Both the position numbers and the translations under genes were made by a program. Positions 1 through 60,621 of a stretch of DNA of 60,621 nt are shown here, one piece after another. The stretch covers positions 1-60,621 of the forward strand of contig CAJQRU010000013.1 of the NCBI GenBank assembly GCA_905612355.1. The letters run 5' to 3'. Each line of letters starts with the position of its first letter. The first letter of the stretch is position 1. This DNA comes from an uncultured Gammaproteobacteria bacterium. Lineage in GTDB: Bacteria > Pseudomonadota > Gammaproteobacteria > Arenicellales > UBA868. The notes under the pieces are model-generated. The model made no database searches, was not told the origin of the DNA, and was given only the letters and a program-made list of their open reading frames with translations.

Positions 1-1
1 C

Positions 2-991
<990 letters not shown>

Positions 992-1058
992 CGCGTTAGC
1001 GGGTCAATTGAACATGGGCGTGTAGCGTAACCAGGGGATTCACCCGCGCACTAAACGA

Positions 1059-1433
1059 ATGAGTGACCAACCGAAACCAACTGAGTTGCGATTGCACCGG
1101 CGATCCCGTGTGCTTGAAATCGCATTCGATGATGGCTGTCGCTATGAGTTGTCTTGTGAATATCTGCGCGTGTTCTCGCCTTCAGCTGAGGTGCGGGGAC
1201 ACGGGCCTGGTCAGGAGGTGCTCCAGACCGGCAAGGAGTGGGTCAGCATAGATAAGATTGAGCCGGTTGGCGCCTACGCGGTGCGGTTGCACTTTGATGA
1301 TGGCCATTCCACTGGCCTGTACTCATGGGAAACCTTCTATGAGCTTGGTCAACATCAGACCGAGTACTGGCAGACTTATCTCAATCGACTCACCTCGGCG
1401 GGCTATGTTCGTAAGGAACCCAAGGCTGACTAG
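1059..1433 (+). CDS. DUF971 / gamma-butyrobetaine hydroxylase-like N-terminal domain protein
   Basis: A 124-residue stand-alone DUF971 (GBBH-like N-terminal) domain with the usual features: RRSRVLEIAF near the N terminus, the YELSCEYLRVFSPSAEV core and a C-terminal GLYSWETFYELG. In larger enzymes this domain precedes a 2-oxoglutarate oxygenase; alone its role is not established, though Fe-S or metal links have been proposed. It begins at an ATG 68 bp after hemB, and its stop codon overlaps the GTG start of ubiE by one base (TAGTG). Translational coupling with the ubiquinone genes is therefore likely. DUF971 next to ubiE is a common arrangement in proteobacteria. Confidence 0.85.
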   Translation: MSDQPKPTELRLHRRSRVLEIAFDDGCRYELSCEYLRVFSPSAEVRGHGPGQEVLQTGKEWVSIDKIEPVGAYAVRLHFDDGHSTGLYSWETFYELGQHQTEYWQTYLNRLTSAGYVRKEPKAD

Positions 1434-2203
1434 TGAATCCCATGGGCACTTCCCAGGACGACAAGCGCGATACGCATTTTGGTTTTCGACGCGTTGGTGA
1501 AACAGAAAAGACTTTAATGGTCGCTGATGTCTTTCGCTCAGTGGCGGAACGCTACGACTTAATGAATGACCTGATGTCGCTTGGTGGTCATCGACGTTGG
1601 AAGGATTTTGCTGTTGGGCAGAGCGGGATACGCGAAGGCCATCGGGTACTCGATGTGGCGGCCGGAAGTGGTGACTTGGCCCGGAGATTTGCGCAGCGGG
1701 TTGGTTCCAGTGGGCGAGTATTTGTTACCGATATCAATCCCGCGATGTTGCAACAGGGCCGAACCCGCTTGCTCGACGCCGGTTTTGTTGCCACGATCAG
1801 TTACGCTATCACCGATGCTGAGCAACTGGCTTTGACCCCGGGTTACTTTGACTGCGTCAGCATTGGATTCGGATTACGCAATGTGACACGAATCGATCGG
1901 GCGTTGGCATCCATGTTCGAGATGTTGCGGCCGGGTGGACGCATCGTCGTTTTGGAGTTTTCTCACCCAACGTCCAAGGCGTTGGCTTCCCTATACGATG
2001 CTTTCTCGTTTGCCCTCATTCCCCGTCTAGGTAAGGCGGTCACCGGTGATGGGGGTAGTTACCAGTATTTGGTCGAGTCCATTCGTCGGCATCCTGATCA
2101 GGCAACGCTATCGAGCTTAATGATGGAGGCTGGGTTTGAGGATGTTCGGTATTTCAACTTGAGCGGGGGTATTGTCGCGTTGCACATTGGGTTTCGATAC
2201 TGA
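1433..2203 (+). CDS. ubiE: Ubiquinone/menaquinone C-methyltransferase UbiE
   Basis: S-adenosylmethionine-dependent C-methyltransferase of ubiquinone (and menaquinone) synthesis. The N terminus THFGFRRVGETEK and the block VADVFRSVAERYDLMNDLMSLG are UbiE signatures. The SAM-binding motif VLDVAAGSGDL lies at residues 72-82. At 256 residues it matches the family. A GTG at 1433 overlaps the preceding stop; an in-frame ATG at 1442 is an alternative start that would remove three residues. It is the first of three linked ubi genes (ubiE, ubiJ, ubiB), the usual gammaproteobacterial order. Ubiquinone would be the electron acceptor for membrane sulfur-oxidation complexes encoded later. Confidence 0.95.
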   Translation: MNPMGTSQDDKRDTHFGFRRVGETEKTLMVADVFRSVAERYDLMNDLMSLGGHRRWKDFAVGQSGIREGHRVLDVAAGSGDLARRFAQRVGSSGRVFVTDINPAMLQQGRTRLLDAGFVATISYAITDAEQLALTPGYFDCVSIGFGLRNVTRIDRALASMFEMLRPGGRIVVLEFSHPTSKALASLYDAFSFALIPRLGKAVTGDGGSYQYLVESIRRHPDQATLSSLMMEAGFEDVRYFNLSGGIVALHIGFRY

Positions 2204-2206
2204 TAC

Positions 2207-2857
2207 GTGGCGCTAAATGGTCATGAGAAATCATCGGTAATTGGCGTGAATACGGCAGTGTTGATATTGGCACTCAATCGTGTGCTGGCAATGGATCCGG
2301 AGGTCGCTGCCCTGATGGAGCCTTTGGATGGGAAACTGCTCGGGGTGTCGCTGGCCGGCATTAATACCCCGGTCTACGCACGAGTTTCGGGTGCTCGCCT
2401 CCAGATCGAGGAACAGCCGGGCAGAGCGCCAGACCTCGTGATCGAAGGCGGTGTCTTTGATCTTGCGATGCTTGGTGTGACTGCCTCACCAGAGCTCGTC
2501 ATGCGGGATCGCCGCATTACGATGTCGGGGGATGTCGAGCTGGCGCGCGCGATGAAAACTTTATTACAAGCGTTTGATCCGGATTGGGAAGAAGCACTAT
2601 CCGGGATCGTTGGTGACTTTCTGGCCAGAAAAGCAGGTGTCGGTGTGCGCAGCTTACGTGACTGGTTAGCCACTGCTCGTGCGTCAGTCACTGATACGGT
2701 TGGTGAGATCCTTACTGAAGAAAAACGTGTGTTGCCCACGCGGCTCCGGTATCAGCAACACCAGGTGGAAGTCGAGCGCTTACGCGATGATGTCGAGCGT
2801 TTGGGTGTGCGTATCGATCGGTTATCACCCCGAACCCACCGGGTACGGACATCATGA
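2207..2857 (+). CDS. ubiJ: Ubiquinone biosynthesis accessory factor UbiJ (SCP2 domain)
   Basis: A 216-residue protein with an N-terminal SCP2-type lipid-binding domain (about residues 10-115, with GVSLAGINTPVYARVSG and RITMSGDVELARAM) and a charged C-terminal coiled-coil-like tail (VERLRDDVERLGVRIDRL). UbiJ scaffolds the soluble Ubi complex and holds ubiquinone intermediates. The assignment rests on its position between ubiE and ubiB and on this two-part layout. It starts at a GTG three bases after ubiE, and its end overlaps the ubiB ATG by four bases (ATGA), so coupling is likely. Confidence 0.88.
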   Translation: MALNGHEKSSVIGVNTAVLILALNRVLAMDPEVAALMEPLDGKLLGVSLAGINTPVYARVSGARLQIEEQPGRAPDLVIEGGVFDLAMLGVTASPELVMRDRRITMSGDVELARAMKTLLQAFDPDWEEALSGIVGDFLARKAGVGVRSLRDWLATARASVTDTVGEILTEEKRVLPTRLRYQQHQVEVERLRDDVERLGVRIDRLSPRTHRVRTS

Positions 2858-4494
2858 CAGGGGTCCGACAGTCTTTCCGTGTATGGCGGATTGTTAACGT
2901 GTTGCTTCGTTATGGTTTGGACGAACTGTTGAGCGAGCAGCATGTGTTTCGACAATACAAGGCGCTGTTGTTCATTTTCCCAGCGTTCTGGCAGCGTCGG
3001 TGCGATGCGTCACGGGGTGCACGCTTGCGTCAAGCCCTGGAGCAATTGGGCCCTATTTTTGTCAAGTTTGGCCAGGTGCTGTCGACTCGCCCGGACCTGC
3101 TTCCGGAGGACATCGCGGTGGAGTTAGCGCGTCTACAAGATGACGTACCACCGTTTCCCGGTGAGCAAGCAATCGAGATGATCGAGGCGGCCTACGGAGA
3201 GCCGCTTGATGCACATTTTGCTGAGTTTGACCGTCAACCGATCGCTTCGGCGTCAGTGGCGCAGGTGCACCATGCTCTTCTTCTTGACGGAAGTGACGTG
3301 GTGGTCAAAGTGCTTCGGCCTGGAATTCAAGCGGTGATCGATCGAGATGTCGAGGTCCTTTATGGGTTGGCGTATTTGGCAGAACGCTTCTGGCCGGAGA
3401 GTCGTCGACTGCGGCCTGTTGAGGTGGTCAATGAATACGAAAAGACGCTTCACGATGAGCTCGACTTGATGCGTGAAGCGGCTAACGCCAGCCAGTTGAG
3501 ACAGAACTTCGAGGGATCAGATTTAATAATGGTGCCGGCCGTTTACTGGGATCACACTCGGCAGACAGTTATGGTCATGGAGCGGGTTTATGGCATTCCC
3601 ATCCGCGATGTGGCGGCGCTCCATCGAGCCGGTATTGACATGCGTGAACTGGCGTACAACGGGGTAGAGATATTTTTCACTCAAGCGTTTCGGGATGGTT
3701 TTTTTCATGCCGATATGCATCCGGGAAATATTTTCGTCAGTGACAAAGGCCAGTATCGAGCCGTCGATTTCGGCATCATGGGCACTCTTGCAGCGAGTGA
3801 TAAGCGGTACCTGGCAGAAAACCTACTCGCGTTTTTCAATCGGGATTACCGAGCGGTGGCCGAGGCTCACATTCGCGCCGGCTGGGTGCCGGCGGGCACG
3901 CGTGCTGATGAGTTTGAGGCTGCGATTCGCACAGTTTGTGAGCCAATCTTTGCTCGTCCGATCAGCGAGATTTCTTTTGGTCGCCTCATTGTTAGCCTGT
4001 TTCAAACGGCGCGCCGATTTGATATGCCAGTCCAACCGCAGCTCGTGCTTTTGCAAAAGACACTATTGAACATTGAGGGGCTGGGGCGGCAGTTATATCC
4101 GCAACTGGACCTGTGGGAGACCGCGAAGCCATTTCTTGAGGAATGGATGCGTCAAGAAGTCGGCCCACCTGCCTTAATCAGGCGCATACGCCGCGATTTG
4201 CCACGATTGGTGCCTTTGCTGGACGAATTACCAAGCGCGATGGAGACAATGATTCGACGCTATACGCGCCCGGCGGAGAATGAGGCTTCGTTAGCGCGAG
4301 AAATCGATCGCCAGGTGCGTCGTTTCGAGCGCCGACTGATGGGGACTTTGGCCGGTATCGTCCTGCTGGGCGCCGGCTTTGTTCAGTTGCGCGGGTCGGT
4401 AGGATGGCTAGACGTACAAAACCCCGCGGGACTCGTGATGCTGGTGGTCGGTGCGCTGGTTATTGGTGTGAATTGGATTCGCCGCAGCCGATAA
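2854..4494 (+). CDS. ubiB: Ubiquinone biosynthesis kinase-like ATPase UbiB
   Basis: Membrane-anchored atypical kinase/ATPase of the ABC1/ADCK/UbiB family, required for ubiquinone synthesis. The KxGQ motif appears as FVKFGQVLSTRPDLLPE (about residues 69-85). The alanine-rich loop IASASVAQVH follows, then the catalytic HADMHPGNIFV and the metal-binding VDFGIMG. Two C-terminal hydrophobic segments (LAGIVLLGAGFVQL and LVMLVVGALVIGVNW) are the usual membrane anchor. The 546-residue length is normal. It ends the ubiE-ubiJ-ubiB group; its last codons overlap a likely intrinsic terminator. Confidence 0.95.
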   Translation: MTGVRQSFRVWRIVNVLLRYGLDELLSEQHVFRQYKALLFIFPAFWQRRCDASRGARLRQALEQLGPIFVKFGQVLSTRPDLLPEDIAVELARLQDDVPPFPGEQAIEMIEAAYGEPLDAHFAEFDRQPIASASVAQVHHALLLDGSDVVVKVLRPGIQAVIDRDVEVLYGLAYLAERFWPESRRLRPVEVVNEYEKTLHDELDLMREAANASQLRQNFEGSDLIMVPAVYWDHTRQTVMVMERVYGIPIRDVAALHRAGIDMRELAYNGVEIFFTQAFRDGFFHADMHPGNIFVSDKGQYRAVDFGIMGTLAASDKRYLAENLLAFFNRDYRAVAEAHIRAGWVPAGTRADEFEAAIRTVCEPIFARPISEISFGRLIVSLFQTARRFDMPVQPQLVLLQKTLLNIEGLGRQLYPQLDLWETAKPFLEEWMRQEVGPPALIRRIRRDLPRLVPLLDELPSAMETMIRRYTRPAENEASLAREIDRQVRRFERRLMGTLAGIVLLGAGFVQLRGSVGWLDVQNPAGLVMLVVGALVIGVNWIRRSR

Positions 4495-4505
4495 CCTTTT
4501 TTTTT
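4458..4505 (+). terminator. Probable intrinsic terminator overlapping the end of ubiB
   Basis: A ten-pair stem, 4458-4467 (GGTTATTGGT) with 4487-4496 (GCCGATAACC), includes two G-U pairs and a 19-base loop. It is followed at once by nine T residues (4497-4505). The stem lies partly inside the ubiB coding sequence and separates the ubi genes from iscR. The loop is long, so the call is moderate. Confidence 0.5.
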
Positions 4506-4539
4506 CAATAGATTGAGTCCTAATACCGTACTGCCCCAC

Positions 4540-4583
4540 TTGGTTTTAAGGGCTTAAATCCCTATACTGCGAGTTGGTTATTT
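4540..4583 (+). promoter_or_regulatory. Candidate sigma-70 promoter of iscR-suf with possible IscR operator
   Basis: TTGGTT (4540-4545) and TATACT (4563-4568) are separated by exactly 17 bp, a good sigma-70 arrangement about 130 bp before iscR. The -10 box lies between AAATCCC (4556-4562) and GGTTATTT (4576-4583), an imperfect inverted pair loosely like an IscR type 2 site (A/T-rich CC...GG A/T-rich). Autorepression by IscR is known in E. coli; here it is an inference from position and an imperfect match. Confidence 0.4.
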
Positions 4584-4699
4584 AGCTGGGACCATTACTA
4601 CAAGGCCATTTAATCGGGGCTGTCGTTTAGCAAGTAGAGACCATCTGATATATCTTTTGTATATTACATGTCCCTAACCCCGATAAACCAGGAGTCAAT

Positions 4700-5203
4700 A
4701 TGAAACTCACCACTAAGGGTCGGTATGCCGTGACCGCGATGCTGGATCTTGCAATACACCAGTCTCGCCGGCCGGTGACTTTGCAGGACATCGCGACTAA
4801 CCAAGAAATATCGCTGTCTTATCTTGAGCAACTTTTTGCGCGCTTGCGACGAGCCGGTCTCGTTAAAGGCACTCGTGGACCTGGCGGTGGTTACCGCTTG
4901 GCCAAGGAGATGGACCAGATTTCCGTCGCTGCAATCATCACCGCAGTAGATGAGAAAGTTGACGTTACTCGTTGCGGGGGAAAGACAGATTGCCAAGACG
5001 GTGAGCGATGCCTCACACATGAACTATGGAGCAGCCTCAGCGGGAAAATCTATGAATTTCTCGATGACATTAGTTTAGGCAAGCTCGTTCGTGAACCGGG
5101 AGTTCGGGAGGTTGCCGAGCGGCAGGACAGTCGTCGTCAGGGCAAAGACGAAAATGTCTCACGCAAGGTGCCGTTCATTCACGACGAGCTCACGCCTACG
5201 TAA
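4700..5203 (+). CDS. iscR: Rrf2-family Fe-S cluster regulator IscR
   Basis: Winged-helix transcription factor that senses Fe-S supply with a [2Fe-2S] cluster. The N-terminal block [18 protein letters not shown] and the wing [12 protein letters not shown] are IscR-like. The cluster ligands C92, C98, C104 and H107 fall at the same positions as in E. coli IscR ([17 protein letters not shown]). Length is 167 residues. A good ribosome site (AGGAG) precedes the ATG. It heads the SUF operon instead of an ISC operon, so it most likely sets SUF expression according to Fe-S demand. Confidence 0.95.
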
Positions 5204-5279
5204 TGTCCATAAACATATGGGGTTGATTGTGTGCTGAGTTAGGCTAACAAACAAAAACTAGGATTAAAGTAGATAGCAT

Positions 5280-6728
5280 ATGAGTTCAGCGACAGCAGAA
5301 ATTAGCGCTTTAGTGGATCGGGAGTATAAGGAAGGGTTTGTCACGGATATCGAATCTGACACCTTGCCGCCCGGTTTGGACGAGCAGGTCGTTCGTGCGA
5401 TATCGGCCAAGAAGAACGATCCCCCTTTCATGCTTGAATGGAGATTAGAGGCGTTCCGTCGATGGCAGGCGATGGTAGAGCCAAGTTGGGCACATGTTGA
5501 TTACCCGCCAATCGACTTCCAGGCGATCAGTTACTACTCGGCGCCACGTAGTCCTGAGGATGCACCAAAAAGCTTAGATGAAGTTGATCCCAAGTTACTT
5601 GAAACTTACGAGAAGCTCGGTATTCCATTGCAGGAACAAAAAGCGTTGGCAGGAGTGGCAGTTGACGCGGTGTTTGACAGTGTGTCGGTAGCGACGACTT
5701 TTAAAGCAAATTTGGCTGAGGTGGGCGTTATTTTCTGTCCATTTTCAGAAGCAGTGCGTGATCATCCGGATCTGGTGAAGAAATATCTTGGTGCAGTGGT
5801 GCCGCAGGGGGACAATTACTATGCCGCGTTGAATTCAGCTGTGTTCAGTGACGGATCGTTTGTCTATGTGCCTAAGGGAGTCCGGTGTCCGATGGAGTTG
5901 TCGACTTATTTCCGAATCAATGCCATGAACACAGGGCAGTTTGAACGGACGTTGATTGTGGCAGATGAGGGCAGTTACGTGAGTTATCTCGAGGGCTGTA
6001 CTGCGCCGATGCGAGACGAAAACCAGTTGCATGCCGCAGTAGTTGAATTGGTAGCAATGGAAGGCGCCCAGATAAAGTACTCGACGGTGCAAAACTGGTA
6101 TCCCGGGGATGCTGAAGGCCGCGGTGGCATATACAATTTCGTGACTAAACGGGGTGCTTGCCGTGGCAAGCGGGCCAAGATTTCTTGGACACAGGTGGAA
6201 ACCGGTTCGGCGATTACCTGGAAATACCCAAGTGTTTTGCTGGAGGGTGACGAGTCGATTGGCGAGTTCTATTCTGTCGCCCTGACGAATAATCGCCAAC
6301 AGGCCGATACCGGTACTAAGATGGTGCATATCGGTTCGAACACCAGCAGCACGATCATTTCCAAAGGAATTTCTGCGGGCCGCGGCCAGAACACTTATCG
6401 CGGCTTGGTGAAAATTATCAAAGGGGCTGAAGGGGCGCGGAATTACTCGCAATGTGATTCGCTGTTGATGGGCGACCAATGCGGTGCTCACACCTATCCG
6501 TATCTCGAGGTTAAAAACCCAACGGCGATTGTTGAGCATGAGGCAACCACCACTAAGATCGGTGAAGACCAGTTGTTTTATTGTCGTCAACGGGGATTGT
6601 CCGAAGAGGACGCGATATCAATGATTGTCAACGGCTTCTGTAAAGAAGTATTCAGAGAGTTGCCAATGGAGTTTGCGGTAGAAGCCCAGAAGTTACTGGG
6701 TATTAGTCTTGAAGGCGCTGTTGGCTGA
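5280..6728 (+). CDS. sufB: Fe-S cluster assembly scaffold protein SufB
   Basis: Core scaffold of the SufBC2D complex on which Fe-S clusters are built. The 482-residue length and blocks such as [40 protein letters not shown] and the C-terminal YFYC-type region ([20 protein letters not shown]) identify the family. The conserved cysteine region [19 protein letters not shown] is present. It lies 76 bp after iscR with a weak ribosome site and is followed by sufC. The dsr genes downstream encode many Fe-S proteins, so this operon is central to that metabolism. Confidence 0.97.
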
Positions 6729-6770
6729 TTTGCTGGCAGCAAGCAACCACTCTTAGCCGGTTCTTTATCT

Positions 6771-7544
6771 ATGCTCAGTATTTCCGACCTGATGGTAGAG
6801 GTGGGTGGAAAGCCCATTCTTAAAGGTATTAACCTGAATATCGCGGCGGGCGAAGTGCACGCGATCATGGGACCCAATGGGTCTGGCAAAAGCACCTTGG
6901 CGAATGTGCTTGCTGGTCGTGAGGGGTATGACGTGATGCGCGGCAGCGTGACCTACGGTGACCATGATTTGCTCGCCCTGACACCAGAAGAACGCGCGCG
7001 CGAAGGGTTGTTCCTTGCTTTTCAATACCCCGTTGAGATTCCTGGAGTGACTAACGTCTATCTGATCAAGGAAGCGGTCAACGCGCAACGCAAACACCGC
7101 GGCGAGAGCGAACTGGATGCGATTGACTTCCTAAAACTGGTGCGGCAGAAATTGCAGTTGGTTGAAATGAAGGAAGAATTTCTGCATCGTCCGGTTAACC
7201 ACGGGTTTTCTGGTGGTGAGAAAAAGCGTAACGAAATTTTCCAGATGGCGATGATTGAACCACGGCTGGCTATTCTTGATGAGACCGATTCTGGGCTTGA
7301 TATTGACGCGCTGAAAGTTGTTGCCAGCGGCGTTAATGCTATGCGCCAGGGCGATCGTTCGATCTTACTGGTGACCCATTATCAACGGTTACTGGATTAC
7401 ATTGAGCCTGACCATGTCCACGTGTTAGCTGATGGTCGTTTCGTGAAGTCAGGGGATAAGCATCTCGCGCGCGAACTCGAAGAGCATGGTTATGGTTGGC
7501 TAGAGGAACAGGCCGATAGTGGCGCTGGCCAGTCGGCAGCCTAG
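6771..7544 (+). CDS. sufC: SUF system ATPase SufC
   Basis: Soluble ABC-type ATPase that drives conformational changes in SufBD. Walker A is GPNGSGKST (residues 34-42), the signature is FSGGEKKRNEI and Walker B is LAILDETDSGLDID. No membrane segments are present, as expected. At 257 residues it is the family size. It lies 42 bp after sufB and 4 bp before sufD. Confidence 0.97.
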   Translation: MLSISDLMVEVGGKPILKGINLNIAAGEVHAIMGPNGSGKSTLANVLAGREGYDVMRGSVTYGDHDLLALTPEERAREGLFLAFQYPVEIPGVTNVYLIKEAVNAQRKHRGESELDAIDFLKLVRQKLQLVEMKEEFLHRPVNHGFSGGEKKRNEIFQMAMIEPRLAILDETDSGLDIDALKVVASGVNAMRQGDRSILLVTHYQRLLDYIEPDHVHVLADGRFVKSGDKHLARELEEHGYGWLEEQADSGAGQSAA

Positions 7545-7548
7545 TTAA

Positions 7549-8862
7549 ATGACAGCACAAGCAGTGGTTGATTACCTCGCCGCACAGCGGCGTCTCGAGC
7601 CGGAGTTGCCTGCGCCGGACTTGCCGTGGCTGATGGAATTGCGCGATGGGGGCGTCGAGCGGCTTCGGGATGCAGGATTCCCTAGCCTTCGCGACGAAGA
7701 TTGGCGTTACACCAACGTTCAGTCGTTGCTGAAAGAGCCCTTCGAGATGGGGCCGATCGGTCAGTGCGATGTGGATGCTGCTTTTGTTTCCAGCACGACA
7801 ATTCCCTCATTGGAGTGTTATCGGGTCGTGGTGGTGAATGGGATTCCAATTCCGCACTTATCCGATGTCACCCTTGTGCCAGATGGAATCCGTGTGAGCA
7901 GTCTGGCTGACTTGCTGGTTTCCGATCCCGGGCGGTTAGAGCCTTACCTTGGTAAGAGTCTAGTGCCTGATCCACACGGGTTTACCGCGATGAATTCGGC
8001 GTTTCTCGGCAATGGTTTGGTCGTAGAGATCGCGCCCGGCCAGGTTTTCGATAAACCGCTTGAGATTGTATTTGTTGCAAGTGCCGCGACTGAATCTACG
8101 ATGGCGCAGCCACGCAATCTGGTGGTGGCTGGAAAGGGCTCACGACTGCAGGTGTTGGCACGATACGTTGCTATCGGTGCTCAGCGGACACTGACAAATG
8201 TGGTGACGGAGGTGATCGTCGATGCGGATGCGCACCTTACCTTGTATCAGCTACAGGAGGAGAGCAAGAACAGTTTCCACATCGGCGGTCTGTTTGCCAA
8301 GCTGGGGCGCGGCAGTCGGTTCGATGCTTTTGCAATAACCCTTGCCGGAGGGTTAGTGCGCAACGATCTGAGGGTTGATCTCGATGGAGCGGGGGCTGAG
8401 GTCAATTTGCGCGGCCTGTACTTGGCTCGCGGCCGCCAGCATATCGATAACCACACCCAGATTTTCCACAATGAACCGGACTGTATCAGTCACGAGCATT
8501 ACAAAGGCGTGCTTGATGATCGAGCGCGCGCGGTGTTTCATGGCCGTATCGTTGTGCAGCCGGATGCGCAGAAAACAGTGTCCGAGCAGAGCAATCAGAA
8601 TCTTTTGCTTTCCCGTGATGCTGAAATCGACACGAAACCGCAACTTGAAATCTATGCGGATGATGTCAAGTGCGCGCATGGGGCTACCGTTGGGCAATTG
8701 GACAAGGAGGCGTTGTTTTACCTGCGCTCTCGGGGGATTGCCGAGGAAGCGGCGAAACGATTATTAATTAAGGGGTTTGCAAGCGATGTATTGCTCGCGG
8801 TCTCGCCAGACTCCCTGCGAGAGCACCTGCTCACGCGCGTCGAGACGATGTTGACAGACTGA
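7549..8862 (+). CDS. sufD: Fe-S cluster assembly protein SufD
   Basis: SufB paralogue that completes the SufBC2D scaffold and helps iron entry. The N-terminal helical domain carries the DEDWRYTNVQSLL signature. The beta-helix core and C-terminal CAHGATVGQLDKEALFYLRSRGI are typical. The His implicated in cluster assembly probably lies in this CAHG segment. Length is 437 residues. The start is an ATG four bases after the sufC stop. Confidence 0.95.
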   Translation: MTAQAVVDYLAAQRRLEPELPAPDLPWLMELRDGGVERLRDAGFPSLRDEDWRYTNVQSLLKEPFEMGPIGQCDVDAAFVSSTTIPSLECYRVVVVNGIPIPHLSDVTLVPDGIRVSSLADLLVSDPGRLEPYLGKSLVPDPHGFTAMNSAFLGNGLVVEIAPGQVFDKPLEIVFVASAATESTMAQPRNLVVAGKGSRLQVLARYVAIGAQRTLTNVVTEVIVDADAHLTLYQLQEESKNSFHIGGLFAKLGRGSRFDAFAITLAGGLVRNDLRVDLDGAGAEVNLRGLYLARGRQHIDNHTQIFHNEPDCISHEHYKGVLDDRARAVFHGRIVVQPDAQKTVSEQSNQNLLLSRDAEIDTKPQLEIYADDVKCAHGATVGQLDKEALFYLRSRGIAEEAAKRLLIKGFASDVLLAVSPDSLREHLLTRVETMLTD

Positions 8863-8909
8863 CCGACCGATCAATTCCATTGGCTAAGACGTTGCAAAGC
8901 GACAAATCA

Positions 8910-10142
8910 ATGACATCGGCAGCGCTCGATGTGGACTCGGTGCGCGCCGATTTTCCGATACTCAAACAACAGGTCCATGGACGGCCATTGGTTTATCTGG
9001 ATAGTGGTGCAAGCGCGCAAAAACCCGAGGTCGTGATTCAGGCGGTGAGCGATTACTATCAGCGTGATCATTCCAACGTACACCGCGGGGTGCATACGCT
9101 CAGCCAGCGGGCCACGGCAGCCTATGAAGCAGTTCGTGAGAAGGTCTGCACGCTCCTTAATGCTGCCCGGACCAGCGAGATCATCTATGTCAGTGGCACG
9201 ACCGCTGCAATTAATCTTGTCGCCCAGACGTATGGTCGTGCCAACCTATCAGTCGGTAGTGAAGTTCTAGTGACTGAAATGGAGCACCATGCGAATATCG
9301 TACCGTGGCAGATCGCTTGTGAGTTAAGTGGCGCAACATTAAAGGTTGTTCCTTTTCATGATAACGGCGTCCTCGACCTGGATCAGTATCGAACGATGTT
9401 ATCTGATAACACTCGCATTGTTGCGGTGACGCACATCTCCAACACGCTGGGTACGATCAACCCTATGACTGAGATGATTCGTCTAGCACACGACGTCGGT
9501 GCGGTGGTGTTGGTCGATGGCGCGCAGGCGGTCCCCCACATGACAGTTGATGTACAGGCGCTCGATTGCGACTTCTACGCGTTTTCAGCGCACAAGCTAT
9601 ATGGACCCACAGGGTTTGGCATTCTGTATGGGAAGGAATCGCTACTTGAGGCCATGCCGCCTTGGCAGGGTGGGGGAGACATGATTAAACAGGTGCGTTT
9701 CGCGCAGACCACCTACAATGATCTGCCCTATAAGTTTGAAGCCGGTACGCCGCACATCGCGGGTGCGGTTGGACTTGGCGCTGCGATTGACTACGTCAGT
9801 GGACACGGACTGGGTCAGATCGCCGCGCATGAGAGGGCGCTGCTGGATTATGCTCAGGCTCAAGCCAGTGCGGTGTCTGGGTTGCAGGTCTTCGGGACCG
9901 CTCCTGATAAAGCTGCCGTGCTGTCATTTGAGCTAGACGGTATTCATGCTCACGATGTAGGTACCGTGCTTGACCATGAGGGTGTTGCCGTGCGCGCTGG
10001 GCACCATTGTGCGATGCCCGTGATGGAGCATTTCGGTGTTGCCGCGACCGTGCGTGCTTCGTTCGGGATGTACAACAACTATGATGATGTTGATGCGCTG
10101 TTTGCCGGCATTGCACGAACCAAGGATTTGATGAGTGCATGA
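8910..10142 (+). CDS. sufS: Cysteine desulfurase SufS
   Basis: PLP-dependent group II cysteine desulfurase providing persulfide sulfur for SUF. The PLP lysine lies in FSAHKLYGPTG (K229 from this start) and the catalytic cysteine in RAGHHCAMPVMEHFG. I chose the ATG at 8910 because MTSAALDVDSVRADFPIL aligns with the usual SufS N terminus; an upstream in-frame TTG at 8880 would add ten residues. It is followed by a four-base overlap with sufU, the acceptor it works with. No sufE gene is present in the operon. Confidence 0.95.
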   Translation: MTSAALDVDSVRADFPILKQQVHGRPLVYLDSGASAQKPEVVIQAVSDYYQRDHSNVHRGVHTLSQRATAAYEAVREKVCTLLNAARTSEIIYVSGTTAAINLVAQTYGRANLSVGSEVLVTEMEHHANIVPWQIACELSGATLKVVPFHDNGVLDLDQYRTMLSDNTRIVAVTHISNTLGTINPMTEMIRLAHDVGAVVLVDGAQAVPHMTVDVQALDCDFYAFSAHKLYGPTGFGILYGKESLLEAMPPWQGGGDMIKQVRFAQTTYNDLPYKFEAGTPHIAGAVGLGAAIDYVSGHGLGQIAAHERALLDYAQAQASAVSGLQVFGTAPDKAAVLSFELDGIHAHDVGTVLDHEGVAVRAGHHCAMPVMEHFGVAATVRASFGMYNNYDDVDALFAGIARTKDLMSA

Positions 10143-10594
10143 CTGACTTGAGAGAGCTCTACCAGGACGTGATCTTGGACCACAACCGGCACCCGAGAAA
10201 TTTTCGCATGCCACAGTGCCACAACCATAAAGCGCAAGGCGTCAATCCGTTGTGTGGTGACGAAGTCCAGATTTACCTACAGTTAAACGAGGCAGGCATC
10301 ATTGAGGACATTAGTTTTCAGGGCCGAGGTTGCGCAATTTCTACCGCATCGGCTTCGATCATGACCGAGACTCTCAAGGGAAGAAGCGTGGACGAAGCAG
10401 ACACCTATTTTTCCGCCTTTCATCAACTGGTGACCGGTGAGGGAGGGCGCGCTGCTGCGGAGCTGGATTTTTCAAAACTCGAAGTGCTGGGTGGTGTAGC
10501 TGCGTATCCTGCGCGGGTAAAGTGCGCAACGCTGGCGTGGCACACTGTTCAGGCGGCGCTTCACCAGAACAACGAAAAAATTACAACCGAATAA
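10139..10594 (+). CDS. sufU: SufU-type sulfur acceptor / IscU-like protein
   Basis: A 151-residue NifU-N/IscU-fold protein. LYQDVILDHNRHPRNF, the NPLCGDEV motif (first Cys), GRGCAISTASASIM (second Cys) and VKCATLAW (third Cys) match SufU. SufU accepts sulfur from SufS by zinc-ligand exchange, replacing SufE; that it acts this way here is inferred from sufS linkage and the absence of sufE. The insert region typical of SufU (GEGGRAAAELDF) distinguishes it from IscU. Its start overlaps sufS by four bases. Confidence 0.92.
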   Translation: MTDLRELYQDVILDHNRHPRNFRMPQCHNHKAQGVNPLCGDEVQIYLQLNEAGIIEDISFQGRGCAISTASASIMTETLKGRSVDEADTYFSAFHQLVTGEGGRAAAELDFSKLEVLGGVAAYPARVKCATLAWHTVQAALHQNNEKITTE

Positions 10595-10610
10595 CGAGGG
10601 CTATACACCG

Positions 10611-11042
10611 ATGGAGAACACGGACAAGTTGGATCAATTTGGGCAAGCGTTTGTTGCCTCGGACAGTGAGCCGAATCGGCTACCCGATACGATGGATGCT
10701 GGCGAAGAGACGGGCCCGGATGTGCGTGGTGGTGGTGAGCCGGTCCTGCGGGGCCAGGTGATCGACGCCTTAAAGGAAGTTTATGATCCAGAAATTCCGG
10801 TCAATATTTACGATCTTGGGTTGATCTATCGGATCGACATCGACGAGTCGAATCATGTCGAGGTGGAGATGACATTAACCTCGCCTAATTGTCCGGTTGC
10901 TGAGAGTATGCCGGGATGGGTAGAGAATGCCGCGAAAGAAGTGACGGGAATCACCGGTGTCGAGGTGGACTTGGTGTTCGACCCACCTTGGGATCAAGAG
11001 CGAATGACCGAAGCCGCACGGCTTGAACTGGGTATGTTTTAG
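10611..11042 (+). CDS. sufT: SUF maturation factor SufT (MIP18/DUF59 family)
   Basis: The DUF59 domain fills residues 45-143: VIDALKEVYDPEIPVNIYDLGLIY, then LTSPNCPVAESMP with the conserved Cys, and DPPWDQERMTEAARLELGMF at the C terminus. SufT is a Fe-S maturation accessory factor that helps meet high demand for cluster proteins. The first 45 residues are an acidic, low-complexity extension not seen in minimal versions. It follows sufU by 16 bp and precedes a Rieske-type ferredoxin by 5 bp. Confidence 0.9.
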   Translation: MENTDKLDQFGQAFVASDSEPNRLPDTMDAGEETGPDVRGGGEPVLRGQVIDALKEVYDPEIPVNIYDLGLIYRIDIDESNHVEVEMTLTSPNCPVAESMPGWVENAAKEVTGITGVEVDLVFDPPWDQERMTEAARLELGMF

Positions 11043-11047
11043 GCGTA

Positions 11048-11368
11048 ATGACGGAGTGGGTTGAGGTGGCGTCAGTTGGCGATATTGAGAACCGTCAAAG
11101 TGTGATCGTGGAGGTAGACGGGATCTCGGTGGTGATTTTCAATCTTGACGGTGAATTCTGTGCGTTGGAGGACGTTTGCACACACGATGGCGCCGAGATT
11201 GCTAGCGGTTGCCTGGTCGGTGATGCAATCGAGTGTCCTCGGCACGGAGCTCGTTTCAATATCCGCACAGGGGCAGTTGAGGCTCCCCCGGCCTACGAGC
11301 CATTGCCAACCTTTCCAATACGGATCAACAATGGTGTGATTCAGGTGTGTGACGATCGTTGGGACTGA
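11048..11368 (+). CDS. Rieske-type [2Fe-2S] ferredoxin
   Basis: A 106-residue single Rieske domain. The ligands form C-x-H (CTHDGAEI, about residue 41) and C-x2-H (ECPRHGARF, about residue 61), as in NirD/biphenyl-dioxygenase-type ferredoxins. No signal peptide is present, so it is a soluble cytoplasmic carrier. Its place at the end of the suf operon suggests it donates electrons during Fe-S assembly or is a client of it; this is an inference. It starts 5 bp after sufT. Confidence 0.9.
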   Translation: MTEWVEVASVGDIENRQSVIVEVDGISVVIFNLDGEFCALEDVCTHDGAEIASGCLVGDAIECPRHGARFNIRTGAVEAPPAYEPLPTFPIRINNGVIQVCDDRWD

Positions 11369-11422
11369 AGTCTGTAAACTGCAGTGGTACGCAATGCTTC
11401 TGGGTTTATAACAAGGCAAGTG

Positions 11423-12808
11423 ATGACGGACAAACTCTATATAAAGACCTTCGGTTGCCAGATGAACGAGTATGACTCGGATCGTGTTGCAGATCTTCTG
11501 CAGGAATCACATGGCATGGTGCTGACCGATGATCCTGAAGAGGCCAATGTGTTGCTTCTTAACACTTGTTCCATACGCGAAAAAGCTCAGGAAAAAGTGT
11601 TTTCGCAGTTGGGGCGATGGCAAGAATTGAAACGTGAACGCGCGGATTTGATTATTGGGGTTGGTGGATGTGTGGCAAGTCAGGAGGGAGATCAGATTCT
11701 CAAGCGTGCACCCTATGTCGACCTGGTGTTCGGGCCCCAGACTTGTCATCGTGTGCCGCAGTTACTTGAGAGAGCACGCGCTGCGCGAAAGCCGCAGATT
11801 GATGTCAGTTTTCCTGGCATCGAAAAGTTTGACAACCTGCCTACCCCCGGATCTCGGGGTGCACGGGCGTTTGTTTCGGTGATGGAGGGGTGTAGTAAAT
11901 ACTGCACTTTCTGTGTCGTGCCTTATACCCGAGGCGAGGAGTTCAGTCGTACTTTTGATGACGTCATCACGGAAGTTTTTGAACTTGCCCAACACGGTGT
12001 ACGCGAGGTAACTCTACTGGGCCAAAATGTTAATGCCTACACGGGTAGACGGCATAACGGGGATCTCGTGGACTTCGCAGAATTGTTGGATTATGTAGCT
12101 GCTGTCGAGGGTATTGAGCGGATTCGATATATCACTTCCCACCCGATAGATTTTTCCGAAGCACTGATCGACGCTTATGCGAGGTTGCCCACATTGGTGA
12201 GTCATCTGCATTTACCGGTACAAAGTGGATCTGATCGGATTCTCAAGCTGATGAAACGTCAGTACAGTGTGGCGGACTACGAATCTATTGTGTATCGGTT
12301 ACGCGAGCGCCGACCTGATTTATCCTTATCATCTGATTTCATTATCGGTTTTCCTGGTGAAACCGAACAAGACTTTGAAGCGACTGTTTCATTGATTGAC
12401 CGTATTGGTTTTGACCAGTCTTTTAGTTTTATCTATAGTGCGCGACCGGGCACTCCGGCCGCAGATCTAACTGATGGGATTACCCATGTGGAAAAGCAGC
12501 GCCGTCTGGCGATTGTCCAACAACGTTTGACGTCTTCTGCGCAACAGGCTAGTCGCGCTATGCTCGGAACAGAGCAACGCATCCTTGTGGATGGATATGC
12601 CCGCAAGAATCCAAACCAGTTATCCGGACGTACCGAAAACAATCGGGTGGTTAATTTCGACGGGCCGGCCGATTTATTGCAGCATTTTGTTGATGTCCAG
12701 ATCACGGAAGCGTTGCCGAATTCTCTCCGTGCCCGGCTGGTTGCGAACCGAGCAAGTGATTTTGCTATGATCAGCGAAGGTTCGGTGAGGGTGCCCACCT
12801 ACACTTGA
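11423..12808 (+). CDS. miaB: tRNA-2-methylthio-N6-isopentenyladenosine synthase MiaB
   Basis: Radical-SAM methylthiotransferase acting on i6A37 of tRNA. The N-terminal MTTase cysteines are in [23 protein letters not shown] and [11 protein letters not shown]. The radical-SAM cluster motif is [17 protein letters not shown]-terminal TRAM domain follows. I chose the ATG at 11423 because [13 protein letters not shown] is the normal N terminus and AAGGCAAG precedes it; a GTG at 11384 would add 13 residues. It needs two [4Fe-4S] clusters, so its position after suf is sensible. Confidence 0.96.
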
Positions 12809-13788
12809 AAGCCGCCACGACTCCAGAAACACTGCAGCTAACCCCAGAGGATAATCGACGCCTCGCTGGGTTGTGCGGTCAAAGCAATACCCACCTCAAA
12901 CAGATCGAAGCACGTTTTGATGTCAAGATCTCCCACCGCGGGCATTTATTTCTGATTGACGGCGAAGCAGATAACGTGGGTAACGCACGCAACATACTCC
13001 AAGCGCTTTATGATGACACCCGCGGTGACGTCGTTCTGAGTAATGAGAACGTACACATGAAGGTTTCACAACTGTCCCATGACGATCATGCCGAGGGGCG
13101 CGATCCGAGCGAGGTTGTAGTGCGGCTTCGTAAGTTACAGGTGCGTGGAAAGAACCGTAATCAGCGAGATTACCTTCGCAACATCACCGGCCACGACATC
13201 AATTTTTCGGTTGGGCCAGCTGGGACAGGAAAAACTTATTTGGCCGTGGCGTGCGCGGTCGAGGCCCTGGCAAACAATGAGGTTGACAGAATTATATTGG
13301 TTCGCCCCGCGGTAGAGGCCGGTGAACGTCTCGGCTTTTTACCAGGCGATATCGGGCAAAAGGTCGATCCGTATCTCAGACCACTTTACGATGCGCTCTA
13401 TGAAATGCTTGGCTTCGACCGCGTTGGAAAACTGCTTGACCGGGGAGTGATTGAACTAGCGCCATTGGCTTATATGCGGGGTAGAACACTGAACGAGTCA
13501 TTCATCATATTGGATGAGGCACAGAACTCGACCGTCGAACAGATGAAGATGTTTCTGACGCGAATCGGTTACGGTTCGAAGGCAGTGATCGCGGGGGATA
13601 TTACGCAGGTCGATTTGCCCAAAAGCACGGTGTCAGGTCTGCGTTATGCGGCCGAGGCGCTTATTGACATTGAGGGTATTTCGGTCACTCGTTTCGTATC
13701 ACGGGATGTTGTTCGCCATCCTTTGGTCCAGCGTATCGTCGAGGTGTTTGAGGCACAAGCCCTAACGAATGGCGACGATAGACAGTGA
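12805..13788 (+). CDS. ybeZ: PhoH-like ATPase (YbeZ)
   Basis: Cytoplasmic PhoH-family ATPase of 327 residues. An N-terminal KH-like segment ([23 protein letters not shown]) precedes the P-loop [12 protein letters not shown] (about residue 139) and Walker [12 protein letters not shown]. YbeZ acts with YbeY in rRNA and ribosome quality processes. The start is a TTG overlapping the miaB stop (TTGA). It overlaps ybeY by four bases; miaB-ybeZ-ybeY-ybeX-lnt is the classic order. Confidence 0.93.
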
Positions 13789-14243
13789 CGATGCAACTCG
13801 ACTTGCAGGTGGTCGTGTCGGATCCACAATTGCCGGCAGTGCAAGATTTTGAGCAGTGGACACGTGCGGCATTGAGCGTCGCTGAACACCCTGGAGGCGA
13901 ATTGACATTGCGGGTTGTTTCGGAGGAAGAAATGAGTTCGTTTAATCTTCGGTTTCGCGGACACCACAGTTCGACCAACGTGTTGTCTTTTCCGGTTGAT
14001 GATCCGCCTGGGGTAACCACAGGCATACTGGGCGATATCCTGGTTTGTCCTGCAGTCTTGCGGCGCGAAGTCGTCGGTTCTGGAACGCTGCTTGTCGCAC
14101 ACTGGGCCCACATGGTTGTTCATGGTGTCCTGCATTTGTGTGGTTACGATCACCAGAGTGAATGTGATGCAGGTGTTATGGAAGGATTAGAAAGCGATGT
14201 TTTGCAAGGGTTCGGGTTCGCAGACCCCTATCGCGTTTCCTGA
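13785..14243 (+). CDS. ybeY: Endoribonuclease YbeY
   Basis: Zinc-dependent endoribonuclease for 16S rRNA 3' maturation and ribosome quality control. The three zinc histidines lie in HGVLHLCGYDH near the C terminus. The STNVLSFPVDD block is also diagnostic. At 152 residues it is full length. The start is a GTG at 13785 overlapping ybeZ; an ATG two codons later (13791) is equally possible. Confidence 0.95.
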   Translation: MTMQLDLQVVVSDPQLPAVQDFEQWTRAALSVAEHPGGELTLRVVSEEEMSSFNLRFRGHHSSTNVLSFPVDDPPGVTTGILGDILVCPAVLRREVVGSGTLLVAHWAHMVVHGVLHLCGYDHQSECDAGVMEGLESDVLQGFGFADPYRVS

Positions 14244-14257
14244 CCGGCGCAATATCC

Positions 14258-15109
14258 ATGAGCCACTGGCAACAAGTCCTACGCGAGGTGCGTGCCCGCA
14301 TCATTCAGCATTTGTTGTACTGGTTACGGGGCATACCGTTCACTCGTGAGCAGTTGTCCAGGCTGTTGCACGCTGCGCGAGCACGTGAATTGCTGGACGA
14401 GGAGACTCTTCAAATGATGGAAGGGGTGACCCGGGTCACCGATCTCAAAGTGGAACAGGTAATGGTGGCGCGTGCACAGATGGTAACGGTCGATGTCAGT
14501 CAGGCATTAGACGATATTCTGCCAGTTATGATTGCTTCTGCGCACTCGCGATTTCCCGTCACTGACGGGGACCGGGATACGATTATTGGTATTCTGTTGG
14601 CGAAGGATGTTCTGCGGCACATGCAGGAAAGCGATATCGCTCGTTTGCCCTGGGAGCGCTTGCTCAGAGCAGCTGTGTTCATACCTGAAAGCAAACGACT
14701 CAACGTGCTGTTGCAGGAATTCAGGCGGCGTCGCAATCACATGGCATTTGTCGTTGATGAATATGGTGGTGTTACTGGTCTGGTGACGATCGAGGATGTG
14801 TTGGAGCAGATCGTCGGCGACATAGAAGATGAACACGACTTTGATGAAGGCGCCGCTATGGTTCTGCGCCAAAGTGCTGACCACTTGGTGGTCAAGGCCA
14901 CACTGCCGGTGAGTCGTTTCAATCAACTGGTTAAAACTGCTTTGGATGAGACCGAATTTGACACCTTGGGCGGTGCCGTCACCGACCAGTTGGGACATGT
15001 TCCGCAACGCGGTGAAACAGTGGAATTCGAAGGTCATGAGGTCGAGGTGCTTAGTGCCGATGCGCGTCAAGCACGGCTTCTGCGCGTGGCCCGACTGCCT
15101 GCTGGTTGA
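14258..15109 (+). CDS. corC: CorC/HlyC-type CBS-domain protein (YbeX)
   Basis: A 283-residue soluble protein with an acidic-helix N-terminal region, two CBS domains (about residues 65-185, including VMVARAQMVTVDVSQ and MAFVVDEYGGVTGLVTIEDVLEQIVGDI) and a C-terminal CorC_HlyC transporter-associated domain (FDTLGGAVTDQLGHVPQRGE). It lacks the membrane DUF21 domain, as E. coli YbeX does. The role in divalent-cation or ribosome homeostasis is unsettled. Set between ybeY and lnt as in most gammaproteobacteria. Confidence 0.92.
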   Translation: MSHWQQVLREVRARIIQHLLYWLRGIPFTREQLSRLLHAARARELLDEETLQMMEGVTRVTDLKVEQVMVARAQMVTVDVSQALDDILPVMIASAHSRFPVTDGDRDTIIGILLAKDVLRHMQESDIARLPWERLLRAAVFIPESKRLNVLLQEFRRRRNHMAFVVDEYGGVTGLVTIEDVLEQIVGDIEDEHDFDEGAAMVLRQSADHLVVKATLPVSRFNQLVKTALDETEFDTLGGAVTDQLGHVPQRGETVEFEGHEVEVLSADARQARLLRVARLPAG

Positions 15110-15142
15110 ACAGGTACCGACTTTTTTAGTTCAAAGCCTTGG

Positions 15143-16684
15143 GTGGACGCTGCCGATGACCCATGTCGGATTACTGAGTTGAAGGTTGGCACTGGGGCCC
15201 CATGGCTGCTGACTTTTGTCGCCGGCATTTCGTTCCCACTCGCTTTTGCGCCATTTCACTATGCGTTGGTTGGGCCATTGGCATTGGCAGTGTTATTTCT
15301 ACTGTGGTCGTGTGTAAGCGCGAAACGCGCTGCGGGGCTGGGGTTGATGTTTGGTATCGGGTCATTTGGTGTTGGCGTGTCATGGGTATTTGTCAGTTTG
15401 CATGACTACGGCAATATGCCTACGGCGCTGGCCGTTGGTGTAACGGTTGTATTTATCTTGATACTGTCCTTTTATCTTGCTGCGGTAGGGTTCTGCCAAG
15501 CCGGCTGGTTACGTCTGCCGATGGGGTTGCGTCTCACTGTCTTGATGCCGGCGGTGTGGGTACTTATGGAATGGCTGCGAGGTTGGTTGTTAGGTGGTTT
15601 TCCTTGGATGTACCTTGGTTACAGTCAGCTCGACACACCTCTGGCGGGTTTTGCACCTCTCGGTGGCGTATTAGGTGTTAGTTTTCTCTCGGCGGTGACG
15701 GCCGGCGCACTCGCCTGGGGAGTTCACAGTGGTGGCAGGGCCTGGGCGGGTGCAACAGGCGTTATCGTGCTGATTGTGTTGGGGACTGCACTTGTGGGGC
15801 GCAGCGAACAAGTAATGCCAACAGGTGATGCGCTCAAAGTGGCTGTTATTCAAAATAATATTGCACTCTCTGATAAATGGCAGGTCGGTAATGTCCGTAG
15901 TATTCGAGAGCGCTACCTCGCAGCGAGTATCGACGCAGGCGGTCCGGATCTTATCGTCTGGCCCGAAGCTGCTTTACCAGAGTTTCTTGACGGTCTGTCA
16001 CCAGAGTTTTTGCAAGACTTGTCGAATCATCCTGCTGATTTTGTGATTGGGCTTCTCGAGCGCCGACAACAAAAGGGTCATTTTGAACTGTTTAATAGCG
16101 CGCTTGGAATCGGTGATGAACAGTTTGTTTATCGCAAGCGACAGTTGGTGGTTTTTGGCGAATACTTGCCGTTGCGGCCATTGTTTGGGTGGTTGCTTCG
16201 TTACTTGGATATTCCAATGTCAGACTTTTCCTCTTGGCAGGAAAGGCAGGCGCCGATGACCTTGGCCGGACAACAGGTGGGTGTGACGATTTGTTACGAG
16301 GATGCGTTCCCATGGCTGGTTCGGCGTTCGTTGCCTGAAGCGACTGTGCTCGTGAATATCAGCGAGGATGCGTGGTTCGGTGACTCTCTGGCGCCGCACC
16401 AGCGACTACAAATGGCCCGCTTTCGTGCTCTTGAAAGCGGCCGCGCGCTGGTGCGCGCCAGCAACAATGGGTTGTCCGCCTTAATTGATAGACGAGGACA
16501 AGTGCTACAGTTGGCTCCACAGTTTAGTGCTGTTGTGTTGTCCGGGATGGTGCAGCCTGCGACAGGGACCACAGTGTATGTGCGTTACGGTGATACCCCA
16601 CTCGTTGGTGGATTGTTGCTCTTATTGGCTATCGCGTTTTTGGTTAATAAAAAAGTTGTAGTCGGTGGTGCCACCATAACCTGA
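15143..16684 (+). CDS. lnt: Apolipoprotein N-acyltransferase Lnt
   Basis: Inner-membrane enzyme that N-acylates the Cys of outer-membrane lipoproteins. The N-terminal half has about six hydrophobic segments. The C-terminal nitrilase domain carries Glu in WPEAALPE, Lys in YRKRQLVVFGEYLP and Cys in VTICYEDAFP. One more membrane helix (VGGLLLLLAIAFLVN) ends the protein. Length is 513. It starts at a GTG at 15143; no ATG is available before the first helix. LptE encoded later is a client lipoprotein. Confidence 0.94.
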   Translation: MDAADDPCRITELKVGTGAPWLLTFVAGISFPLAFAPFHYALVGPLALAVLFLLWSCVSAKRAAGLGLMFGIGSFGVGVSWVFVSLHDYGNMPTALAVGVTVVFILILSFYLAAVGFCQAGWLRLPMGLRLTVLMPAVWVLMEWLRGWLLGGFPWMYLGYSQLDTPLAGFAPLGGVLGVSFLSAVTAGALAWGVHSGGRAWAGATGVIVLIVLGTALVGRSEQVMPTGDALKVAVIQNNIALSDKWQVGNVRSIRERYLAASIDAGGPDLIVWPEAALPEFLDGLSPEFLQDLSNHPADFVIGLLERRQQKGHFELFNSALGIGDEQFVYRKRQLVVFGEYLPLRPLFGWLLRYLDIPMSDFSSWQERQAPMTLAGQQVGVTICYEDAFPWLVRRSLPEATVLVNISEDAWFGDSLAPHQRLQMARFRALESGRALVRASNNGLSALIDRRGQVLQLAPQFSAVVLSGMVQPATGTTVYVRYGDTPLVGGLLLLLAIAFLVNKKVVVGGATIT

Positions 16685-16706
16685 ATGCGGCTGCTACACT
16701 TTCCCC

Positions 16707-17606
16707 ATGTCGGAAAACAATGACGAAAAGTTGGTGGTGGCAATTTCTTCGCGCGCGTTATTTGATTTGGAGGAGAGCCATAATGTTTTTATCGACCAAG
16801 GTGTTGAGGCGTATTGTCGTTATCAGATCCAGCATGAGGACAGCACCCTTGAGCCTGGGGTTGCATTTCCTCTAGTACAAAAACTTTTGTCGTTGAACGA
16901 ATTGTCTGAGCAGCAGCAGGTCGAAGTGGTGCTCATTTCCCGCAACAGCGCAGACACAGGGTTGAGGATCTTCAATTCGATTAATGATCACGGCCTTGAT
17001 ATCACTCGAGCGGCTTTTTCTGGTGGTGAAAGTCCGTTTCGGTATATAGCGCCTTTTAGTGCCGATTTGTTTCTATCAGCTGATCCGCTTGATGTGCGTC
17101 GTGCGCTGGACAATGATATAGCGGCTGCGACCATCCTGCCTTCGCGGGTCAGCTCAGTCTCGGGTGGCCCGTTACGCATCGCCTTCGATGGTGATGCAGT
17201 TTTGTTTGCTGATGACTCTGAACGTGTCTATCAGGCACAGGGCTTGGAAGCTTTTGTGGCTGCTGAAAAGGCGGCTGCAATGACACCGTTACCGGGAGGG
17301 CCCTTTCGAAAATTTCTGGCAGCTTTGCATCGCTTGCAGACGAGCTATTCCACTGAGCCTGGTCGTATACGGACCGCTTTACTCACAGCGCGATCAGCAC
17401 CGGCCCATGAGCGGGTGATTCGCACGTTGCGAGCCTGGAATATCCGTATCGATGAAGCGGTGTTCCTGGGGGGGCTTGATAAGGGTAGTTTTCTTGCGAC
17501 ATTTGGTGCGGATATTTTTTTCGATGATCAGAAAGAACATTGTGAATCAGCGCGCCAACATGTACCGACCGGACATGTGCCCCACGGTATCGCCAATAGC
17601 GAATAA
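16707..17606 (+). CDS. 5'-nucleotidase (PF06189 family)
   Basis: A 299-residue member of the cytosolic 5'-nucleotidase family distantly related to HAD phosphatases. Family blocks include VVAISSRALFDLEESHNVF, EVVLISRNSADTGLRIFNSI, FLSADPLDVRRALD and IAFDGDAVLFADDSE. The last has the DxD-like acidic motif. Expected to dephosphorylate nucleoside 5'-monophosphates; the physiological substrate is unknown. Possibly weakly led: only 22 bp separate it from lnt, and TACACT (16692-16697) just before the ATG could be a -10 box giving a nearly leaderless mRNA. Confidence 0.85.
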   Translation: MSENNDEKLVVAISSRALFDLEESHNVFIDQGVEAYCRYQIQHEDSTLEPGVAFPLVQKLLSLNELSEQQQVEVVLISRNSADTGLRIFNSINDHGLDITRAAFSGGESPFRYIAPFSADLFLSADPLDVRRALDNDIAAATILPSRVSSVSGGPLRIAFDGDAVLFADDSERVYQAQGLEAFVAAEKAAAMTPLPGGPFRKFLAALHRLQTSYSTEPGRIRTALLTARSAPAHERVIRTLRAWNIRIDEAVFLGGLDKGSFLATFGADIFFDDQKEHCESARQHVPTGHVPHGIANSE

Positions 17607-17646
17607 TTCAATCAGACCGGACGAGTGAAGGCGCTGATAAAGCGAT

Positions 17647-17655
17647 TGGTATACT
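17647..17655 (+). promoter_or_regulatory. Candidate extended -10 promoter for the Do-type protease
   Basis: TGGTATACT fits an extended -10 element (TG-n-TATACT), 49 bp before the protease ATG at 17704 in a 97-bp gap after the 5'-nucleotidase gene. No good -35 box is seen at 17 bp. I did not recognise a sigma-E-type sequence. Confidence 0.35.
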
Positions 17656-17703
17656 CTCCTTGTCACGAAACACCGGGCCAGCAGCCCGAGCACGGATCAA
17701 CTA

Positions 17704-19065
17704 ATGCTTAGTTCATATTGGGTCAGAATCTTCTTGTTTGTGGTTGTTTTGCCACTGAGTGCAGTCCGCGTACAGGCGGGTCTACCTGCGATTGTTGATG
17801 GTGCTCCTTTACCAAGCTTGGCGCCCATGGTGGAAACGGTGCTACCTGCGGTGGTCAACATATCGACCAGAGGCCGCGTGTCAATGCGGGAAAACCCGCT
17901 CATGCAGGACCCATTTTTCCGCCGTTTTTTCGGTGCACCGGAAACACAGCCTCGTGAACGTCAGACTAGCAGCCTGGGTTCGGGCGTGATTATCGATGCG
18001 GCTGCCGGTCACGTGGTGACGAACCAACATGTGATTGGCAATGCCGATGAGATTACCGTTCGGTTGCATGATGGTCGATCGGTTCAGGCCGAGGTGATTG
18101 GTAGCGACCCGAATGCAGATATCGCAGTCATCAAGATACCGGCGCAGGGTTTGACCGCCATTGATTTAGGCAACTCTGACAGGCTTCGCGTTGGCGATTT
18201 TGTCGTTGCCATTGGTAATCCATTTGGTTTAGGGCAGACAGTGACTTCGGGCATTGTCAGCGCCCTCGGCCGCAGTGGCCTGGGAATTGAGGATTACGAA
18301 GATTTCATTCAGACAGACGCTTCGATCAATCCGGGGAATTCGGGCGGTGCGTTGGTTAACCTGCGCGGCGAACTGATCGGTGTTAACACTGCGATTGTCG
18401 GGCCAAGTGGCGGTAATGTTGGTATTGGGTTTGCCATACCCATTAATATGGTTTTGGCATTGACCCGTCAGATTGTCGAATTTGGTGAGGTGCGTCGTGG
18501 TCGACTTGGTGTAGTGATTCAGGATCTGACCCGAGATCTTGCCGAGGCCTTTGGCATCGATGCGGAGCACGGTGCCGTCATCGCTCAGGTGATGCCGGAC
18601 TCGGCAGCCGCCGATGCTGGTTTCAAGGAGGCGGATGTCATCACAGCAGTGAATGAGCGACCGGTCAAAGGCGCGACGGATCTTCGCAATATAATTGGCT
18701 TGTCGAGGTCGGATGAAGAAGTGGAGATCGAGTACTTCCGAAACGGACAGCAGACGAGGGTGCGCGTGAAGTTGCGCCCAGCGGACGTGACGATTGGTCT
18801 GGGAGAAAAGATCAGTCAGCATTTAACAGGCGCGACGCTCGCGGACAGTGAGGACGGTGAGCTGGCCGGTGTTCGGGTGACCGAGGTCGAAGCGCGGAGC
18901 CCGGCATGGAAGGCGGGCCTGCGTAAGAATGACCTGATTGTTTCCATCAATCGCGAACGGGTAAAAAATATTGATGATATCAGACAAGTTGTCTCCAAGC
19001 ATTCAGCCGGAGTTTTGTTGCAAATAAAACGAGGCGATTCGGCGCTATTTCTGGCCATTCGCTGA
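17704..19065 (+). CDS. Do-family periplasmic serine protease/chaperone (DegP/DegQ-like, MucD-type)
   Basis: Signal peptide at residues 1-25 ([16 protein letters not shown]). The trypsin-like domain has the catalytic triad H109 ([12 protein letters not shown]), D139 ([10 protein letters not shown]) and S213 ([10 protein letters not shown]). Two PDZ domains follow, about 265-350 and 370-450. Length 453 suits DegQ/MucD-type proteases. Role: periplasmic protein quality control. It is monocistronic or leads into rpe 63 bp later. DegP, DegQ and MucD cannot be told apart safely from sequence alone. Confidence 0.9.
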
Positions 19066-19128
19066 TTGTGGTCAAGCCGTGAAGTGGCGAGCAACTCTGT
19101 TAAGACAGATCACTTTGTCTCTATCACC

Positions 19129-19818
19129 ATGAACGCTGCTATTTCCGCTTCGATCCTGGCTGCAGATGTGGCTTGCTTGGGGGATGAGGTAGACCATGTT
19201 CTGCTGTCCGGAGCCGGGCGCGTTCATCTTGATGTGATGGATCATCACTATGTCCCCAACTTGACTTTCGGCCCGCTGGTCTGTGAGGGGTTGCGGCGAC
19301 ATGGCATCGATGCGCCGATCGATGTTCATTTGATGGCGAAACCTGTGGATCCGCTTATTCGAGAGTTTGCTGCAGCGGGCGCTACGTCGATTACTTTTCA
19401 TCCCGAAGCTACTGATCACGTGGATCGGTCACTGGGCCTAATTCGTGAACTCGATTGCCAATGTGGGCTCGCGTTTAATCCAGCCACTTCCCTCGATTTA
19501 TGCCGACAACTGGCATCCCGGCTCGATACCATATTGTTGATGTCGGTGAATCCAGGTTTCGGCGGGCAGGTGTTCATTGACTACGTGCTTGATAAAGTGA
19601 GCGAAGCGCGAAAAATAATTGATGCCAGTCGTTATGCAATTCGGCTTGAAGTAGATGGTGGCATCAAAGAAGACAACATTGCGACTGTCGCGAAGGCCGG
19701 TGCAGATACGTTTGTCATCGGCTCTGGACTTTTTGGCTATCGCCAAATAAAGGATCCCAATGGTTACGACACGGTGATATCTGCGCTTAGTGCGCGCCTG
19801 ACGGAGATGCACCAGTGA
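19129..19818 (+). CDS. rpe: Ribulose-phosphate 3-epimerase
   Basis: Interconverts ribulose-5-phosphate and xylulose-5-phosphate in the pentose phosphate or Calvin pathways. The TIM-barrel signature is present: [54 protein letters not shown] and [12 protein letters not shown] chose the ATG at 19129 ([13 protein letters not shown]) because it matches the family N terminus; a longer reading from 19066 adds 21 unlikely residues. It overlaps gph by four bases. A chemolithoautotroph would need it for CO2 fixation, but no RuBisCO genes are in view. Confidence 0.95.
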
Positions 19819-20537
19819 TGAGTGGGACTCAAACAGATGCGGTGACAGTCGGGACGGTGGCGGTTAGTTCGATCCGGGCGTTTCTGTTTGATCTTGATGG
19901 CACATTGGTTGATTCGGTACCTGATTTGACGACCGCAGTAAATCAACTGCGCGGCGCGTGGCGCTTTGAGCCAGTGAGCGAAGAGCAGGTGCGGTGCTGG
20001 ATTGGTAACGGGGCACACCGATTAGTCGAGCGCGCGCTTCCCAGCACAACAGGGGGTTTGCTGACCGATGCCGAACTCGAGCAGGCGTACGCCTTATTCG
20101 TGGATTATTACCAACGATCGATCTGTGATCGCAGCACCGTTTACCCGGGCGTGTTGGAATTACTGGAAAACTTGAGTTCCCGCGGGTATTTTCTTGGTGT
20201 GGTGACGAACAAGCCTCGCCAGTTTGCTGAGTTGCTACTCGAGCGCCTTAATCTGAGCGGTCATTTCGATGTGTTAGTTGCCGGCGATGATCTCCCGTCC
20301 ATGAAACCGCATCCAGCCATGCTGGTACATGCCTGTGAAACACTGGGAATCCTAACTGGGCAAGCTGTGTTCGTAGGTGATTCGGGGACTGATTTGGTGG
20401 CAGCTCGTGCCGCACCGATGCCTGTCCTGTTGGCTGGTTGGGGCTATGACCCCACTGCTGGGGAAGGTGACGTGGTGCCGGATGCCATTCTGCGAGACGC
20501 CCGCGATGTCGTGCTGTGGGTAAGTCGGGGGGATTGA
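19815..20537 (+). CDS. gph: Phosphoglycolate phosphatase (HAD superfamily)
   Basis: HAD-type phosphatase of 240 residues. Motif I is [15 protein letters not shown], motif II VVTNKP, and motif [20 protein letters not shown]. Linkage to rpe and trpE is the standard gammaproteobacterial rpe-gph-trpE order, supporting gph over other HAD hydrolases. It removes 2-phosphoglycolate from DNA repair or RuBisCO oxygenation. Start is GTG at 19815 or ATG at 19818, overlapping the rpe stop. Confidence 0.9.
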
Positions 20538-20540
20538 CAG

Positions 20541-22034
20541 ATGACTACTATTGCGGACTTCGAGCGGTTTCGTGACGAAGGATACAACCGTATTCCATTG
20601 ATGCGCGAAGTCCTGGCTGATCTTGATACGCCGGTTAGTATTTACCTCAAATTGGCGCAGGGTCGATACAGTTATCTGCTGGAATCTGTTCAGGGGGGCG
20701 AGAAATGGGGTCGGTACTCTATTATCGGATTGCCCTGCCGAACGATCGTTCGGGTAACTGGTCAACGGTTGGTCATCGAGCAGGACGGCAAAGAAATTCA
20801 TAGTGAGTTAACCACAGACCCGTTGGGTGAGATCCAGCGTATACAGCAGCAGTTCAAAGTCCCCCCAATCAAGGGATTGCCGCGGTTTAGTGGAGGCCTG
20901 GTTGGCTACTTTGGCTATGAAACGGTGCGTTATGTTGAAGAGCGACTTGATTTTGCTGACAAACCAGACCCGGTCTCGTCGGCAGACATCATGTTGATGG
21001 TTTCGGATGAAGTCATCGTTTTTGATAACTTGATTGGCCGACTTTACGTGATCGTACATGTGGATCCGAAAGAAAAAGACGGCTGGCAAGAAGGCCATGC
21101 GCGTCTCGATCGATTGGTCAGACAGTTAGATGGACCGATTCCGTTACCCGCGGTTACTCAGCCAAGAGCTGTTTCAGAAGAGGATTTCGTATCGTCCTTT
21201 GAGCGCCCCGCGTTCGAGGCGGCGGTAGAACGTTGTCGGGAATACATCGCCAGTGGCGATGTGTTTCAAGTGGTTCTGTCCCAGCGGTTGGCCATTCCTT
21301 TTGACATTGAACCGTTTTCTCTCTATCGGGCATTGCGGACGGTAAATCCATCGCCTTACATGTACTTCCTCAATCTGGGTGAACTACACATTGTGGGTTC
21401 GTCGCCAGAAATACTGGTCAGACTTGAGGACGGAGAGGTGACAGTACGCCCAATTGCCGGAACGCGCCGGCGTGGGCATGATGAAGCAGAAGATCTGCAA
21501 CTTGAACAGGAATTGATGTCAAGCCCGAAGGAACTCGCGGAGCATGTCATGCTTGTTGACCTGGGTCGCAACGACGTTGGTCGGATTGCCCGCACCGGTT
21601 CGGTCAAATTAACGGCCAAAATGGCAGTCGAACGTTATTCCCATGTTATGCACATCGTCTCCAATGTCGTTGGAGAACTCAAGGAAGGATTGGACGCCAT
21701 TGACGTGTTGCGGGCAACCTTTCCTGCAGGCACGGTATCTGGGGCGCCTAAAGTGCGTGCAATGGAAATCATCGAAGAATTAGAGCCAGAGCGGCGTGGC
21801 ATTTATTCGGGTGCCGTCGGCTACATAGGCTGGAACGGAAATATGGATACGGCGATCGCGATTCGCACAGCCGTTATCTCGGGCGACACGCTCTATATCC
21901 AGGCTGGAGCAGGTATTGTGGCTGACTCAATACCGGCACATGAATGGCAGGAAACGATGAACAAAGGGCGAGCGATTTTTCGAGCGGTAGCGGTGGCCGC
22001 CGCTGGTCTTGAGTCACGCACTATTCAGACGTAG
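20541..22034 (+). CDS. trpE: Anthranilate synthase component I
   Basis: Converts chorismate and ammonia/glutamine to anthranilate, the first tryptophan step. The 497-residue protein has the N-terminal regulatory [18 protein letters not shown] (the inhibitor-binding LLES motif), and the C-terminal chorismate-binding core with [27 protein letters not shown] and [15 protein letters not shown]. It lies 3 bp after gph and 9 bp before trpG. No leader peptide or attenuator precedes it. Confidence 0.96.
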
Positions 22035-22043
22035 TTTGAAACC

Positions 22044-22610
22044 ATGTTACTCATGATCGACAACTATGATTCGTTTACCTACAACCTGGTCCAATATCTT
22101 GGAGAACTCGGCCAACATGTTGCGGTCTACCGCAATGATCAGATTACGCTGAACGATATCGAGGCGCTTGCTCCCTCACATATTGTGATATCTCCTGGAC
22201 CGTGCACTCCCAATGAAGCTGGCATCTCGGTGGAACTGGCCAAGGTTTATGGTGGGGAGATTCCTATACTGGGGGTGTGTCTCGGTCACCAGAGTATCGC
22301 CCAGGCGTTTGGTGGACGGGTGATACGTGCTCAAACCTTGATGCATGGTAAAACTTCGATGATTTCGCATTGTGAGACGGGCTTGTTCGCGGGCTTGCCG
22401 AGCCCCTTCCAGGCGACGCGCTATCACTCACTGGTTGTTGAGCGTTCCAGCCTGCCGGAGTGTTTCGAGATCACCGCAACAGCGGAAGACGGAGAGATCA
22501 TGGCCCTTCGCCATCAACGATATCCCGTGGTCGGTGTTCAATTTCATCCAGAATCGATTCTCACCCAGCATGGCCATCGCCTGTTAGATAACTTCATTAA
22601 TCAGGTTTGA
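22044..22610 (+). CDS. trpG: Anthranilate synthase component II (glutamine amidotransferase)
   Basis: Class I glutamine amidotransferase, 188 residues, supplying ammonia to TrpE. N terminus [19 protein letters not shown]; oxyanion [11 protein letters not shown]; nucleophile in [15 protein letters not shown]; catalytic His-Glu in VQFHPESIL. It may also serve folate synthesis as PabA. The gene stops six bases before trpC: trpD, normally between trpG and trpC in this gene order, is missing. Confidence 0.95.
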
Positions 22611-22616
22611 CGGGAG

Positions 22617-23432
22617 GTGAACGCGACGACTGACATCTTAGCGCAGATCCTGGCCCGCAAACGCGGGGAAATCTCTCAGCGCGAGCAACTAACCTCTATC
22701 AATTCGTTGGAGGCGACAGCCCGCGCTATGGCGCTGCCGCGGGGCTTTGCGAGGGCACTCAGACAACAGGTTGCGAGTGGACACGCCGCTGTCATTGCTG
22801 AGATCAAGAAGGCCTCGCCAAGTCAGGGTGTAATCCGCCCAGACTTTGTCCCACGGGAGATTGCCAGAAGTTACTCAGACCACGGTGCAACTTGTCTGTC
22901 TGTATTGACCGATGAGACCTTTTTTCAGGGCCGCGTGGAGCATCTTCGGGAAGCGCGAGATGAGGTTGCGTTGCCGGTATTGCGCAAGGATTTCATTATT
23001 GATCCGTGGCAAGTGGTTGAGACTCGAGCAATCGGCGGCGACTGCGTGCTTTTGATCGTTGCCGCGTTAGATTTTAGTCAGATGAGTGAATTGGCTAGTG
23101 CTACGCGCGACCTGGGCATGGATGTCCTGGTTGAAGTTCACGATCGGTCTGAGCTTGAGGTTGCGCTCAAACTCAACTGCGAGTTAATCGGTATCAATAA
23201 CCGATCTTTACAGACGTTTGATACTCGTCTTGATACTACACTTGACCTTATAAAAGAGATTCCCGTTGATCGCCTAATTGTGACTGAAAGCGGCATTCAT
23301 GAAGTCGATGATGTGCGGCGGATGAGGCATAGTGGCGTTAACGCATTTCTCGTTGGCGAGACGTTTATGCGCGCGGCGGATCCTGGCGCGAAGCTGTCGG
23401 AGTTGTTTGCCGGCGAGGTAACGTCTGAGTGA
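22617..23432 (+). CDS. trpC: Indole-3-glycerol phosphate synthase
   Basis: TIM-barrel enzyme forming indole-3-glycerol phosphate. Typical blocks: [29 protein letters not shown] (catalytic Lys), [38 protein letters not shown] and [12 protein letters not shown]. Length 271. Start is GTG with a strong GGGAGGTG overlap, 6 bp after trpG. Its end overlaps the OsmC-like gene by four bases. Without trpD in the operon the pathway must be completed elsewhere or is broken. Confidence 0.95.
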
Positions 23433-23845
23433 AGGCAAGCATTCAGTTATTAGAAGGGTCTTCATTTGCTGGTATCAGCGGCAGTGGACATAGCGTTACG
23501 CTGGATGTCGCTCCGGAGGCTGGCGGACGCAACCAGGGGATCAGGCCGATGGAAATGATCCTGCTTGGTTTGGGGGGATGCACGGCGATTGATGTGTTGC
23601 AGATGCTACGCAAAGGACGCTCGAACGTAACCGACCTCAGAGTCGAGGTTAACGGTGAACGGGCCAATGAAGTGCCCCGAGTTTTCGAAACAATCCATGT
23701 TCATTTTACAGTGCGTGGTGAAGGTCTCAAAGCGGCGCAGGTCGAACGAGCGATCGCATTGTCTGCGAACAAGTATTGCTCAGCCACGACAATGTTGGGG
23801 CAAGTCGTGGAAATTACTCACGATTTCGAGATTGTGTCAGACTAG
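23429..23845 (+). CDS. OsmC/Ohr-family protein
   Basis: A 138-residue OsmC-fold protein. Two redox cysteines are in [16 protein letters not shown] and [11 protein letters not shown], the pattern for thiol-dependent peroxidases or YhfA-like proteins. The family reduces organic hydroperoxides or handles reactive sulfur; the substrate here is unknown. The start overlaps the trpC stop (GTGA). OsmC next to trpC is common in gammaproteobacteria. No signal peptide. Confidence 0.88.
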
Positions 23846-23896
23846 CATAAGGCGAGTTGTTGACGGGGTTCGCTCGCATTCGCTACCGTGCTAACG

Positions 23897-24967
23897 ATGG
23901 AACTCATTACAAATTGGTTTAGACGCCACTTCTCGAATCCACAGGTTGTTTTCCTTGCCCTGTTTCTGGGGATCTTGTTTCTCATCGTCGTGGTGATGGG
24001 CAAGATGCTAGCACCCATTTTAATTGCCATTGTTATTGCATATCTTCTAGAGGGTTTGGTGAGGGTGCTGGAATCTAAGGGGATACCCAGATTGTTGGCT
24101 GTGGTCGGTGTGGTTGTTGCCTTTGTGATTTTTTTGGTCCTCGTGCTATTCGGACTGATACCACTGGTTTCTACCCAGTCGACCCAGTTAGTGCAGCAAA
24201 TCCCGTTGATGCTGACGAAGGGACAGACCGCCTTGCAACAATTGCCAGATAACTATCCGGGTATCATTTCCATCGAGCAGGTGGCTGAGATGGTGTCTGC
24301 TGTTCGCATGGAAATCACCAGTTTGGGGCAGCGCGCACTTTCTATTTCGATCTCTTCGGTGGTTGGGGCATTGACCATCTTGGTTTATCTCGTGATCGTC
24401 CCGATCCTTATATTTTTCTTTCTAAAGGATAAGAGAATCATCGTTGCTTGGATAAGGCGGTTTGTGCCGAGTGAAAGTCAATTCGCGGAACAGGTCTGGG
24501 TTGATGTTGATCGCCAAATTGGCAATTACGTTCGCGGAAAGTTCTGGGAAATCATTATTGTTTGGTTGGTATGTGTGGTTGTGTTTTCGTTCCTTGGGTT
24601 GGATTACGCAATGTTGTTGGCGGTCTGCGTGGGCTTATCAGTATTGATACCCTACGTGGGCGCGGCGGTCGTCACCGTACCGGTTGTTCTGGTGGCCTGG
24701 TTCCAGTGGGGATGGAGTGGCGACTTAATGTGGGTAGTCATCGCTTATCTGATCATTCAAATGCTCGATGGCAATGTCTTGGTGCCGGTGTTGTTCTCGG
24801 AGGTGACTAACTTGCATCCGGTTGCCATTATCGCTGCGGTACTGATATTTGGTGGAATCTGGGGGGTACTTGGTGTGTTTTTCTCCATTCCACTGGCGAC
24901 GGTAGTGCAGGCAATTCTCAGTTCGTGGCCGGTAGTGGATAAGCCTCTTGAGAATACGTCTGGCTAG
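23897..24967 (+). CDS. PerM/AI-2E-type membrane protein
   Basis: Integral membrane protein of about 356 residues with roughly seven or eight hydrophobic helices in the AI-2E transporter (PerM/YdiK) family pattern: LFLGILFLIVVVMGKMLAPI at the N terminus, the long central extracytoplasmic loop (about 90-155), FFFLKDKR, and IPYVGAAVVTVPVV. Transport substrate unknown; the family includes Na+/H+ antiporters as well as a proposed AI-2 exporter. I chose the ATG at 23897 over a GTG at 23888. Confidence 0.85.
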   Translation: MELITNWFRRHFSNPQVVFLALFLGILFLIVVVMGKMLAPILIAIVIAYLLEGLVRVLESKGIPRLLAVVGVVVAFVIFLVLVLFGLIPLVSTQSTQLVQQIPLMLTKGQTALQQLPDNYPGIISIEQVAEMVSAVRMEITSLGQRALSISISSVVGALTILVYLVIVPILIFFFLKDKRIIVAWIRRFVPSESQFAEQVWVDVDRQIGNYVRGKFWEIIIVWLVCVVVFSFLGLDYAMLLAVCVGLSVLIPYVGAAVVTVPVVLVAWFQWGWSGDLMWVVIAYLIIQMLDGNVLVPVLFSEVTNLHPVAIIAAVLIFGGIWGVLGVFFSIPLATVVQAILSSWPVVDKPLENTSG

Positions 24968-25007
24968 TCATAAGGACCCTTTCATTGATTAGATCTTTGA
25001 ACCTTGA

Positions 25008-26285
25008 GTGTCGGTAATGTGTGCCAACCCCACCTCAACGGATAACACGGTAGCTGGGCAGAACTATGCCCGGTCCCGACGCAGAAGTGAGCGCCCGGTG
25101 CACGCTTTCGAGGCTTTTGCTCTCAGGAAGTTTTTGCAATCGATCGGGTCGCCTAGAGTCGCGGTGCGTTTATGGGATGACTCGCGTTATGGCGCGTCTG
25201 AGTCTGAGGCAGTGGGTACTATAAGTATTAATCATCGTCGTGCGTTCTACCATATTTTGCGTGCGAGCGATTTGGGGTTTGGTGATCAATATAGTGCCGG
25301 TGGGATCGATATCACAGGCAATTTAGTTGATGTCCTGAAGGAAATTTTTTCCTGTAGAGAGGCGGTCGTCAATGCTTCAAAGACGCTGTTGCGGTGTCTC
25401 AATCGGAGCCGCCGCCCGAACCACACGCAGAGTCATGCACAGGAGAACATTCATCATCACTACGATGTTGGCAACACGTTTTACAAGCTGTGGTTAGATC
25501 AGGAAATGCAATACACGTGCGGCTATTTTTCGGACCCTGAACTCACGCTCGAGCAGGCACAGCAGGCAAAGATGGACCACGTTTGCCGTAAGCTACAACT
25601 TAAGCCGGGAGACCGCGTGATCGAAGCCGGTTGTGGGTGGGGCGGACTAAGTCGTCATATGGCGCTGCACTATGACGTCAGCGTAACGGCCTACAATATC
25701 TCTCGTGAGCAGCTTCATTACGCTCGACAACGAGCTAAGTCGGAAGGATACGATCAACAGGTAACTTATATTGAAAATGACTACCGCAATATTCAGGGTC
25801 AGTGCGATGCATTCGTATCCATTGGGATGCTCGAACATGTGGGACCTGCAAATTACCCGGTATTAGGTGATGTAATGTATCAAGTGTTGACCGAAGAGGG
25901 ACGGGGTCTGATCCATACCATTGGTCGCAACCGACCGCGGTCGATGAGTGCATGGGTCGACCGCCGGATCTTTCCAGGAGCGTATCCACCGACCCTGGGG
26001 GAGATGATGAAAGTGTTTGAGGGGCATTCGTTTTCTGTCCTTGATGTTGAGAATCTAAGATTGCACTACGCCAAAACTCTGACGCATTGGCTGACTCGCT
26101 ATGAGACAGCCAATGCCTCAGTTACGGAAATGTTCGACGATACCTTTGTTCGTGCTTGGCGTCTTTATTTGTCGAGTTCCATCGCCTGTTTCCTGTCTGG
26201 CGGGTTACAGTTGTTTCAGGTAGTTTTTGCGCGAGGGGAGAAAAATGCTGTGCCCTGGTCCCGCCAACACCTTTATACCCAATAG
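25008..26285 (+). CDS. cfa: Cyclopropane-fatty-acyl-phospholipid synthase
   Basis: SAM-dependent enzyme that cyclopropanates unsaturated acyl chains of membrane lipids. SAM motif VIEAGCGWGGLSRHMALHY (about residues 205-223); substrate region HHYDVGNTFYKLWLDQEMQYTCGYF; the SIGMLEHVG block; and the C-terminal LHYAKTLTHWLTRYE. Length about 425. GTG at 25008 or ATG at 25017 may start it. It stands alone, 40 bp after the PerM-like gene. A role in membrane stress adaptation is expected. Confidence 0.93.
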   Translation: MSVMCANPTSTDNTVAGQNYARSRRRSERPVHAFEAFALRKFLQSIGSPRVAVRLWDDSRYGASESEAVGTISINHRRAFYHILRASDLGFGDQYSAGGIDITGNLVDVLKEIFSCREAVVNASKTLLRCLNRSRRPNHTQSHAQENIHHHYDVGNTFYKLWLDQEMQYTCGYFSDPELTLEQAQQAKMDHVCRKLQLKPGDRVIEAGCGWGGLSRHMALHYDVSVTAYNISREQLHYARQRAKSEGYDQQVTYIENDYRNIQGQCDAFVSIGMLEHVGPANYPVLGDVMYQVLTEEGRGLIHTIGRNRPRSMSAWVDRRIFPGAYPPTLGEMMKVFEGHSFSVLDVENLRLHYAKTLTHWLTRYETANASVTEMFDDTFVRAWRLYLSSSIACFLSGGLQLFQVVFARGEKNAVPWSRQHLYTQ

Positions 26286-26435
26286 TCCGTTATCACAGAT
26301 GACGCGTTGTTGCAGGTGACACTGCTTGGTCTTGCATTTTTCAACGCTGCTGAGCGATGCGGTAAACTTAGGTTCGTTTCTCTAGAAGCATCCCACTTTT
26401 TCTAGTTGCACTGACGTCAGGCTCAATTACCGACA

Positions 26436-26744
26436 ATGACAGAGATTACGCGGACTAGAACGCGCCAAAGTGAGATTTGGCTACGGCTTTTTCTCACGTT
26501 GGTGTACTTTGGTCTTTTTTTCTACCTGATTAAATTTTTGATGGGTGCCTGCTTGCTTTTCCAGGCCGCGATGCAGGTTTGTACTGGCCACACTAATCCG
26601 CGTCTTTTGCTGTTTACAGGCGACTTGAATCGCTTCGCTTTTCACGTGCTCCAATATCTTACTTATACTTCTGACCAACGGCCGTTTCCATTTTCTGATT
26701 GGCCGGGTCCCGATGATCCAGTGCCTTCGAACGTAGAAGCCTGA
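26436..26744 (+). CDS. DUF4389 membrane protein
   Basis: A 102-residue protein with two closely spaced hydrophobic segments (LRLFLTLVYFGLFFYLIKFLM and the following ACLLFQAAMQVC), then GDLNRFAFHVLQYLTYTSDQRPFPFSDWP, the DUF4389 signature. Function unknown. It sits 150 bp after cfa and 32 bp before leuS, in the same direction. A similar small gene before leuS is seen in other gammaproteobacteria, but the meaning is unclear. Confidence 0.82.
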   Translation: MTEITRTRTRQSEIWLRLFLTLVYFGLFFYLIKFLMGACLLFQAAMQVCTGHTNPRLLLFTGDLNRFAFHVLQYLTYTSDQRPFPFSDWPGPDDPVPSNVEA

Positions 26745-26775
26745 CCCAGGCGCTACAGTAACGTTTTAAGGGCGC

Positions 26776-29391
26776 TTGCCCAGACACATTCAGACAGTGC
26801 AACCCGAATACGACCCACATCAAATTGAGAAGGAAGTCCAGGATTACTGGTCGGAACAGCACAGTTTCGAAGTAACCGAGGATCCATCACGGGAAAAATT
26901 TTATTGCCTTTCAATGTTGCCCTACCCGTCGGGGAACCTACACATGGGGCATGTGCGCAACTACACCATCGGCGATGTGATGAGTCGTTACCAGCGAATG
27001 AAAGGCCGAAACGTTCTGCAACCCATGGGTTGGGATGCATTCGGTCTGCCCGCCGAGAATGCTGCTATCCAGCGGTCGATCCCTCCGGCGAGGTGGACTT
27101 ACCAGAACATTGAACATATGCGCACACAACTAATGCGCATGGGATTCGGTTATGACTGGAGTCGCGAGGTGACCACCTGTCGGCCAGACTATTATCGATG
27201 GGAACAATGGTTTTTCTGCAAGCTCCTTGAAAAAGGCCTTGCTTACCGAAAGAACGCGGTGGTGAACTGGGATCCAGTAGATCAGACAGTTCTTGCTAAT
27301 GAACAAGTGATCGATGGTAAGGGGTGGCGTTCAGGTGCGGTGGTCGAAAAGCGGGAAATTCCGCAGTGGTTCGTTCGCATCACCGCTTACGCTGATGAGT
27401 TGCTGGACGAACTCGATAGCCTGGCCGGTTGGCCGGATTCGGTTAAGACCATGCAGCGCAATTGGATTGGCCGTTCCGAGGGGCTTGAGGTCGATTTTAA
27501 GTTGGTGGGCCGGGCGGAACCGCTTCGTATTTTTACGACGCGGCCAGATACGCTTTACGGCGCCACCTTTATGGCAATTGCTGCTGATCACCCGTTGGCA
27601 ACCGAGGTAGCAGAGTGGGATAACGCAATAAGAGACTTTATTGATGGCTGTCGCAGCGGAGGCATCAGTGAGGCCGAACTCGAAACGCTTGAAAAGAAGG
27701 GAATGCCGCTTGGGGTGGAGGCGATTAATCCTCTGAGCGGCGAGCCCATTCCAGTATGGGTGGCAAACTTTGTTCTGATGTCTTATGGCACGGGCGCAAT
27801 TATGGCGGTGCCAGCACACGATGAGCGTGATCACGCGTTTGCCTTGCGTTACGGGCTTCCTATTAGGCAAGTCATCGCCCCGGGCAATGCACGCGAAGTA
27901 GATGTCAATCAGGCGGCCTATGTTGAGAAAGAGGGAATCCGAACTGTCAATTCAGGCCAGTTCGATGGGCTTGACTACACGGATGCTTTCGAGCGCATCA
28001 CAGCGTATGTAGAAGAACAAGGTATCGGCGCCCGACGGGTTAACTATCGGTTGCGTGATTGGGGTGTGTCGCGCCAGCGTTACTGGGGTTGCCCAATTCC
28101 TGTGGTTCATTGTGAGACGTGTGGCATTGTTTCGGTTCCGACTGCGGACTTGCCAGTCATTCTTCCTGAAGACGTGAAGTTCATGGGCGTTCAGTCGCCG
28201 CTGAAGGCCGAAACAGATTGGCGTCGTACACAGTGTCCCCAATGCCAGGGTCCCGCTGAACGTGAAACAGATACTTTTGATACTTTCGTTGAGTCCAGTT
28301 GGTACTACGCTCGGTATTGTTCTCCCGGTGCGGATGCGATGCTTGACGATCGCGCCAATTACTGGCTACCGATGGACTATTACATTGGTGGCATCGAACA
28401 TGCGGTACTCCACCTGCTGTATTTTCGTTTCTGGCACAAGTTGATGCGCGATGCGGGGATTGTGACGAGTGACGAACCGGCAACGAACTTGCTGTGTCAG
28501 GGGATGGTGCTGGCCGAAGCCTATTATCTGGACACAGCGGATGGAGGTCGACAGTGGGTCCCCCCGAACGAGGTCGAAGTCGAGCGAGATGAACGAGGCA
28601 GCGTAATCGAAGCACGACGCTGCAACGACGCAAGCAAGTTGACGGCCGTCGGTTGGACGACGATGTCTAAATCCAAGAACAATGGGGTTGATCCCCAGCA
28701 ACTGATTGATCGTTATGGCGCCGATACAGTCCGTGTGTTTACTATGTTTGCGTCTCCGCCGGACCAGTCGCTGGAGTGGAACGACAGCGCTGTTGCCGGG
28801 TCACTGCGGTTCTTGCGCCGATTGTGGGTGCTCGTAGGCCGTCATTCCGCAGCCATCGTTGACAGTATTAGTGACACCGGATTTGCGCAGGCCGACGAAG
28901 AGATCAGCATCTTGCGGCGACAAGTTCACACCACACTGGTTCGAATCAATCGGGACATGCAGCGAAATCAGTTTAATACTGTTGTTGCGGCCTGCATGGA
29001 GATGGTTAACGCGCTGGATCGATTTGACACGGCGGACAATCCGATGCGGGTTGCCGCGATGCATGAGTCCCTGGGTATTCTCGTTCGAGTGCTAGCGCCA
29101 ATAGCACCACATATTACTCACGTACTGTGGCAAGCTTTGGCGATGACAGGTGACCTACTGGACACCCCATGGCCAGAAATCGATTCCCAAGCTTTGCAAA
29201 CAGACCAGATCACTTTGGTTGTCCAGGTGAACGGGAAACTGCGCGGACAGATCGAGGTCGCCGCAGGTGCTAGCGATGAGGATATTCGGAACTTAGCACT
29301 GTCACAGGAGCACATCGCCAAACACACAAATGGGCGTCCGTTGCGCAAGGTCATTATCGTTCCTGGAAAGTTGGTGAATATTGTTGCCTAA
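26776..29391 (+). CDS. leuS: Leucyl-tRNA synthetase
   Basis: Class I synthetase of 871 residues. HIGH motif as HMGHVRNYTIGDV (about residues 55-67), a CP1 editing domain with the T-rich TTRPDTLYGATF, and KMSKS as TTMSKSKNNGVDP. The start must be a non-ATG codon: TTG at 26776 with AAGGG upstream, or GTG at 26797. It overlaps lptE by 11 bp; leuS-lptE-holA is the conserved order. Confidence 0.97.
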   Translation: MPRHIQTVQPEYDPHQIEKEVQDYWSEQHSFEVTEDPSREKFYCLSMLPYPSGNLHMGHVRNYTIGDVMSRYQRMKGRNVLQPMGWDAFGLPAENAAIQRSIPPARWTYQNIEHMRTQLMRMGFGYDWSREVTTCRPDYYRWEQWFFCKLLEKGLAYRKNAVVNWDPVDQTVLANEQVIDGKGWRSGAVVEKREIPQWFVRITAYADELLDELDSLAGWPDSVKTMQRNWIGRSEGLEVDFKLVGRAEPLRIFTTRPDTLYGATFMAIAADHPLATEVAEWDNAIRDFIDGCRSGGISEAELETLEKKGMPLGVEAINPLSGEPIPVWVANFVLMSYGTGAIMAVPAHDERDHAFALRYGLPIRQVIAPGNAREVDVNQAAYVEKEGIRTVNSGQFDGLDYTDAFERITAYVEEQGIGARRVNYRLRDWGVSRQRYWGCPIPVVHCETCGIVSVPTADLPVILPEDVKFMGVQSPLKAETDWRRTQCPQCQGPAERETDTFDTFVESSWYYARYCSPGADAMLDDRANYWLPMDYYIGGIEHAVLHLLYFRFWHKLMRDAGIVTSDEPATNLLCQGMVLAEAYYLDTADGGRQWVPPNEVEVERDERGSVIEARRCNDASKLTAVGWTTMSKSKNNGVDPQQLIDRYGADTVRVFTMFASPPDQSLEWNDSAVAGSLRFLRRLWVLVGRHSAAIVDSISDTGFAQADEEISILRRQVHTTLVRINRDMQRNQFNTVVAACMEMVNALDRFDTADNPMRVAAMHESLGILVRVLAPIAPHITHVLWQALAMTGDLLDTPWPEIDSQALQTDQITLVVQVNGKLRGQIEVAAGASDEDIRNLALSQEHIAKHTNGRPLRKVIIVPGKLVNIVA

Positions 29392-29980
29392 AAAATATAA
29401 CTACACTGTTATCTGTCGGGATAAGGGGTGTCGCGCGTTGTTGTCGTGGGTCCGCAGTGGACGTGATGTAGTGATACTGCTGGTCTTGGTAATGTTGATC
29501 GCAGGTTGCGGTTTTCATCTGCGGGGAAAAGTTCAGTTACCCGCTGTTTTTTCTGCGACTCATGTAAAAGGCACGGATGTGTCAATGGTCGACGATATCA
29601 AACGGGCGTTACGGGTCGCCGGCGGCGCGGTTGTTAATGACAAGGCTGAGGCAACTGTATCGATCGAATTGTTGCGAGTGAAATATAGTCGTGCCGTACG
29701 GAGCATTAACGAACAGGGCATTGCTGTTGGCTATGAACTGCACTATGAAGTGCGTTATCGAGTCTCCGGATTGGCCAAGCAACGCCTTGTGCCAGATGCT
29801 CGGATAGCACTCAAGCGAACGCTTGACTATGGAGATAAAAAAATGCAGATCCTGCAGAAGGCAATCGAGGAAAAACTGTTGAAGCAGGAAATGCGCGACG
29901 AGATTGTTCGCCAGGTAATATCACGTTTAGCCAGCATTAAAGTGGGGCTGATGGCTAATCGCCGACCGCGCAGCGCGTGA
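29381..29980 (+). CDS. lptE: LPS-assembly lipoprotein LptE
   Basis: Outer-membrane lipoprotein that plugs LptD during lipopolysaccharide insertion. The lipobox LIAGC lies at about residue 43, followed by GFHLRGKVQLP, the LptE signature. The mature region ends in a basic tail. The reading from TTG at 29381 gives an unusually long n-region before the hydrophobic VVILLVLVMLIAG; an internal start is possible. It sits between leuS and holA as usual. Confidence 0.88.
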   Translation: MLPKKYNYTVICRDKGCRALLSWVRSGRDVVILLVLVMLIAGCGFHLRGKVQLPAVFSATHVKGTDVSMVDDIKRALRVAGGAVVNDKAEATVSIELLRVKYSRAVRSINEQGIAVGYELHYEVRYRVSGLAKQRLVPDARIALKRTLDYGDKKMQILQKAIEEKLLKQEMRDEIVRQVISRLASIKVGLMANRRPRSA

Positions 29981-30001
29981 CGAGAATCCGGGCGAGTTAA
30001 C

Positions 30002-31036
30002 TTGCGAATTCCCTCTACCCAACTGGAACCCCATCTGAGCAAAAATCTTGCTCGGTTTTATCTGTTTTTCGGAAGTGAAGCACTGTTGATCGAAGAGGGC
30101 AGTGACCGGGTTAGGGTGGCTGCTCAGGCCAAGGGTTTCTCGGAAGTGATTCGCTATAGCGTAGGGATCGATTTTGAGTGGCAGGAGTTACGTGACCAAT
30201 CTCAGACACTGTCACTGTTTTCCAACCAGCGACTGATTGAAATCCGCGTTCCGTCAGGTCGATTGGGCGAGGGCGGGACGGCTGCTCTGCTTGATTTTTT
30301 AGCCGAACCGACACCAGATACTGTATTGATGGTCCTCATGGGGCGTTTGGATAAGCGGACCCAGTCGAGTCGCTGGTTTAAGACGGCGGAGACGACAGGG
30401 GTTGTGGTCGACGCGCGGCCAGTGTCTTTGCAGCAACTCCCCCAGTGGATTGACCGACGGCTAAGAGCACACGATATCTCGCCCGCTCGTGAGGTATCCG
30501 ATCGCCTCGCTTACTATGTCGAAGGAAATCTACTTGCTGCATCACAGGAAGTAGAGAAATTGTCTCTGTTGCTAGGCCCAGGGGCGAAGTTGGATCTGCA
30601 GACCTTAGAGGCAATTGTCGCAGACCACGCTAGATTCAGCGTATTCACCTTGGTCGATGCATGCCTTGGTGGGGATGTGGCTCGTAGCGTTCGAGTGTTA
30701 GGGGGGCTGCGGCGGGAAGGGACGGATGCCACTTTGGTGCTGTGGGCGCTGGTGCGTGAAGTGCGCTCGATGGTGACGATCAGTCGTCATCTTTGCGAGG
30801 GCCGATCGCGTCAGACGGTTTATCATCAGTGTGGTGTGTGGAGTAGTCGCGGTCCGTTGGTAACGGCAGCGCTTGCACGTCACCGACCAAATTTTTGGTC
30901 GGGGTTGCGGGCACGGTTGCTGTTAGCAGAACAAGCGATTAAAGGACGTACGCGAGTAGTCGGAGGGCCTTGGTTGGAATTGGAACGAATCCTACTTCGT
31001 ATTTGTGGTATAAATGGCCTATGGTTTAAATCTTAA
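30002..31036 (+). CDS. holA: DNA polymerase III delta subunit
   Basis: Clamp-loader subunit that opens the beta clamp. [32 protein letters not shown] is the typical N terminus; the middle contains [14 protein letters not shown] and [20 protein letters not shown]. Length 344. The start is TTG at 30002 with GGGCGAG upstream; no ATG fits. Its end overlaps the proA reading by 23 bp. Confidence 0.92.
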
Positions 31037-32345
31037 ATATCTGAAATCATTGATTAAAAATAGAGAAAGTTCCATCAACGATTCAGAATTTGAGGTCGTG
31101 GACGAGGTTCTCCGAATCGGGCAGGCAGCGCGGGCGACAGCTCGGGTGCTGGCCAGTGCGTCCACTCAACAGAAGAATTTGGCACTGGTTTCAATAGCGC
31201 AAGCGATTGAAAACAAGGCCGGCCTGATTCTGGATGAGAATGCCATCGATTTGGAACGCGCTCGGTCATTGGGGCTTGTCGAAGCCATGCTCGATCGATT
31301 GGAGCTGACTCCTGCCCGTATCACCGCGATGGCGACGGGGCTTCGTCAGGTCTCGGCGTTGCCCGATCTGATCGGCGAGGTGACAGGTCTGGGGCAGCAG
31401 CCGTCGGGCATTCAAGTGGGCCGTATGCGTGTTCCGCTGGGAGTGATCGGTATTATTTATGAATCTCGACCGAACGTGACGGCCGATGCTGCAGGACTTT
31501 GTCTCAAGTCAGGAAATGCGGTTATCTTGCGGGGTGGCTCTGAAGCGATTCATTCAAACTTGGCAATTGCTGATTGTATTAACCAAGGCCTGCTCGCGGC
31601 AGACTTGCCCGCGGCCAGTGTGCAAGTGATCAAAACAACGGACCGAGCGGCAGTAGGCGCGTTATTGCAGATGTCGGACAACGTGGATGTGATCATCCCT
31701 CGGGGGGGGCGTGGGCTGATTGAGCGGGTTAGCGCCGAGTCCAGGGTGCCTGTTCTGAAACATCTCGACGGGAATTGCCACGTTTTTATTGACGCACATG
31801 CAGATGTAGAGAAAGCCGTTGCCATCGGATTCAACGCCAAATGTCGTCGCTATGGTATCTGCGGTGCGATGGAAACTCTGCTCGTAGCAGAACAGTTAGA
31901 GGAGCCCGTGTTGACTCGACTGGGGGCGATGTATGCCCAAGCCGGAGTTGAGATTCGAGGTTGCCCGCGGACCCGTGAGTTGGTGCCGGAGGCCACCTTG
32001 GCGACTGAAGAGGACTGGGGGACGGAGTTTCTTGCTCCAATCTTAGCTGTCAGGATAGTGGCCAATGTGGATGAAGCGATCGAGCACATCGGTCGTTATG
32101 GATCGGGACATACAGACGCTATCGTGACAGAAAATCTGCAAACCAGTCGTCGCTTTTTGCGTGAGATTGATTCCAGTTCGGTCATGGTCAACGCATCGAC
32201 ACAATTCGCCGATGGTTTTGAATATGGATTGGGCGCTGAAATTGGAATTAGCACGAACAAACTTCATGTCCGGGGTCCCGTGGGGTTGGAGGGACTGACC
32301 ATACAGAAGTTCATCGTCATTGGTGATGGCGCGGTGCGCGCCTGA
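31014..32345 (+). CDS. proA: Gamma-glutamyl phosphate reductase
   Basis: Second enzyme of proline synthesis, reducing gamma-glutamyl phosphate to the semialdehyde. Aldehyde-dehydrogenase fold: [31 protein letters not shown], and active-site Cys in [45 protein letters not shown] is the C-terminal signature. The N-terminal 25 residues before [10 protein letters not shown] are longer than usual, so the true start may be internal. Lies between holA and nadD, a common arrangement. Confidence 0.94.
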
Positions 32346-32360
32346 CGAGTCCGATTGAAA

Positions 32361-33017
32361 ATGACGCAACAAAACCGATTGCGCCCCGCGATGGGTGTCT
32401 TCGGAGGCACCTTTGACCCAGTCCATCAAGGGCATCTATGCACGGTGGCATCGGTTCGGCAGCAGTTGGACCTGGCACACGTGCTTTTCGTCCCGGCTGC
32501 CAGACCGAGACTGCGCTCGGTACCTGCTGCATCTGCTGCCCATCGGTTGGAAATGCTGAAGCGGGCGCTCGCGAGCGAGCCCAGTTTTCACGTTAACGAC
32601 CTGGAATTGGGCCGTGACGGGCCTTCAACGACTGTTTTGACACTGGAAGCTTTGCACCACGATTACCAGGAAACACCGATTTGTTTCATCCTCGGTATCG
32701 ATGCATTTTTGGGGTTGCCGCAATGGCATCGCTGGACAGAATTACTTGGGCTTGCCCACTTTGTGGTGATGTCACGACCTGGGACGGTACTGCCGGTAGA
32801 GCGGCCTACTTGGTGGGTTCGCGCCGAAACCGCTGATCTGAGCATTGTGCATCGGCGACGCGCCGGATCGATTGTAATGGTTGAAGTCCCGCCAATGGAC
32901 GTCGCTGCAAGCAACATTCGTGAACGTCTCAGGGCAGGTGATGATGTTAGCCCCAGTGTCCCGAAAAGCGTGATCGACTACATTACTGAGCATCGACTTT
33001 ATGACTTTGACTTCTGA
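32361..33017 (+). CDS. nadD: Nicotinate-nucleotide adenylyltransferase
   Basis: Adenylates nicotinate mononucleotide in NAD synthesis. The nucleotidyltransferase motif GVFGGTFDPVHQGHL is at the N terminus, and the ISSTxxR-like VAASNIRERLRAG near the C terminus. I chose the ATG at 32361 over TTG at 32355. The end overlaps rsfS by 17 bp, since rsfS begins at 33001. Part of the proA-nadD-rsfS-rlmH group. Confidence 0.94.
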   Translation: MTQQNRLRPAMGVFGGTFDPVHQGHLCTVASVRQQLDLAHVLFVPAARPRLRSVPAASAAHRLEMLKRALASEPSFHVNDLELGRDGPSTTVLTLEALHHDYQETPICFILGIDAFLGLPQWHRWTELLGLAHFVVMSRPGTVLPVERPTWWVRAETADLSIVHRRRAGSIVMVEVPPMDVAASNIRERLRAGDDVSPSVPKSVIDYITEHRLYDFDF

Positions 33018-33396
33018 TCAGATCGACATTGGCGATACGCGAGTTGCCGATTTTATAATCACCGCGCTCGAGGATGCCAAAGCCTCTGACGTTCGACTGC
33101 TCGACGTACGCCAGTTGACCGATATCACCGATTACATGGTTATTGCTAACGGCACGTCTAGGCGCCACGTTGTTGCAATGGCTGAGCGGGTTCGCGAAGC
33201 TGGCCTGAAGCTCGAATTGCGACCGCTTGCAGCGGAAGGAGAAGGTGAGGGCGAATGGATTGTGCTCGATTACGGTGATGCCGTGATTCATCTGATGATG
33301 CCGGACAGGCGAGTTTTTTATGATCTCGACGGTTTGTGGGACCCAGAACTGGGGGAGATCCTGAAGCAGCGGCGCCAGTTAACGGGTGACGGCTAA
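33001..33396 (+). CDS. rsfS: Ribosomal silencing factor RsfS
   Basis: A 131-residue DUF143/Iojap-family protein that binds L14 and blocks subunit joining during starvation. Blocks: ALEDAKASDVRLLDVRQLTDITDYMVIANGTSRRHV and EGEWIVLDYGDAVIHLMMPDRRVFYDLDGLW. ATG at 33001 is inside the end of nadD. Followed by rlmH after 6 bp. Confidence 0.95.
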   Translation: MTLTSDQIDIGDTRVADFIITALEDAKASDVRLLDVRQLTDITDYMVIANGTSRRHVVAMAERVREAGLKLELRPLAAEGEGEGEWIVLDYGDAVIHLMMPDRRVFYDLDGLWDPELGEILKQRRQLTGDG

Positions 33397-33402
33397 AGGT
33401 TC

Positions 33403-33879
33403 ATGCGTATCCAGTTGCTGGCTATTGGTGATCGTATGCCGACGTGGGTAGCTGATGGTTTCGATACCTACTCACGCCGCCTTCGGGGGAAAATCAGGCT
33501 ACAGCTCGTTGAAGTGCCAGCGCCGCGTCGAGGTAAAAATGCAGATATTGCACGACTTGTCCGGGATGAAGGACAACGGCTGTTGGCAAAAGTGGAAGCC
33601 GGTGCCTACCGTATTGCGCTTGACGAGGGTGGAGGGGTTTTGACGACACAGATGATGGCTTCACGATTCTCCACGTGGTGCGAAGACGGATCAAACGTAG
33701 CATTTTTCGTGGGAGGTGCCGATGGTTTATCGGATGAGGCCATCGCGTCAGTCAACGAGATCTGGTCGCTTTCTAGTTTGACTCTCGCCCATTCGCTGGC
33801 CCGCATTGTGTTCGCAGAACAAGTTTATCGGGCGTACAGCCTAATGGAGGGACTTCCTTATCATCGTGGCGATCGCTAG
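33403..33879 (+). CDS. rlmH: 23S rRNA pseudouridine-1915 methyltransferase RlmH
   Basis: SPOUT methyltransferase, 158 residues, modifying pseudouridine 1915 of 23S rRNA. RIQLLAIGDRMPTWV at the N terminus, YRIALDEGG, the SAM-knot VAFFVGGADGL and the C-terminal LPYHRGDR are family hallmarks. Directly follows rsfS; a 42-66 bp gap precedes rng. Confidence 0.96.
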   Translation: MRIQLLAIGDRMPTWVADGFDTYSRRLRGKIRLQLVEVPAPRRGKNADIARLVRDEGQRLLAKVEAGAYRIALDEGGGVLTTQMMASRFSTWCEDGSNVAFFVGGADGLSDEAIASVNEIWSLSSLTLAHSLARIVFAEQVYRAYSLMEGLPYHRGDR

Positions 33880-33945
33880 AGCAGTCATGACCGGCACCTA
33901 TCGGGTTTTATTCACAACTTCTTGCAGGATCAATCTTATATAACG

Positions 33946-35421
33946 ATGAGCGAAGAATTGCTGCTTAGTGTGACCCCCCAGGAAACTCGGGTGGCGATTA
34001 TCATCAACGGTGTGTTGCGGGAAATTCTTATCGAGCGACAATGCACCCGCGGCCTCGTGGGCAATATCTATCGAGGACGAGTGGCGCGGGTTTTGCCCGG
34101 GATGCAGGCTGCGTTTGTCGATATTGGACTACAGCGCACCGCATTTCTGCATGCGGCGGATGCTGTACCAAAGATTGATGACCGGGCACCCCGGGGCGTG
34201 GATGGTGGCGCGGTGTCAGATATCAAGCGGTTAGTGCGTGAAGGGGACACAGTCGTTGTCCAGGTGCTTAAGGATCCGCTAGGGAGCAAAGGCGCACGCG
34301 TGACCACGCAACTTTCTATTGCTTCGCGTTACCTGGTGTTGTTACCTGGATCGTCCCGGGTTGGTATTTCACAGCGAATAACACAGCCTAGCGAACGGGA
34401 ACGACTCACACAACAAGTGACTGAACTGTTTACGCAACTCGATGTTAAAGCCGGGTTTATCGTTCGCACGGTAGCCGATGGTGCTAGCGATGAGTGGCTG
34501 AAGAGCGACTTGTTGTTTCTCGTGCGGTCCTGGAAAGCGATCCGGGAACGTCTTAACAGCAACGATGTTGGTCTGTTACACGAGGATCTCCCTTTGACAT
34601 TGCGAACGGCGCGGGATTTGGTCACCGAGGAAACTACCCGCATTCGCGTCGATGACCAAGCGACTGTCGAAGCGCTGTGTGATTTCGCGCGTGATTTTTT
34701 ACCCCAAACATCATGTCGGATCGAATATTACTCGGGGACGCAGCCAATTTTTTATTTGTTTGGTGTAGAGGAGGGCATTCAGCAAGCCTTAGCTACGACG
34801 GTCCAACTGCAATCCGGCGGCACGCTTGTGTTAGAGCAGACGGAATCGATGACTACAATCGATGTTAACACTGGGGGTTATGTCGGGCGACACAGTCTCG
34901 AGGACACACTGTTTACAACCAATTTGGAAGCGGCGAGCGCTATCGCGCGGGAACTTCGATTGCGCAATATTGGTGGCATTATCATCATTGATTTTATTGA
35001 CATGGAAGAGATAGAACATCGTCATGATTTGGTTCGTGTGTTGACGGAAGCATTGCATCGCGACGGAGCCGGGGCGCAGGTGGCCGATATGTCTGACTTC
35101 GGATTGGTTCAGATTGTGCGTAAGCGTTCAAGGCCGAGCCTTGAACGCGCGATGACTGAAGCGTGCACTGCGTGTGAAGGGTATGGGTTTCAGAAAACAG
35201 CGCAAACGGTATGTTACGAAATTTTTCGGGAATTGATGCGTCAGTCTCGGGCGCATCACTTTCAGGCATATACCGTCTTGGGGTCGCCGCCGGTGATTGA
35301 CATGTTGCTCGATGAGGAAGCCGGCGCACTGGCCGATCTGCAGGATCTTATGCAGGGTGTCGTTCATCTCCAGGTAGATTCTCTGTTCGGTCATGACAGT
35401 TACGACGTGGTGCCGATGTGA
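33946..35421 (+). CDS. rng: Ribonuclease G
   Basis: Endoribonuclease of the RNase E/G family involved in 16S rRNA 5' maturation and mRNA decay. N-terminal S1 domain (GNIYRGRVARVLPGMQAAFVDIGLQRTAFLH), DNase I-like catalytic domain with TTIDVNTGGYVG and GGIIIIDFIDM, and zinc-link CTACEGYGF. About 491 residues from ATG 33946; a TTG at 33922 adds eight. It lacks the RNase E scaffold tail. It overlaps the following small exported protein by four bases. Confidence 0.94.
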   Translation: MSEELLLSVTPQETRVAIIINGVLREILIERQCTRGLVGNIYRGRVARVLPGMQAAFVDIGLQRTAFLHAADAVPKIDDRAPRGVDGGAVSDIKRLVREGDTVVVQVLKDPLGSKGARVTTQLSIASRYLVLLPGSSRVGISQRITQPSERERLTQQVTELFTQLDVKAGFIVRTVADGASDEWLKSDLLFLVRSWKAIRERLNSNDVGLLHEDLPLTLRTARDLVTEETTRIRVDDQATVEALCDFARDFLPQTSCRIEYYSGTQPIFYLFGVEEGIQQALATTVQLQSGGTLVLEQTESMTTIDVNTGGYVGRHSLEDTLFTTNLEAASAIARELRLRNIGGIIIIDFIDMEEIEHRHDLVRVLTEALHRDGAGAQVADMSDFGLVQIVRKRSRPSLERAMTEACTACEGYGFQKTAQTVCYEIFRELMRQSRAHHFQAYTVLGSPPVIDMLLDEEAGALADLQDLMQGVVHLQVDSLFGHDSYDVVPM

Positions 35422-35789
35422 GGCGGCCGTTCTGTTTTCGTATCGTTGTTGCACTGTGTGCGCTCTGTTGTTCGGCGGTGGTTTTTAGTGGGCCAGCGAA
35501 CATGCTTCTTAAGGAGCAGCTTGATAAAACACAGTGGCCGGAACAGCGGAACAGTGGTTCTGTTTTGGCACTGACGCAGATCAACGCAATACTTTCTCAG
35601 TTCGATGAAGTACAGGCACATCGCATCACCATTCGTTACCCTGGAGGTGATCTCGGTAATGCGTGGGCCTTGGAGGTTCGTGATTGGCTGGTTGCTTTAG
35701 GTACGCCGTCCGACGCGGTGATATTGGAACCGGGTTCAGGCGGAAGCGACCAATTAATCCTGTTGTTGGAAAAGTTGAGCGGTTCTTAA
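35418..35789 (+). CDS. Small exported protein of unknown function
   Basis: A 123-residue protein with a predicted signal peptide (FRIVVALCALCCSAVVFSGPA, cleavage about residue 25) and a short mature part containing HRITIRYPGGDLGNAWALEVRDWL and ILEPGSGG. I do not recognise the family. The C-terminal half loosely recalls the peptidoglycan-binding OmpA-type fold, but I see no clear NxxLSxxR motif. The GTG start overlaps the rng stop (GTGA). This position usually carries the very large yhdP gene between rng and a nitrilase-like gene. Confidence 0.75.
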   Translation: MRRPFCFRIVVALCALCCSAVVFSGPANMLLKEQLDKTQWPEQRNSGSVLALTQINAILSQFDEVQAHRITIRYPGGDLGNAWALEVRDWLVALGTPSDAVILEPGSGGSDQLILLLEKLSGS

Positions 35790-35793
35790 CCGA

Positions 35794-36603
35794 ATGAAGG
35801 TTGCGGCTATCCAGATGAACTCGGGCTCGTCGGTCGATGAGAACCTTGAGACAGTGAGTGATCTTGTTGCCGATGCGGCGGCTGCTGGTGCCAGGCTAGT
35901 GGTGTTGCCTGAAAACGTCTGTCTAATGGCAGACACTCATCAACGAAGGTTGGCGGCAGCTGCAAGGGGGGACGAAGTCGCCGATCGCTTGGCTGATTTG
36001 GCACGCGGCTATTCTCTCTGCCTGGTTGGTGGCACGATACCGCTGCCCGCGACCCACCAGCGGGTCACCAATAGTTGCCTGGTGTATTCCGCGCTCGGCC
36101 AGTTAATGGGTCGTTACGACAAGATGCATTTATTTGATGTTCAGCTGGAGCATGGCGAGACCTATGGAGAATCAGAATACACCGTACCTGGTGATGTTCC
36201 GTTATTAGTTGAAGCACTCGATACCTGTCTGGGGGTCACGATATGTTATGACATGCGTTTTCCAGAGCTTTATCGTGACCTCACATCACGTGGCGCTGAG
36301 GTGTTTACGGTGCCCTCTGCATTTACGGTGGCAACGGGGGAGGCTCACTGGGAAGTGCTGTTAAGAGCGCGTGCAATTGAAAACTTGGCTATGGTGATCG
36401 CGCCGGCACAAGAAGGGACACATGCCGGTGGTCGCCAAACTTACGGACACAGCATGATCATCAGTCCGTGGGGAGAAGTATTGGCGCAGCAACGTTTCGG
36501 TGCCGGCGTCATATTAGCCGAACTCGATTTGGCACGGCTGCGTCAGCAGCGAGATGAGTTTCCAGCCCTAAGTCACAGGCGTTTGCCTGATAGCCTCGAT
36601 TAG
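35794..36603 (+). CDS. Nitrilase-superfamily carbon-nitrogen hydrolase (Nit-like amidase)
   Basis: A 269-residue CN-hydrolase with the Glu-Lys-Cys triad visible in VVLPENVCLM (E), GRYDKMHLFDV (K) and GVTICYDMRFPELYR (C). Closest in pattern to Nit1/Nit2 enzymes, which hydrolyse deaminated glutathione or omega-amides; the substrate here is inferred. Starts 5 bp after the exported protein. Its stop overlaps the stop of the opposite-strand tusA by three to four bases. Confidence 0.9.
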   Translation: MKVAAIQMNSGSSVDENLETVSDLVADAAAAGARLVVLPENVCLMADTHQRRLAAAARGDEVADRLADLARGYSLCLVGGTIPLPATHQRVTNSCLVYSALGQLMGRYDKMHLFDVQLEHGETYGESEYTVPGDVPLLVEALDTCLGVTICYDMRFPELYRDLTSRGAEVFTVPSAFTVATGEAHWEVLLRARAIENLAMVIAPAQEGTHAGGRQTYGHSMIISPWGEVLAQQRFGAGVILAELDLARLRQQRDEFPALSHRRLPDSLD

Positions 36604-36833
36604 TCTGCCTTTTGCAGCAAGAAGTGGAATTCCGAGTTGTTCTCAATCGACTCCAGCAGTGGATTGCCGGTTTGTTTGGCGAAGGCCTCAAAGTCGCGGA
36701 CCGAACCTGGATCTGTGGCCATGATTTTCAGAACTTCACCGCCAGCCATTGTATTGAGGGTTTTTTTTGCCCGTAGAATCGGCAGCGGGCAGTTCAGGCC
36801 GCGAGCATCGAGTTCATGATCAAAGTTAGCCAT
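36600..36833 (-). CDS. tusA: TusA/SirA-type sulfurtransferase
   Basis: A 77-residue sulfur carrier. The N-terminal DARGLNCPLPILRAKK contains the persulfide-forming Cys in the CPxP motif. The beta-alpha-beta fold segment GEVLKIMATDPGSVRDFEAFAKQTGN is typical. TusA passes sulfur between IscS, Rhd and DsrE-type proteins, and in sulfur oxidisers feeds DsrEFH. Here it is alone, without rhd or dsrE2, so it might serve tRNA thiolation, sulfur oxidation or both. Convergent with the nitrilase-like gene. Confidence 0.92.
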   Translation of the reverse strand: MANFDHELDARGLNCPLPILRAKKTLNTMAGGEVLKIMATDPGSVRDFEAFAKQTGNPLLESIENNSEFHFLLQKAD

Positions 36834-37076
36834 GATGGAGAGTGTCAGATGGATTCAAATTAAGTATATAACGTCTTGAGATGTTGAGAAAATGAAGAGG
36901 CGGAGAACTTTTCTAAGTCCTGATTAATTCAAGTGGTGCTTACCCTGTTTTGCCGGCGCAGGTGGTGTATGACACGGTGCCGTGATTGCATTCGAGTGCC
37001 AATTATCTATCGACCATGGGTATTAGTGAGGATCGGCTACAATCGGTACCCCGCTGGACGATCGTTTGGACTGCGC

Positions 37077-38525
37077 ATGAAGCCTCGCGTCAATTCGATA
37101 AACATTCTACTGGTAGGGCTTCTTGCCGCTGTCTTGTGGTTGGGTTTGGACGCTGGCGCTCGCGCTGAAAAACTGCCGTCGCTGGGAGAACGATCCGGAC
37201 GTCCCATTGCTACGCCACAAGCACGCCAGTTGGGCGATGAATTCATGCGTGAGGCGCGGCGTCAACTGGTTTTTGTTCGCGATCCGGTGTTATTGTCGTA
37301 TGTGCAGGCGCTGGGATCCCGAGTCAGCGCTTCTGTTGCTGACGACGGTGATTTTTTTACATTTCACCTGGTACGAAATGGCGAAGTCAATGCGTTTGCT
37401 GTACCCGGGGGCCACGTTGTACTGTATACGACGCTGATTTTGGAAACAGAGTCTGAAGGACAATTGGCCTCGGTCCTTGCCCATGAAGTTGCTCATCTGG
37501 TGCAGCGCCACCCGACGCGGTCGCTGGCGCGGTCGCACGGTCGAGAGCTCTCTGCCAGTGCTGGAATGTTAGTTGCTGTTTTGCTTGGTGGTCAGGCCGG
37601 TGCAGCGACCATGGCAGCCACCAGCGCAATGGCAGCTGGTGACCGGCTACGCTACAGCCGCGCATTTGAACAAGAAGCCGATACTGTGGGCCTAGATTTA
37701 CTCGCGTTAGCAGGTTACGACCCCCATAGTGCCGTTGATTTTCTACACCGTCTTGAGCGAGGAAGTCGAGTACAGGGACTAAGCCCGCCGGAATATCTGT
37801 TAACCCACCCCCTCTCGGCTCGGCGAGTGGCGGAAGTACGCAGTCGACTAGAGCGTTACGCGACAGTCACAGATGGCGACGGGTCAGATTTTGCCCATGC
37901 CCGGACCCGCATTAGGGCTTTGTTCGAGCCTAACCCTGAGGCGGCTGCAGATTACTTTGCCAGCCCCGCAGGGAGTGATGTGTTCGTGAAGCGGGCCGCA
38001 CGCTACGGATTGGCATTGGTGAAATCCAGGCTGGGTGCCCACGATGAGGCGCTCAGCATGCTTCAACAACTGGTTTCCGATTACCCCGATGACCTGCACT
38101 ATCCTCTAGCTTTGGCGGAAAGCCATGTTGCCGCCGGAGCGCTGCGGAGCGCGTTAAGCCCGTTGCGAAGTGCACGTGCTCGGTGGCCCGATGAGCCAAT
38201 ACTTTATGGTGCTGAGGCGAATGTGTTGATCAAGATTGGCGAAGCTGCCTCGGCGAAGTCAATGATCCGTGCGGCCTTGCGTCTCGATAACGACAGTGTG
38301 GTGCTGTACCGATTGCTGGCTCGTGCAGAAGGGCAGTTAGGCAACATGGCGCCGTCCTTTCAGGCATTGGCTGAGGCCAGTTATCTGGAGGGTGAGCCGA
38401 CGCGGGCGCTGGTCGAACTGAGTCGCGCGGAAAAACATGCTGGTCACAGCACGTATTTAGCCGCAAGTATTTCGGCGCGAATGGCGGTGTTGCGAGAGTT
38501 GATCGACAGGCTTGAAACGCATTAA
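37077..38525 (+). CDS. M48-family periplasmic metalloprotease with TPR repeats (BepA/YfgC-like)
   Basis: Signal peptide in the first 30 residues (INILLVGLLAAVLWLGLDAGARA). The zinc site HEVAH is in VLAHEVAHLVQRHPTR and the third ligand Glu in FEQEADTVGLDLLALAGYDP. C-terminal TPR-like helices (about 300-480) follow. BepA-type proteases control outer-membrane protein assembly, especially LptD. I chose the ATG at 37077; the open frame runs back to 36933 but gives a basic, unlikely leader. TACAAT (37038-37043) is a possible -10 box. Confidence 0.9.
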   Translation: MKPRVNSINILLVGLLAAVLWLGLDAGARAEKLPSLGERSGRPIATPQARQLGDEFMREARRQLVFVRDPVLLSYVQALGSRVSASVADDGDFFTFHLVRNGEVNAFAVPGGHVVLYTTLILETESEGQLASVLAHEVAHLVQRHPTRSLARSHGRELSASAGMLVAVLLGGQAGAATMAATSAMAAGDRLRYSRAFEQEADTVGLDLLALAGYDPHSAVDFLHRLERGSRVQGLSPPEYLLTHPLSARRVAEVRSRLERYATVTDGDGSDFAHARTRIRALFEPNPEAAADYFASPAGSDVFVKRAARYGLALVKSRLGAHDEALSMLQQLVSDYPDDLHYPLALAESHVAAGALRSALSPLRSARARWPDEPILYGAEANVLIKIGEAASAKSMIRAALRLDNDSVVLYRLLARAEGQLGNMAPSFQALAEASYLEGEPTRALVELSRAEKHAGHSTYLAASISARMAVLRELIDRLETH

Positions 38526-38566
38526 ATTCATTGGACGAGCAGGATGCAGTTGACTGTTCTAGGCAG

Positions 38567-38646
38567 GGTGTGGGTTGTAATTCTAAGGACAATGACTAAG
38601 ATGAGACTTGAATCGACCCCACACCTAATGCGAATAAGAGTTATTC
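38567..38646. promoter_or_regulatory. Inverted repeats upstream of the sox genes
   Basis: Two symmetries lie in the 176-bp gap before soxX. GGTGTGGG (38567-38574) pairs with CCCACACC (38618-38625) across 43 bp. GAATAA-GAG-TTATTC (38632-38646) is a perfect palindrome about 56 bp before the soxX ATG. Either could be an operator for a sox regulator; no convincing -35/-10 pair is seen. No sox regulator gene is in the window. Confidence 0.4.
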
Positions 38647-38701
38647 TCGTTTATCTGATATGGTCGGGGTGGAGCGGGTCAACTTAAGGGGGATTATCGG
38701 G

Positions 38702-39124
38702 ATGGTGAGTTTTCGATTTGCCGGGACGTTACTATTGGGTCTGTTGTTGCTGGCTGGCGGTGTTGTGTCCCCGACCGTGGCCACTGCGGGTGAGTGGCCC
38801 AGCGACAAACAATGTAAGAAATTGAAGGACGCAGGGGTAGTCAAGACCGGATGGTGCGTGGCCATCAATCGCCGCAAGGGTAATTGTCTGGGGTGCCACA
38901 TGGCGATAGTGAACCCGTGGCCGGAAGGGTTTCCGCCAGGAGGCAATGTCGGCCCGCCACTCGTCGCAATGAAAAGTCGGTTCGAGAGCAAAGAAGCACT
39001 TAGGGCACAGATTTACGATCCGACCGTGCGTAACCCGAACACCTCGATGCCGCCATTCGGCAAGCATCGGTTACTGTCGGATAAGCAGATTGATCAGATC
39101 GTGGAATGGCTTTGGACTATTTGA
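38702..39124 (+). CDS. soxX: Sulfur-oxidation c-type cytochrome SoxX
   Basis: Small subunit of the SoxXA cytochrome that links thiosulfate to SoxY. Signal peptide ends near residue 30 (VVSPTVATAG). Heme c motif CLGCH at 62-66 and distal Met in NTSMPPFG (M116). About 140 residues from ATG 38702, which has AAGGGGG upstream; an ATG at 38660 would add 14 residues. The two cysteines at 38 and 52 may form a disulfide. First gene of soxXYZA. Confidence 0.94.
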   Translation: MVSFRFAGTLLLGLLLLAGGVVSPTVATAGEWPSDKQCKKLKDAGVVKTGWCVAINRRKGNCLGCHMAIVNPWPEGFPPGGNVGPPLVAMKSRFESKEALRAQIYDPTVRNPNTSMPPFGKHRLLSDKQIDQIVEWLWTI

Positions 39125-39169
39125 TAACAAGTGACATGTGATGCATTGCAAGGGAAGGAGTGTGTACAG

Positions 39170-39640
39170 ATGAAACGACGAATTTTGTTGAAGGGCACCG
39201 CAGCAAGCGTTTCGCTTGTGGCTGCTGCTGCTGCCGGGTTGCTGGTTCCTGTTCGACTGCTGGCTGCTGATTGGCCGCAAACTGCGTTCGAGTCTGATGA
39301 TGCGGGTAATGCGATTAAGGACTATTTTGGTGATGCGGCGGTGGTCGATAGTGATCAAGTGGTTATTAAAGCGCCACTGCAGGCGGAGAATGGTGCTGTC
39401 GTGCCTATTAAGGTGTCCACGACGTTGGCTAACGTGGAATCGATCGCGATCATTGTTGAAAAGAATCCAATCCCGTTTGTGGCGTCACTCGATGTGCTGT
39501 CGGGCACCAGCGGTGCGCTTTTCAGCACTCGAGTGAAGATGGGACAGACCTCACCGGTGACCTGCCTGGTGAAGGCGGGAGGCAAGGTCCACCGAGCTTC
39601 ACAGGTGGTGAAAGTAACCGTTGGTGGTTGTGGCGGTTGA
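39170..39640 (+). CDS. soxY: Thiosulfate-oxidation carrier protein SoxY
   Basis: Carries sulfur intermediates covalently on the Cys of its C-terminal GGCGG (C154). A Tat signal starts the protein (KRRILLKG, then an alanine-rich hydrophobic stretch). Chosen ATG 39170 has the strong ribosome site AAGGAG; the 13 preceding residues of open frame are unlikely. 156 residues. Lies 45 bp after soxX and 28 bp before soxZ, its partner. Confidence 0.96.
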   Translation: MKRRILLKGTAASVSLVAAAAAGLLVPVRLLAADWPQTAFESDDAGNAIKDYFGDAAVVDSDQVVIKAPLQAENGAVVPIKVSTTLANVESIAIIVEKNPIPFVASLDVLSGTSGALFSTRVKMGQTSPVTCLVKAGGKVHRASQVVKVTVGGCGG

Positions 39641-39668
39641 ACCCACGGCGACCAGTTAGGAGAGAACA

Positions 39669-39980
39669 ATGGCAACCAAGATGAAGATCAAGAAGGCCAA
39701 GGATGGGGGTTATCAAGTCCTGGTTCTGGCAAAGCATCCTATGGAAACAGGGTTACGGAAAGATAAGAAAACCGGTAAGAAAATCCCCAAACACTTTATC
39801 AAGACGATGAAATTCCACTTGAATGGCACACCTGTCGCGCAGGCTAATTTGGCCCAGGGTGTATCGAAGAATCCGCTGATAGGGGTTTCACTCAGCGACG
39901 CTAAATCAGGTGATAAAGTCAGTGTTAACTGGATAGACAACACTGGGGGTACTGGCAGCGTTGAGGCGACCGTTAAGTAA
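39669..39980 (+). CDS. soxZ: Thiosulfate-oxidation carrier protein SoxZ
   Basis: Partner of SoxY, 103 residues, no signal peptide of its own (exported with SoxY through Tat). KHPMETGLRKDKKTGKKIPKHFI and SLSDAKSGDKVSVNWIDNTG are family signatures. Ribosome site AGGAGAG before the ATG. Followed after 62 bp by soxA. Confidence 0.96.
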   Translation: MATKMKIKKAKDGGYQVLVLAKHPMETGLRKDKKTGKKIPKHFIKTMKFHLNGTPVAQANLAQGVSKNPLIGVSLSDAKSGDKVSVNWIDNTGGTGSVEATVK

Positions 39981-40042
39981 TAAAATGTTGATTAACGGCG
40001 AGTTGTTGTTGCGAAATGCGGTAGCCGCATAAGGAGAAGAAC

Positions 40043-40897
40043 ATGAGAACACGCTTAACATGGGCGATCACGGTGCTCTCTGTGGTTTTGCTCGCACCGG
40101 TGGCTGGCGCCGTGACAGAGGTCGAGGTCCAGGCAGACATCGACACTTTTCAGGGGTATTTCAAAAAGCGTTTCCCTAATGTTGCGCTGGCGGACTATGC
40201 CGATGGGGTTAACGCGTTGCCCGCTTATAGCGAGCGAAGGGCCAATTGGGAATTGTTGATGGAATTTCCCCCGTTCGATCCGGAAATGGACAAAGCAAGA
40301 AAGGAGTGGTCAAAACCTTTTGCCAATGGCAAGGGTTTGGCTGATTGTGACTTAGCGCCGGCAAACACCTACCCCGTTTACGACTCGGGTAGCGATGATC
40401 TTCGGACTTTAGCGGGCGATATCAACGTCTGTCTCAAGGCCAACGGTGAGAAACCCATCAAGAATGTGAAACACGGCAAGATGGCAAGATTGATTGCGGC
40501 CTACAGAGAGCAATTCAATGGCCAGGCCATGGCCGTCGATGTATCTCATCCCGGTGCTCGTCGCTGGTACGAAGAGGGGCGCCAGTTCTACTGGGCCAAG
40601 CGAGGTCAATTGAATTTCTCCTGTGCCAATTGTCATGTACACAATGCCGGTAAGAAGGTCCGCGGTGACGTCCTGAGTGCGGGTCTAGGGCACGGCGTAG
40701 GGTTTCCGGTTTTTCGAACCAAATGGGCCGTCGCAGGAAAACCTTGGGGCACAGTGCATCGCCGTTATGGTGGTTGCAACAAGCAGGTACGTGCCAATCC
40801 CTTCAAGGCACAGGGCCGCGAATACAAGGCGCTTGAGATGTATGAGGCCGTCATGAATACGGGGGTACCGCTCAAAGTACCCAGCCAGCGTCAGTAA
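40043..40897 (+). CDS. soxA: Sulfur-oxidation cytochrome SoxA, single-heme type
   Basis: SoxXA large subunit forming the initial disulfide between thiosulfate and SoxY. Signal peptide to about residue 23. Only one heme motif, CANCH at 194-198; the N-terminal heme of diheme SoxA is absent and C102 and C130 probably form a disulfide there. C245 in YGGCNKQ is the expected (per)thiolate heme ligand. 284 residues. An intrinsic terminator follows, so soxXYZA seems to be one unit and soxB another. Confidence 0.95.
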   Translation: MRTRLTWAITVLSVVLLAPVAGAVTEVEVQADIDTFQGYFKKRFPNVALADYADGVNALPAYSERRANWELLMEFPPFDPEMDKARKEWSKPFANGKGLADCDLAPANTYPVYDSGSDDLRTLAGDINVCLKANGEKPIKNVKHGKMARLIAAYREQFNGQAMAVDVSHPGARRWYEEGRQFYWAKRGQLNFSCANCHVHNAGKKVRGDVLSAGLGHGVGFPVFRTKWAVAGKPWGTVHRRYGGCNKQVRANPFKAQGREYKALEMYEAVMNTGVPLKVPSQRQ

Positions 40898-40916
40898 ATC
40901 GTAGAAGTGACGGTGG

Positions 40917-40946
40917 AAAAAGCCTGGCCTTTTGGCTGGGCTTTTT
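40917..40946 (+). terminator. Intrinsic terminator after soxA
   Basis: A 13-pair stem: 40917-40929 (AAAAAGCCTGGCC) with 40934-40946 (GGCTGGGCTTTTT), loop TTTT, two G-U pairs. The right arm ends in a T-run. It lies 20 bp past the soxA stop and separates soxXYZA from soxB. The A-run on the left makes it potentially bidirectional, but no gene faces it from the other side. Confidence 0.85.
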
Positions 40947-41028
40947 CTTGCACTAGAACCTCCTTTCTCCGTAAGGGGCTAATGGCCTAACGGCACGCGC
41001 CATTGATTATCACGACCAGTTTCTTTCA

Positions 41029-42774
41029 ATGACCCTTGCTCGCCGAGAATTTCTGCATGTATTAGCGCTGGCCACTGCCGCTGGCATGGGGCTAACGTCC
41101 CGTGCCGCCAACGCAGCCGTTGAGTACGACTTGGCGCCAATGGGTAACCTGTCTTTGTTGCACTTCACCGACAGCCACGCACAGTTGTTGCCAATGCATT
41201 ATCGAGAGCCCAGTTACAACATCGGACTTGGCGAGGCCTTCGGTCGACCCCCGCATATCGTGGGCCGGCACCTGCTTGACTATTTCGGTCTCAGTCCCGC
41301 TACGGCTCAGGCCCATGCCCTGACCAGTCTCGATTTTGAGACGGCCGCCAGTAAGTATGGAAAACTGGGCGGATTCGCTCATCTTGCTACGTTGATCAAA
41401 CGGCTTCGTGCTGAGCGTCCTCACAGTCTGTTACTCGATGGGGGAGACACCTGGCAAGGTTCTGCTACCGCGCTGTGGACTCAGGGCCGCGACATGATCG
41501 AGGCCTGTCGCCTGTTAGGTGTTGACATGATGACGGGGCATTGGGAATTCACCTATGGCATGAATCGGGTGCGGGACATCATTAACAATGAGTTAGCTCC
41601 GATCGAGTTTCTGGCTCAGAACGTGTACCTGACCGAAGACGCTGCCTTCAACGATCGACCGGCTTTTGATGAAGAGACCGGCTTGGTCTTTAAACCCTAC
41701 AGCCTGCGTATGGTCAATACCGTTGCGGTTGCTGTTATCGGGCAGGCTTTTCCGTATACGACGTTGGCGAATCCGCGCTATTTAATTGATGAGTGGAGTT
41801 TTGGCATTCGCGAAGAGCGGGTTCAGGCCAGTGTCGAGGCGGCGCGTGCGGAAGGTGCTGAGGTTGTCGTTTTACTGTCACACAACGGTATGGATGTCGA
41901 TCTTAAGTTAGCAAGTCGTGTCAGTGGTATCGATGTGATTCTCGGTGGCCATACTCATGACGGCGTGCCCGTGCCAAGTATTGTTAACAACAATGGGGGC
42001 CAGACATTGGTCGTCAATTCTGGCTCGAACGGGAAGTTTTTGTCGGTGCTGGATCTGGATGTCCGCGCGGGCCGGGTTCAGGATTACCAATTTCGTTTGT
42101 TACCGGTGTTTGCCAATCTGCTTACACCGGATCCGGAGATGCTGAGTCTGATCGAGGCAGTCCGATTGCCCTACGAGGACCGTTTAAACGAAGTGCTGGC
42201 AACCACAGATACCTTGTTGTACCGACGTGGTAATTTCTCGGGCACCTTTGATCAGATAATCGTTGATGCGCTACGCGACGTGCAGGGTGCCGATATTGCG
42301 CTTTCGCCTGGCTTTCGATGGGGCACGACGCTGTTGCCCGGCGATTCAATCACGATGGAGCAATTGATGAACCAAACTGCCATTACTTATGCTAAATCGA
42401 CGCTTGCTGAGATGACTGGTAGTGACATTCATGCTTTGTTGGAAGACATAGCTGACAACTTGTTCAATCCGGATCCTTACTATCAGATGGGCGGCGATAT
42501 GGTCAGGGTCGGTGGATTGTCGTACACCATCGATCCCAGTGTGCCGATGGGACGGCGCATCAGTGAGTTACAATTTAACAATAAACCGCTGGATCCTAAC
42601 CGACGTTACCGTGTGGCAGGCTGGGCTAGCGTTAGGCCTCAACCTGATGAGTCGCCGGACATTTGGCAGGTGGTGGGCGACTATCTGCGTGACAGAAAAC
42701 ACATTGATCAGGTTGCCGTCAATATGCCCCATGTTAAAGGGGTGGCTAACAATCCGGGATGGATCCGGCAATAA
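41029..42774 (+). CDS. soxB: Thiosulfohydrolase SoxB
   Basis: Periplasmic dimanganese enzyme that hydrolyses the sulfone from SoxY-bound thiosulfonate, releasing sulfate. Tat signal with ARREFLHVLALATAAG. Metallophosphoesterase-type motifs: LHFTDSHAQLLP (44-55), LLLDGGDTWQGS (134-145), GHWEFTYG (170-177), LLSHNGMD and ILGGHTHDGVP. 581 residues. It lies after a terminator, so it has its own promoter, though I cannot fix one. A weak stem AATGGC/GCCATT (40981-41004) is in the leader. Confidence 0.97.
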   Translation: MTLARREFLHVLALATAAGMGLTSRAANAAVEYDLAPMGNLSLLHFTDSHAQLLPMHYREPSYNIGLGEAFGRPPHIVGRHLLDYFGLSPATAQAHALTSLDFETAASKYGKLGGFAHLATLIKRLRAERPHSLLLDGGDTWQGSATALWTQGRDMIEACRLLGVDMMTGHWEFTYGMNRVRDIINNELAPIEFLAQNVYLTEDAAFNDRPAFDEETGLVFKPYSLRMVNTVAVAVIGQAFPYTTLANPRYLIDEWSFGIREERVQASVEAARAEGAEVVVLLSHNGMDVDLKLASRVSGIDVILGGHTHDGVPVPSIVNNNGGQTLVVNSGSNGKFLSVLDLDVRAGRVQDYQFRLLPVFANLLTPDPEMLSLIEAVRLPYEDRLNEVLATTDTLLYRRGNFSGTFDQIIVDALRDVQGADIALSPGFRWGTTLLPGDSITMEQLMNQTAITYAKSTLAEMTGSDIHALLEDIADNLFNPDPYYQMGGDMVRVGGLSYTIDPSVPMGRRISELQFNNKPLDPNRRYRVAGWASVRPQPDESPDIWQVVGDYLRDRKHIDQVAVNMPHVKGVANNPGWIRQ

Positions 42775-42785
42775 GGGTCAGTCAA

Positions 42786-42983
42786 ATGAGCTCAGAGTAC
42801 TACGACACAATAGATCATCTGGAAAAGCAATTGGTTGATGCGGACTATATCCTTGGTTGGGCCGGGGGCTACTTGGACAATCCAGTTCGCGAAGAGCAAC
42901 GGGTGACACAGGCTTATACAGCCGGTTATGCCGATGGCAAGGCGAGACACACCGAGCAGGCGGGGCAGTTCACGATTCAGTAA
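42786..42983 (+). CDS. Small acidic protein of unknown function downstream of soxB
   Basis: A 65-residue acidic protein from ATG 42786 (MSSEYYDTIDHLEKQLVDAD...), 11 bp after soxB. I do not recognise a family. The C-terminal AYTAGYADGKARH resembles the helix of ribosome modulation factor-like proteins, but there is too little to assign. No signal peptide and no cysteine. Its last 14 bases overlap the end of the convergent 197-residue gene. Position suggests cotranscription with soxB. Confidence 0.6.
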   Translation: MSSEYYDTIDHLEKQLVDADYILGWAGGYLDNPVREEQRVTQAYTAGYADGKARHTEQAGQFTIQ

Positions 42984-43563
42984 CACTGTCTCCGAGGGTT
43001 TGTTTGATCTGGGGCCCGAGTAGGTTTTTAAGTATGTCCAAAAACAGCCGAACAGCGTCGGGGCCGTCCACTGTGATGACCTGATCAATGACCCAGCGAT
43101 TGGTTTGGCTTTCTCCCATCACCTGTTGGATATTTGTTCCAAGGCTTTTCAGCAGTCCAAAACGTGGCTCTAACTCGTCGAATGAATATTGAGCGTATTC
43201 GGTAGTGCGCACATTGAGAAGATCGATGAAGAGTTTCCGATGGTTGTCTGACCCCAGAATCTCGCTAGCGTTACGCTGCAGATGGCGGGCACAACTTAAT
43301 GACAGTTCTTGAACAAATGTGTGGCGTTTTTCGGGAGAGAAGTGCTGACTGCACAGGCGATCAGCACAGTGTACGAGTACGAAGAGATACTCACTGATGA
43401 CATCCAGGCGCTGTTGATCACTCGTGTAGTTATAGTTCTCTTCGTGTAGATTCTTAGTCGATGCCAGTGCGATGGCCCAGGCACGGTAGGCGGCGGCACC
43501 GGCGCTGTCGATCAGACTGCCCTGTTCCGGGTTGCGCCAGCGATCAGGAGCGAGACGGGACAT
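42970..43563 (-). CDS. Conserved-looking hypothetical protein, last gene of the minus-strand cassette
   Basis: A 197-residue soluble, largely helical protein. No motif I recognise. It has an N-terminal helical region (AAAYRAWAIALAS, LDVISEYLFVLVHCADRLCSQHFSPEKR), a middle LLNVRTTEYAQYSF and a C-terminal helix VRLFLDILKNLLGPQIKQTL. No signal or membrane segment. It follows the 67-residue gene by 13 bp in the same direction and is convergent with the soxB unit, overlapping it by 14 bp. Codon use looks like the neighbours, so I take it as a real gene. Confidence 0.7.
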   Translation of the reverse strand: MSRLAPDRWRNPEQGSLIDSAGAAAYRAWAIALASTKNLHEENYNYTSDQQRLDVISEYLFVLVHCADRLCSQHFSPEKRHTFVQELSLSCARHLQRNASEILGSDNHRKLFIDLLNVRTTEYAQYSFDELEPRFGLLKSLGTNIQQVMGESQTNRWVIDQVITVDGPDAVRLFLDILKNLLGPQIKQTLGDSVTES

Positions 43564-43576
43564 AGCGGAGCGTTGC

Positions 43577-43780
43577 CTAGCGTTTAGAGTTTTTTTCTTC
43601 GTGGGCTAAATCAATGACTCGCGTCGCGAGCTCATCGTATTCCTTTCGGTAGTCAGTCAGGAGGTGATCGCTGGGTGGAACGAAATAGTCTTTAGGGTCG
43701 AGTCCATCCTTCTGTTCATATGCGATGAACAAATGTTGCAGTTCCAACATGCGTTGGATCAATTTATTTTTTTCACTCAT
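43577..43780 (-). CDS. Small hypothetical protein of the minus-strand cassette
   Basis: A 67-residue charged, helical protein from the ATG whose complement is at 43778-43780 (MSEKNKLIQRMLELQHLFI...). The open frame extends 55 residues further upstream but overlaps the intergenic region and reads as non-protein-like. Middle segment KDYFVPPSDHLLTDYRKEYDELA. Unknown function. It lies 43 bp after the Cas6-like gene and 13 bp before the 197-residue gene, so all are probably on one transcript. Confidence 0.6.
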   Translation of the reverse strand: MSEKNKLIQRMLELQHLFIAYEQKDGLDPKDYFVPPSDHLLTDYRKEYDELATRVIDLAHEEKNSKR

Positions 43781-43823
43781 TGCATGTTTCTCACGGTCAA
43801 ATGAGCAGTTCGCGTATCGCTGT

Positions 43824-44516
43824 TCAATTGTGAATGTCACGCCTGACTGGCGAAATACTTTTGTGATGGTGAAAAATACCACAGCCCATCGCTCGCCCCA
43901 GACCCAAACCGGACGCTTGCAGATCGAGCGACTCGTCATCTTCAAGATCCGCTACCATGAGACTGTGCGCAGTCCATGTCCCTGACGCGGACCGTATCAC
44001 GTGTTCCCGACCACACAGGAGTTTTCTTGGTTGAATACCACGGGTGTGGAAGTGCGCAACGATGGTGTTGGTCAAGCCTGCCTCATCGAGTGGTTCGGGG
44101 GTCATGACAACGTGTCGAGAAAAAAGGGTTGGGCACGGCAATAGATGCTTCGTACGCCCTTTGCCAACTTCCAAGGCGAAATCATCGACGAGCAATTGTT
44201 TGCCGGTCAGTTCGTGACCACTGGCAACACGGTGTAACGGAAGCCTCAATGTCAGACGGGTTCGACGGGACAGTTGGATGACTCCATTCTCAGTGGGTCG
44301 TTGCCAGCCATTACCTGAATCAGGACCATGGTTCAGGTAAATGCCTAGAGAGGGTTCTGAAGGAAGCCAGGTCAAGTGGCCCGCAATGGCGCTCTGCAGG
44401 CTCAGCCTGAAATCTGATTGTAGGTGTTGACCACTGATACTGAAATGCAGATCGATCATGCACTGATCCGGGCCACGCGCTTCGTGCGGTTCGTTTTCCT
44501 GCCAGTGAATATTCAT
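43824..44516 (-). CDS. Cas6/Cmx6-like RAMP-fold protein, stand-alone
   Basis: A 230-residue protein that I relate to the Cas6 type I-MYXAN (Cmx6) family. Supporting segments: MIDLHFSISG as the first beta strand (20-29), SLGIYLNHG (56-64, compare GIHPIRG), RTRLTLRLP (85-93), LTGKQLLVDDFALEVG (103-118), GLTNTIVAHFHTRGI (147-161) and the C-terminal glycine-rich loop GLGLGRAMGCGIFHHHK (203-219), the RAMP hallmark. Cmx6 proteins cut CRISPR repeat RNA. The early Asp-His-Gly-Tyr segment I recall for the family reads SDFR here (34-37), so catalysis is doubtful. No CRISPR repeats or other cas genes are visible. The gene follows the dioxygenase by 22 bp. Confidence 0.7.
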   Translation of the reverse strand: MNIHWQENEPHEARGPDQCMIDLHFSISGQHLQSDFRLSLQSAIAGHLTWLPSEPSLGIYLNHGPDSGNGWQRPTENGVIQLSRRTRLTLRLPLHRVASGHELTGKQLLVDDFALEVGKGRTKHLLPCPTLFSRHVVMTPEPLDEAGLTNTIVAHFHTRGIQPRKLLCGREHVIRSASGTWTAHSLMVADLEDDESLDLQASGLGLGRAMGCGIFHHHKSISPVRRDIHN

Positions 44517-44538
44517 GGGAGTGAGAGTTAGGTGCTGA

Positions 44539-45591
44539 TCATGCGGCCGGCAGCAGTGACGTGGGCAGTGCCGCAACGCTGCCTCTGATGGGGTCTCGGA
44601 AGCGAGCCCGATAGAGGAGCCTTGAGTGCGGCGTTACATCGGTGAAGGCACTGCGTGCGTGAAGTATGTTATGACAGATGATGCCTTCACCGGCTTCCAG
44701 TGTGTGTTCGAGTACCAGATCCGATGCTTGCGTGAGCACCTCACGCAGCTGGTCAAGCGCAGTCCGAACGGGTTCGCTCTTTTGCCATTGAATGTGACGC
44801 TGCCGACTGGTGTAGCGCATGGCCAGGGCTCCGTCCTTCGTGGCAAAGAATACGGGGCCAGCGCAGGCTGCCCGAATCATTGTTCCTTGCTCGGTTCGGT
44901 GGGCAGGAATGGTCATTGCATTGGGATGGGTGAGTGCGGCCACCAGAGAGGGGTCCCGTCGACGCAGTAGACCATATATGACAGTGTGATCAATGAGCAG
45001 GTTACATCCACCGCTATCAGCGCGTCGTTCGCAATGCAGCAAGAATGATCTTATGGCCTGGTCGGTAGGGTAATAATAGCCGTCAGTATGCCAGTTCAGC
45101 GCGGCCGATGAGAATGGGATTGATGGTGTTTCTGTAACGATGCGCTGGTCGGCGAGTTCTGCCAACCCTTGATGGTTGGTGGTCGTGTCCCGGTCCAGAC
45201 GGGTCAGCCCGAGTTGTGCTGCCAACGAAAGAATACTCTCCTGATTGACCTGTTCGGGAGTTCGACACCGGTAAATGACCATATTGGCCTTTGCAATCGC
45301 AGTGATTAGGGCTGTGCGTTCGAACGACGTTAATTTTTGTGGGTTGGTGATTTCAACTAGGGGATTACGCAGTACCTGTCGATAACCGACCAGTTTCTGC
45401 TCAAACCAGGATTCAAAGCGGGAATGGGTCAATAGGTTGTATTCAGAAGGGAATTTGGTAGACAAGGTTCGGATCGAATTTACCGGCGCTACACTCGATG
45501 CGCGCGATACACCGCTTAGAGGGTTGCTTTCCAGCATTGTATAAAAATCGTTTGTGGCGCCCCATTCTCCATAAGAGGAAGGCCTGTTCAC
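44539..45591 (-). CDS. TauD/TfdA-type Fe(II)/2-oxoglutarate dioxygenase
   Basis: A 350-residue protein with the iron facial triad H168 and D170 in ALNWHTDGYYYP and the distal His in ICHNILHARSAF (H311), plus the 2-oxoglutarate Arg in SRLLYRARFRDP. These place it in the TauD/TfdA/gamma-butyrobetaine hydroxylase group. Substrate unknown; taurine-like sulfonates are one option but nothing in the sequence proves it. Start is uncertain: GTG at 45591 lacks a ribosome site, and ATG at 45537 would drop 18 residues. First gene of the - strand cassette, transcribed away from dsrA. Confidence 0.85.
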   Translation of the reverse strand: MNRPSSYGEWGATNDFYTMLESNPLSGVSRASSVAPVNSIRTLSTKFPSEYNLLTHSRFESWFEQKLVGYRQVLRNPLVEITNPQKLTSFERTALITAIAKANMVIYRCRTPEQVNQESILSLAAQLGLTRLDRDTTTNHQGLAELADQRIVTETPSIPFSSAALNWHTDGYYYPTDQAIRSFLLHCERRADSGGCNLLIDHTVIYGLLRRRDPSLVAALTHPNAMTIPAHRTEQGTMIRAACAGPVFFATKDGALAMRYTSRQRHIQWQKSEPVRTALDQLREVLTQASDLVLEHTLEAGEGIICHNILHARSAFTDVTPHSRLLYRARFRDPIRGSVAALPTSLLPAA

Positions 45592-45609
45592 ACAGAATTC
45601 GGGCCATAT

Positions 45610-45681
45610 CCTATCTCTTTAGGGATAGGTCTAGCTGCGCCATGCTTCCCCAAGGGAGTAATGGCCACCGCCCGGTGGGCC
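45610..45681. promoter_or_regulatory. Two palindromes in the dioxygenase-dsrA divergent region
   Basis: CCTATC-TCTTTAGG-GATAGG (45610-45629) is a nearly perfect 20-bp palindrome. GGCCACC-GCCC-GGTGG-G-CC (45663-45681) is a hairpin with one bulge. TAAAAT (45684-45689) right after the second could be a dsrA -10 box, without a good -35. Both lie between divergent transcription units, so they may be operators controlling one or both. Confidence 0.5.
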
Positions 45682-45758
45682 TCTAAAATGGCGAGTTAAT
45701 CAGGCTGATCACGCTTCGGCGTAACACCCCGTCAAACTTGTCACGGAGAACACTGGCT

Positions 45759-47027
45759 ATGTCGGATGAGAAAAAGCATGCCACACCCATGTTGGATGAA
45801 CTGGAGAAGGGTCCGTGGCCGAGTTTCGTTTCGGGAATAAAGAACCTTCGTGATGGGCACCCAAGCGGGCGGGTTAACGGCATGGCCAATGACCTACTCG
45901 GCCAGCTCGAACACTCGTATGAAACCCGCAAGGGATACTGGAAGGGTGGTACCGTCAGCGTCTACGGTTATGGCGGCGGCATCATCCCAAGGTTTTCTGA
46001 GGTCGGCCAGCAGTTTCCCGAGTCTAAAGAGTTTCATACGCTGCGAGTGCAGCCTCCTGCGGGACACCATTATTCAACGGATATTTTGCGACAACTCGCC
46101 GACAGTTGGGAGAAGTGGGGATCAGGGTTAGTCACGTTTCATGGCCAGACCGGGAATATTATGTTTATCGGCGCCACTACTGAAAACACCCAAAAGTTTT
46201 TTGATGAGATCAATGATTACGGTTTTGATCTCGGCGGCGCGGGGCCGTGTGTGCGGACCTCACAGTCCTGTGTCGGTTCGGCGCGCTGTGAGCAGTCGTG
46301 CGCAAACGAGCACAAGATTCACCGCATGCTGGTGAACAATTTCACTGATGATGTGCATCGACCCGCTCTGCCGTACAAGTTTAAATTCAAGATATCCGGC
46401 TGCCCGAACGATTGTATGAATGCCATCGAGCGATCCGATTTTGCGGTGATTGGGACCTGGCGTGACGAGATTGTTATCGAACAGGACCAATGGAAAAAAT
46501 ATGTGGATAAGAAGGGTCGCCAGCATGTGATCGACAACATTATCACCCGCTGTCCCACCAAGTGCATGAGTCTCAAGAACGATGACACTCTGGACATTGA
46601 TGACCGCAATTGCGTCAAGTGCATGCACTGCCTCAACGTAGTGCCTTCCGCCTTGTCTCCTGGCGAGGATCGCGGTGTTTCAGTGCTCATCGGTGGCAAA
46701 CGCACTCTGAAGATTGGTGATCTCATGGGGACGGTGATTGTGCCTTTTATGAAGTTGGATACCGAGGCCGACTATGAGCGATTGGTTGAACTTGCTGAAA
46801 GTTCGATTGATTTCTGGGCTGAAAATGGCTTGGAACATGAGCGCTGTGGCGAGATGATCGAGCGAATTGGTCTGGTGAATTTCCTCGATGGCATTGGCGT
46901 TGAAGTGGATCCGAACATGATTGATCACCCACGGGAATCCTCCTATGTCCGAATGGATGGATGGGACGAAGAGGCAATCAAGTGGTTCGAACAAAAACGC
47001 GACCAATCGTTGGCAGCGGCAGGCTGA
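45759..47027 (+). CDS. dsrA: Reverse dissimilatory sulfite reductase alpha subunit
   Basis: Cytoplasmic siroheme enzyme subunit that oxidises DsrC-bound sulfur to sulfite. Cys motifs for the siroheme-coupled cluster: CVRTSQSCVGSARCEQSC, then SGCPNDCMNAI and CPTKCMSL; the ferredoxin insert has CVKCMHCLNV. 422 residues from ATG 45759 with GGAG upstream. First gene of the dsr operon; DsrB follows. Combined with dsrEFH and dsrL it is the oxidative form. Confidence 0.97.
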   Translation: MSDEKKHATPMLDELEKGPWPSFVSGIKNLRDGHPSGRVNGMANDLLGQLEHSYETRKGYWKGGTVSVYGYGGGIIPRFSEVGQQFPESKEFHTLRVQPPAGHHYSTDILRQLADSWEKWGSGLVTFHGQTGNIMFIGATTENTQKFFDEINDYGFDLGGAGPCVRTSQSCVGSARCEQSCANEHKIHRMLVNNFTDDVHRPALPYKFKFKISGCPNDCMNAIERSDFAVIGTWRDEIVIEQDQWKKYVDKKGRQHVIDNIITRCPTKCMSLKNDDTLDIDDRNCVKCMHCLNVVPSALSPGEDRGVSVLIGGKRTLKIGDLMGTVIVPFMKLDTEADYERLVELAESSIDFWAENGLEHERCGEMIERIGLVNFLDGIGVEVDPNMIDHPRESSYVRMDGWDEEAIKWFEQKRDQSLAAAG

Positions 47028-47068
47028 TTGTTTGGCAACAACACAACTGATTAGCGGAGCAGTGACCA

Positions 47069-48145
47069 ATGGCTAAACGGGAAATGCGTAAAGCGATAGA
47101 AACCGGTTGTCCCGATGGGTTTCAATATATGCATCCATTGATGGTCAAGAATTTTGGCCAGTGGAAAACACATGATCATCCTCGCCCCGGGGTGTTACGC
47201 CATATTGCCAAGAGTGGTGATGCCATCTGGACGGTGCGCGCCGGAACACAACGAATTCTCGATGTTTTTACGCTGCGTCAGTTGTGCGACATTGGGGACC
47301 GCTATGCAGATGGGCGTGTGCGTTTCACGATTCGGAGCAACATTGAATACATGTTGGCGGATGAAGAAAAAGTGGCCCCGTTGATCAAGGCACTAGAAGC
47401 CGCAGGTTTCGTCGTTGGGGGCACGGGCAATTCTGTTGCCATGATTTCTCACACGCAAGGCTGGTTGCATTGCGATATTCCAGGGACGGATGCATCGGGT
47501 GTGGTCAAGGCGATGATGGATGAGCTCATCGATGAGTTTAAGAGCTGTAATATGCCCAATCGTGTTCACATCACGACTTCATGTTGCCAGATTAACTGCG
47601 GTGGGCAGGGCGATATTGCGATTAATGTGCAGCACACTAAGCCGCCAAGAATTAACCATGATCTTGTTGCCAATATGTGCGAGCGGCCGTCGGTGGTTGC
47701 GCGCTGTCCGGTGGCTGCTATACGGCCCGCCCAGGTGAATGGCAAGCCGACCCTCGAAGTCGATGAGAAAAAGTGTATTTGTTGCGGCGCGTGCTATCCA
47801 CCATGTCCGCCAATGCAGATCAATGATCCGGAACACACCAAACTCGCGATCTGGGTTGGTGGTAATCATTCCAATGCCCGTAGCAAGCCCAGTTTCCAGA
47901 AACTAGTGGCTTCGGGTATTCCAAATAATCCTCCTCGCTGGCCCGAAGCCACTGCGATTGTTAAACGGATTCTCCGTTGTTACAAGGAGGATGGGCGAGA
48001 TTGGGAACGAGTCAACGACTGGATTGACCGGATCGGTTGGCCACGGTTTTTCGAATTAACTGGATTGCCATTTACCAAATACCACATCGACAATTGGCGT
48101 GGCGCACGTAAGAGTCTCAACGCGTCAACTTACGTTCGAATCTAA
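47069..48145 (+). CDS. dsrB: Reverse dissimilatory sulfite reductase beta subunit
   Basis: Catalytic partner of DsrA, 358 residues. Siroheme/cluster motif TTSCCQINCGGQGDIAI and CERPSVVARCPVAAIRP, and ferredoxin-like domain CICCGACYPPCPPMQI. HTQGWLHCDIPGTDASG is a family block. 41 bp after dsrA with GCGGAGCAG upstream of the ATG. Confidence 0.97.
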   Translation: MAKREMRKAIETGCPDGFQYMHPLMVKNFGQWKTHDHPRPGVLRHIAKSGDAIWTVRAGTQRILDVFTLRQLCDIGDRYADGRVRFTIRSNIEYMLADEEKVAPLIKALEAAGFVVGGTGNSVAMISHTQGWLHCDIPGTDASGVVKAMMDELIDEFKSCNMPNRVHITTSCCQINCGGQGDIAINVQHTKPPRINHDLVANMCERPSVVARCPVAAIRPAQVNGKPTLEVDEKKCICCGACYPPCPPMQINDPEHTKLAIWVGGNHSNARSKPSFQKLVASGIPNNPPRWPEATAIVKRILRCYKEDGRDWERVNDWIDRIGWPRFFELTGLPFTKYHIDNWRGARKSLNASTYVRI

Positions 48146-48165
48146 AGGCTTGTTCGGATCAGCGA

Positions 48166-48558
48166 ATGAAATTTGCGCTGATGATTAATCAGGGACCGTA
48201 TACCCACCAGGCATCGGATACTGCTTATCATTTTGCCTGCGCGGTGCTGAAGGCCGGCCACGAGGTGTTTCGAATATTCTTCTACCATGACGGGGTTAAT
48301 AACGCTACCCGGATGACGACACCACCACAGGATGATCGACATGTGATTGATCGATGGAGTGAACTGGCCAGTCAACATAAGCTAGATCTGGTCGTTTGCG
48401 TGGCCGCGGCCCAACGGCGCGGCATTCTTGATGAAGATGAGGCTCGCCGTCACGGGAAGGATGGCGATAACTTGGCCCCAGGATTTCGAATTTCTGGCCT
48501 AGGCCAGTTAATTGAAGCGGGCATTGAAGCGGATCGGTTTCTGGTCTTTGGTAACTGA
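48166..48558 (+). CDS. dsrE: DsrE sulfurtransferase subunit
   Basis: Subunit of the DsrE2F2H2 hexamer that accepts sulfur from TusA and passes it to DsrC. The active Cys is C78 in LDLVVCVAAAQRRGI, the same number as in Allochromatium DsrE. 130 residues. Its presence separates the sulfur-oxidising Dsr system from the sulfite-reducing one. Confidence 0.96.
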   Translation: MKFALMINQGPYTHQASDTAYHFACAVLKAGHEVFRIFFYHDGVNNATRMTTPPQDDRHVIDRWSELASQHKLDLVVCVAAAQRRGILDEDEARRHGKDGDNLAPGFRISGLGQLIEAGIEADRFLVFGN

Positions 48559-48570
48559 GGGGTATTAAAT

Positions 48571-48978
48571 TTGCCAACCCGGAAGAAATTCATGTACGTC
48601 AATCGTAGCGCGCCGCATGGCACTATCTATGCACACGAGGGTCTGGAAGTGGTCCTGGTTGGGGCTGCGTTTGACCAGGAGGTGAGTATGGCGTTCGTGG
48701 GGGACGGTGTATTTCAGTTGAAACAAGCGCAAGACACCAGTGGCATTGGCACCAAGAATTTTGCTGGCGCCTACCGTGCACTGGCTGATTACGATGTAAC
48801 GCGTCTTTACGTTGAGACAGAGTCATTGGAAGAGCGCGGTCTCACTGTTGGTGATCTGATGCCGCTGACTTATGAGGATGACGAAGATGATGATCAGGAA
48901 AAATCTTCGATTACGCTCATCGATCGAGCATCTCTCGGACAATTGTTTGAAGCGCAGGACGTCATCCTTAATTTCTAG
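48571..48978 (+). CDS. dsrF: DsrF subunit of DsrEFH
   Basis: Structural subunit of DsrEFH. KKFMYVNRSAPHGTIYAHEGLEVVLVGAAFDQEVSMAF matches DsrF. Start TTG at 48571 with GAGGGG upstream; the ATG at 48592 would lose conserved KKF residues, so TTG is preferred. No cysteine is present, as expected for the non-catalytic subunit. 135 residues. Confidence 0.94.
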   Translation: MPTRKKFMYVNRSAPHGTIYAHEGLEVVLVGAAFDQEVSMAFVGDGVFQLKQAQDTSGIGTKNFAGAYRALADYDVTRLYVETESLEERGLTVGDLMPLTYEDDEDDDQEKSSITLIDRASLGQLFEAQDVILNF

Positions 48979-48987
48979 GATTGTCAA

Positions 48988-49287
48988 ATGTTACACACTG
49001 TTAACAAGTCGCCATATCAGTCTGATGCGCTGACTACTTGTTTTGGTTTAGCGCAGCCTGGCAGTGCTGTGCTGCTGATCGAAGATGGCATCTACGGAGC
49101 GATGAACAATACAAAATTCAGTACTGCTATCGTGATTGCACAGCAGTGTTGCACGATCTATGTGCTTGAGCCTGATCTCCAGGCGCGTGGTTTTGACAGT
49201 GATTGCATAATGAATGCGATCCAAACGATTGACTACGATGGATTTGTCTCCTTGGCGGAGACCTATTCGGTAGTGCAGGCATGGTGA
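48988..49287 (+). CDS. dsrH: DsrH subunit of DsrEFH
   Basis: A 99-residue TusB/DsrH-like subunit. LHTVNKSPYQSDALTTCFGLAQPGSAVLLIEDGIY is the family start, with the conserved Cys at residue 18. Starts 9 bp after dsrF and ends 28 bp before dsrC. Confidence 0.95.
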   Translation: MLHTVNKSPYQSDALTTCFGLAQPGSAVLLIEDGIYGAMNNTKFSTAIVIAQQCCTIYVLEPDLQARGFDSDCIMNAIQTIDYDGFVSLAETYSVVQAW

Positions 49288-49315
49288 CCTGCTCACTATA
49301 AGAAGGAGAAGCACG

Positions 49316-49648
49316 ATGTCTTTTGATGTGAACGGTAGATCTTATGAGACGGATGAAGAAGGATATCTCGCGGACTTAAGTGAGTGGTCGAGTGATGTGG
49401 CTGGGCACATGGCGGAGTTAGATGACTGCGATCTCACTGACAGCCACTGGGAGGTAATTAATTTCCTGCGCGAGTATTACGAGGAATACCAGATTGCCCC
49501 GGCAGTGCGTGTGTTGACAAAGGCGATTGGCAAGAGACTCGGAAAAGAGAAAGGTAACAGCAAGTACCTGTATGAACTGTTTCCCTATGGTCCGGCGAAG
49601 CAGGCCTGTAAATATGCGGGATTACCAAAACCGACGGGTTGTGTTTGA
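49316..49648 (+). CDS. dsrC: Sulfur carrier protein DsrC
   Basis: Substrate-carrying partner of DsrAB. The swinging C-terminal arm ends CKYAGLPKPTGCV with the two redox cysteines at 98 and 109 of 110 residues, so it is a true DsrC and not a one-cysteine TusE. Strong ribosome site AAGAAGGAG upstream of the ATG, fitting its usual high expression. A short hairpin follows before dsrM. Confidence 0.96.
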   Translation: MSFDVNGRSYETDEEGYLADLSEWSSDVAGHMAELDDCDLTDSHWEVINFLREYYEEYQIAPAVRVLTKAIGKRLGKEKGNSKYLYELFPYGPAKQACKYAGLPKPTGCV

Positions 49649-49669
49649 ACGCTAGAGAAGTTTTGGCGG

Positions 49670-49684
49670 GCGCCCCGAAGGCGC
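49670..49684 (+). other. Short hairpin between dsrC and dsrM
   Basis: GCGCC-CCGAA-GGCGC, a five-pair stem with a five-base loop 21 bp after dsrC. No T-run follows, so it is not a strong terminator. It might stabilise a dsrC transcript or give partial termination before the membrane-complex genes. Confidence 0.35.
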
Positions 49685-49727
49685 TTGTCGAAACGGCCGT
49701 TGTTAGGAGCGAGAGAAGCGTTGAGCC

Positions 49728-50492
49728 ATGATTCTGACCGCTATTTTTGCGATCGGGCTGTACCTTGCTGTACTGGTGTTGGTGGTGGGAACGGCGTTTC
49801 GCCTCGTTCACTACGCAAGAATACCGGTGCCTCTGGTGATACCGACCACGCCGGCCCCGGTCACTCGTATAGGCGTGGTGGCCCGCCTATTGCGCGAAGT
49901 CGTTTTCTTCGAGAGTTTGTTTAAGGGTAGTAAATGGACGTGGCTATTCGGTTGGATTTTTCACTTTGCGATGCTGGTGGTTCTGTTAGAGCATCTGCGT
50001 TATGTCAGTGAACCCGTATGGGGGTGGATCGTGGCCATACAATGGATAGGCCTCTATGCGGGTATTGCTATGTGCCTTGGGCTGGTTGGCCTCGCAGTGC
50101 GTCGTGTCGTGGTTGATCGCATTCGCTATATCAGCGCACCGTCTGATCACCTGATGCTTCTTCTTCTTATTGGAATTGGCGCCAGTGGTGTTGGTATGAA
50201 AGTGTTCTGGCATACAGATATTGTCGCACTGAAAGCTTTTGTCATTGGATTGATACGATTTGACTGGCAGCCCTTGCCTGGCGACCCTGTGCTCCTTGTT
50301 CATCTGTCGCTGGTGATTTTTTTAATGCTGATCTTTCCGTTCAGCAAGTTACTGCATGCACCGGCCGTGTTTTTTAGTCCGACCCTCAACATGGTTGATA
50401 CGCCGCGCGAGCACCGCCATGTTTCGGGATGGGGAGAAACACGAACCAGTCATCGCAAAGTAGTGTCGCAGGAGCCAAAGCCACGTGGTTAA
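49728..50492 (+). CDS. dsrM: DsrM membrane cytochrome b subunit
   Basis: NarI-like heme b membrane protein of the DsrMKJOP complex, 254 residues with about five or six helices (ILTAIFAIGLYLAVLVLVVGTA, FGWIFHFAMLVVLLEHL, LMLLLLIGIGASGVGM, LVHLSLVIFLMLIFPFSKLLHAP). Paired His residues in these helices (FHFAMLVVLLEH, VHLSL/KLLHAP) are likely heme ligands. It exchanges electrons with the quinone pool. Overlaps dsrK by eight bases. Confidence 0.93.
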   Translation: MILTAIFAIGLYLAVLVLVVGTAFRLVHYARIPVPLVIPTTPAPVTRIGVVARLLREVVFFESLFKGSKWTWLFGWIFHFAMLVVLLEHLRYVSEPVWGWIVAIQWIGLYAGIAMCLGLVGLAVRRVVVDRIRYISAPSDHLMLLLLIGIGASGVGMKVFWHTDIVALKAFVIGLIRFDWQPLPGDPVLLVHLSLVIFLMLIFPFSKLLHAPAVFFSPTLNMVDTPREHRHVSGWGETRTSHRKVVSQEPKPRG

Positions 50493-51981
50493 GCAGGAGT
50501 TTCCCGTGCCGGTGATTACCGAGCATCTCCAGGTGCCGCGGGTGCAGCCCGATGCTATGGCAGAGACGAAACCCTTTGTTGCTAAGGCCGAATTTCAAGA
50601 GGCGTTAGGCTTTCCTGGTGAATTGGTCGACAACTGGCAATCAGTTGCGCTGGATAAAATGTCGGAACTGCTGGGTAAGTATCGCGCGCTCCCTGTATTT
50701 CTGGATGCTTGTGTGAAATGTGGTGCGTGTACTGATAAGTGTCATTACTACCTTGGTACGGGTGATCCGAAGAATATGCCGGTCGCACGACAGGATCTCA
50801 TGCGCAATGTATATCGTCGTTATTTTACTTTCGCCGGTCGTTATTTCCCGAAGTTGGTCGGTGCCCAGGACCTGACGGAGTCAGTGCTGGAAGACTGGTA
50901 CCGCTATTACCATCAATGCTCAGAGTGCCGTCGTTGTTCTGTGTATTGTCCTTTTGGAATTGATACAGCTGAGATCACGATGGCGGGGCGAGAGATTCTG
51001 GCGTCAGTTGGACTCGGCCAGAAGTATGCCAATGAAATTCTTGGGAAGGTCCACAAGATAGGGAATAACCTCGGGCTACCGGAACCCGCCTTGGCCGACA
51101 CCCTGACAGGATTGGAGGAGGAAGTTGAAGAAGACATCGGCGTCAAGGTGCGTTTCCCCTTAGATGAAGCGGGGGCAGATGTCCTGTTAGTGACACCATC
51201 GGCAGATTTTTTTGCTGAACCGCATGTGGATGGCCTGATTGGTTATGCCAAGGTGTTTCATCAGGCCGGTATCCGTTGGACCCTGAGCTCTTACGCATCT
51301 GAAGCTGCCAATTTTGGGATCTTTATCGGCAACTACGATCAGATGCAAAAAGTAGCGGAGCGAATTCGCCAGGCAGCGCTTGATCTGGGTGTGCGTCGAA
51401 TTGTCATTGGAGAGTGTGGCCACGCGTGGCGAGTGGCCTACAGTTACTGGAACACCTTGATCGGCCCGTTCGATTTTCTTGATACAGATTATCCGGCGCC
51501 GCAACACATGTGTGAACTGACTTATGATCTTATTCAGCGGGGGGCCTTGACGCTGGATCCAGCAGCCAATGATAAAAAAATCGTGACTTTTCATGATTCG
51601 TGCAATGTATCCCGTGGATCGCGTATGGGTTCGACTCCAGGAGGCCAATTCACACTGCCGCGTGGAATAATTCAAGCTGTCTGCAATCACTTTGTTGACA
51701 TGGCACCTGAAACGACGCACGAACAAACATTCTGTTGTGGCGGCGGTGGCGGATTGCTGACGGACGACTTACTGGAACTCCGAGTGAAGGGGGCGTTGCC
51801 GCGGGTGACGGCCCTCAAGCAGGTGGTGGATAACCACGGAGTCACTCATATGGCCGCCATCTGCGCCATTTGTAAGAGTCAATTTTCCAGAGTGTTGCCG
51901 ATCTATGGGTTTGACATGGATATGATCGTTAGCGTGCATCAGTTAGTCGGCGATGCACTGGTATTTGACTCGGCGCACTGA
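50485..51981 (+). CDS. dsrK: DsrK heterodisulfide-reductase-like Fe-S subunit
   Basis: HdrD-like catalytic subunit, 498 residues, proposed to act on the DsrC trisulfide/disulfide. Two [4Fe-4S] motifs: CVKCGACTDKCHYYL and CSECRRCSVYCPFG. C-terminal CCG domains include DSCNVSRGSRMG and FCCGGGGGLLTDD, for the special cluster. GTG start overlapping dsrM. Membrane attached through DsrM. Confidence 0.95.
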   Translation: MVKQEFPVPVITEHLQVPRVQPDAMAETKPFVAKAEFQEALGFPGELVDNWQSVALDKMSELLGKYRALPVFLDACVKCGACTDKCHYYLGTGDPKNMPVARQDLMRNVYRRYFTFAGRYFPKLVGAQDLTESVLEDWYRYYHQCSECRRCSVYCPFGIDTAEITMAGREILASVGLGQKYANEILGKVHKIGNNLGLPEPALADTLTGLEEEVEEDIGVKVRFPLDEAGADVLLVTPSADFFAEPHVDGLIGYAKVFHQAGIRWTLSSYASEAANFGIFIGNYDQMQKVAERIRQAALDLGVRRIVIGECGHAWRVAYSYWNTLIGPFDFLDTDYPAPQHMCELTYDLIQRGALTLDPAANDKKIVTFHDSCNVSRGSRMGSTPGGQFTLPRGIIQAVCNHFVDMAPETTHEQTFCCGGGGGLLTDDLLELRVKGALPRVTALKQVVDNHGVTHMAAICAICKSQFSRVLPIYGFDMDMIVSVHQLVGDALVFDSAH

Positions 51982-52015
51982 TTGAAGTTGCGATAACCAA
52001 GCGAACTGAAACACT

Positions 52016-53962
52016 GTGACTGAAGAACTCTCGACACCGTTGAACTACCGTCGTTATCAGGATGGAGATCATACCTGGAGTGATTTTAAAGATGACATTT
52101 TCGTTGGAGATGCGTCGGATAAATGCCCCACCTATGTTCACCGTACACCACCGTGCCAGGGCAGTTGTCCCTCGGGCGAGGATATCCGGGGTTACTTGCA
52201 GATTGTGAGAGGCATGGAGCGACCACCAGAGGGCATGGCCTGGCAAGAATATGCATTTGCCCGTGCAACTGATGCCAACCCATTCCCCTCAATGATGGGT
52301 CGTGTCTGCCCGGCACCTTGTGAGGATGGTTGCAACCGTAACGATGTGGAAGAGTTTGTTGGCATCAATGCGGTAGAGCAATTTATCGGAGACACCGCGT
52401 ATAAAAATGGCTATCGCTTTGCTGAGCCGCCGCCCCTGACAGGAAAGCGGGTCGCTATTGTGGGAGGGGGTCCTGCAGGCCTGTCGGCAGCTTACCAATT
52501 GCGACGCAAGGGTCATGCGTCGACTATCTTTGAGACACAAGATCAACTCGGGGGTATGTTCCGCTATGGGATTCCGGGCTATCGTACGCCGCGTGATGTG
52601 CTCGATGCTGAAATCGAACGGATTCTTGCGCTAGGTGACATCGAGGTCAGGACCGGTGTGCGTGTTGGTCGTGACGTCTCAATCGTTAGTCTGGAGCGCG
52701 ATTTCGATGCTTTGTTGTGGGCAATCGGTGCACAACAGGGTCGGGGTCTGCCTGTTCCAGGTTGGTCAGATACACCGAATTGCGTCTCTGGAGTGCGTTT
52801 TCTTGAGGCGTTTAACGCCGGCAAACTGCAGGTCACGGCCAGTAAGGTAATTTGTATTGGCGGGGGAGATACCTCCGTTGATGTGGTATCGGTCGCCCGG
52901 CGGTTGGGCAAGATCGAGAATATTCGGGAAAAGGATCGCGCTGAACGCGTTATCGGTGGCTACGCAGCCCATGACTCGGCGATGGCAGCGGCTCGAGAAG
53001 GTGCAGAGGTTACGCTGACCGCGCTATTTGACAGAGAGGCAATGACGGCGACCGAAACGGAAGTAGACGATGCGCTGACCGAAGGGGTGCGCGTCTTCAA
53101 TGGAGTGATGCCCATTGGTCTTGTCCGTAACGGAGATGGGCGCGCTGTGGGTTTGCAGCTTGCTCGTTGCAAAGTTGACGAAAAAGGTATTCCTACCCCG
53201 CAGGAGGGAACAGAGTTTGAGGTCGAAGCGGATCTCATCGTTTCAGCCATCGGCCAAGGAGGCGATCTCACTGGCCTCGAAGAACTGGGAAACGATAAGC
53301 ATTTAATCGAAGCAGATGCGTTTTACCGGGTGCCAGGCCGCGAAGGACATTTCGTTGCTGGCGATATTATTCGTCCTCACCTGCTGACAACGGCCATTGG
53401 TCAGGCGTCTGTGGCAGCGCAGAGTATTGATGAGTTTTTTGCTAACGAGATACGGCCGCGTCGTCCACGGGTAGATGTCCATCATTTCGATTTATTGAAC
53501 AAGCTGAACGAGCATCAGTTGGCACCGACACCTTACGATCACACCCAGTCCTGGGGGACCGATGCGGGCCAGTTCGCGGTCCATAATTACGAGGACCGTG
53601 CTGCCCACGAAATTATTCCGAGCCAGCGCCTGTTCCTAGGCCACTTCGGTTATGAATCGCGTAATCAACGCAAGGACCGAGTACCCACTAGCGATGAAGT
53701 ATTGGGCGATTTTGACGAGCGCCGGCTGAACCTCAGCGAAGAGCAGGCCGTGGCCGAGGCAAAACGTTGCATGAGTTGTGGCATGTGTTTCGAATGCGAT
53801 AATTGTGTGATTTTCTGTCCACAGGACGCGGTCTTTCGCGTAAACAAAGATCGATCAACTACTGGTCGCTACGTCGACACAGATTATGATCGTTGTATTG
53901 GGTGCCATATCTGTGCCGATGTTTGTCCGACGGGTTACATTGACATGGGCCTTGGCAAGTAG
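52016..53962 (+). CDS. dsrL: DsrL iron-sulfur flavoprotein (NAD(P)H:acceptor oxidoreductase)
   Basis: Electron partner of rDsrAB, 648 residues, related to the GltD small subunit of glutamate synthase. N-terminal cluster motif in PPCQGSCPSGEDIRGYLQ and CPAPCEDGC; FAD site VAIVGGGPAGLSAAYQLRR; NAD(P) site ICIGGGDTSVDV; C-terminal double ferredoxin CMSCGMCFECDNCVIFCP and CIGCHICADVCPTGYI. The ferredoxin tail is the feature of oxidative-type DsrL-1. GTG start, 34 bp after dsrK. Confidence 0.95.
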   Translation: MTEELSTPLNYRRYQDGDHTWSDFKDDIFVGDASDKCPTYVHRTPPCQGSCPSGEDIRGYLQIVRGMERPPEGMAWQEYAFARATDANPFPSMMGRVCPAPCEDGCNRNDVEEFVGINAVEQFIGDTAYKNGYRFAEPPPLTGKRVAIVGGGPAGLSAAYQLRRKGHASTIFETQDQLGGMFRYGIPGYRTPRDVLDAEIERILALGDIEVRTGVRVGRDVSIVSLERDFDALLWAIGAQQGRGLPVPGWSDTPNCVSGVRFLEAFNAGKLQVTASKVICIGGGDTSVDVVSVARRLGKIENIREKDRAERVIGGYAAHDSAMAAAREGAEVTLTALFDREAMTATETEVDDALTEGVRVFNGVMPIGLVRNGDGRAVGLQLARCKVDEKGIPTPQEGTEFEVEADLIVSAIGQGGDLTGLEELGNDKHLIEADAFYRVPGREGHFVAGDIIRPHLLTTAIGQASVAAQSIDEFFANEIRPRRPRVDVHHFDLLNKLNEHQLAPTPYDHTQSWGTDAGQFAVHNYEDRAAHEIIPSQRLFLGHFGYESRNQRKDRVPTSDEVLGDFDERRLNLSEEQAVAEAKRCMSCGMCFECDNCVIFCPQDAVFRVNKDRSTTGRYVDTDYDRCIGCHICADVCPTGYIDMGLGK

Positions 53963-53980
53963 CGCGGTAGCGAACAGACG

Positions 53981-54358
53981 ATGGGATCCGTTTGGCGATT
54001 GCTTCCTTTGATCATGTTGACTGGTGTTTTGCCATGGTCGGTCATTGCGGATGAGCCGATTTTCCCGCGCGCGCGCGGTGAGCGTTGTGTGGAGCCGGTT
54101 GGTGTGATGCGCAGAGCGCACTTTGAGTTTCTTAATCACCAGGGTCAACAGACAGTGGAACGTGGCATCAGGATAGGTCGCCATAGTTTGGCCGGGTGCG
54201 TCGGTTGCCATGCGGCTCGCGATCAGAACGCCGACTGGGTTCCGGTGTCCGCCCCGGGGCAGTTCTGTGATAGCTGTCATAGTTACGCGGCGGTGCGTAT
54301 CGACTGTTTTTCTTGCCACCGGGCTGTGCCAGAGGCCGATAGGGCAATGGGCAACTGA
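53981..54358 (+). CDS. dsrJ: DsrJ periplasmic triheme cytochrome c
   Basis: A 125-residue cytochrome with an uncleaved or N-terminal anchor (LLPLIMLTGVLPWSVIA). Three heme motifs: CVGCH (73-77), CDSCH (96-100) and CFSCH (109-113). C36 in GERCVEP corresponds to the unusual Cys heme ligand of Allochromatium DsrJ. The stop overlaps the dsrO start by one base. Confidence 0.94.
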   Translation: MGSVWRLLPLIMLTGVLPWSVIADEPIFPRARGERCVEPVGVMRRAHFEFLNHQGQQTVERGIRIGRHSLAGCVGCHAARDQNADWVPVSAPGQFCDSCHSYAAVRIDCFSCHRAVPEADRAMGN

Positions 54359-55107
54359 TGGCCGCCGGCGATACAAGTACGCTTCCGAGGCGGGAGCTTC
54401 TGGGTCGGGCAAGCGCTCTCGCCGGCCTTGTGGTGTCGTTTGCACCGGGTATGCGCCTGATTGATCTGGCTGCTGCCAAGCCGGATGGTGAAGCGGCTAG
54501 CGCCGAGGTGCGATGGGGCATGTTGGTGGATACAACCCGCTGTGTGTCGGGATGTGACGCCTGTGTCAACGCCTGCGCGACGGAGCATGGCCTTGAGATG
54601 ACCGACCGACCAGAGATTGATGCGCAATGGATTCGGAAGGTGGACCTGATCGATGAGGATTCTGGAAAAGAGATATCACTGCCAGTGATGTGCCAGCACT
54701 GTGAGGATGCGCCGTGTGTTGCTGTGTGTCCCACTGGCGCATCATTTCGAAGGGAAGACGGCATCGTGTTGGTCAACCAGCACACGTGTATCGGTTGCCG
54801 TTACTGCATGATGGCTTGCCCGTATAAGGCACGCTCGTTTATTCACATTAATCTGACTGGTCAACGGACTCATTCCCCGAGAGGTAAGGGAACGGTCGAA
54901 AGTTGCACTTTTTGTGTGCATCGGGTTGACCGTGATCGTGAACCTGCTTGTGTCGAGGCCTGTACAGCGGCGGGCCATCAGGCACTGCTGTTTGGGGATT
55001 TGTCAGACAATGAAGGGGAGTTGGCGCAGCGGTTGGGTGAGGTGCAGACGCAGCAACTCAGAAGTGACCTCGGGACTAATCCTGGTGTGCACTACCATGG
55101 ACTGTGA
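54358..55107 (+). CDS. dsrO: DsrO periplasmic ferredoxin-like subunit
   Basis: Exported four-cluster ferredoxin of the DMSO-reductase B type, 249 residues. Tat signal with PRRELLGRASALAGLVVSFAPG. Cluster cysteines in CVSGCDACVNACATEH, CQHCEDAPCVAVCPTG, CIGCRYCMMACPYKAR and CTFCVHRV/CVEACTAAG. Pairs with DsrP in the periplasmic part of DsrMKJOP. Confidence 0.95.
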   Translation: MAAGDTSTLPRRELLGRASALAGLVVSFAPGMRLIDLAAAKPDGEAASAEVRWGMLVDTTRCVSGCDACVNACATEHGLEMTDRPEIDAQWIRKVDLIDEDSGKEISLPVMCQHCEDAPCVAVCPTGASFRREDGIVLVNQHTCIGCRYCMMACPYKARSFIHINLTGQRTHSPRGKGTVESCTFCVHRVDRDREPACVEACTAAGHQALLFGDLSDNEGELAQRLGEVQTQQLRSDLGTNPGVHYHGL

Positions 55108-55119
55108 TGAGATAGTTTG

Positions 55120-56319
55120 ATGAATAACACGGGCTATCATGTTGCACCGGCGCAAGGATTCTGGCTGTTCGTGCTTATCCTGGTGCCGATGGTCATTGCA
55201 GCGCTGTGGTCGGCGCATCAGATGGACACCGCTGGCCACGCCATTACAGGAATGAACAATCAGGTGGTTTGGGGCTTGCCGCATGTCTTTGCCGTATTTT
55301 TGATTCTCTGTGCATCAGGCGCCCTGAACCCGGCTTCCTTATCGACGGTGTTTGGTCGCACGCGCTATGCGCCGATCGCTCGGCTGTCGGGTGTTTTCGC
55401 CATTTGCCTGTTGGTTGGTGGTTTGGTAGTGCTGGTATTGGACCTTGGTCGACCCGACCGACTCCAGGTGGCCATCACCACCTATAACTTTCGGTCAATT
55501 TTTGCTTGGAATGTATTTGGCTATACCGGTTTCATCGTGATCGTTGGGGTTTATCTGGCGTGTTCCATGGACAACGCGCCTCGTGGCGCTGTCAAGACGG
55601 CAGGTTATGTTGCCTTTGCCTGGCGGATATTGCTGACCAGTGGAACGGGCGCAATATTCGGCGTCTTGGTCGCTCGTGAGGGCTATGATGCGGCTATTCT
55701 CGTACCGCTTTTCGTGGCCACCTCGTTTGCTCTTGGCACCGCAATTTTTTTGATCGGCCTGGTGCTTTCATTTCGTTGGAACGGTCAGGTGCCAGATCCG
55801 GAGGTGCTGACAAAATTGGGACGATTGCTCGCCATATTTGTGTTGGTTGTCCTTTGCTTGGTGGCCGTCCAAACACTCACCAGTCTTTACGGTGGTCGTG
55901 AGCGAGGTGTCGTCGAGTTTCTATTGTTTTCGGGTGGGGTCTATCCAGTTTTGTTCTGGCTGGGTCAAGTGGGCCTTGGCAGTATTTTGCCATTGATGTT
56001 GCTGTATTCACGTCGCGCGCGCGGGTGTGCTTCCATCCTGACAGCATCTGTTTTGGTCATGGTCGGAGGGCTTTGCCAGCTTTACGTGCTCATCATTGGT
56101 GGCCAGGTTTATCCGCTGCGCATTTTCCCAGGGTATCGTTCGAGCAGCAGTTTTTTCGATGGTGTTGTTGCTGATTACGCGCCAACTTTGTGGGAAGTGC
56201 TGCTGGGTGTTGGTGGCGTGGCAATGGCCGTGTTGCTCTGCCTGGTAGCCATGCGAACACTGCCGTTGCTGCCTCGTGCATTGCCCTTAAAGCCGGGCAC
56301 GTTGGTGAGAGATCCATAA
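55120..56319 (+). CDS. dsrP: DsrP NrfD-type membrane subunit
   Basis: Integral membrane protein of about 400 residues with some ten helices, NrfD/PsrC family (FWLFVLILVPMVIAALW, VVWGLPHVFAVFLILCASGALN, LVGGLVVLVLDLGRPDRL, and others). It interacts with quinone and takes or gives electrons through DsrO. ATG at 55120, with an in-frame TTG directly before it. 45 bp before dsrN. Confidence 0.93.
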   Translation: MNNTGYHVAPAQGFWLFVLILVPMVIAALWSAHQMDTAGHAITGMNNQVVWGLPHVFAVFLILCASGALNPASLSTVFGRTRYAPIARLSGVFAICLLVGGLVVLVLDLGRPDRLQVAITTYNFRSIFAWNVFGYTGFIVIVGVYLACSMDNAPRGAVKTAGYVAFAWRILLTSGTGAIFGVLVAREGYDAAILVPLFVATSFALGTAIFLIGLVLSFRWNGQVPDPEVLTKLGRLLAIFVLVVLCLVAVQTLTSLYGGRERGVVEFLLFSGGVYPVLFWLGQVGLGSILPLMLLYSRRARGCASILTASVLVMVGGLCQLYVLIIGGQVYPLRIFPGYRSSSSFFDGVVADYAPTLWEVLLGVGGVAMAVLLCLVAMRTLPLLPRALPLKPGTLVRDP

Positions 56320-56364
56320 CGCCTGCGCCTTTAGTCGCATGGGATCGTCGCGGCTGGATTGACC

Positions 56365-57729
56365 ATGAATTATTTTCTTATCTCAGCCGCGGGCAAGTCC
56401 TCTGGCAAGACAGCGGTCAGTGCTGGGCTTGCCGCTGCACTTTCTCGGCGTGGTATGAAAGTCGCACCGTTCAAAAAGGGTCCGGACTATATTGATCCAA
56501 TGTGGCTCAGTCAGGCAGCTGGCAGGACTTGTTGGAACCTCGACTTTTTTACAATGGAAAATGATGAGATCAACGCATGTTTTGACCAAGCCCGAGAAGG
56601 TGCCGATGTCGTGCTGGTCGAAGGAACAAAGGGTTTACACGACGGTGTCGATGTTAACGGAACGGACAGTAATGCGGCGTTGGCACATCAGCTTGGTCTG
56701 CCAGTTGTTTTAGTTCTCGACACCCGAGGGATTACTCGGGGTATTGCACCACTACTGCAGGGTACTGCAAGTTTCGATACGACTATTCAGATCGCCGGAG
56801 TCATCCTCAATTTTGTCGCTGGCGAACGTCACGAACAAAAATTACGTGCCGCGTTGTCCCGTTATACGGACATTCCTGTGTTGGGGGCGATTCGTCATGA
56901 TCCTGGTATGGCCATTGGCGAGCGTCACTTAGGGCTGGTGACCGTATCGGAACATGCGTATGGTCAAGCGCAGGTCGACCGGATGGCGCAACTCGTAGAG
57001 CAACAAGTAGATATTCCCGAGCTACTGCGGCGCACTGTGATCACTGAAATACCCCCGCGCCCGGTGGTCGCTCGATTGCCGACACAGTTAACGGCCAATG
57101 TGCGAATTGCCATCGCCAAAGATGCGGCCTTTGGTTTTTATTACCCGGACGATCTCGCAGCATTTGCTCGAGCGGGGGCTGAACTGGTACCGTTCGACAC
57201 GTTGAATCACGCGCGGTTACCAGTGGTCGACGGGTTGTTTATTGGCGGTGGCTTTCCAGAGTCGTTTATTTCTACATTGGCAGCTAACCAAACATTGCAG
57301 CGGGATATTCGAGATTTCATAGAAAACGGTGGCCCGTCTTATGCGGAATGCGGCGGGCTCATGTACCTGTGTCGTTCCCTTCGTTGGCACGATGACTATG
57401 GTGAGATGGTGGGCGTGATTCCCGCCGATGCGGTGATTGAGGAAAAGCCGGTTGGTCGCGGGTACGCAAGGTTTCAGCCGCGGGAGACCCACCCATGGCC
57501 GGGGGTCAGTGGTGATGATTGTCCTGCCCATGAGTTTCATTACGCACGACTGGTATCATTACCGGATGATACGCGTTGGGCTTCATCTGTGACTCGAGGT
57601 CACGGCATTGATGGCGTGCACGATGGTATCGTCCATCGCAATCTGCTGGCGGGTTTTATGCACCAACGCCATGGCGCTGTTAACCCTTGGGTTAATCGGT
57701 TCGTCGATTTTGTTCGGCATTGCAGTTAA
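56365..57729 (+). CDS. dsrN: DsrN siroheme amidase (cobyrinate a,c-diamide synthase-like)
   Basis: CbiA-like glutamine-dependent amidotransferase, 454 residues, that amidates siroheme for DsrAB. P-loop-like ISAAGKSSGKTAVSAGLAAAL, FKKGPDYIDPMWLS, and glutaminase region with nucleophile in SYAECGGLMYLC and the late His in LAGFMHQRH. Nested in the dsr operon, so it is dsrN and not cobalamin cbiA. ATG 56365 preferred to TTG 56359. Confidence 0.93.
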   Translation: MNYFLISAAGKSSGKTAVSAGLAAALSRRGMKVAPFKKGPDYIDPMWLSQAAGRTCWNLDFFTMENDEINACFDQAREGADVVLVEGTKGLHDGVDVNGTDSNAALAHQLGLPVVLVLDTRGITRGIAPLLQGTASFDTTIQIAGVILNFVAGERHEQKLRAALSRYTDIPVLGAIRHDPGMAIGERHLGLVTVSEHAYGQAQVDRMAQLVEQQVDIPELLRRTVITEIPPRPVVARLPTQLTANVRIAIAKDAAFGFYYPDDLAAFARAGAELVPFDTLNHARLPVVDGLFIGGGFPESFISTLAANQTLQRDIRDFIENGGPSYAECGGLMYLCRSLRWHDDYGEMVGVIPADAVIEEKPVGRGYARFQPRETHPWPGVSGDDCPAHEFHYARLVSLPDDTRWASSVTRGHGIDGVHDGIVHRNLLAGFMHQRHGAVNPWVNRFVDFVRHCS

Positions 57730-57753
57730 TCGAGCACAGACCCTGGTTAACGC

Positions 57754-58068
57754 ATGAGTTTAATCATTACCCCCAAAGCCGCTGCCCAGGTAGCGCACGC
57801 GGCAGCGGAAAGCGTTGAGGGGCAGCCTGTTCTTCGCGTGGCGGCCAAACGTGACCGTGACGGGGCAATTGACTATGCCATGGGATTTGATGAGCCGCGC
57901 GAGGAGGATACGGTTAGCCTGCAACATGGTGTTCGTTTGCTTATCGCGCCGACCAGCATGGAGTTGTTAAGCGATACGGTGCTGGATTTTGTTTATATGG
58001 AAAACGAGGTGGATCCGCAGTTTATTTTTAGAAACCCCAACGATCCGAATTATCAAACGGTGACGTAA
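57754..58068 (+). CDS. dsrR: DsrR, cysteine-free IscA-like protein
   Basis: A 104-residue A-type carrier fold (SLIITPKAAAQVAHAAAES, LRVAAKRDRDGAIDYAMGFDE, GVRLLIAPTSMELLSDTVLDFV). It has no cysteine at all, so it cannot bind a cluster in the IscA manner; the same is known for Allochromatium DsrR, which affects dsr expression post-transcriptionally. Last gene of the operon; dsrS, which follows in Allochromatium, is not here. Confidence 0.92.
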   Translation: MSLIITPKAAAQVAHAAAESVEGQPVLRVAAKRDRDGAIDYAMGFDEPREEDTVSLQHGVRLLIAPTSMELLSDTVLDFVYMENEVDPQFIFRNPNDPNYQTVT

Positions 58069-58420
58069 AACAGTTGCCATTTTGCTAAGGGTGGTTGTGC
58101 CATGTGAGAGCTACAAAGCATCGCCCTTGAGTGATCGGACTAGAACATGAACCGCTTTGGCGCGCTGGTGAAACCCAGCCGGCCTCGGGGGTGTGTACTT
58201 CAGGAGTCGAGTTACATCGTCCTTATTGATCACGCCACCAGCCGGTTGTGCGCATACCCGGGCTTATACGATCTAGGCGCAACGAGTCTGTTGGGCTAGG
58301 GGCGACGTAGGATTCACGCGCATGCTAGAGTGCTTCCGGCACCTGCTGGCAGTGATCAGGAGATAGCGCACCTGCCCACTACGCGACCGATTGACTGCGT
58401 TACTACGCTGGAAACGATAC
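58069..58420. other. 352-bp gap after the dsr operon
   Basis: No supported gene. An ATG at 58147 opens a 50-codon frame with no ribosome site and protein-unlike composition. GCTGGTG (58164-58170) and CACCAGC (58236-58242) are inverted but 65 bp apart. No terminator hairpin with a T-run is visible. It should hold the end of the dsr transcript and the promoter of the next gene. Confidence 0.5.
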
Positions 58421-59539
58421 ATGGAGTTTATCGATTTTTCGATCCGCGACACCGATGCCATCTTATCGCCCGGATTAGTTATTTTTCGACAGGCATTGCA
58501 GCACAATCTTGATGAGATGATTCGCCAATCTGGCGGAGTTGCTCGCCTTCGTCCTCATTGCAAGACGCACAAAATGGCTGCGGTGATCAAGTTGCAACTT
58601 GAGCGCGGTATTACACGACACAAGTGCGCGACCTTTGCTGAAGCGGAAATGTTGGCGAGTTGTGGCGTAATAGACGTAGTACTCGCGTATCCGCTGGTCG
58701 GTCCGAATCTGCGGCGGGCAGTGGAATTCAAGACGGCCTTCCCATTAGTCAATTTACGGGTGATTGCCGATCACGAACAGCCGGTGGCTGATCTGTCTTC
58801 AGCAATGAAAAAAGCAAGTATGGTGGTTGATGTGCTGCTTGATCTTGACAGTGGACAACAGCGCACCGGGTTGCCGCCGGGGGACCGCGCTATGGCGCTG
58901 TACCAGCAGATCTCCAATTCCCCAGGCCTCCGTGCGGGCGGGTTGCATCTTTACGATGGCCAAAATCATCAAACTGATTTAGATGATCGAACCGAGGCAG
59001 TGTTGCAGTGTTGGGCATTGGCTGACGCTTTTCGACATCAACTCGAAAAGAGAGGTCTGCGTGTTCCTAGGATCATTGCCGGGGGTACTGGCACATTCCC
59101 AGTTTATGCTGCCATTGACGACTCAGTGCTGGAACTGAGTCCGGGAACCAATACATTTTTTGATGCGGGATATGGTGAACTCTATCCTGATCTTGATTAT
59201 GTTCCAGCTTTAAGAATCTTGACGCGTGTCATTAGTCGTCCAACTCATGAGACGTTGACCCTCGATCTGGGTTACAAGGCCTGTGCATCTGATCCTGCGC
59301 TATCTAAGCGTTTAGCGTTTCCATCATTGACAGGCCCAGAAGTCATTCTTCAGAACGAAGAGCACCTCGTTTTGCAAACACTCGATGCCCATCGGTACCA
59401 GCCTGGGGACACCCTGCTAGCGATTCCGGGCCACGTTTGTCCGACCAGCGCTCTGCACAAAGAGGCGTTGGTGATCGATGATGGGTGCATCGTGGATACT
59501 TGGCGAGTGTCCGCTCGTGATCGTTGGCTGACTGTCTAA
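58421..59539 (+). CDS. DSD1/D-threonine aldolase-like PLP enzyme (alanine racemase-type barrel)
   Basis: A 372-residue fold-type III PLP enzyme. The PLP lysine is K48 in RPHCKTHKM, the family motif. The C-terminal metal site is H338 and C340 in GHVCPT, the HxC pair known for the zinc site of D-serine dehydratase (DSD1). Family members cleave D-threonine-type beta-hydroxy amino acids or deaminate D-serine; the substrate here is unknown. I chose the ATG at 58421; upstream frame to 58391 is unlikely. Confidence 0.88.
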   Translation: MEFIDFSIRDTDAILSPGLVIFRQALQHNLDEMIRQSGGVARLRPHCKTHKMAAVIKLQLERGITRHKCATFAEAEMLASCGVIDVVLAYPLVGPNLRRAVEFKTAFPLVNLRVIADHEQPVADLSSAMKKASMVVDVLLDLDSGQQRTGLPPGDRAMALYQQISNSPGLRAGGLHLYDGQNHQTDLDDRTEAVLQCWALADAFRHQLEKRGLRVPRIIAGGTGTFPVYAAIDDSVLELSPGTNTFFDAGYGELYPDLDYVPALRILTRVISRPTHETLTLDLGYKACASDPALSKRLAFPSLTGPEVILQNEEHLVLQTLDAHRYQPGDTLLAIPGHVCPTSALHKEALVIDDGCIVDTWRVSARDRWLTV

Positions 59540-59574
59540 CAAGGGAGCATTCACGATTTGAATGCAGCGAGTTG

Positions 59575-60600
59575 ATGGGAGGAGCCGTGTTCATAGCGAG
59601 ACACTGGGTCTTGTTGATGGCAGTACTGGTGGCCATAACAGCAGTCAGCGTGTGGTTGGGGCTGTCCTCGTTATGGGTACCAATGGTACCGTTGGGTCTG
59701 CTGCTAGTCTTATTGACTATGGTGTTGATGAGTCGACGGGGTGCGGCCCCGCATCAGGCACTGGATCAGGTTCGCCAGTGGGCATCTGAAATTCGCCAAG
59801 GTAATTTTTCCGCGCGGTTACCCGCGACAAGTCTCACCGATACGAGCGAACTGTGCGATGACATTAATCGGCTCGCCGAATGGCTCGAGTCACTGGCCGC
59901 TGATCAGGAGGCCCAGCTGCTGCAGCAGCAATCGCGATTGGCCAGGCATTCTGATCGCCTTCTTCGCTTTGAGGATCGTTCGGCAATAGCCAACGAATTA
60001 CACGATTCGCTTGCCCAGAGCCTCGCCAGTCTAAAGATGCAGGTGCGGGTGCTCGATGATACGTTGCGCCAGGATAATGAAGTGGCTATCTGGAAAGAGA
60101 TGGAGAATATTGAGGCCGGCCTCGACGAAGCCAACATTGAATTGCGCGAACTCATTACCTACTTTCGTTTACCGGTGGATGGCAATGGTCTGGTCTCGGC
60201 GATCGAGAAAGCGGTATCGCGTTTTCGCCTGACTAGCTCCATCGAAGCGGTACTACAGAATCACTGGCCCGCAGTTAACTTACCCGTTGAGTATGAGCGG
60301 CAAGTACTGCGCATTGTTCAGGAAGGGCTTGCTAACGTGCGTAAGCATTCAGGCGCTGATATGGTGCGTATCCTTCTCAACCAGGCTCATGATGCACGCC
60401 GCGTGCTGATCGAGGATGATGGTGTCGGAATGTCGTCAACCTCTGCTGAGATGGACAATCACTTTGGTCTTTCTATTATGCAAGAACGTGCCGGTAGTAT
60501 CGGCGCAACGTTACAGCTTGAAAGCGAACCGGGAGATGGGACTCGAATTATATTGACTCTGCCAATCCTGCAAGATAAGTCTTTGGGAGACAGTATCTGA
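59575..60600 (+). CDS. NarX/LiaS-type sensor histidine kinase without large sensor domain
   Basis: A 341-residue kinase (from ATG 59575) with two N-terminal helices (HWVLLMAVLVAITAVSVWLG, WVPMVPLGLLLVLLTMVLM) and almost no periplasmic loop. A HAMP-like linker and coiled coil follow (about 60-135). The HisKA_3 site is ANELHDSLAQSLASLK (H143). The HATPase domain has IVQEGLANVRKHSGA, EDDGVGMS and GLSIMQERAGSIGA. It probably senses a membrane or cytoplasmic cue. The response regulator start overlaps its stop by one base. The start codon is uncertain; TTG at 59524 is possible. Confidence 0.9.
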   Translation: MGGAVFIARHWVLLMAVLVAITAVSVWLGLSSLWVPMVPLGLLLVLLTMVLMSRRGAAPHQALDQVRQWASEIRQGNFSARLPATSLTDTSELCDDINRLAEWLESLAADQEAQLLQQQSRLARHSDRLLRFEDRSAIANELHDSLAQSLASLKMQVRVLDDTLRQDNEVAIWKEMENIEAGLDEANIELRELITYFRLPVDGNGLVSAIEKAVSRFRLTSSIEAVLQNHWPAVNLPVEYERQVLRIVQEGLANVRKHSGADMVRILLNQAHDARRVLIEDDGVGMSSTSAEMDNHFGLSIMQERAGSIGATLQLESEPGDGTRIILTLPILQDKSLGDSI

Positions 60601-60621
60601 TGCGTGTGATTCTGATCGATG
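60600..60621 (+). CDS. Response regulator, only the first codons in window
   Basis: ATG at 60600 overlaps the kinase stop (TGATG) and reads MRVILID before the window ends. That is the usual beta-1 strand and acidic start of a CheY-like receiver. With a NarX-type kinase upstream, a NarL/FixJ-type regulator is expected. Too short to confirm. Confidence 0.6.

Follow-up and report, generated by a model that had tools for sequence, protein, structure and literature searches.

In the sea and in sediments, the sulfur cycle is driven to a large extent by Dsr-based sulfur oxidation, which also sustains many animal symbioses; the protein set of this pathway is usually regarded as known. Accessory genes that follow the pathway include dsrR, dsrS and dsrT, and DsrR takes part in the regulation of sulfur oxidation (PMC11406059, which mentions neither Cas6 nor TauD). 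Here, we describe a locus that likewise consists of accessory genes following the Dsr pathway, although these belong to other protein families and are transcribed away from dsrA. One of its members shares family and RAMP fold with the Cas6/Cmx6 proteins of type I-MYXAN and type I-B CAST systems (TIGR02807, PF09559; PDB 8fcj, 8fcu) but, unlike these CRISPR proteins, it is linked to dsr, comes without cas genes or a nearby array, and falls into a separate clade. Another member has the fold family and the iron and 2-oxoglutarate (2OG) residues of the TauD/TfdA dioxygenases (PF02668). The open-licence literature, which takes in few subscription journals, yielded no earlier description that joins Cas6 to dsr, TauD or DsrC, and searching it for Cmx6 or Sfum_1244 gave none either.

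Our analysis shows that the order of these genes is conserved, that their context is not that of CRISPR, that the Cas6 fold is present and that the locus is dedicated to Dsr. We favour a reading of the cassette as a Dsr-dedicated module of accessory genes centred on a domesticated Cas6 that would bind non-CRISPR RNA, and we give this reading an even chance.

Gene content of the cassette

The window, that is, the whole stretch of 60,621 nucleotides analysed here, comes from an uncultured gammaproteobacterium (Arenicellales, UBA868). The first-pass annotation had described four minus-strand genes, separated by gaps of 22, 43 and 13 bp and pointing away from dsrA; all four reading frames are open and these coordinates and gaps are exact. 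Starting from the dsrA side, the cassette encodes a TauD/TfdA-type Fe(II)/2OG dioxygenase (44539–45591, 350 aa), a Cas6-like RAMP protein of the Dsr-linked clade (43824–44516, 230 aa), a 67-aa protein of a conserved family (43577–43780) and a 197-aa all-helical protein (42970–43563). On one side, it is transcribed divergently from dsrA and dsrB (45738–48145, plus strand, identified by search and synteny), dsrA starting at 45738. On the other, the 197-aa gene is convergent with, and overlaps by 14 bp, a plus-strand gene for a 74-aa globule sulfur oxidation protein of the Alvin_2107 family (42759–42983; NF049856, E 1.1e-25), beyond which lie soxB and soxA. Neighbourhood comparison indicates that the Alvin_2107-family gene is the module border in many relatives.

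The dioxygenase matches PF02668 (E 7.3e-18), and H168-x-D170, H311 and R324, which correspond to the iron site and the 2OG arginine, are near invariant among its relatives. In a Pfam/NCBIfam-type profile search, none of the named-enzyme models that could assign a substrate reached its cutoff, the protein falling far below those for TmpA, trimethyllysine dioxygenase and gamma-butyrobetaine dioxygenase; the PDB held no match at E 0.001. The start codon of this gene is uncertain: an ATG near 45537 is possible, and the N-terminal match in a congeneric genome (L022) lies in another frame. The 67-aa and 197-aa proteins match no family in Pfam, NCBIfam or PADLOC. For the 197-aa protein, the structure model is a six-helix bundle (pLDDT 90.3), with no match in a fold search against the PDB.

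Purifying selection acts on all four genes in this genus. In comparisons of four congeneric genomes, their Ka/Ks values were 0.11–0.36 where computable (Ks was 0 in one comparison of the 67-aa gene), against about 0.1 for soxB and 0.02–0.07 for dsrA and dsrB.

A larger module in related genomes

Comparison with 34 loci of related genomes and with 80 loci of named Gammaproteobacteria (Thioalkalivibrio, Thiohalobacter, Thiogranum, Beggiatoa relatives and many MAGs) reveals that the cassette of the window is the shortened version of an accessory module that has more genes in other Gammaproteobacteria. In relatives, the order towards dsrA is Alvin_2107-like, 197-aa, (DUF6866/Sfum_1244 and a PKHD hydroxylase, on the opposite strand), 67-aa, TusE/DsrC-like, Cas6-like, (235-aa), 60–70-aa and TauD, followed by the divergent dsrA. 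The 60–70-aa protein was present at 76 of the 80 loci, the TusE/DsrC-like protein at 72, TauD at 68, the 67-aa protein at 53 and the 197-aa protein at 39, with dsrA within the stretch at 60; each module includes one or two Fe/2OG oxygenases. The 60–70-aa gene is absent from the cassette of the window, and neither the TusE-like protein with its RKGGY tail nor the 235-aa protein was found when looked for in its genus.

The scatter of unlinked homologues in other genomes, which the first-pass annotation had named as its counter-evidence, is not what we observed. At all 90 distinct loci whose stretch includes both genes, the Cas6-like gene and dsrA are divergent, lying a median of 1.7 kb apart, and the presence of the Cas6-like gene tracks dsrA. 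Among all 113 distinct Cas6-like loci, every TauD (97/97), 67-aa (83/83) and 197-aa gene (67/67) is on the strand of the Cas6-like gene. The idea that the cassette forms one functional unit thus holds insofar as its genes are conserved, co-oriented and tied to Dsr, but its four genes, which may share one transcript, represent only part of a longer set.

The TusE/DsrC-like partner, which belongs to the modules of relatives and is lacking in the window cassette, matches TIGR03342 (E 4.2e-29) and PF04358 (E 5.8e-33); its tail reads RKGGY, free of cysteine, where DsrC has the cysteine-bearing LPKPTGCV. For DsrC relatives that lack cysteines, a regulatory role has been suggested. The occurrence of such a partner, together with a TauD-type oxygenase adjoining an RNA-binding fold, could also suggest RNA modification, the Cas6-like protein handing RNA, such as a tRNA, to the dioxygenase and sulfur being relayed via the TusE-like protein. 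However, this protein has no cysteines for carrying sulfur, some modules have no TauD, and general tRNA modification would not depend strictly on dsr, so that we consider this explanation unlikely.

Association with the Dsr pathway

Among 61 relatives, the Cas6-like gene is present in 43 of the 45 genomes with a true dsrA and in none of the 16 without. In the two exceptions (G007 and G014), dsrA is truncated by the contig end, at base 3 or 5, so that the position of the cassette is off the assembly. The same pattern emerges from a class-wide sample of 275 Gammaproteobacteria, in which 93 genomes have PF09559, 93 have dsrA, 89 have both and 178 have neither (Fisher p about 1e-61, a value that ignores shared ancestry); in all four PF09559-only genomes, the contig ends just past TauD, at the expected place of dsrA. 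In this sample, the Cas6-like gene is single-copy in every carrier genome. A phylum-wide sample of 348 genomes added four further members of the class with PF09559, which are exactly the four with dsrA, whereas PF09559 was found in 0 of the 32 dsrA-bearing genomes from other classes of Pseudomonadota.

The 197-aa protein behaves similarly. In the class sample, it occurs in 91 of the 97 genomes with dsr and in 1 of the 178 others, this lone carrier (G311) being a fragmented genome whose genus has a dsr-bearing member. Outside the class sample, it was present in 4/4 gammaproteobacterial dsr genomes and in 0/32 dsr genomes of other classes. The presence of the Cas6-like and 197-aa genes therefore follows dsrA near-perfectly across the sampled Gammaproteobacteria. 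The first-pass annotation had placed the cassette between sox and dsr and suggested that it might regulate the flanking sulfur genes; the association is with dsr, adjacency to sox being found mainly in the window's own family.

Vertical inheritance of a single genomic block accounts for much of this signal, which the Fisher test does not correct for, and the genes might then be passengers hitch-hiking beside dsrA without any role in the pathway. Nevertheless, they persist in dsr genomes where the linkage has been broken, as in G159 (Cas6-like gene, 529 kb; dsrA, 487 kb; 197-aa gene, 63 kb) and in Beggiatoa relatives, whose module genes are kept although unlinked from dsrA. Moreover, their Ka/Ks values are well below 1 and the Cas6-like gene is retained in genomes of 1.0–1.1 Mb. 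All these observations make a passenger status very unlikely. Two proteins that track the Dsr pathway almost as tightly as dsrA itself, even in genomes of 1 Mb, are strong candidates for missing parts of this pathway.

A Cas6 family member outside CRISPR

The first-pass annotation had recognized a Cas6-like RAMP fold, and both fold and family assignment were borne out. The protein matches the Pfam Cas6 family PF09559 (E 4.7e-47, 160.9 bits), exceeds the cutoff of TIGR02807 (cas6_cmx6; 106.7 bits against 98.85) and is matched by PADLOC Cas6 models. The closest PDB match of its AlphaFold model (pLDDT 84.9) is 8fcu_B, the Cas6 of a type I-B CAST Cascade (TM 0.72/0.77).

Taken alone, these matches would fit a solo or trans-acting CRISPR Cas6, maturing crRNAs of arrays located elsewhere in the genome. 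Against this, cas1 was found in 0 of the 33 genomes searched in the window's family (the genome of the window itself being 62% complete), and among the 61 relatives it shows no association with the Cas6-like gene (4/43 with the gene against 3/18 without). No direct repeats of at least 22 bp were detected within 5 kb in the window, and no cas genes lie near the Cas6-like gene in the window or in the neighbourhoods of relatives. Copies of the gene that have moved away from dsr have diverse neighbours, none of them cas genes, whereas the Cmx6 genes of cyanobacterial plasmids are mostly next to cas3. A maximum-likelihood tree separates 89 Dsr-linked from 8 CRISPR Cas6 sequences with support of 100/99, although some branches are long and the CRISPR set is entirely cyanobacterial or CAST. 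We thus discarded the solo CRISPR reading, which we regard as extremely improbable given the absence of cas1 from the family genomes searched, the non-cas neighbours, the separate clade, the lack of repeats in the window and the co-occurrence with dsrA; the first-pass annotation, too, had seen no known CRISPR module in the cassette. The outlying gammaproteobacterial sequences L190–L193 were likewise considered as CRISPR Cas6 proteins and rejected, being dsr-linked too. Database labels are misleading here, since PADLOC, Pfam and NCBIfam models all give the name Cas6 to a non-CRISPR gene, and counts of cas6 by name overstate the presence of CRISPR in Dsr gammaproteobacteria.

As a lone, single-copy gene present in nearly all sampled Dsr gammaproteobacteria, the Cas6-like gene probably came from CRISPR and was put to use in sulfur oxidation. 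Comparison of the two clades indicates which residues were kept. D35, H36 (in most relatives), R91 and the motif G203-x-G205…G211-C-G213 are common to CRISPR Cas6 and the Dsr clade; the four glycines, which form the C-terminal Gly-rich loop, are invariant in the Dsr-linked family. Only the Dsr clade has H60, H63, the insertion S67.N69-G70-W71..P74, R85, E145 and R184. Judging from its position, H36, which is present in 7 of the 8 CRISPR sequences, would be the catalytic histidine. In all four genomes of the window's genus, H36 is replaced by F and H60 by Y, while H63 and the S.NGW..P motif are kept. If H36 is catalytic, the Cas6-like protein of this genus would be a binding-only protein, a reading that is not certain, since a Cas6 whose active site is atypical has been reported (PMC3652601). 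The loss of both histidines suggests that cleavage is not always needed.

These features could also be accommodated by a Dsr-dedicated module working at the protein level, in which the Cas6 fold would serve as a scaffold only. The dioxygenase or dioxygenases, the helical 197-aa protein and, in relatives, the DsrC-like protein without cysteines would then be responsible for maturing, modifying or gating Dsr proteins, or for sensing oxygen. The insertion H..H...S.NGW..P peculiar to the Dsr clade is in line with such a role, as are the RKGGY-tailed DsrC-family partner matched at 72/80 loci, the one or two oxygenases of each module and the conservation of the Cas6-like gene in a genus that has lost its histidines. 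On the other hand, the family has an invariant Gly-rich loop and invariant arginines of the kind seen in RNA-binding Cas6 proteins, and the DsrC-like partner is absent in the window's genus; we view a protein-level role as possible, though on balance doubtful.

The scenario that we prefer is based on RNA. A type I CRISPR Cas6 would have been captured by a Dsr-bearing ancestor, with its Gly-rich loop and RNA-binding RAMP fold left intact, and would now bind cellular RNA, whether a small RNA or a transcript related to dsr. With the dioxygenase and the small proteins as partners, it could tune the Dsr system post-transcriptionally. In most lineages, the protein may still cut RNA; in the window's genus, with H36 and H60 lost, RNA binding only seems more likely. 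The fullest version of this scenario, with a Cas6 domesticated once in an ancestral Dsr gammaproteobacterium and since then acting as a near-universal, dedicated RNA-binding and, in most lineages, perhaps RNA-cutting regulator of sulfur oxidation, is one that we propose tentatively, its chances being somewhat short of even. A role on RNA, if true, would clearly exemplify how a CRISPR ribonuclease can be turned to housekeeping metabolism. Domestication, if true, would mean that a CRISPR protein has become a permanent part of core energy metabolism, masked by the automatic name ‘CRISPR-associated’.

The region between the cassette and dsrA

No RNA target was detected, which counts against the RNA scenario. 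An Rfam scan of positions 38–50.5 kb returned a single match, below threshold and at chance level, and no conserved RNA structure was found in the dsr intergenic regions with a sequence-only alignment, which is a weak test. Promoter and terminator scans gave counts near chance.

The sequence between the cassette and dsrA does contain a palindrome, CCTATCTCTTTAGGGATAGG (45610–45629), which is a probable DNA operator. Its consensus, TATCYC-N4-GRGATA, occurs 105–270 bp before dsrA in 62 of the 99 distinct upstream regions of this gene, shuffled sequences giving 0.44. The length of the spacer is fixed, and the variable bases of the two half-sites combine as expected if they were independent (C-G 24, T-G 11, C-A 9 and T-A 3 observed; about 24.6, 10.4, 8.4 and 3.6 expected). 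A fixed spacer with independent half-sites fits a dimeric DNA-binding regulator rather than an RNA hairpin; a hairpin bound by the Cas6-like protein, which we also considered, is the less likely reading. Since the palindrome lies between divergent promoters, co-regulation of the cassette and the dsr cluster is likely, and a dimeric regulator bound there would probably act in both directions. The copy at 45610–45629 is the sole occurrence of this palindrome in the window.

The dsrA upstream region

A palindrome of the form TATCYC-N4-GRGATA is found at 45610-45629, and the dsrA upstream regions of 62 of the 99 loci have one. The spacing is constant and the half-sites are independent of each other. 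This palindrome is a candidate operator for some dsr regulator in Gammaproteobacteria. Apart from it, the intergenic region between dsrA and the dioxygenase gene TauD contains additional conserved blocks, AACTCTCCCAAAAGG, TTTTGTGCACTGCAAAA and CTCCCGGGGAATGG, in loci L029, L042, L043, L045, L046, L051, L053 and L054 (alignment A6). At another locus, L024, the dsrC-dsrM intergenic region carries a strong GC-rich hairpin 3' of dsrC, GGGGTGCGGGGAATACCTCCCCG, which resembles a terminator or attenuator.

The Cas6-like protein and its neighbours

The Dsr-linked protein (43824..44516, - strand) is labelled 'CRISPR Cas6' by NCBIfam TIGR02807, Pfam PF09559 and the PADLOC Cas6 models. All PF09559 matches examined in sampled Pseudomonadota genomes were either dsr-linked or located within a dsr genome. 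The most frequent partner of the Cas6-like gene encodes a DsrC/TusE-family protein, in which a conserved RKGGY tail stands in for the C-terminal cysteines (L027:8554-8892 and about 70 other loci). Inside the longer module of relatives, a gene for a DUF6866 / Sfum_1244-family protein, a family named after a Syntrophobacter gene, lies on the strand opposite to the module (L027:7129-8265, L024:4365-5408). In a 1.4 Mb genome (locus L166), the Cas6-like gene (~8.6-9.2 kb, Cas6-strand reading) stands apart from dsrA and adjoins RNase III-like and era-like genes, both divergent from it; this proximity is possibly due to chance.
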